Shown: positions 1 to 22,869 of the stretch, in pieces
How the letters are laid out: the number at the start of each line of letters is the position of its first letter
How positions within the stretch are numbered: the first letter of the stretch is position 1
Virus record (IMG/VR): IMGVR_UViG_3300005519_000016
Coordinates: 1-22,869 of that record
Strand: one strand, 5' to 3'
Length of the DNA: 22,869 bases
Origin: a virus
The notes under the pieces: generated by a model
The model's input: the letters and a program-made list of their open reading frames with translations, nothing else
Databases searched by the model: none
Told to the model about the DNA's origin: nothing
Program-made: the position numbers and the translations under genes

Positions 1-163
1 GGTGCAACAAAATGCCGTGCCCCAAAAATACCATCAGCGAAGCGATCCCCCGAACGGCCTGGATATTGGTGATAACCTGGCCGCCCGGTAGCGAATGTGC
101 TGGCGCTGTTTGCGAGGCGGGATAACCACGAACCGCCGATGGAACACTTGCTGATGCCTTCAT
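1..163 (-). CDS. Acyltransferase-3 (OafA/YrhL-like) membrane protein, N-terminal part only
   Basis: The reading frame starts at the ATG at 163-161 and stays open to base 1, giving 54 residues. Residues 31-54 read ITNIQAVRGIASLMVFLGHG followed by ILLH, which is the start of the first membrane segment of the acyltransferase-3 family. The family's conserved Arg-X10-His pair is present as R38 and H49. Members are inner-membrane proteins of about 350 residues or more that move acyl groups, often acetyl, onto O-antigen, capsule or other surface sugars. A Shine-Dalgarno AAGGAA lies at 178-173. The first 30 residues are a non-membrane leader. Its place after the tail fibre fits a cargo gene that modifies the host receptor (inference). 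The substrate cannot be told from this fragment, and the C-terminal domain is outside the window. Confidence 0.75.
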   Translation of the reverse strand, partial: MKASASVPSAVRGYPASQTAPAHSLPGGQVITNIQAVRGIASLMVFLGHGILLH

Positions 164-175
164 TTTTACCGATTC

Positions 176-203
176 CTTGCGCCAAATTCATCCGTGGCGC
201 AAG
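176..203 (-). promoter_or_regulatory. 9-bp perfect hairpin overlapping the acyltransferase ribosome binding site
   Basis: CTTGCGCCA (203-195 on the minus strand) and TGGCGCAAG (184-176) are perfect complements around a 10-base loop. The 3' arm ends in AAG, the first bases of the Shine-Dalgarno AAGGAA of the gene starting at 163. Folding of the mRNA would therefore partly hide the ribosome binding site. The same palindrome could be a protein operator. A TATACT hexamer (207-202) overlaps its outer edge, but no convincing -35 element lies 16-18 bases upstream. Confidence 0.4.
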
Positions 204-225
204 TATATCGGTTTCTGGATCACAG

Positions 226-245
226 CCGCCCCATGTGGTGGGCGG
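226..245 (-). repeat. Short inverted repeat just after the fibre-associated gene
   Basis: CCGCCC (minus strand 245-240) pairs with GGGCGG (231-226) over an 8-base loop, 7 bases after the stop codon of the gene ending at 252. The following minus-strand bases contain no T-run, so it is not a standard intrinsic terminator. It could be a weak pause or a processing stem. Apart from this repeat and the hairpin at 176-203, I see nothing else in the 88-base gap 164-251. Confidence 0.25.
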
Positions 246-251
246 TCTGAT

Positions 252-440
252 CTATGCGGAAACGGCCGGCGCGGTGTAGTTCGCGCCATCGAACGAATAT
301 CCTATGCCTACCTGCGATCCATCCGGAATCAGGTTTGCCGTAGAGCCCTGTGGCGGAGTCCAGTCAGATACGCCGTCCCACGCAACGATATTGGTTACTA
401 CGCCGCTTTCTACAATGGCATATGTGCTGATGTCGCTCAT
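252..440 (-). CDS. Small tail-fibre-associated protein
   Basis: The protein has 62 residues. Its pattern is an N-terminal YAIVESGVVTNIVAWDG, then W..PP.G, then IPDGSQVGIGY and a final F-D-G...AP. This short module is often encoded beside, or fused to, tail-fibre assembly proteins in phages of proteobacteria. There is no catalytic motif, membrane segment or signal peptide. The start overlaps the fibre stop by one base (TAATG), so translation is probably coupled. The position directly after the fibre suggests a role in fibre assembly or in capping the fibre. The usual longer fibre-assembly domain is absent, so it may be a short stand-alone form. The role is inferred from position and pattern. 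Confidence 0.7.
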   Translation of the reverse strand: MSDISTYAIVESGVVTNIVAWDGVSDWTPPQGSTANLIPDGSQVGIGYSFDGANYTAPAVSA

Positions 441-1771
441 TATGCGAATTCCTCGATGATGACGATACCGGGTGCAGCTTGGCCCGACGCGCGCGCGATG
501 CCACCATTAGATGATGTGGCACCAGACGCTCCGCATCCTGGGCCTGAGCCGCTATTGCCGGCGCTATTTGCAGTAAGAATGCCGACTGAACCTTGCGATA
601 GAAACGAACCGCCGCCATTGCCAGAAAAAAGATTCCCGGTGTTATTTGCGATTCCTGCGCAGCCCGGACCGCCCAATCCGCCCGAGACGTTTGCACCGAC
701 AATCGAAGCACCGCCAGAACCACCCGCGGCCACAACAGGAGTAGAGGCTGCAAAACCTGCTGCACCACCAATGCCGCCGCCTGCAGTCACAACCGCGCCA
801 ATCGAAGACGTACCGCCGTTATTGCCATTACCGCTTGCCGGCGCGCCACCAGCACCAATTGTGATTGCCTGTCCGCTAAGCGATGCGACCGGGTAATAAC
901 CAATGGCATTAGCACCACCGCCGCCGCCACCGCCAGCCGCCCATTGTCCGGATAATGTTGCCGCAGCTCCGCCTCCGCTCCCACCACCCCCAACCACAGT
1001 AACGCGACAATGAGTCGTGCCCGCTGTCGGCGTATATGTACCGCTCGAGTTGAAGGTCTGGATGCTGAGCAGGCGCCCTGTGGATGACATCGCCTGCAGA
1101 ATATTTGTACCGTCTCCATACAGCTGCGCCGAGACGCCCTGCGGCACTGCGACGCCGCTGCCGGCTGCGGTCTTGGCGGTGACAGTAAAGGCGCCCGTTG
1201 TGTTGTTGATCAGCAGCCACTGCGATTTGAGCGCCGGGAAGATGATCTGCACGTTACCGGTAAGCGTGCCGGACAACGTAATGATCGGCAGACCGAATTG
1301 TGGCGGAGTCAGTGTCACATTAGCGTTTGTGAGTCCAGTCACCGCGGTGATGCCGTAGCCTTCGAGCGGCGCCCAGTTCGCTGCGCTGCCGTCCGTTGCG
1401 TCCGGGTTCGTCGCGTTGTTGTCTGCGAGATTTAGCCAGAATCCTGCACCGTCAGAGCGTTCGAGCACTGCGCCGGCCGGATAGCCACCGACGTTCGTAT
1501 CCGTCGCGAATGCGCTGTTCCACTTGAACTGACCACCAGCGTTTTGCCAGCGGATGACTGCGCTGATCAGATTCAGGATGCCGTTAAAATCGGCGCCAGC
1601 CGGCGGCACACCCCCAGCCGCAATCGGAGTGAATGTCAGCGGCGGAAAACCATCGTTGAGTGACGCGGCGCCCGGCGTGATGCCGATCTGCGACGCCTCC
1701 GGAATCGTGTTCTTCGTCCCGTTGGCAGCGAAGGCGAGCGGGACGAGTGTTGGTGTTTGACTAGCTTGCAT
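440..1771 (-). CDS. Tail fibre / adhesin with glycine-rich C-terminal domain
   Basis: The protein has 443 residues. Residues 1-140 form a baseplate-attachment region with the pattern of collar and short-fibre proteins (GVPPAGADFNGILNLISAVI, W..GG..., YPAGAVLE). Residues 150-235 look beta-rich. From residue 236 (IQTFNSSGTYTP) to the end there is a glycine-rich domain with runs such as GGGGSGGG (261-268) and a seven-glycine run at 280-286, then repeated G-G-x patches, ending in IVIIEEFA. Comparable Gly-rich tips fold as polyglycine-II sandwiches and bind the host surface. It overlaps the upstream DUF2612 gene by 11 bases and is followed by a small fibre-associated gene. Receptor binding is inferred from the architecture; the receptor is unknown. 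Confidence 0.85.
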   Translation of the reverse strand: MQASQTPTLVPLAFAANGTKNTIPEASQIGITPGAASLNDGFPPLTFTPIAAGGVPPAGADFNGILNLISAVIRWQNAGGQFKWNSAFATDTNVGGYPAGAVLERSDGAGFWLNLADNNATNPDATDGSAANWAPLEGYGITAVTGLTNANVTLTPPQFGLPIITLSGTLTGNVQIIFPALKSQWLLINNTTGAFTVTAKTAAGSGVAVPQGVSAQLYGDGTNILQAMSSTGRLLSIQTFNSSGTYTPTAGTTHCRVTVVGGGGSGGGAAATLSGQWAAGGGGGGGANAIGYYPVASLSGQAITIGAGGAPASGNGNNGGTSSIGAVVTAGGGIGGAAGFAASTPVVAAGGSGGASIVGANVSGGLGGPGCAGIANNTGNLFSGNGGGSFLSQGSVGILTANSAGNSGSGPGCGASGATSSNGGIARASGQAAPGIVIIEEFA

Positions 1772-2432
1772 TCACAGCTCCAGTAAAGAATGTGCCTTGC
1801 CCGAACGGCGCGGCGCTCGCAGTGCCCGCTTCCTTGAAGCCGAATACATTGGGAAGCTGCACCTGAATAATTGAAGCGAGCACGCCCGTCGGTCGCGGCA
1901 GCGCGCCGGACTGGGTCATGATCGCCATCTCGAATGGCTGCAGAAAAAATTCGAACGTGTAGCGCATCTGCATGTTGCCGAGGTCGTTGACGTAGCATCG
2001 ACCGCGGCCCGCGAACAGGTTCTGGAGCAGGCGGTTATAGCTGGGGATCGAACCGTCGGTGATGTTCGCCAGTGCCTTGACGAGAATCAGCGTGCGGAAT
2101 GCGTCGTCACCCAGCGAATAATTCTGCGTAACCGGTGCTCCCGAATAGAACGCCCCCGAACCGAAGGGTGTTGCGCTCAGTGTGCCCGCTTCGTCGAAGC
2201 CCAGATTCAGTTCGGCCGAGGGGATTTTCAGGATCCGGCCATTATCAAGACCGACAATTTTTCCCCAGATATCGAGGCCTTTACCGACCGCCGTATCGAC
2301 GTTCCAGATCAAATCGTAAAACGAGTCAATATCGGCCGACGGGTCGATATAACCGTTCATGTTCTGGATCAGTTGAACGATCGTCGGACTGTTCGCATAC
2401 TGACTGATAATCGTCTGCTCGACGTTATCCAT
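1761..2432 (-). CDS. DUF2612 baseplate wedge protein
   Basis: The protein has 223 residues and matches the DUF2612 pattern. It has an N-terminal helical part (QTIISQYANSPTIVQLIQNM), the GKGLDIWGKIVGL segment at 50-62, and the DDAFRTLILVKALANITDGS segment at 109-128. This family sits immediately after the J-like protein in contractile-tail clusters and corresponds in role to the P2 I protein, closing the wedge and meeting the fibre. Here it lies 30 bases after the J-like gene and overlaps the fibre gene by 11 bases, which agrees. An internal repeat is visible: residues 77-99 and 197-219 share 15 of 23 residues around EAGT.SA.PFG.G.F, and the second copy forms the C-terminus next to the fibre start. 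Confidence 0.85.
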   Translation of the reverse strand: MDNVEQTIISQYANSPTIVQLIQNMNGYIDPSADIDSFYDLIWNVDTAVGKGLDIWGKIVGLDNGRILKIPSAELNLGFDEAGTLSATPFGSGAFYSGAPVTQNYSLGDDAFRTLILVKALANITDGSIPSYNRLLQNLFAGRGRCYVNDLGNMQMRYTFEFFLQPFEMAIMTQSGALPRPTGVLASIIQVQLPNVFGFKEAGTASAAPFGQGTFFTGAVNAS

Positions 2433-2462
2433 AATCCGGCACCTGAAAATCCAATTCCAGAA

Positions 2463-3698
2463 TCATACGAGAGTAACGACGATATTATTCGCGGACAGCG
2501 TCGGAATCTGATTGATATTCACGCCGACCGAGTTCTGATTTGCGGTCGTCGTGCCGATTTGCACCGAGATTAATTCGACGTTCGGATTGATATTCTCGAT
2601 GCCCGGGTAATAGCGGCTCGCATAAATAGTGCGGCCGATGCGCGCGCGCTGGCCGCCGTCGGCGCCCGTGAAGGCCGCAGTGATCGCGTTCTGCACCAGC
2701 TGCGTGATGTTCGAAGGCAAGCCCGGCACGTTTGCGATCTGCACCGCGTACAGGATCGGCAGACCGGTCGCAATGTCTAGCTTCACCGTGTACTGCGGAA
2801 ACGGCGCCGTGTAGCCGTCGGTGTCAAAGACCGTCACCGCCGTGCTGCCCGAGTAGTTGCAGCCAGGCCCCTTCTTCGACCAGATTGCGTTCGCGACGTC
2901 CTGCACAGCGCCGCCGGCGACGCACACATACAGCGAGTTGGCCAGCAGCGTGACGCCGCCCACGACGGCGGGCGTGCCGAGCGGGTTATCGACCACGTAG
3001 GCATCCAGCACATTGGCCACGCTCAGCACCGCGCCGCGCACCGACGGCACCGAGCCTTGTGAGTTGAGTGCCACAGACTGACGGCGGCGATTCTCGAAGT
3101 CCGCGCGAGTCTCGACGTCCGAGCCCAGCACGCCGTCGGCGGCGTTGGAGATCGAATCGCAGCCCGGAATCTGCTGATAGATCTTCAGCGATCCGGCCGG
3201 ACACGCAATCGGGCCGGTGACCGCGCAGGCGAATGTCAGGTCGATGCTGCCGCTCGCCGGGATGACGCCGGCCTGCGTGCACAGATAGATGTTGCCGTCC
3301 GTCGAGCTCTGCGCCTTCGCGCCGACCGGGATCGGTGTATTGACCAGGCCGCTGCAGGTTGCAGTGACGCTGGTCGGCTCGGCGGGATTACGGTCGATGA
3401 AATAGATGCGCCCGATCGCGTCCTGAAACCGGCCATCGGACAGGTCGGGGTCCACGCCGTTGACGACCTCGAGGATGTCGTCGTTCTTCGCGCCGATGAT
3501 CGCCGTGACGCTCGAGGCAAGTTGCCCCTGCGGCGTCTTCACGTTCGGCGAGCCGTCGGCGTTCGTCACGTTCATGTTGCCGCCGAACGCGGCGTTCGTA
3601 TCGGCGAAAATGCCGTCGAGGATTGCAGACTCGTCGGGCACCGCCGGGCCGCTCGGTGCCCAGTTGATCGGAGGTACGCTGGAACTCGGGGTCGACAT
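2463..3698 (-). CDS. Baseplate J-like protein
   Basis: The protein has 411 residues, typical of the baseplate J family. The N-terminal part contains the TPQGQLASSVTAIIGAKNDD segment, where a tail-wedge helix is expected. The central part has the IPVGAKAQSSTDGNIYLC beta region and the ETRADFENRRRQSVALNSQG segment that characterises the family. The C-terminal part is a putative receptor-side domain. J proteins form the wedge ring of the baseplate and transmit the contraction signal to the sheath. The gene lies 9 bases after the gp25-like wedge gene and before the DUF2612 gene, the standard order. Its last 150 bases use more A/T-ending codons than the rest. Confidence 0.92.
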   Translation of the reverse strand: MSTPSSSVPPINWAPSGPAVPDESAILDGIFADTNAAFGGNMNVTNADGSPNVKTPQGQLASSVTAIIGAKNDDILEVVNGVDPDLSDGRFQDAIGRIYFIDRNPAEPTSVTATCSGLVNTPIPVGAKAQSSTDGNIYLCTQAGVIPASGSIDLTFACAVTGPIACPAGSLKIYQQIPGCDSISNAADGVLGSDVETRADFENRRRQSVALNSQGSVPSVRGAVLSVANVLDAYVVDNPLGTPAVVGGVTLLANSLYVCVAGGAVQDVANAIWSKKGPGCNYSGSTAVTVFDTDGYTAPFPQYTVKLDIATGLPILYAVQIANVPGLPSNITQLVQNAITAAFTGADGGQRARIGRTIYASRYYPGIENINPNVELISVQIGTTTANQNSVGVNINQIPTLSANNIVVTLV

Positions 3699-3707
3699 GG
3701 TGAGACC

Positions 3708-4058
3708 TCAGAAGGAAACAGGAAGAGTGATACCGCTCGACGTGGTCACCTGAATCGTGCCTTTGATCGTGCGACCCACGAACGAGGTGATCGTCGCGCT
3801 AGCCTTGACCACTTCATTGACGGTCAGCGCGGCCTGCTCGATCAACGATTGCAGCAGTTGCAGCGGCGGCGACTGGCCAAGCACTTCGGAGAAGTACGGC
3901 ACGCCGTCTGCGGTGTTGAACCAGCACTCGCCCTGAAACGTGCGCACGGCGCTCGCGACGTCCTGCGAGATTGAGTACGGATCGCTCGCCATCGCGATGT
4001 TGCCGCTCGCGTCGAGGCACAGATCCCACGTGGTTTGATCGAGCAATAGTGTGTTCAT
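3708..4058 (-). CDS. gp25-like baseplate wedge protein
   Basis: The protein has 116 residues. The segment SDPYSISQDVASAVRTFQGE, followed by W-F and VPYFSEVLG, is the core pattern of small gp25/W-like baseplate wedge proteins. In contractile tails these join the wedge to the first sheath ring and have a lysozyme-like fold without activity. The C-terminus is a beta hairpin (GTIQVTTSSGITLPVSF). The gene starts 2 bases after the spike stop (TGACCATG) and precedes the J-like gene, which is the expected order. Sequence similarity to the T4 protein itself is low; the call rests on pattern and position. Confidence 0.8.
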   Translation of the reverse strand: MNTLLLDQTTWDLCLDASGNIAMASDPYSISQDVASAVRTFQGECWFNTADGVPYFSEVLGQSPPLQLLQSLIEQAALTVNEVVKASATITSFVGRTIKGTIQVTTSSGITLPVSF

Positions 4059-4060
4059 GG

Positions 4061-4822
4061 TCAGTTCGGCGGGCTGGTGTTGTTGCCCGTTCCGTTCTCA
4101 TGGTGGGTGTGGGTGCTGTCGATCGCCTTGCCGTTCGAGGTAACCGAGCCGATGAAGTTGATGATGCCGGTGATGGTTGCCGCGACGCCGCTGGCTGTGC
4201 TGCCAGTCATTCCGGCAAGCCAGGACAGCAACCCCTGCACGATCACCATGCCGCTGAAACCGGACTGCGGCGAATTGACAGTGAGAGACGTCGAGGCGTC
4301 GATTTCGACGAGCGGCGCGGTCAGCGTGATCTTCGTCGGCGACACGATACCGATGCCGGCAGCCGAGAAGCGCACGTATTGCTGCGGCACGCCGTTCAGG
4401 AAGCCGCCGATATACAGGCCATCGGCTGCGTCGAACTTGCGCTTCGAACCCGGGTTCGCCTGTGCCTTCGTGGATTTCACTGCAGAGATGTCGCGATCTG
4501 CGATGACCGCTAACCCGATGTCGCCCTGCTTCGGATCGAGGATCACGGCATCGGTGCCGCCCTGCAGCCGGAAATAAGGCAGGTTGTACACGGTGCCGTG
4601 TGGCACCGCGTTGTCGCTGCCGTCGAGCTGGTTGACCAGCGGCCGCACGTCAACGAAGCCGACCGGCGACAGATCGCCTGCGTTGGTCACGGCGATCACT
4701 TCCACCAGCTTGGCCGTGCTGATTTCGGCCAGCACCTGACGGATCAGGAACAGCTGTTCGTTAAATGGCGAGCCGCCGGACGTCGCGTCGGCCGCGCCGC
4801 GGTAACCGAGGTCATTGGTCAT
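4061..4822 (-). CDS. Baseplate spike / central puncturing protein (gp138-like N-terminus)
   Basis: The protein has 253 residues if the ATG at 4822-4820 is used; the upstream extension is low-complexity and belongs to another frame. Residues 20-110 (LAEISTAKLVEVIAVTNAGD, VGFVDVRPLVNQ, LPYFRLQGGTDAVILDPKQG, GLAVIADRD) form the OB-fold typical of the gp138/gpV N-terminal domain. A beta-helical stretch follows (KITLTAPLVEIDASTSLTVN). The C-terminus ends IDSTHTHHENGTG..., a His-rich tip like those that bind iron in membrane-piercing spikes. It overlaps the hub gene by 11 bases, in line with a hub-spike complex. A membrane-like glycine/alanine stretch near residues 190-225 is probably buried helix, not a true membrane anchor. 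Confidence 0.85.
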   Translation of the reverse strand: MTNDLGYRGAADATSGGSPFNEQLFLIRQVLAEISTAKLVEVIAVTNAGDLSPVGFVDVRPLVNQLDGSDNAVPHGTVYNLPYFRLQGGTDAVILDPKQGDIGLAVIADRDISAVKSTKAQANPGSKRKFDAADGLYIGGFLNGVPQQYVRFSAAGIGIVSPTKITLTAPLVEIDASTSLTVNSPQSGFSGMVIVQGLLSWLAGMTGSTASGVAATITGIINFIGSVTSNGKAIDSTHTHHENGTGNNTSPPN

Positions 4823-5675
4823 TGCTGGGCACCGCGAGGATCGAAGTGAACCATTGGCCGTTGGGCGTCTCGGTCTGTAGCGAGTGCTGCACCTGCATGA
4901 CCGTCCATTTGCCGCGCGCCACCTGCAGGGAGCTATCCACCTGAACGACACCGCCCGGCTTGATGGATGCGTTAAACAGCGTCGTGAGACCGAGTCCGTT
5001 ACTGGAGAACGTCGGATAGCCGACCATTCCCGTGTCTGGAGAAATCAGCGGCACGTCGCCGCTGCGTGAACCGTTCTTCGGCCAGATCGCAAGCGTGCCA
5101 CGGTCAATCGTCCAGCTGATATCCGCGGCGCGCGCACACGCGCGGACCTGCGCGAGCGCGGTGCCCGGGAAATACGGGCTCGCCAGTTGGACGGACACGC
5201 CGTTGTTTTCGAACGCCACGCCCATCGTTTGCGCGAGCGTCTGCATGATCGTCGCGACGTCGGCGGAGCCGGGAAAGCTCAGTGCATTGACGGGCTTCAG
5301 CGCCGACGCGAGACCGCCAAGGCCGGTAATGTTCAGCGGAGTCTCCGGCGCGCCCTGAAACTCGCCCCACGCCTGCCAGATCGTGCCGTTGTAGATCGTT
5401 TGCAGGCCAGTCTCGTCATCGCCGGCCGCGACGAGCACCGCGTTGTTGAACATCACCGCCGAGTTGATCGGCCCGATGGTCGTCAGCTGGTTGATCATGT
5501 CGAGCGGCAGGCCGAACAGTCGCAACTGCGCCTGCGGCATCGCCTCCCCGCCGTAGACCTGAATGCCGGCATGCACGCGCAGACCCGACAGCGTGACCGT
5601 GTTCGCGCCCGAGTCACCGAACTGGCCGGTGCCGAGCGTGATCGTCACGTCGATGCGTTTGCGAGTGAAGCTCAT
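4812..5675 (-). CDS. Baseplate hub protein
   Basis: The protein has 287 residues. It starts with SFTRKRIDVTITLGTGQFG and continues with a region resembling the hub fold of gp27/gp44-like proteins: VYGGEAMPQAQLRLFGLPLD is the expected strand-and-loop for the first barrel. The middle (VATIMQTLAQTMGVAFENNG, ALAQVRACARAADISWTIDR) matches the helical insertion and second barrel, and the C-terminus (GKWTVMQVQHSLQTETPNGQ) is typical of hub proteins. The hub is a trimer that connects the tube end to the spike. It overlaps the plug gene by 4 bases (ATGA) and the spike gene by 11 bases. Confidence 0.82.
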   Translation of the reverse strand: MSFTRKRIDVTITLGTGQFGDSGANTVTLSGLRVHAGIQVYGGEAMPQAQLRLFGLPLDMINQLTTIGPINSAVMFNNAVLVAAGDDETGLQTIYNGTIWQAWGEFQGAPETPLNITGLGGLASALKPVNALSFPGSADVATIMQTLAQTMGVAFENNGVSVQLASPYFPGTALAQVRACARAADISWTIDRGTLAIWPKNGSRSGDVPLISPDTGMVGYPTFSSNGLGLTTLFNASIKPGGVVQVDSSLQVARGKWTVMQVQHSLQTETPNGQWFTSILAVPSNDQ

Positions 5676-5974
5676 GTGAGATCGCTCGCTTCAAGGTAGA
5701 CCAGTTGATAGCGCGCGCCGAGACCGTCGTACGTCGGATCGGCGACGCCTTGCGTGTCGAAAAACGACAGATCGCCGACAAACCCGAGATAGGACTGGCG
5801 CACGATCAGCACGCGGTCGCGCGCGATGACACCGGTCACGATCGGCACGTTGTTGACGTACAGGTCGAGATACATGCCCGTCGTCTTCTGATAGACCTTG
5901 AGCTGGCAGTTCTGGCCGCCGAGCAATGTGCTCAGCTTCTGCGACGGCACGGCAGATAGCGGAATAGTCTTCAT
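5672..5974 (-). CDS. Baseplate plug protein (Pam3 gp18-like)
   Basis: The protein has 100 residues from the ATG at 5974; a GTG three bases upstream would add one residue. The sequence IPLSAVPSQKLSTLLGGQNC, then LYVNNVPIVTGVI, then YLGFVGDLSFFDTQG and YDGLGARYQLVYLE follows the small beta-barrel family described as a baseplate plug in simple contractile phages. It is thought to seal the tube channel next to the hub. The start overlaps the Dit-like stop by one base (TGATG). No signal peptide or membrane segment is present. Confidence 0.75.
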   Translation of the reverse strand: MKTIPLSAVPSQKLSTLLGGQNCQLKVYQKTTGMYLDLYVNNVPIVTGVIARDRVLIVRQSYLGFVGDLSFFDTQGVADPTYDGLGARYQLVYLEASDLT

Positions 5975-6633
5975 CACCGCACCACCGAGACTGGGCCATA
6001 CAGCGCGGCAAGCGATGCGCTCGGCGTGCTCGCCTGCACCTGCCCTTGACTGACCGTGTCAGCAGACGCGGGATTCTGCACGTTGTCGAACGCCGCGGTC
6101 GCGTTCACGCGGATTTCCTCGATGTGCAGATCGACCTTCATCAGTGTCGCGCCGTCGCGCTGTTCCCGCCGGTAGTCGTAGGCCACGATGTTCGCGTTGT
6201 TGTAGACCACCTCCGGCATGACGATGCTGTAGAGGTTTGTCGACCGCTTGGCGATATCGATCGCAGAGATGAAATTGGCGCGCCGCTGCTCATCACCACC
6301 ACACACCAGGCTCACGACGGACGCATACGGACGCTGCACCTTGTTGTACGACTGGAACGCGCCCTGCTCCATCGGATAGTCGGGCACGTTCGAATCCGCG
6401 CGATATTGCACGGCGCGCACGCTGTCGGCGATCGCGACCGGCTGGTTGCTCGAATCGAATACTCCCCAAACCGGCTTCGCGAAGCCGAGCGCAAACTGGC
6501 CGAGGCCTGCGTTGATCAGGAAGCTGTTCACCTCGGTCAGCACCGGCGTGCCGACGAGACGCGCCAAAGCGGGAACGCCCGGCAGCGCCGGGACGTTCGG
6601 GAATTGCGGGACCGGAAGGTCTGGCATCGGCAT
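5974..6633 (-). CDS. Dit-like distal tail / tube-to-baseplate adaptor protein
   Basis: The protein has 219 residues. The N-terminus is proline-rich (MPMPDLPVPQFPNVPALPGV). The core contains VPDYPMEQGAFQSYNKVQRP, the signature segment of Dit-like N-terminal domains that form the ring at the end of the tail tube. A second strand-rich part (LMKVDLHIEEIRVNA) precedes a disordered C-terminus rich in Ser, Ala and Gln. It starts with a 1-base overlap on the tape-measure stop (TAATG) and is followed by the plug and hub genes, the usual place for this adaptor. A second possible start (residue 3) cannot be excluded. Confidence 0.78.
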   Translation of the reverse strand: MPMPDLPVPQFPNVPALPGVPALARLVGTPVLTEVNSFLINAGLGQFALGFAKPVWGVFDSSNQPVAIADSVRAVQYRADSNVPDYPMEQGAFQSYNKVQRPYASVVSLVCGGDEQRRANFISAIDIAKRSTNLYSIVMPEVVYNNANIVAYDYRREQRDGATLMKVDLHIEEIRVNATAAFDNVQNPASADTVSQGQVQASTPSASLAALYGPVSVVR

Positions 6634-8525
6634 TAGCTCACCCCCGTGTTGGCCTGCGGCACCGTGAAGCTATAGCGCGCGACGGCGCCCCCGAGCTCAC
6701 GCGCGATACCGTGAGCGTCTGTCGCCTGCGTATGGATCGTGATCGGACCATTGATGTTGGTCTCGGCTGTCGTCGTGCTGGTCGACGTGTTCGACGCTAC
6801 AGGAGCGACGTCGCGCGCGCCGATGCCCTGTCTGGCGATCAGCGCAGCGTGTTGTCGCGCTAACTGTGTGGCGTTTGACGAGCCGCCCATCATCGCTTGA
6901 AGTTTTGCACCGTATTGCGGGTCCGTCGCGTAATGGCCGGTGAGTGCAGCGGCATACGCCATCGGGTCGTCGAGGTGTCGCCGGGCCTCTGCATATGCCG
7001 ATCCGGTTGCGAGCAACTTTCCATGCGCTTCAAACGCATCGGCCAGCGAAGCATATTTCGCGAATTTCGTGGGCACGCGCTTGCCACTTGCATCCCAATC
7101 CATGCCCATGACGAAGTCCTGACCAGCCGCGGCGTGAATCCCGAAGGGGTTGTTGCTGCCCGGCGGCATCTGCTTTCCGAACCCACTTTCGAGACCAAAC
7201 TGCGCAAGCGTGACGTCGATCGGAACACCGTATTTCGCCTGCGTTCTGATTGCCGCTTGCACTGCCTCCGGTCCCGCTTTCTGACGGAGATCATTCGAGG
7301 TGCCCAGCGCGCCGGATAGCGCGCTGGTAGCATGGGATGCGACCGCCTTAATGAAGTCCAACGCCGGCATGTGAGCCGATGCTGCCAGCCAGTCACCATT
7401 CGCGATGTCCTTCTCGCCCTGGGTCTTATCCGTGTCTGGCAGACCCATTGCCTTCGCAATGCCGAGACCTGCGAGCGCCGCAATCGCGGCCGGCCCCAAC
7501 GTACCGATGATGCCCAACGAGGATCCGAGTCCACCGAGCGCGCCGGCAAGCGAGAGGATTGGACTCACCATCGACAGAATCTTGATTCCGGCCAACGCGA
7601 TGAGAACATTCTTCCATCCGCCCACCGCGTCGGCCGCTTTGTCGGCCCACTCGACGAAGCGCTGCGCAGCGGCCACGGCGTTATCCACCCACGCGCTGAT
7701 GTCTGCCTTGTGGTCCGCGACCCAGTCGGCCATTGCCTGGAGCTTTTGCAGCCACTTCTCGAACACCGGCATCAGCTCAAGCAAGATCGTCGTCCCGACG
7801 TATTGCAGACGGTCGCTGAAGTCGAGCCATTCATTCTTGAGTTTGAGCGCCTGTGCGGCCTGCTTCTCGGTGATGGCGGAGTTCTTTTCTTGCGCGGCCA
7901 CCAGCGCGAGAATCGCCTGCGGACCTTGCTTGATGAGATTGAACTCGCCATCGCCGATGCCCATCTGTTGCGCGACGAGACGCGCGCGGCCCGGGTCGGT
8001 TTTGAACAGATTCGCGACAATGCGCGAGCGGGCGAGCAAGTAGGAGTTGCCGTCTTTCAGGTCTTTGACCGAGCCGCCGAAGCGCAGGAACCATTGCTGC
8101 GAATCGCTCACCTGCCCGAGCTTGAACTTGGCGACCTCCTGCTGCGAGGCCTGCAACGCGGACGTGATGCCCTCGGCGCTGCCGCCGGCGCGCTCAGCTG
8201 CGCGCTGCCACGCCGACAGATCCTGCGTGCTCATTTGCAGGTTCTTCGCCATGAAACCGAGGCTGGCCGCCGAGTTGATCGTGCTCTCGGTGAAGTTCTT
8301 GATACCCATGCCAGCGGTGAAGATCGCCACCAGCGCGAGCACTTCGTTGCGGACTTTCTGGAAGGAATCGGCCGCGCGTTTGTTGGCCGCCTCAACCTCT
8401 TTGGCGGCGCTCTTCTCTTCGGCGGTGAGGGTCTTGGTAGCTTTGGTGGCGTCAGCCTTGCCACGCTTGAATGCGGCAAGGTCTAGCCCGAGAGTGACGA
8501 CCAGCGCGTCGACGACAGTTGCCAT
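6633..8525 (-). CDS. Tail tape measure protein with glucosaminidase-like domain
   Basis: The protein has 630 residues. Residues 1-60 contain charged helical sequence (FKRGKADATKATKTLTAEEK). Residues 60-300 are helical with many Trp and Gln positions. Residues 305-360 form a hydrophobic Gly/Ala-rich membrane-like region. Residues 415-548 resemble a FlgJ-type glucosaminidase domain: candidate catalytic Glu446 in AQFGLESGFG, then NNPFGIH, then YASLADAFEAHGKLL, and a Tyr-rich HYATDPQYGAKL ending. Tape measures fix tail length and pass through the tube; this domain would cut peptidoglycan during DNA entry. A strong AGGA Shine-Dalgarno lies before the ATG at 8525. The gene follows the chaperone frame by 3 bases. 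It is short for a tape measure, implying a tail of roughly 100 nm or less. Confidence 0.9.
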   Translation of the reverse strand: MATVVDALVVTLGLDLAAFKRGKADATKATKTLTAEEKSAAKEVEAANKRAADSFQKVRNEVLALVAIFTAGMGIKNFTESTINSAASLGFMAKNLQMSTQDLSAWQRAAERAGGSAEGITSALQASQQEVAKFKLGQVSDSQQWFLRFGGSVKDLKDGNSYLLARSRIVANLFKTDPGRARLVAQQMGIGDGEFNLIKQGPQAILALVAAQEKNSAITEKQAAQALKLKNEWLDFSDRLQYVGTTILLELMPVFEKWLQKLQAMADWVADHKADISAWVDNAVAAAQRFVEWADKAADAVGGWKNVLIALAGIKILSMVSPILSLAGALGGLGSSLGIIGTLGPAAIAALAGLGIAKAMGLPDTDKTQGEKDIANGDWLAASAHMPALDFIKAVASHATSALSGALGTSNDLRQKAGPEAVQAAIRTQAKYGVPIDVTLAQFGLESGFGKQMPPGSNNPFGIHAAAGQDFVMGMDWDASGKRVPTKFAKYASLADAFEAHGKLLATGSAYAEARRHLDDPMAYAAALTGHYATDPQYGAKLQAMMGGSSNATQLARQHAALIARQGIGARDVAPVASNTSTSTTTAETNINGPITIHTQATDAHGIARELGGAVARYSFTVPQANTGVS

Positions 8526-8528
8526 GCT

Positions 8529-9139
8529 TCATTTCCTCGGTTTGTTCAACTCGCGCTCGTTGTGCGAATCGACAGCGATCACTTCGAGCAGGTTGTACAG
8601 GTCCTCGGCCCCGTACACGGTCTGTAGCTCATGCAGCGTCGCGAGGCGCCGGGAAACGACTGCGCCGATGGACCGGGGCAGATTCACATACTCGATCAGG
8701 CCGGGGACGTATTGGCCGCGTCCGGAGCCTGTTTCAATGGCGCGGCGACGCGAAAAAAATCCATGTGCAGATCGACCGTTGCCTTGCGCAGCATCAGCCG
8801 CGTGGCGACCTCTTCGATATCGTCATCGATCAGCGGCCGCACGAACTCGGGTTTCGAGCGATCAGGGATGAGCTGCACGCACTCCATCATCTGGTCAAAG
8901 AGCGGCTTGGCCATGTCGAATGGCACGCGGGCCAGCGACTTGACGCCGATCGCGGCGAGACCCGCGAGGCCCGATGAGAGCAGTTCGTCGGGGATCTCGA
9001 CGCCGCAATTCATCGCGGTGAAGAGCGCGCGCGCAGCCCATTCCTCGGACTGCGCTGACGACATTTCGGTGATCAGAAACGCCTTGCCCTGGTCGCGGCC
9101 GGCGGCCGTCACGGTGTAGGTGAGTGTCTTTCGTGCCAT
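8529..9139 (-). CDS. Tail assembly chaperone, -1 frameshift fusion product
   Basis: The zero-frame chaperone gene carries a T-TTT-TTT slippery heptamer at 8759-8753. After a -1 slip the new frame is open from 8753 to a TGA at 8531-8529 and adds 74 residues, giving about 203 in total. The added part reads SRRRAIETGSGRGQYVPGLI, then EYVNLPRSIGAVVSRRLATL, then AEDLYNLLEVIAVDSHNERE. The LYNLLEV.AVD.HN ending resembles C-terminal chaperone parts in other phages. This fills the gap between the zero-frame stop and the tape measure, which is otherwise unexplained. Long and short forms together are thought to hold the tape measure during tube assembly. Coordinates span both frames; the slip falls after residue 129. 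Confidence 0.8.
8696..9139 (-). CDS. Tail assembly chaperone, zero-frame product
   Basis: The protein has 147 residues and lies between the tail tube and the tape measure, the fixed place of the tail assembly chaperone. It begins ARKTLTYTVTAAGRDQGKAF and contains EEWAARALFTAMNCGVEIPD and ARVPFDMAKPLFDQMMECVQ, which fit the small helical chaperone family. It lies 2 bases after the tube stop. Residues 128-129 (FF) are encoded by the slippery TTT TTT codons; only the last 18 residues after them (Ala/Pro-rich) are specific to the short form. No membrane segment or signal is present. Confidence 0.85.
   Translation of the reverse strand: MARKTLTYTVTAAGRDQGKAFLITEMSSAQSEEWAARALFTAMNCGVEIPDELLSSGLAGLAAIGVKSLARVPFDMAKPLFDQMMECVQLIPDRSKPEFVRPLIDDDIEEVATRLMLRKATVDLHMDFFRVAAPLKQAPDAANTSPA
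8715..8759 (-). promoter_or_regulatory. Programmed -1 ribosomal frameshift signal
   Basis: The slippery run is seven T residues at 8759-8753, read GAT TTT TTT CGC in the zero frame. Six bases downstream a stem can form: GCCGCGCC (8746-8739) pairs with GGCGCGGC-like bases at 8723-8715 (minus strand GGACGCGGC, with A8721 bulged), leaving a 15-base loop. The 6-base spacer is within the range of known stimulatory stems. An alternative stem, CGCGTC (8752-8747) with GACGCG (8722-8717), would start too close to the slip site. Confidence 0.75.
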
Positions 9140-9141
9140 GG

Positions 9142-9570
9142 TCAGAACGGTGCCGGGTCAACCTGATCCCACGTGATCTGATACTCCATCGCCTGGAGCA
9201 CCTTCTGCGCATTCGGGATCGCACGGATGCGCGAGAGAACGCCCGTCGTCAGCGTGTATTTCTTGCCAATCGACGGGATGCGGATGGTGGCGTTCGCAGC
9301 ATAGATCGTGCTGTTCGTCTTCATCGCCGCGAGCCACTGTTCGAACATCGTCAGCTGCGGCGAGTCGGGCATGATCGTGATCGTCTGCGGCGTGTTGTAC
9401 GGCGTGTAGCCGGCGTACATGTTGCCGTCCGCGCCCTTGCCGACTTCCGCCGGCTCAACATCGTCAGTCGCGAACATCGCGTCCGCAGCGAACTTGGTGA
9501 GCTTCTGCGGAACGGGGAAGATTGTCGCAATCGACAACATGAAAACGGCGTTGCTTGAAGTGATATCCAT
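9142..9570 (-). CDS. Tail tube protein (DUF3277-like)
   Basis: The protein has 142 residues. It has the DITSSNAVFMLSIATIFPVP start, a NMYAGYTPYNTPQTITIMPD segment and a C-terminal W-D-Q region (LQAMEYQITWDQVDPAPF). This pattern and its position directly after the DUF3383 sheath identify the inner tail tube protein of this phage group. Tube subunits stack as hexameric rings inside the sheath. The gene starts 11 bases after the sheath stop. Automatic annotations often name relatives only as phage protein, so the tube role rests on gene order and size. Confidence 0.82.
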   Translation of the reverse strand: MDITSSNAVFMLSIATIFPVPQKLTKFAADAMFATDDVEPAEVGKGADGNMYAGYTPYNTPQTITIMPDSPQLTMFEQWLAAMKTNSTIYAANATIRIPSIGKKYTLTTGVLSRIRAIPNAQKVLQAMEYQITWDQVDPAPF

Positions 9571-9581
9571 GTCGAGTCCCC

Positions 9582-11069
9582 TTACTGCACCAGGATGGAA
9601 GCCATTTGCAGCACCTGGACCGATTGCCCGTCCATGTACCAGTAATTGATCGGCGGCGATTGGCGCGCAGCGCGCACCTGCGGAGTTGCGGCGAGCACTT
9701 GCAGATACCAGCCACGCGTCGACAGTACGTTGTCGATCGCGAGGCCTGCGGCGGCGTTCACCTCGGCGGCTTGTGCAGCGGACAGTGCGACACCCGCGCG
9801 CTGACCACCGAAGTTCTGGAACTGGTTGATCGGATCCGTGAGGAACGCTTCGATGAGCGTGTCGCCGTCGGAGTTGTACGGGATCGAGTTGACCGACGTC
9901 AGGCCGGTCATCATCGCCAGTTGGAACTGGTTAGTCAGGAAGATCTGGTTGACGTACGAATCGATCCAGTCGTACTGGCCGCCGATCTGCCCGTTCGACA
10001 GGAACAGGAAATCGTCATTGGCGGTCGAGAAGTCGCCATAGCAGCTGTAACCATTGGCGAGCAGGTTCGTGTACACCGTGCCGTCGGTGACGTCCGCAGT
10101 CAAACCGTCCTGCGATCGGAACGCCGCCGTCACGCGGCCGTTGGTCGCCGAGAAGTCGAGCGATGCGACGTAGCCCATGAGGAACGCCGCCTTGTCGGCC
10201 GGGCTCCAGAGCGGCGCGACGCCCGACATGTTGTTCGCCTTCACCTGCGCACCGAAGGACGTCGGCGCGGCGCCGACCGTCGGCGCGACATCCTGATCCC
10301 AGCCGGCATACAGATAGCGATTGCCCTGCGACACCGTCCAGGCAGCGAACGCCATCTTCTGCGTGTTGCCCGCGCCGTTGTCCGGATCAAACACGGTCAT
10401 GAACGAGCACCAGTTCGTCGTGAGCTTCACCAGCGCGGCCATGGCAGTTGCGGGCGTCGCTGCGATCGCGCCTTGCGACGTAACCGCGCCCGTGGCGGTC
10501 GTGAGACTCAGACCGGCGGCAAGCGTGCCGCTCGCTGGCGTGATGGTTGAACTCGCGCCGGTTGACGTCGAAGTGAATACGAAGGCGCTCGACTGGCTGT
10601 CGAATGCAACGGTCGGGCCGCTGGTGAAAGCCGCTGCGATCAGCGTCGCGGCGTTCGAGAAGCTGGTCGCGCTCGAGAGGTTGATCGCCGTCGACGTCTT
10701 GACCACCCCGTCGACCGTCAGCGTCAGCGTGCCGGTGAGCGCCTGCAGCTGCGTGAGCGTCATCGACGCGAGCGAGCCGCCGCGCAGATAGGCTGCGACC
10801 GGCGCCGTCGGATATTGGAAGAAACGAAGCGCGCCCGGCTTTTTCGTCGAGTTTTTGAAACCGTTGAAATAAACCGGAGCGAGCGCCGCTTCCGCAGAAG
10901 CCGGACCAAAATAATCAGAAACCGCTTGTGTCGTCGGAAATGAAGGCGCCGAACCGATTGGCACTCGCGGATTATTCGTCAACATAATGCCAATGAGATC
11001 AAGCGCTGAGCCGCCAGCGCTAATAACGCTCGGGATCACGTTGGCAATCAGGGATGCTGGGATCGACAT
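9582..11069 (-). CDS. Contractile tail sheath protein (DUF3383)
   Basis: The protein has 495 residues. The N-terminus ([20 protein letters not shown], then [17 protein letters not shown]) and a segment with [20 protein letters not shown] are typical of DUF3383. Residues about 97-205 form a Thr/Ser/Ala-rich beta domain ([20 protein letters not shown]) that probably projects from the sheath surface. The C-terminus carries the conserved [10 protein letters not shown], then [20 protein letters not shown] pattern. DUF3383 proteins form the contractile sheath, so this gene shows that the phage has a myovirus-type tail. The first 90 codons are richer in A/T than the rest. GGAG at 11082-11079 serves as ribosome binding site. 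Confidence 0.92.
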
Positions 11070-11070
11070 T

Positions 11071-11087
11071 TATCTGTGCTCCAGATA
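11071..11087 (-). promoter_or_regulatory. Small hairpin presenting the sheath ribosome binding site
   Basis: TATCTG (minus strand 11087-11082) and CAGATA (11076-11071) pair around the loop GAGCA. The Shine-Dalgarno GGAG (11082-11079) sits at the top of the stem and in the loop, and the stem ends one base before the sheath ATG. The stem is only six base pairs and A/T-rich, so it may simply tune initiation. Confidence 0.3.
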
Positions 11088-11096
11088 GGCGCAGCG

Positions 11097-11636
11097 CTAC
11101 GCAGGGTAAGTGGCGTCCACGCTTATGATATTGACGCTGAGAGCGTCGGCAAAATCCTGCGGCACTGCTGTGACAGGATTGTACTGAATTACAGCGGTGA
11201 TTATCCAACGCTGCTCATACTGATTTTCTCCGTTATTAAACGGCATTTGCCGCGCGTCATCGCAATATAGCGGCTGAATATCAAGGCCGGACGCCTTAAA
11301 TGAATCGACCGCATATTCACTTCGGTAAAGCGTTTCGATCATCGCGGCGTTATCCGCCGAGTTCGGGCCGTGAATATCGATCTGGATCGTCGACTTCGTC
11401 GCGCGCTCGAAATTGCGCGTGCCCGGGTTGGTGCCCGGGTCCGTGTAGGTTTCGCCGTTGGTCGAAAGGCGCGACTGGCCGAGTGGCGTCATGACGAGGA
11501 AGTCATCACCCAACGGTTCGGGCACGCGATTGTCCTGGCCGTTTACCACCTCGACGCCGGCGGCGACGATCGACAGCAGGAATGTGCGCAGCGTGGCGAG
11601 CACATTGTCTTCGGTGATGCTGACGGTGGTCGGCAT
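11097..11636 (-). CDS. Neck / tail terminator protein
   Basis: The protein has 179 residues from the ATG at 11636-11634, two bases after the preceding stop and behind an AAGG ribosome binding site; an upstream start would add 16 residues lying inside the preceding gene. The central pattern VEVVNGQDNRVPEPLGDDFL, then VMTPLGQSRLSTNGETYTDP is characteristic of neck terminator proteins of DUF3383-type myophages. A C-terminal segment (YEQRWIITAVIQYNPVTAVP) follows. These proteins cap the tail tube and sheath and connect to the head. The gene lies just before the sheath, as expected. The C-terminal third has lower G+C than its neighbours. Confidence 0.68.
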   Translation of the reverse strand: MPTTVSITEDNVLATLRTFLLSIVAAGVEVVNGQDNRVPEPLGDDFLVMTPLGQSRLSTNGETYTDPGTNPGTRNFERATKSTIQIDIHGPNSADNAAMIETLYRSEYAVDSFKASGLDIQPLYCDDARQMPFNNGENQYEQRWIITAVIQYNPVTAVPQDFADALSVNIISVDATYPA

Positions 11637-11638
11637 GG

Positions 11639-12037
11639 TCAGGCCTTCTGGAGTTGGATCGCGAGAGAGCACCAGTCCGGCCACGTTTCAAGCACCTGCA
11701 CAACGAGCCACGTGGTGTTCTGCAGCGACACCGGAACGTCTGGCGTGCCGCCGAACGCGATCAGGTCGCCGCCTTGCGAGTCGGGCCGGTAGACGCTGCG
11801 CCAGTCGCCGTTCAGGCGCGCGCTACGCAGCACGCCGGTGATGTTCAGGCTGTCGAGGTGCTGGAGCTGCGGCGCGGACAGCGCCTGCACCTGAACCTGT
11901 GCGGTGACGGGCGCCGCATACATCGGCGTGCGCTTGCCGCTCGGCGTGGTGTCGTAGCCGGTGCTGCGCGACAGCTGCGCCGCGGTGTTCGGGTTGATAG
12001 CGCTGGTGACGCTGTTTGCGATGCCTCTAAGATTCAT
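11639..12037 (-). CDS. Putative head-closure / head-tail joining protein
   Basis: The protein has 132 residues. I do not recognise a specific family. It contains a Thr/Val-rich beta strand (APVTAQVQVQALSAPQLQHL), then SLNITGVLRSARLNGDWRSV, and a C-terminal segment with WLVVQVLETWPDWCSLAIQL. An alternation of strands ending in a Trp-rich strand is common in small beta-barrel head-closure proteins. The position between the HK97-gp10-like gene and the neck terminator agrees with a stopper or joining role. It overlaps the upstream gene by 11 bases and the downstream gene starts 2 bases after its stop. The function is inferred from position only. Confidence 0.6.
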   Translation of the reverse strand: MNLRGIANSVTSAINPNTAAQLSRSTGYDTTPSGKRTPMYAAPVTAQVQVQALSAPQLQHLDSLNITGVLRSARLNGDWRSVYRPDSQGGDLIAFGGTPDVPVSLQNTTWLVVQVLETWPDWCSLAIQLQKA

Positions 12038-12515
12038 CTGGCGGTCCGTCCACGATGTCGTATGCGATGGCGTGTTGCATCGGCGCCTGCGCTGAGCCGC
12101 GCAGCGGGCCGTCGAAGCCCTTCTTGCGGATCGTCGAGGGCGCGTTTGCGGGAATGGTGAAAGTGCCGATGGTCTGCTGGATGTCGGCGACCGCCGCCTC
12201 GCCTGCGAGCCGCAGAGCCTGATCGAAGTTGCCGCCGTTGCGCTGCAGGGTCACACCGACGATCTTGGCCCAGCGCGCGGCCTTCGCATCTGCGGTGCTG
12301 CGCATGAATGAGCGGGCCGGCGTGATGATCACCTTGCCGTCGACGACGCGGACCGTGCCGTATTCATTCCAGAAACCGACCAGCGCCGACGGCAGTCCGT
12401 CCGGTTCAGTCGCACCTTCGAGAATGCCGGCGCGCATCGTCAACGTGGCGTTGTCGAGGTACCGCGCGAGGGCTGCGTCGAGCTTTGCGCCGCCCGTGAC
12501 CTTAACGGCACACAT
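12027..12515 (-). CDS. HK97-gp10-like head-tail / tail completion protein
   Basis: The protein has 162 residues. It shows the pattern of the gp10-like group: an N-terminal helix (GGAKLDAALARYLDNATLTM), a VGFWNEYGT segment, then ITPARSFMRSTADAKA in place of the common P-x-R-P-F-L-R motif, and a C-terminal APSTIRKKGFDGPLRGSAQA with a final SIAYDIV-like strand (HAIAYDIVDG). These small proteins sit at the head-tail interface or at the end of the tube. It overlaps the DUF4054 gene by 14 bases and the next gene by 11 bases. The exact place in the neck is inferred. Confidence 0.7.
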   Translation of the reverse strand: MCAVKVTGGAKLDAALARYLDNATLTMRAGILEGATEPDGLPSALVGFWNEYGTVRVVDGKVIITPARSFMRSTADAKAARWAKIVGVTLQRNGGNFDQALRLAGEAAVADIQQTIGTFTIPANAPSTIRKKGFDGPLRGSAQAPMQHAIAYDIVDGPPDES

Positions 12516-12927
12516 GCGGCGTGGGTGCCGGGAAGTACCGGAAGGACCGATACGGCAGAGCCATCTGCCAGAACATGAAGCCGTATTCCGACTGAGTCCA
12601 GAAGGCTGCGTTCTTCGCCTGGACTGCGACGAGGGAGACGTTCACCGAGCCTTCGCCGGCCGATGCGATCTGACCGACGAGCGCGGCGTTATCGCCATTC
12701 GAACCGGCAGCACGGCCGAGCAGGAAGGCAATGTGCGCGGTGATGAGGTTGAGCATCGTCGCGCGCATGGTGAGGTCTTGAACGATCGAACACGGCGAGT
12801 TGTTGAGGTACAACGTCGCCATGTTGAAATAGGACGTGAGCGTATCCGCCGGCACCGCCGTGAACGCCGGAAACTGCACGATGAACGCTGCAGGATCGAA
12901 CGTGACGACGCCGGCGGGATCGCTCAT
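12502..12927 (-). CDS. DUF4054 head-tail adaptor protein
   Basis: The protein has 141 residues. The start VVTFDPAAFIVQFPAFTAVP, then TLTSYFNMATLYLNNSPCSI, and the long helix TMRATMLNLITAHIAFLLGR match the DUF4054 family, a head-tail connector (adaptor) protein with a helical bundle that docks under the portal. The C-terminus (FWTQSEYGFMFWQMALPYRS) is Trp/Phe-rich and also typical. The start overlaps the upstream stop by one base (TAATG). It is encoded after the capsid genes, as in related phages. Confidence 0.82.
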   Translation of the reverse strand: MSDPAGVVTFDPAAFIVQFPAFTAVPADTLTSYFNMATLYLNNSPCSIVQDLTMRATMLNLITAHIAFLLGRAAGSNGDNAALVGQIASAGEGSVNVSLVAVQAKNAAFWTQSEYGFMFWQMALPYRSFRYFPAPTPHVCR

Positions 12928-13352
12928 TACTGGCCTTCAGCTTCTTTCAGAGTGGCGTTATCCGTGGTTCCGTCTTTCGACTTGTCCTCCGGATGGGCCT
13001 GCGGATCGTAGGGTTCGAGGCCGGTCTTTTCGGTCTCGTTGTTTCGCGCCTGAGATGCACCGGACTTGTCATCCTTCGCCGCGAAAATCAGCTCGTTCAC
13101 GTGCGCCTTCGATTTGCCGTGATCCTTGACGATCTGTTCCCAGTCTTCTGCGTCGACCATCGTGACACCGAAGCCGAATACAGCGTCGCGCCCCTGCAAA
13201 CCGCTGACTTGTAGCGGCGAGCGCTCGTCACCGTACATGCCGACAAGGCGCACACGGCGGCCGTCCGGCAATTGGTACTGGATGCCGTTCGGGAGTTTGC
13301 AGTAGACCTTGACGGGCTTGCTGATTTTCTTTTCTTGCGTATCGTCCGGCAT
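12927..13352 (-). CDS. Hypothetical head-region protein
   Basis: The protein has 141 residues. I do not recognise the family. The N-terminal 80 residues are compact, with a strand-rich stretch (PVKVYCKLPNGIQYQLPDGR, then RVRLVGMYGDERSPLQVSGL) and a helix DAEDWEQIVKDHGKSKAHVN. The C-terminal 50 residues are highly charged and disordered (KDDKSGASQARNNETEKTGL). A small proteolysis-resistant core with a charged tail would fit a minor head protein. It begins immediately after the major capsid stop (TAAATG, no gap) and overlaps the DUF4054 gene by one base. Function remains unknown. Confidence 0.78.
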   Translation of the reverse strand: MPDDTQEKKISKPVKVYCKLPNGIQYQLPDGRRVRLVGMYGDERSPLQVSGLQGRDAVFGFGVTMVDAEDWEQIVKDHGKSKAHVNELIFAAKDDKSGASQARNNETEKTGLEPYDPQAHPEDKSKDGTTDNATLKEAEGQ

Positions 13353-14363
13353 TTAGATCCCCAGCATTTGAGAAACGAAGATGGGCCGATAGATGATCGC
13401 GCCAAAGTTGTGGCCCGACTTCTTTTCGGAGTAGTACGACGAGTGGCGCACGACACCGTGTGCACGCATGCGCTCGGCGTAACCCAGCTCGCCCGTCGGT
13501 TGACCTTCGACTTCTTCGACAATCATTTGCATCAGATTGCCGCCGCCCGTCGCGAATTCCGGGATCGTGACGATGGTCATGTTCTCGTAGGCCAACTTCA
13601 GCCGGTCTTTAAGAACCTGACCGAAGCCGTTTTGCTTCGTGAGGTTGCCCGACACAACGGTCGGGATGCCCACGGTGACTTTGGCGTCCGTGTCGACGAG
13701 GCCGTTGCCCTGCAAAATTGCCTGATCCCACAGTGCGACGAAGTCGGCATAGATTTCATCTGCCGTCTTCAGCGCCCACGTGTTGCCGCCGGCGCCAACG
13801 GTCGGCGCGATCGGGGCAATCAAAGACGGGTCGTTGGTCAGGCCGTAGTTCTGCAGGCCAGCCACACCGAACAGGTTGATCGCGTTTTCCTTCTTGCGAA
13901 GGATCAGCGCCGAGGCGATCTGCTGACGCGACGCATAGTCAAGGCGCGCTTTCGCGGCCTTCGCCATCTGTTTGTCGCCCCACTGCGTGTTCGTCTGGAA
14001 CCCGTAGTTTTGGCGCTGCGGGAAGTTGGCGTTGTGGCCGGACATGCCGTTTTCGCTGTAGTCGCCGTACGTCGCCGTCTCGCCGGTCGACTCGACCGTC
14101 ATGAACGTCGCTGTGTCGGTCGCCCAGTCACCCTTCTGCACGGCGCTGTAGAGCATCTCCGACTTCATCGGCGAGACCAGAATATCGATCACGCGCGGGT
14201 CGAAGTAGTTCGTCAGCATCGCCGGGATGCCGTTGTTGGGCGCCGTAACCATCGGGCCCGCAGCATCCATCGCTGCGACAAGTTTCGTTTTCGCCGGCTC
14301 GTCAAGCAGCTCGGCACCATAAGCCAGGTGAATCCCGTACTGGGAAAGTTGATCGAGCTTCAT
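13353..14363 (-). CDS. Major capsid protein (DUF2184)
   Basis: The protein has 336 residues starting MKLDQLSQYGIHLAYGAELL at the ATG 14363-14361, which overlaps the cement-protein stop by 4 bases (ATGA) and has a GGAG ribosome binding site. Residues upstream of this Met in the same frame are Arg-rich out-of-frame sequence. The body contains TNYFDPRVIDILVSPMKSEM, then TAT-rich and GDYSENGMSGHN segments, then LRKKENAINLFGVAGLQNYG and the C-terminus KSGHNFGAIIYRPIFVSQML. This is the DUF2184 family, major capsid proteins with the HK97-type fold. The upstream protease-scaffold gene provides assembly functions. Confidence 0.92.
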   Translation of the reverse strand: MKLDQLSQYGIHLAYGAELLDEPAKTKLVAAMDAAGPMVTAPNNGIPAMLTNYFDPRVIDILVSPMKSEMLYSAVQKGDWATDTATFMTVESTGETATYGDYSENGMSGHNANFPQRQNYGFQTNTQWGDKQMAKAAKARLDYASRQQIASALILRKKENAINLFGVAGLQNYGLTNDPSLIAPIAPTVGAGGNTWALKTADEIYADFVALWDQAILQGNGLVDTDAKVTVGIPTVVSGNLTKQNGFGQVLKDRLKLAYENMTIVTIPEFATGGGNLMQMIVEEVEGQPTGELGYAERMRAHGVVRHSSYYSEKKSGHNFGAIIYRPIFVSQMLGI

Positions 14364-14836
14364 GCGAGTTCGCTCCAGGTGGAAATCTTGATGACGGCGT
14401 TCGCTGCGCCGCCGCGGGTGACAACGAACTTCGTCTCGATCGCGCCGGCGATCGTCGCACCGGCCGCGCCGAATTGCAGCGTGCCGTCGGCGAGCGTGGC
14501 GAACACCTTCTGGCCGAGCGTCGAAACGTTGGCCGACGAAGCAAACCACTCGCCCTGCTCAGCCACCTGCACCGGGAAACCAGCAGGCACCGCCATGCTG
14601 AATTCCTGCAGGTAGTTCGGGATGATCCCGGTCTGGTCACGCACGGCGAGGCCGAGCGGCTTACCGGAGCCGGTGTTCTGCACCTGGTTGTCGGTGTCCG
14701 TGCCCGGCCACACGAAACGCGCGACGGTAACTGCCGTCTGCGCGAGGCGCGAGATGACCGAAATCGGGTTCATCGACGCGCGGCTACCCGCGACGCCGAC
14801 TTCGGGTTGCTGCTGAACGGAAGTCTGGAAAGACAT
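14360..14836 (-). CDS. Capsid cement / decoration protein (Gp24-like)
   Basis: The protein has 158 residues. It starts SFQTSVQQQPEVGVAGSRAS, continues with VTVARFVWPGTDTDNQVQNT, then GLAVRDQTGIIPNYLQEFSM and a beta-rich C-terminus (IETKFVVTRGGAANAVIKIS). The pattern resembles the structural cement protein family encoded directly upstream of DUF2184 capsid genes. Such proteins bind the outside of the expanded capsid and stabilise it. It lies 12 bases after the protease-scaffold stop and overlaps the capsid gene by 4 bases. The family call is from memory of the pattern; the gene position supports a decoration role. Confidence 0.78.
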   Translation of the reverse strand: MSFQTSVQQQPEVGVAGSRASMNPISVISRLAQTAVTVARFVWPGTDTDNQVQNTGSGKPLGLAVRDQTGIIPNYLQEFSMAVPAGFPVQVAEQGEWFASSANVSTLGQKVFATLADGTLQFGAAGATIAGAIETKFVVTRGGAANAVIKISTWSELA

Positions 14837-14848
14837 GGTGGGCCGTCC

Positions 14849-16060
14849 TTACGCGTGTTTGATGTTGGCCAGCGCCGGGAAGGCGGTGAGCAGTTCGCTC
14901 GCACCCTTCTCGTCGTTCGCGGAATGGATCACCGGCGCCGCCTTGTTGGCGAGTAGCACGTCGACGATGCCGCTATAGGCTTCCGGCTTGTGCTCTTCCG
15001 GCTTCATGCCGCCGACTTTCAGCGTGTGCGAGAAGATCGCCTCGGCCGAGTCGAAAGCCATCGCGTCGATGTTGCCAACCAGCGGGCGGACCTTCTCGGC
15101 GGCCTTGAATCGGCTTTCGATCGAAACGCGCGCGCCATCGGCGGCCGCCTTGATCTTCTCGTCCATCGCCGCGGCGTTCTTCGCGGCTTCCGCTTTCTTC
15201 GCTTCCTCGGCGGTTTTCGCCACTTCGTCGTCTGCTGCTGCCGTCGAACCGCCTTCGAACTTCGCGAGCAGTTTCTTCAGCAGGTCAGCGATTTCGGGAT
15301 CGCCGGTCGGCTCATCCTGCGTGGTCGTCGGCGTTTCGCCGAGCGCCTGGACCTCTTCGAGCGCTTCCTCGAGGGCGTTTTCGACGGCTTCGGTATCGAG
15401 CGATGCTTCATCCATCGCCACCAGCTTCGCGACGTGCGCCTTCAGCGCCGTCTTCTGCTTGGGATTGAGTTTCACGGATTTTCCTTTAACAGGATGGTGG
15501 AGTTTGGAATCAGCGACCAGAACGTCAGGACCGGCGCGACCCTCAACGACTAAAGCGACGTGATTACCTTCAATCTGCGTCATTTTAATATCGTATGGCG
15601 AGCCATTATAGGAGCCGTTTTCGATAATCGGAATATACCGATACGAACTCGATAACTCGCGCTGCTCTTTCGAATCGATTTTCTCGATATATTCGGCATC
15701 CCAGAACCCGAGTCCATTATTCAGATACTCGCCGTCGAAGGTCGCCGTGCTGCCGGTGCCGCCGATAATCACTTCCTTCTTTGGATTCTCGGCGGTGACG
15801 TGGGTGTGGATCGCGAGGATCGGGATGTTGTTGAACGTGTGGGCGGCCTTCTCCAGCTCTTCCGGCGGCCGGAACACCTGATAGACCTTGTCCGGATCGA
15901 GCCCGAGTTCATCGTATTTCGGGATTTCCCGACCCCAGTATGGATTAACCCCGGCTTTTGATATGCGGCTGGTTTCCAGAAACAGCCGGCCGTCGGTGTC
16001 GGTGCGGCGAACGCTCGATTTATCGAACGCCAGCAAAACCTCGGATTTATTCGTCTTCAT
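14849..16060 (-). CDS. Capsid maturation protease fused to scaffold (DUF2213)
   Basis: The protein has 403 residues. Residues 1-185 match DUF2213, a head maturation protease of herpes-protease-like type: likely active-site residues are one of the serines in LSSSY (137-139) and His167 in NHVALV. Residues 195-325 are Glu/Lys/Ala-rich coiled coil (EEALEEVQALGETP, DDEVAKTAEEAKKAEAAKNA) and look like an internal scaffold. Residues 326-403 form a small C-terminal domain that probably contacts the capsid protein. Protease and scaffold on one chain allow the scaffold to be degraded in place. The start overlaps the MuF gene by 14 bases. Several stretches (15541-15660 at 43% G+C) are more A/T-rich than the rest. 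Confidence 0.88.
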   Translation of the reverse strand: MKTNKSEVLLAFDKSSVRRTDTDGRLFLETSRISKAGVNPYWGREIPKYDELGLDPDKVYQVFRPPEELEKAAHTFNNIPILAIHTHVTAENPKKEVIIGGTGSTATFDGEYLNNGLGFWDAEYIEKIDSKEQRELSSSYRYIPIIENGSYNGSPYDIKMTQIEGNHVALVVEGRAGPDVLVADSKLHHPVKGKSVKLNPKQKTALKAHVAKLVAMDEASLDTEAVENALEEALEEVQALGETPTTTQDEPTGDPEIADLLKKLLAKFEGGSTAAADDEVAKTAEEAKKAEAAKNAAAMDEKIKAAADGARVSIESRFKAAEKVRPLVGNIDAMAFDSAEAIFSHTLKVGGMKPEEHKPEAYSGIVDVLLANKAAPVIHSANDEKGASELLTAFPALANIKHA

Positions 16061-16856
16061 CGTCCACGCCCGGGATAATAGGTGCCCCGACGCAGCCGCA
16101 GTTAATCAGTTCGCCGGGGAATATATATTCGCCGTCGATTTTAAGACCTTTCGTTAAATCGAAAACCTTCCCGTTTGCTTCAACGTGAGAATGTCGCGGG
16201 TTTTTACCGCCGCCGACGTGAAGCCAGCGTCCTTTTTTGCAGCCGAGCGACAGTTGTCGGGCGCGCGCCATCTGCGCGGTGGCCTTGTTATTCTGGTCAG
16301 TCGAGATTGTGACTGCGCGGCGCCGAGTGACGCCGAAGCGTTCCTGTAACTGGTCAGTCAGGTATGCGAGGTCGCGGCCGGTGGTCACGCTGCGCATCAC
16401 CAGCCCTTCGACCTCGGTCGCATACTCGGACTGGATCGACCTGATCAGCGAGACGTTTTCCTGCACCGAGGCCTGCATCACCGTGTTGGTGACGAGGGTG
16501 TCTTTCATCGACACGCTCATGCCGGTCAGCGCGACGGCGGCCTGCTTGGTCGCGTTGGTGGCGTGCCTGTCGACCTTGGAAATGAACCAGCGCGCGAGGT
16601 CCGGCGCGCGATCGGCGAACATCTTGCGCCACTGGTTCGCGCGGCGCCGCAGCTGCGCGGCGAGATCGGCGGCCGGTGACGAATCCTGAACAATCTCACC
16701 TTCGCGCTGGCCATACGTCGCTCGCAGCCAGTACAGCGTCGAGCGGTGCATCTCGTCGATCAGGGATTCGAGCGCGCGCTGGTAGGCGATGCGGTTGGCG
16801 GCGCTGGGGCGCGCCGGCCGCATTTCCCCGCGGGCTTTGGGAGCTCGCGCGGGCAT
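16047..16856 (-). CDS. MuF-like minor head protein
   Basis: The protein has 269 residues. The first 180 are helical and basic. Residues 180-262 carry the head morphogenesis (Mu gpF) domain: STDQNNKATAQMARARQLSL, then WLHVGGGKNPRHSHVEANGK, then GEYIFPGELINCGCVGAPII. His222-Ser-His and the C-G-C pair (253-255) are at the usual places. These proteins sit inside the head near the portal and are ejected or needed for assembly. The start overlaps the portal stop by one base (TGATG). The C-terminal acidic tail (DDEDE) lies over the start of the protease gene. Confidence 0.88.
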   Translation of the reverse strand: MPARAPKARGEMRPARPSAANRIAYQRALESLIDEMHRSTLYWLRATYGQREGEIVQDSSPAADLAAQLRRRANQWRKMFADRAPDLARWFISKVDRHATNATKQAAVALTGMSVSMKDTLVTNTVMQASVQENVSLIRSIQSEYATEVEGLVMRSVTTGRDLAYLTDQLQERFGVTRRRAVTISTDQNNKATAQMARARQLSLGCKKGRWLHVGGGKNPRHSHVEANGKVFDLTKGLKIDGEYIFPGELINCGCVGAPIIPGVDDEDE

Positions 16857-18460
16857 CAGACGCCGCCGGCCCCGTCGGGATCTTCGACCTGGCCCGGCGG
16901 CGTCGGCAAATCGTCGACGTCGAGCGAGTCGTAGCCGCTGTTCGGATCGTTCGCAACCTTCTGGCGGACTTCCTCGGCCGAGAGGATGCCGCGGTCGATG
17001 TAGATCGCGTCGGTATCTGCGTCCGTCTTCCGGCGCGCTGATTTTTCCTGTTCTGACTCTTCGTGCAGCGGCAGGAATGCGTGCGTAAGGTCCTCATCGA
17101 TCTCGCCGAACTCGGACAATTGGATCACCTTGATTGCCGTGTCGAGCGGCTGTGCAAACACGCTGCTCTGCTGGCTGGCGACATGGTCGTACCAGTTCGA
17201 CTCATCGTACTCGCCGGTCGCGTTGAAGCCCTTCGGCGAGATGCCCAGCAGCTTCACTGCCGGCGTACGGCTGATCGCGGCGAGCAGTTCGAGTTGCTGG
17301 GAGACGATATCGCCAAGACCGGACAGTGGCGTATTGACCTGAACGAAGTCCTCGCCCTCCATGTCCAGCGTCATCAGGCCATCGTTCGAGCCCATCATCT
17401 GCCAGAGCAGCGCGCGAGCCTTGAGCGACGTCGCATCCTCAAAGCCGCCGCCGTTGAGCATCTGACTCATGTCGGTTTTCAGGATCGACGTGCTGAAGCG
17501 TTTGACAAGTTTCGCGACCGAGATCCGCACGGTGTCGAAGCGATCAACATAGTCGAGCGCCATCTGCGCCAGCGGGATCCCGAAGAAGTTATACGAAGGT
17601 TTGAGCAGAATCGGCAGCTCGTTCTGCACGAACCGCAGCATGCGGGACGCGTGCACCTTCCGACCTTGAACAAGCCAGGCGTCGGGGCGGTAATATCCCG
17701 CTTCGAGCGGATTGTCGGCGTTGTAAGGTGCGGGATAGCAATTGAGCGGCTCGATCAGGCGAAAACCCTTGAACGAACCTTTTTTGATTTTGCCTGGGTC
17801 AAGGGTTAGAGGCGTCTGTATTTCAGCGAGGCCTGCGTCGGTGCGCGTGTTGTCGCCCATGTCGATGTAGAGCATGGCGCCACCCATGTAGCCCGTGGTA
17901 GACATCGCGCCCTTGAAGTACTCCTTCGTGTGGTACTTCTTGACCACATCGTCGAGCTTTTTCACGCGCTTCGCATCCGCCTCCTCCTCACCGCGGCCGC
18001 CGAACTTGATCCACTTTCGCGTCATCTCGTCGGCGAGCGTCTCGACCATCGCGCGAATCAGCGGATGTTGCGACAGCAACGACAGTGCGGCGTAGCCGAT
18101 GAAGTCGATTCCGGAAAGCTGGTTGAAGCCGCTGCACGCGCCGATCGTGGCCGCCATGTTGTCGCACATGGAGTCCATCGCCAGTTCTTGCGTCTTGTAG
18201 CCGGCGGGCACCGTGCCGGGCGCAACCTGCGCGTGTTTGAACTTGGCCTGCCAGTCCACTGCGGCGCCCTGGGCATTCTGCATCGCCTGCAGTTGCTCGA
18301 GCAGCGCCGGACTGATATTCAGGCCGCGACGCGGGCCTTCGACAGCAGGCCAGTGCGGTTCGGTGCGCGGCGCGCTGTTATGCGCTACAACGCGAGTGCT
18401 GGCGGGTGCCGTCGGAAGGAGCGGCACGCCGCTGACGAGGTTTCGTAGCTTATTGAGCAT
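16856..18460 (-). CDS. Portal protein (DUF1073 family)
   Basis: The protein has 534 residues. Residues 90-480 match the DUF1073 portal family: the helix SLLSQHPLIRAMVETLADEM, then GAMSTTGYMGGAMLYIDMGD, then FRLIEPLNCYPAPYNADNPL, YYRPDAWLVQGRKVHASRML and RTPAVKLLGISPKGFNATGE. A C-terminal tail (DADTDAIYIDRGILSAEEVR, then a Pro/Asp-rich end) closes the protein. Twelve portals form the DNA channel and the motor seat at one capsid vertex. The start overlaps the upstream small gene by 11 bases. The family's Pfam name also mentions the anti-CBASS protein Acb1, but no clear His-x-Thr/Ser pair of the Acb1 enzyme is visible here, so I call only the portal role. Confidence 0.9.
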   Translation of the reverse strand: MLNKLRNLVSGVPLLPTAPASTRVVAHNSAPRTEPHWPAVEGPRRGLNISPALLEQLQAMQNAQGAAVDWQAKFKHAQVAPGTVPAGYKTQELAMDSMCDNMAATIGACSGFNQLSGIDFIGYAALSLLSQHPLIRAMVETLADEMTRKWIKFGGRGEEEADAKRVKKLDDVVKKYHTKEYFKGAMSTTGYMGGAMLYIDMGDNTRTDAGLAEIQTPLTLDPGKIKKGSFKGFRLIEPLNCYPAPYNADNPLEAGYYRPDAWLVQGRKVHASRMLRFVQNELPILLKPSYNFFGIPLAQMALDYVDRFDTVRISVAKLVKRFSTSILKTDMSQMLNGGGFEDATSLKARALLWQMMGSNDGLMTLDMEGEDFVQVNTPLSGLGDIVSQQLELLAAISRTPAVKLLGISPKGFNATGEYDESNWYDHVASQQSSVFAQPLDTAIKVIQLSEFGEIDEDLTHAFLPLHEESEQEKSARRKTDADTDAIYIDRGILSAEEVRQKVANDPNSGYDSLDVDDLPTPPGQVEDPDGAGGV

Positions 18461-18638
18461 GGCGCGCCATTTTGATCAGCAACGATTCGAGGTATCGAAT
18501 CTTTTCGCGGTCGGCATGCCACATTTCGGCAATGCCCTTCAGCTTTTCGGGGTCCAGTGACACGTTCTCGCCTTTCGCTTCTGCCTCTTTCGCCAAGCTG
18601 TACAAACCCGACGGCATGATGAAGATTCTCGCTGGCAT
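18450..18638 (-). CDS. Small hypothetical protein
   Basis: The protein has 62 residues and no family I recognise. It starts MPARIFIMPSGLYSLAKEAE, has a helical middle (LDPEKLKGIAEMWHADREKI) and a short C-terminal helix (RYLESLLIKMARHAQ). There is no signal peptide. The gene fills the space between the exported-looking protein and the portal, with a 15-base gap before it and an 11-base overlap with the portal start, so it is probably translated from the same message. The ribosome binding site is weak (GGGG about 6 bases before ATG). A role next to the portal cannot be named. Confidence 0.6.
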   Translation of the reverse strand: MPARIFIMPSGLYSLAKEAEAKGENVSLDPEKLKGIAEMWHADREKIRYLESLLIKMARHAQ

Positions 18639-18653
18639 CTGAACCCCGCTCGC

Positions 18654-19244
18654 TTACGAGAGGTCTTCGGCTTTGTAGTCGCCGGTCGTTTGCGCGGTCG
18701 TGGACGCCTTCGAGTGCAGGTGCAGCAGCGTGCCGATCGCAACGAGGTCCGCGCGCAGCTCGTCGATCGCTTCGTTCTCGAACTGGTGCAGGCGAGCCAG
18801 CAGGCCGGCGAAACGGTCCTTGGCCTCGGCGTGCGAGTCGGTTGCGATCTCGACCTTGCCGGTGTTTTCGTTCAGCGGCGCATCATCGCTCAAGGCAGCA
18901 GCCGATGCCGTCGCGCCAGTAGATGCATCGGCACCGGCCGCGGCGTTTCCCGCTTCACCAGTCGTCTTCGTCGCATCGGTAGCCTGCGACGTGTTCGAGG
19001 TATCGCTCGAAGCGGTCCCCGCACTCGCGTTTCCCGCTTCACCTGCGGCCGTGTCGACGGTTTCGGAGCCGGTGGTTGCAGTCGTCGCAGATTGCGTCGT
19101 GCCGCTTTCTTGGCTGGCGGCCGCAGCAGAGGCACCGGCGTTTGGGTCTTCACTCGGCGCGGCCGAAGCGGTTTCATCGGCCATATAAAACGGCAACACG
19201 GCGGCCATAGCGGCCATCAAAAGGGATTTGCGGAGGGTGCGCAT
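18654..19244 (-). CDS. Exported-looking Ala/Thr/Ser-rich protein
   Basis: The protein has 196 residues and no recognised family. Residues 1-28 look like a Sec signal peptide: a basic n-region (RTLRK), a hydrophobic core (SLLMAAMAAVLPFYMA) and a small-residue cleavage region (DETASAAP). The start is supported by a GGAG ribosome binding site 8 bases before the ATG. Residues 30-118 are low-complexity Ala/Thr/Ser/Gly sequence with two EAGNA copies; at the DNA level a 17-base string is repeated near 18943 and 19027. Residues 128-175 form an acidic amphipathic helix pair (HAEAKDRFAGLLARLHQFEN, then EAIDELRADLVAIGTLLHLH). The position between terminase and portal is unusual for an exported protein. 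It could instead be a cytoplasmic head protein with a hydrophobic N-terminus. Confidence 0.7.
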   Translation of the reverse strand: MRTLRKSLLMAAMAAVLPFYMADETASAAPSEDPNAGASAAAASQESGTTQSATTATTGSETVDTAAGEAGNASAGTASSDTSNTSQATDATKTTGEAGNAAAGADASTGATASAAALSDDAPLNENTGKVEIATDSHAEAKDRFAGLLARLHQFENEAIDELRADLVAIGTLLHLHSKASTTAQTTGDYKAEDLS

Positions 19245-19286
19245 TTGATTAACTCCGATAATGGGGTAAAAGCCAGAAAATACCGG

Positions 19287-20756
19287 TCAGGCGGCCTGCA
19301 TTCTTTGCAGCGCTTCGGCGGAAATGATAATACCCTGACCGCGCCCCCGAATATATCCGTCAAGGGAGTATCTGATTCCGTCAATATGGTGATTATTCTT
19401 GTCAACGATTATCGGCAATATATCCCCAGTCTGTTTATCGACCTTGTAGGAATAAAGCCCGAACTCGGCAATGGTGTGAACGCACCGCGGGTGAATCACG
19501 ATTTCATCGAAGCCGCGCAGCACCTCGATGCCGTCCTCGACTGAGCCGCCCCATTTCTTCGCCGCGTCGATGTTGAAGCCCTGCCGCGCCACCTGGCTGA
19601 TCGTCTCGGGCCGCGCGCCGTCGGCCTTGATCTTCCATTTCCGTGCACCGGGCACCCCCGGATATTTCAGCGTGTCTTCGGACGTCCACTCCTTCAGCTG
19701 CGCGGGCTTCGCCCCTTCCTTGCCGGCGAACAGCTTCCAGATGTCTGTCGATTCGGTGCGCAGGCCGTGCGCCTCGTAGTCGATGAACAGCGTGTTGCCG
19801 CGCACCCAGCAACGGTTGAGCGTCGTCGGATCGACGGCGAACCCCCAGTCTGCGCCGAAGAAGAAGCGCACGCCCGGCGGCGTCTCGAAGGCCTCCACGC
19901 GGTATTTGCCTGCGAAGATCACCTCGTCGGAGCGCTTGTTGAACTGGCCGAGCCAGATCCAGTTGTAGCGATCCTTGTCGGTGCGCTCCATCTTGGCGCG
20001 CTCGAGCTCCAGTTCGGCGGTGAACCACGGGTTGTCCGTGTAGTTGGCACGGATGATCAGGACTTCGTCGTCCTCGTAGCAGCCGTCGGCGTCGAGCAGC
20101 GCCTCGTACGGGCCGATCAGGTCCGTCCACGTCGGGTCCGTTTCCTTGTCCGGATTGAAGGTCACCCAAATCTCGGAGCCGTGCTCACGGATCGTAGGCA
20201 TGAGGATCTGCCACGACTCGCGCGACACGGTCGCAGCCTCGTCTACCCATGCCTTCGTGGCCTTGGTGAAGCCTTTGATACCGGTCTGGTTGCGGTAGAG
20301 GCCTCGGAACGAGAAGCTGCTGCGCGTGGCCGGTACGCGGATCGTTTTCTTGCCGGTAACGAACGAGCCCGATAGGTCGCGCCGCTCGATTTCCTCGACG
20401 AGTTCCTGATAACTCGACTCTTCGATGGACGCCTGAATCTCGCGCAGGCAGAGAACCCGTTCACGCCGCGCCGACGCCTGGGCGGTCTGGATGGACACCA
20501 CCGTCCGCGTCTTGGCCGAGCCACGGCCACCGTAGACGATCTTCAGACGCTTGGGGTAGATCAGGCGCTCAAGCTTGGCCGGGATCAGTACCGTCGGTGC
20601 GGCGTCGGTTTCGTTGCCGTCGACGTCAACGCGCTTGATGACCTCGCGCTGCATGTTGCAGATGCCGAACACGGCCGGTTCGGCTTTGGTTGCGATGCCC
20701 TTGAAGTAGCGCTCAACTCGGGCGATCGCGGCGTGCGAGATGCGCCGCCGGCTCAT
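19287..20756 (-). CDS. terL: Terminase large subunit
   Basis: The protein has 489 residues. The N-terminal ATPase has Walker A GGRGSAKT (76-83), a Walker B with acidic end AWVDEA (Asp172, Glu173) and a coupling motif VTFNP (198-202). The C-terminal RNase-H-like nuclease has likely metal-binding Asp303 (GADWGF), Asp379 (IKADGARPE) and Asp459 (HHIDGIRY). The layout matches PBSX-type large terminases. It cuts concatemeric DNA and drives it through the portal. The start overlaps the small subunit stop by 4 bases (ATGA). The last 80 codons use rare A/T-ending codons (19381-19440 is 37% G+C), unlike the rest of the gene. Confidence 0.95.
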   Translation of the reverse strand: MSRRRISHAAIARVERYFKGIATKAEPAVFGICNMQREVIKRVDVDGNETDAAPTVLIPAKLERLIYPKRLKIVYGGRGSAKTRTVVSIQTAQASARRERVLCLREIQASIEESSYQELVEEIERRDLSGSFVTGKKTIRVPATRSSFSFRGLYRNQTGIKGFTKATKAWVDEAATVSRESWQILMPTIREHGSEIWVTFNPDKETDPTWTDLIGPYEALLDADGCYEDDEVLIIRANYTDNPWFTAELELERAKMERTDKDRYNWIWLGQFNKRSDEVIFAGKYRVEAFETPPGVRFFFGADWGFAVDPTTLNRCWVRGNTLFIDYEAHGLRTESTDIWKLFAGKEGAKPAQLKEWTSEDTLKYPGVPGARKWKIKADGARPETISQVARQGFNIDAAKKWGGSVEDGIEVLRGFDEIVIHPRCVHTIAEFGLYSYKVDKQTGDILPIIVDKNNHHIDGIRYSLDGYIRGRGQGIIISAEALQRMQAA

Positions 20757-21178
20757 TTGTCCTGCGCGAGCTGGGCCTCGATCGCGGCGAGCCGGTCGGC
20801 GAGTTCACTGATTTCGAGCACGTCGAGCTTCGCGCGGATCATGTTGACCAGCATCTGGCCGACGTCGGCGGGCACCTTGCCGGTTGACACGGCCTTCATG
20901 ATGGCGTCGACCTGCTGCACGGGCGTGCCGTCTTCGGGGAAGTCGAAGCGCACGTCGGGCGCCACCGGCTTCGACACCGGCGCGACGCGCATCAACAGTT
21001 CTTTCATCATCACGACGTCGTTATTCGTGATGGCACGCTTCGAAACCTCCCGGTAAAACAATTCCTCGCTCAGTTGGGTTTCTTTTTTAATCGCGTCGAG
21101 GATTTTTGTGCGCGTGTCTTTACCCCGACGCTTCGTCGGCTGACGCTCTTTTGAGAATTGGGTGGCCTGATTCGTCAT
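20753..21178 (-). CDS. Putative terminase small subunit
   Basis: The protein has 141 residues and lies directly before the large subunit with a 4-base overlap. The N-terminus is basic (KERQPTKRRGKDTRTKILDA) followed by helices (KRAITNNDVVMMKELLMRVA), consistent with DNA binding. The C-terminal half (VDAIMKAVSTGKVPADVGQM, then an acidic helix EISELADRLAAIEAQLAQDK) is suited to oligomerisation. Its similarity to known small terminases is only general (RG-K-x-R-T-K-I-L start); position and size are the main arguments. A hairpin-rich gap lies upstream, so the gene probably opens the late transcript. The ribosome binding site is a weak GGA. Confidence 0.7.
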   Translation of the reverse strand: MTNQATQFSKERQPTKRRGKDTRTKILDAIKKETQLSEELFYREVSKRAITNNDVVMMKELLMRVAPVSKPVAPDVRFDFPEDGTPVQQVDAIMKAVSTGKVPADVGQMLVNMIRAKLDVLEISELADRLAAIEAQLAQDK

Positions 21179-21217
21179 TTTCCGTACTCAACACCGTTAA
21201 TTCGGTCTTACGAAACG

Positions 21218-21248
21218 ATTATCCAAGAAAAGGGGCGTCAATAATCAA
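21218..21248 (-). promoter_or_regulatory. Candidate promoter before the terminase genes
   Basis: On the minus strand a -10-like GATAAT (21223-21218) follows a -35-like TTGATT (21248-21243) with a 19-base spacer, which is long. The -35 box overlaps the hairpin pair. This is the only plausible promoter I see in the terminase leader, and it is weak. Confidence 0.25.
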
Positions 21249-21266
21249 CGCCCGATTTTCCGGGCG
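21225..21266 (-). terminator. Two mutually exclusive hairpins, the second followed by a T-rich run
   Basis: Reading the minus strand, CGCCCG (21266-21261) can pair with CGGGCG (21254-21249). Alternatively GGGCGT (21253-21248) pairs with ACGCCC (21238-21233), and the next bases are CTTTTCTT (21232-21225). The middle segment is shared, so only one stem forms at a time. The second stem has the form of an intrinsic terminator, though its T-run is interrupted. The 92-base gap 21179-21270 holds only this and the weak promoter candidate. Confidence 0.5.
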
Positions 21267-21270
21267 ATTA

Positions 21271-21513
21271 TCAGTACGGCGCGGCGGCGAATTCCGCGAC
21301 CTCGGCGGCAACGTGGTCGAGCACGGCGGTCGCGGCCTGCGGTTCGAGCACGGTCAGCTGCTGCTGCAGGTAAAGCATCGTGTGAAAGCCAGCGAAGAAC
21401 GTGCGGCGGTATTCGCGGCGCTGCTCGGCCGTGGCCTCGGCCGGCACGCTGCGGCGTTCGAAGATTTCCCACGACGACTGGATCGCGGTGCGGGTGGTGG
21501 ACGGTGTCTTCAT
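21271..21513 (-). CDS. Small hypothetical protein
   Basis: The protein has 80 residues and no recognised family. It starts KTPSTTRTAIQSSWEIFERR, followed by a long helical region (EQRREYRRTFFAGFHTMLYL, then QQQLTVLEPQAATAVLDHVA) and a short Ala-rich end. A GAGG ribosome binding site lies 6 bases before the ATG. It is the last gene before the hairpin pair, so it may close the upstream transcript. Small helical proteins of this sort are common in phage pre-terminase regions. No function can be given. Confidence 0.65.
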   Translation of the reverse strand: MKTPSTTRTAIQSSWEIFERRSVPAEATAEQRREYRRTFFAGFHTMLYLQQQLTVLEPQAATAVLDHVAAEVAEFAAAPY

Positions 21514-21546
21514 GGTCTGCCTCGTTGGGGAGTTGGTGCTGCGTGG

Positions 21547-21621
21547 TTACTTCGAAAAGCGCCCGGCGATGGCCAGACACATGGCCATTGCGAGCACGAT
21601 GAGTTCGGGGGTGATGGTCAT
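21547..21621 (-). CDS. 24-residue single-pass membrane peptide
   Basis: A 24-codon frame runs from the ATG at 21621-21619 to a TAA at 21549-21547. It reads MTITPELIVLAMAMCLAIAG and then RFSK. Residues 6-20 are strongly hydrophobic and the end is basic, giving a minimal single-span peptide with its C-terminus likely in the cytoplasm. The start overlaps the preceding stop by 4 bases (ATGA) and has a GAGG ribosome binding site 7 bases upstream, both arguing for real translation. It is below the usual length limit of gene finders. A function cannot be assigned; small spans like this are sometimes lysis or membrane-protein modulators. Confidence 0.55.
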   Translation of the reverse strand: MTITPELIVLAMAMCLAIAGRFSK

Positions 21622-21866
21622 GGTTTGGCCTCTACGGTTAAAGCGACGGGCGGCATCGTGTTGCCTACCACCCAGAGCATGACGAGCGCACCATTGGCGA
21701 TCGCTTTCAGTTCGTCCGCAGTCGGGCGCCAGAACGAGACGACCTGGCGGATGCCGTCGATCTCGACGTGGGTGACGGGCAGCGCGTTGCATGGCGCTTC
21801 GGCCTGATCCCAGCCTTTCGGCGCGCCCAGCACGGCGTTGTTCGAGGGATGCTGATGGCGGTCCAC
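21618..21866 (-). CDS. Small hypothetical protein with GTG start
   Basis: The protein has 82 residues. The start codon is GTG (21866-21864) behind a strong GGAGG ribosome binding site 7 bases upstream, 2 bases after the RusA-like stop. It contains LGAPKGWDQAEAPCNALPVT, then VEIDGIRQVVSFWRPTADEL and a hydrophobic end (ALVMLWVVGNTMPPVALTVE). I do not recognise the family, although the GWDQ...C..LPV..V.IDG....VSFW.PT..EL pattern has the look of a conserved phage protein. It may interact with DNA metabolism given its position after the resolvase, but nothing in the sequence shows this. Confidence 0.72.
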   Translation of the reverse strand: MDRHQHPSNNAVLGAPKGWDQAEAPCNALPVTHVEIDGIRQVVSFWRPTADELKAIANGALVMLWVVGNTMPPVALTVEAKP

Positions 21867-21868
21867 GG

Positions 21869-22360
21869 TCAGACCTCCAGTGGGTCGGCGACGCGCACCG
21901 GCAGCGCGAGTTCAACCTGCTGCGGTTGCAGCGGCAGGATCTGCACAACCGTGCGCGGGTTCGCGCGGTCGATGCCGTGGAACACATGCTTCTCACGCAC
22001 CTGCCGATCGTTGACGTACACACCGCGCTGAACCAGAAAGCGCTCGCCCTTCATGCCCGCTTCCTTCTGCGCCTTCGTGAGCTTCTGCGTTTCGTATCGG
22101 TCCTGCAGGATGTCGAGCACGATCGACTCGTCAAGGTCGGGCCGCTCGCTGGCGTAGAAGATGTGCAGCGTGACCGCAACGGGCCCGGTGTAGCGCACGC
22201 GATACCGCGGCGGGATCTGGCGAAGCGCATTGCGTTCGAACTCGAGCGCCTTCTCGCTTTTGATGCTGGCCGGGCGGCCGCCGCGCACGACGATCTGGCG
22301 GCTGTTCGCCTTGCTGGCCGGCTCGCCGAGGATCGTGAAGATGATCGGCTGGGCGCTCAT
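21869..22360 (-). CDS. RusA-like Holliday junction resolvase
   Basis: The protein has 163 residues from the ATG at 22360-22358, which overlaps the preceding stop by 4 bases (ATGA). It has an opening TILGEPASKANSRQIV (9-24), then HIFYASERPDLDESIVLDIL and GVYVNDRQVREKHVFHG. Asp75, Asp77 and Asp118 correspond to the acidic active-site residues of RusA (R-x-D-L-D and V-x-D). In E. coli RusA a lysine follows the D-L-D motif; here that place appears to be Val81. A charged insert (about residues 84-112) separates the two motifs. RusA-type enzymes cut branched DNA, which phages need before packaging; the location near the terminase fits. Confidence 0.8.
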   Translation of the reverse strand: MSAQPIIFTILGEPASKANSRQIVVRGGRPASIKSEKALEFERNALRQIPPRYRVRYTGPVAVTLHIFYASERPDLDESIVLDILQDRYETQKLTKAQKEAGMKGERFLVQRGVYVNDRQVREKHVFHGIDRANPRTVVQILPLQPQQVELALPVRVADPLEV

Positions 22361-22869
22361 GATCGCACCTGCATGGTGGAAATCGCCATGCAACCCGCCG
22401 TGTCCGGACGTTGCTGGGCTTGGCTTTGCGGGTCGAGTGGACGAGTTTCCGCGCCACCGTTGGAAACTCGTCCAGTGCCAGTTTGCGTTTCTGCGCAAGT
22501 TGCAGCTGCGCGCACGGCATCTTCTGCGATGACGAGCATGTCGTCGAACGCGGAGAGCAGAATCGAAATCGCTTCGTGCGGGTAGGTGTCGCGGCGGTGC
22601 TTGCGGAACTCAGCGAGCGCATCGCGCATGTCCTGCAGTTCTTCTAACGCGGTTTCAGGCTTGCCATGCCCAGGCTTATCCGCGGCGCCCTGTTCGACCG
22701 GTGCGCTGGTCTGGCCATGCGCGGCCACAACGGCCGCCTCGGGGGTATTCGATTCCGCAGCCATCATCATCGCGTCGACGATCGCGTCGTGGATGATCGC
22801 GGTGAACTGCGTCTTGCTGCCCGGCAGGCGCGAGCGGTCAATGCTGGCGATGCTGCGCGCGACCAGCTG
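22357..22869 (-). CDS. Hypothetical protein, 5' end cut by the window
   Basis: The frame is open from the right edge (22869) to a TGA at 22359-22357, about 170 residues. An ATG cluster at 22770 has no ribosome binding site and the frame continues upstream without stops (SIDRSRLPGSKTQFTAIIHD), so the true start probably lies outside the window. The middle is acidic and helical (ETALEELQDMRDALAEFRKH, then HEAISILLSAFDDMLVIAED). The C-terminal 50 residues are Gln/Thr/Gly-rich and look disordered. I do not recognise the family. It overlaps the RusA-like start by 4 bases, so the two are probably translated together. Confidence 0.65.
   Translation of the reverse strand, partial: QLVARSIASIDRSRLPGSKTQFTAIIHDAIVDAMMMAAESNTPEAAVVAAHGQTSAPVEQGAADKPGHGKPETALEELQDMRDALAEFRKHRRDTYPHEAISILLSAFDDMLVIAEDAVRAAATCAETQTGTGRVSNGGAETRPLDPQSQAQQRPDTAGCMAISTMQVRS

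Follow-up and report, generated by a model that had tools for sequence, protein, structure and literature searches.

A probable -1 ribosomal frameshift in the tail assembly chaperone gene of a contractile-tailed phage and its relatives

The tail assembly chaperone gene of a contractile-tailed phage almost certainly gives rise to two products, a short chaperone (A) and a minor, longer A-B fusion generated by -1 ribosomal frameshifting. The stretch of DNA that was analyzed, referred to here as the window, is the complete 22,869-base virus record IMGVR_UViG_3300005519_000016. The contractile-tailed type was assigned from a DUF3383 tail sheath, a tail tube of the E217 gp32 type, a glucosaminidase-bearing tape measure and a baseplate hub; portal, terminase and major head genes are also present in the window. 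The A/B locus is positioned between the tail tube and tape measure genes, as in the lambda G/GT type (Table 1), and a nucleotide search of phage records returned no match to it. Residues 423-546 of the tape measure protein form a FlgJ-like glucosaminidase domain at the C-terminal end (PF01832, E 1.6e-22).

Table 1 Features of the chaperone locus and its neighbors in the window
Feature	Position	Strand	Evidence
Tail sheath gene (DUF3383)	9582..11069	-	PF11863, E 1.4e-134; phrog_205 tail sheath
Tail tube protein gene (E217 gp32 type), upstream of ORF A	9142..9570	-	PF22764, E 2.3e-24
ORF A, short tail assembly chaperone, zero frame, 147 aa	8696..9139	-	phrog_1932; fold match
Slippery heptamer T_TTT_TTT, codons GAT TTT TTT	8753..8759	-	Position kept in relatives
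Domain B, -1 extension past the slip, 74 codons plus stop	8529..8753	-	phrog_3976; dN/dS; alignment
Possible stimulatory stem-loop	8715..8746	-	Not significant here; family-wide support
Tape measure protein gene, downstream of domain B	6633..8525	-	phrog_2013 and tape-measure families

The slip site and the two reading frames in the window

Near the end of ORF A, the zero frame on the minus strand reads GAT TTT TTT CGC. This contains a T_TTT_TTT heptamer (T7) in exactly the position, strand and phase given for it in a first-pass annotation of the same DNA. T7 is the sole homopolymer run of seven or more bases in the window, and the sole in-phase T_TTT_TTT among the genes scanned. Two consecutive TTT codons at this site are unusual, since Phe is encoded by TTC in 176 of the 211 cases in those genes. 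The -1 frame is open from 8822 and extends over 97 codons from stop to stop. Reading after the slip covers 74 codons and ends with a TGA (8531-8529) that lies three bases ahead of the ATG of the tape measure gene (8525), also in agreement with the first-pass annotation. Two hallmarks of the lambda G/GT type are found here: a second ORF that overlaps ORF A in the -1 frame and lacks a usable start of its own, and an in-phase slippery sequence inside the overlap.

At the protein level, ORF A matches phrog_1932, which is labeled "tail assembly chaperone" (E 8.6e-45), and its fold matches viral tail assembly chaperones (E 1e-8). Together with the neighboring genes, the phrog_1932 match bears out the earlier assignment of a tail assembly chaperone gene between tube and tape measure. 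Domain B matches phrog_3976 (E 4.2e-20), a family that carries no function, and Pfam and NCBIfam returned no match for A or for B. AlphaFold2 models of A and B have mean pLDDT values of 83 and 81, respectively. The fold matches of B are to small uncharacterized proteins and are weak by E-value: the best (E 0.005) is from ctxpQ22, the same phage that provided the best match to A, and another, a Pakpunavirus PAK_P1 protein, has a probability of 1.00 but an E-value of 0.16. Searches of solved structures by sequence and by fold yielded nothing meaningful.

We propose that most ribosomes would finish at the ORF A stop and release the short chaperone, whilst a minority would move back by one base on U_UUU_UUU, with perfect re-pairing of tRNA-Phe, and read on into B to give the long fusion. 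The slip is probably assisted by a stem-loop downstream. By analogy with lambda, the short form may coat the tape measure protein, and domain B may recruit tube subunits to it. U_UUU_UUU is less shift-prone than A_AAA_AAG in E. coli (PMC5009743), and a low slip efficiency is compatible with a minor fusion product.

Conservation of the site and selection on domain B

To the 99 loci obtained from scans of viral and bacterial contigs, we added 12 phage records. After the removal of duplicates, 88 distinct loci with A and B in -1 relation were retained, with one further locus (L043) set aside, and greedy clustering at 80% nucleotide identity provided 45 representatives. The first-pass annotation had pointed to close relatives as the place to look for loss of the heptamer or of the open -1 frame. 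The -1 relation of A and B is kept in all 88 loci, and a slip-competent T_TTT is present at the homologous LHxDF codons (LHxDFF) in 45 of the 45 representatives, with an exact heptamer that is variable. The site types include T_TTT_TTT, T_TTT_TTA/C/G, G_GGT_TTT, C_CCT_TTT, A_AAT_TTT, G_GTT_TTT and T_TTT_TCT. T_TTT is the element common to all sites, and tRNA-Phe can fully re-pair there once it has slipped by -1. In 43 of the 45 representatives, T is the last base of the codon that precedes TTT, against 13.9% expected, and Asp at the slip site is encoded by GAT in 22 of 22 cases, against 35% elsewhere, although the P values for site conservation ignore shared ancestry. Both exceptions, L031 (GAG TTT TTT) and L108 (counted at the wrong TTT; the true site is GAT TTT TTG), keep T_TTT. 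Along a tree built from A plus B, at least 12 changes of site type took place, indicating that slip competence has outlasted repeated changes in sequence; the family shows that a slippery site can vary whilst the competence to slip stays.

The fusion could also be generated by transcriptional slippage, in which RNA polymerase would add or drop a base in T7 and the altered mRNA would be translated normally. Slippage is known in bacteria on long T runs (nine Ts; PMC5009743), and T7 is itself a homopolymer. We consider this very unlikely in the present case because the site has no more than four or five Ts in several relatives, among them GGT TTT CTC, CCT TTT ATG, TCT TTT ATC and GCT TTT GTA with four; the conserved feature is codon phase and not run length. 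The relatives likewise contradict the view that the T run was misread or misassembled, or that a single gene has decayed. Errors are common in homopolymers, and Bcep781-type phages do have an A-like-B gene in one frame, but the same layout recurs across dozens of separate records in which the heptamers differ and a long homopolymer is often absent, and the probability of this explanation is negligible.

Two loci deserve separate mention. In L043 (about 2990-3025), which has GAT TTT TTC TTC in place of the -1 site of relatives, the frame of B is +1/-2 with respect to A; the T run differs by one base, through either an error in sequencing or a genuine switch in the direction of the shift. In a Klebsiella phage, a gene for a Rha-family regulator separates the tube gene from the chaperone gene (L104:1352-1909), and the slip site of this phage, GCT TTT GTA, is the least canonical of the set.

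B evolves as a protein, under purifying selection. Beyond the ORF A stop, its median dN/dS is 0.21 (186 pairs of relatives), and nucleotide differences among relatives are mostly at third positions. Comparison of the -1 part with relatives, a check put forward in the first-pass annotation, thereby revealed a separately conserved domain. Its conservation starts right after the slip, with an Arg at B residue 3 that is invariant in the alignment, a pattern that an independent start further downstream could not account for.

This conservation straight from the slip onward also argues against B being a separate small gene that is translated from its own start with no frameshift, as it is annotated in some records. 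Two relatives, L105 (about 2420-2430) and L107 (about 2420), have an ATG with a strong Shine-Dalgarno inside B, and in these phages frameshifting might be supplemented or replaced by internal initiation. However, the positions of start codons in B are not conserved among relatives, several loci have no B start codon before codon 30 or none at all (L110 is without any), and the first B start codon after the slip in the window is a GTG 22 codons on, with weak ribosome-binding potential. We therefore regard a separate B gene as highly improbable, and favor -1 frameshifting as the source of B.

Across the 12 inspected phage records of the frameshift type, no joined A-B product was annotated. Our results suggest that the widespread, mostly unlabeled phrog_3976 and its relatives be annotated as the frameshifted C-terminal part of a tail assembly chaperone. 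In L074 and L100, B seemed to be fused to the tape measure, but this reading was rejected, as there is a stop, after which the tape measure is simply next in the same frame.

Candidate stimulators of the slip

The first-pass annotation had described a stem following the heptamer after a suitable six-base spacer. Such a stem is present in the window as described (spacer CGCGTC, 8752-8747; arms GCCGCG, 8746-8741, and CGCGGC, 8720-8715), but it is not significant in the window alone (z -1.45 for the isolated stem and -0.22 for the 47-base stretch) and has a competing fold; the support comes from the family. Across the family, the 50 bases past the slip site have a mean minimum free energy of -17.6 kcal/mol and a mean z of -1.32 (SE 0.18), in comparison to about -11 and a z near 0 upstream. 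Arms pair better within a locus than across loci (z -7.4), but about -4.5 is also reached at offsets of +40 and +60, indicating that composition or relatedness contributes and that the arm-swap control is partly confounded. A stimulatory stem is likely for the family as a whole and unproven in this member. A Shine-Dalgarno-like stimulator was not found upstream of the site, where anti-Shine-Dalgarno pairing was -3.5 kcal/mol, against -5.0 kcal/mol at the control position.

Relationship to known systems and the Bcep781 arrangement

The kind of mechanism proposed here is already known from lambda G/GT and is to be expected by specialists; the window is a well-supported additional case. Lambda has a non-contractile tail and a slip site unlike that of the window. 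Lambda gpG and gpGT are likewise two products of one gene between tube and tape measure, made by a -1 frameshift (PMC5009743). Frameshifted tail chaperones are long established in tailed phages, and the statement in the first-pass annotation that such pairs are well established between tube and tape measure agrees with the literature (PMC5009743, PMC10885494).

A related -1 locus was described in December 2025, computationally for Vandenendeviridae and by motif for Andersonviridae (PMC12846349). TAC-N and TAC-NC of Pseudomonas phage Adele, a member of the former, share with the window the gene order and a -1 shift near the end of the chaperone, and B in Vandenendeviridae is routinely labeled a hypothetical gene or omitted, as with the window's locus (PMC12846349). 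ORF72 of Nankokuvirus Ab03 matches the window's B (tblastn E 2e-4), and the C-terminal domain is thus homologous. The slip site differs, with an invariant GTTTTT in Vandenendeviridae (PMC12846349) and GTT TTT in Ab03, whereas the window has ATTTTTTT (T7). The Vandenendeviridae A part was not found by tblastn with the window's A. The window is a related locus and not the variant of the Vandenendeviridae lineage. A frameshifted tape-measure chaperone has also been reported in Burkholderia phage Magia (PMC7883833); homology of that locus to the window's is not supported, as no Burkholderia phage is among the records matched by A or B.

Bcep781 (Naesvirus; L113:32215-33134) has A-type and B parts without the need of a frameshift. 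Its gp47 consists of an A-like part and B in one frame, and is followed by gp46, a separate A-type chaperone gene (phrog_1932, E 5.1e-31). The B part of gp47 matches phrog_3976 (E 8.4e-9), whilst the A-like part aligns weakly with A (hhalign E 9e-4, probability 23%), and the homologous site, GCG TTC CTG, is not slippery. The presence of an in-frame long gene together with a separate short gene supports the need for both forms. We judge the evidence to be evenly balanced on whether these are one related chaperone family with two routes to its products, either a -1 frameshift at a relaxed site, with T_TTT as its sole constant and a single tRNA-Phe slipping, or, in Bcep781-type phages, a long gene in one frame accompanied by a separate short one. 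If so, the family would offer a natural comparison of frameshifting with two separate genes. Relatives of gp47 are also present in 17 records of Xanthomonas phages. In the two that were inspected, the downstream genes include an annotated tail assembly chaperone in KPhi1 and are all unnamed in XapPhi5.
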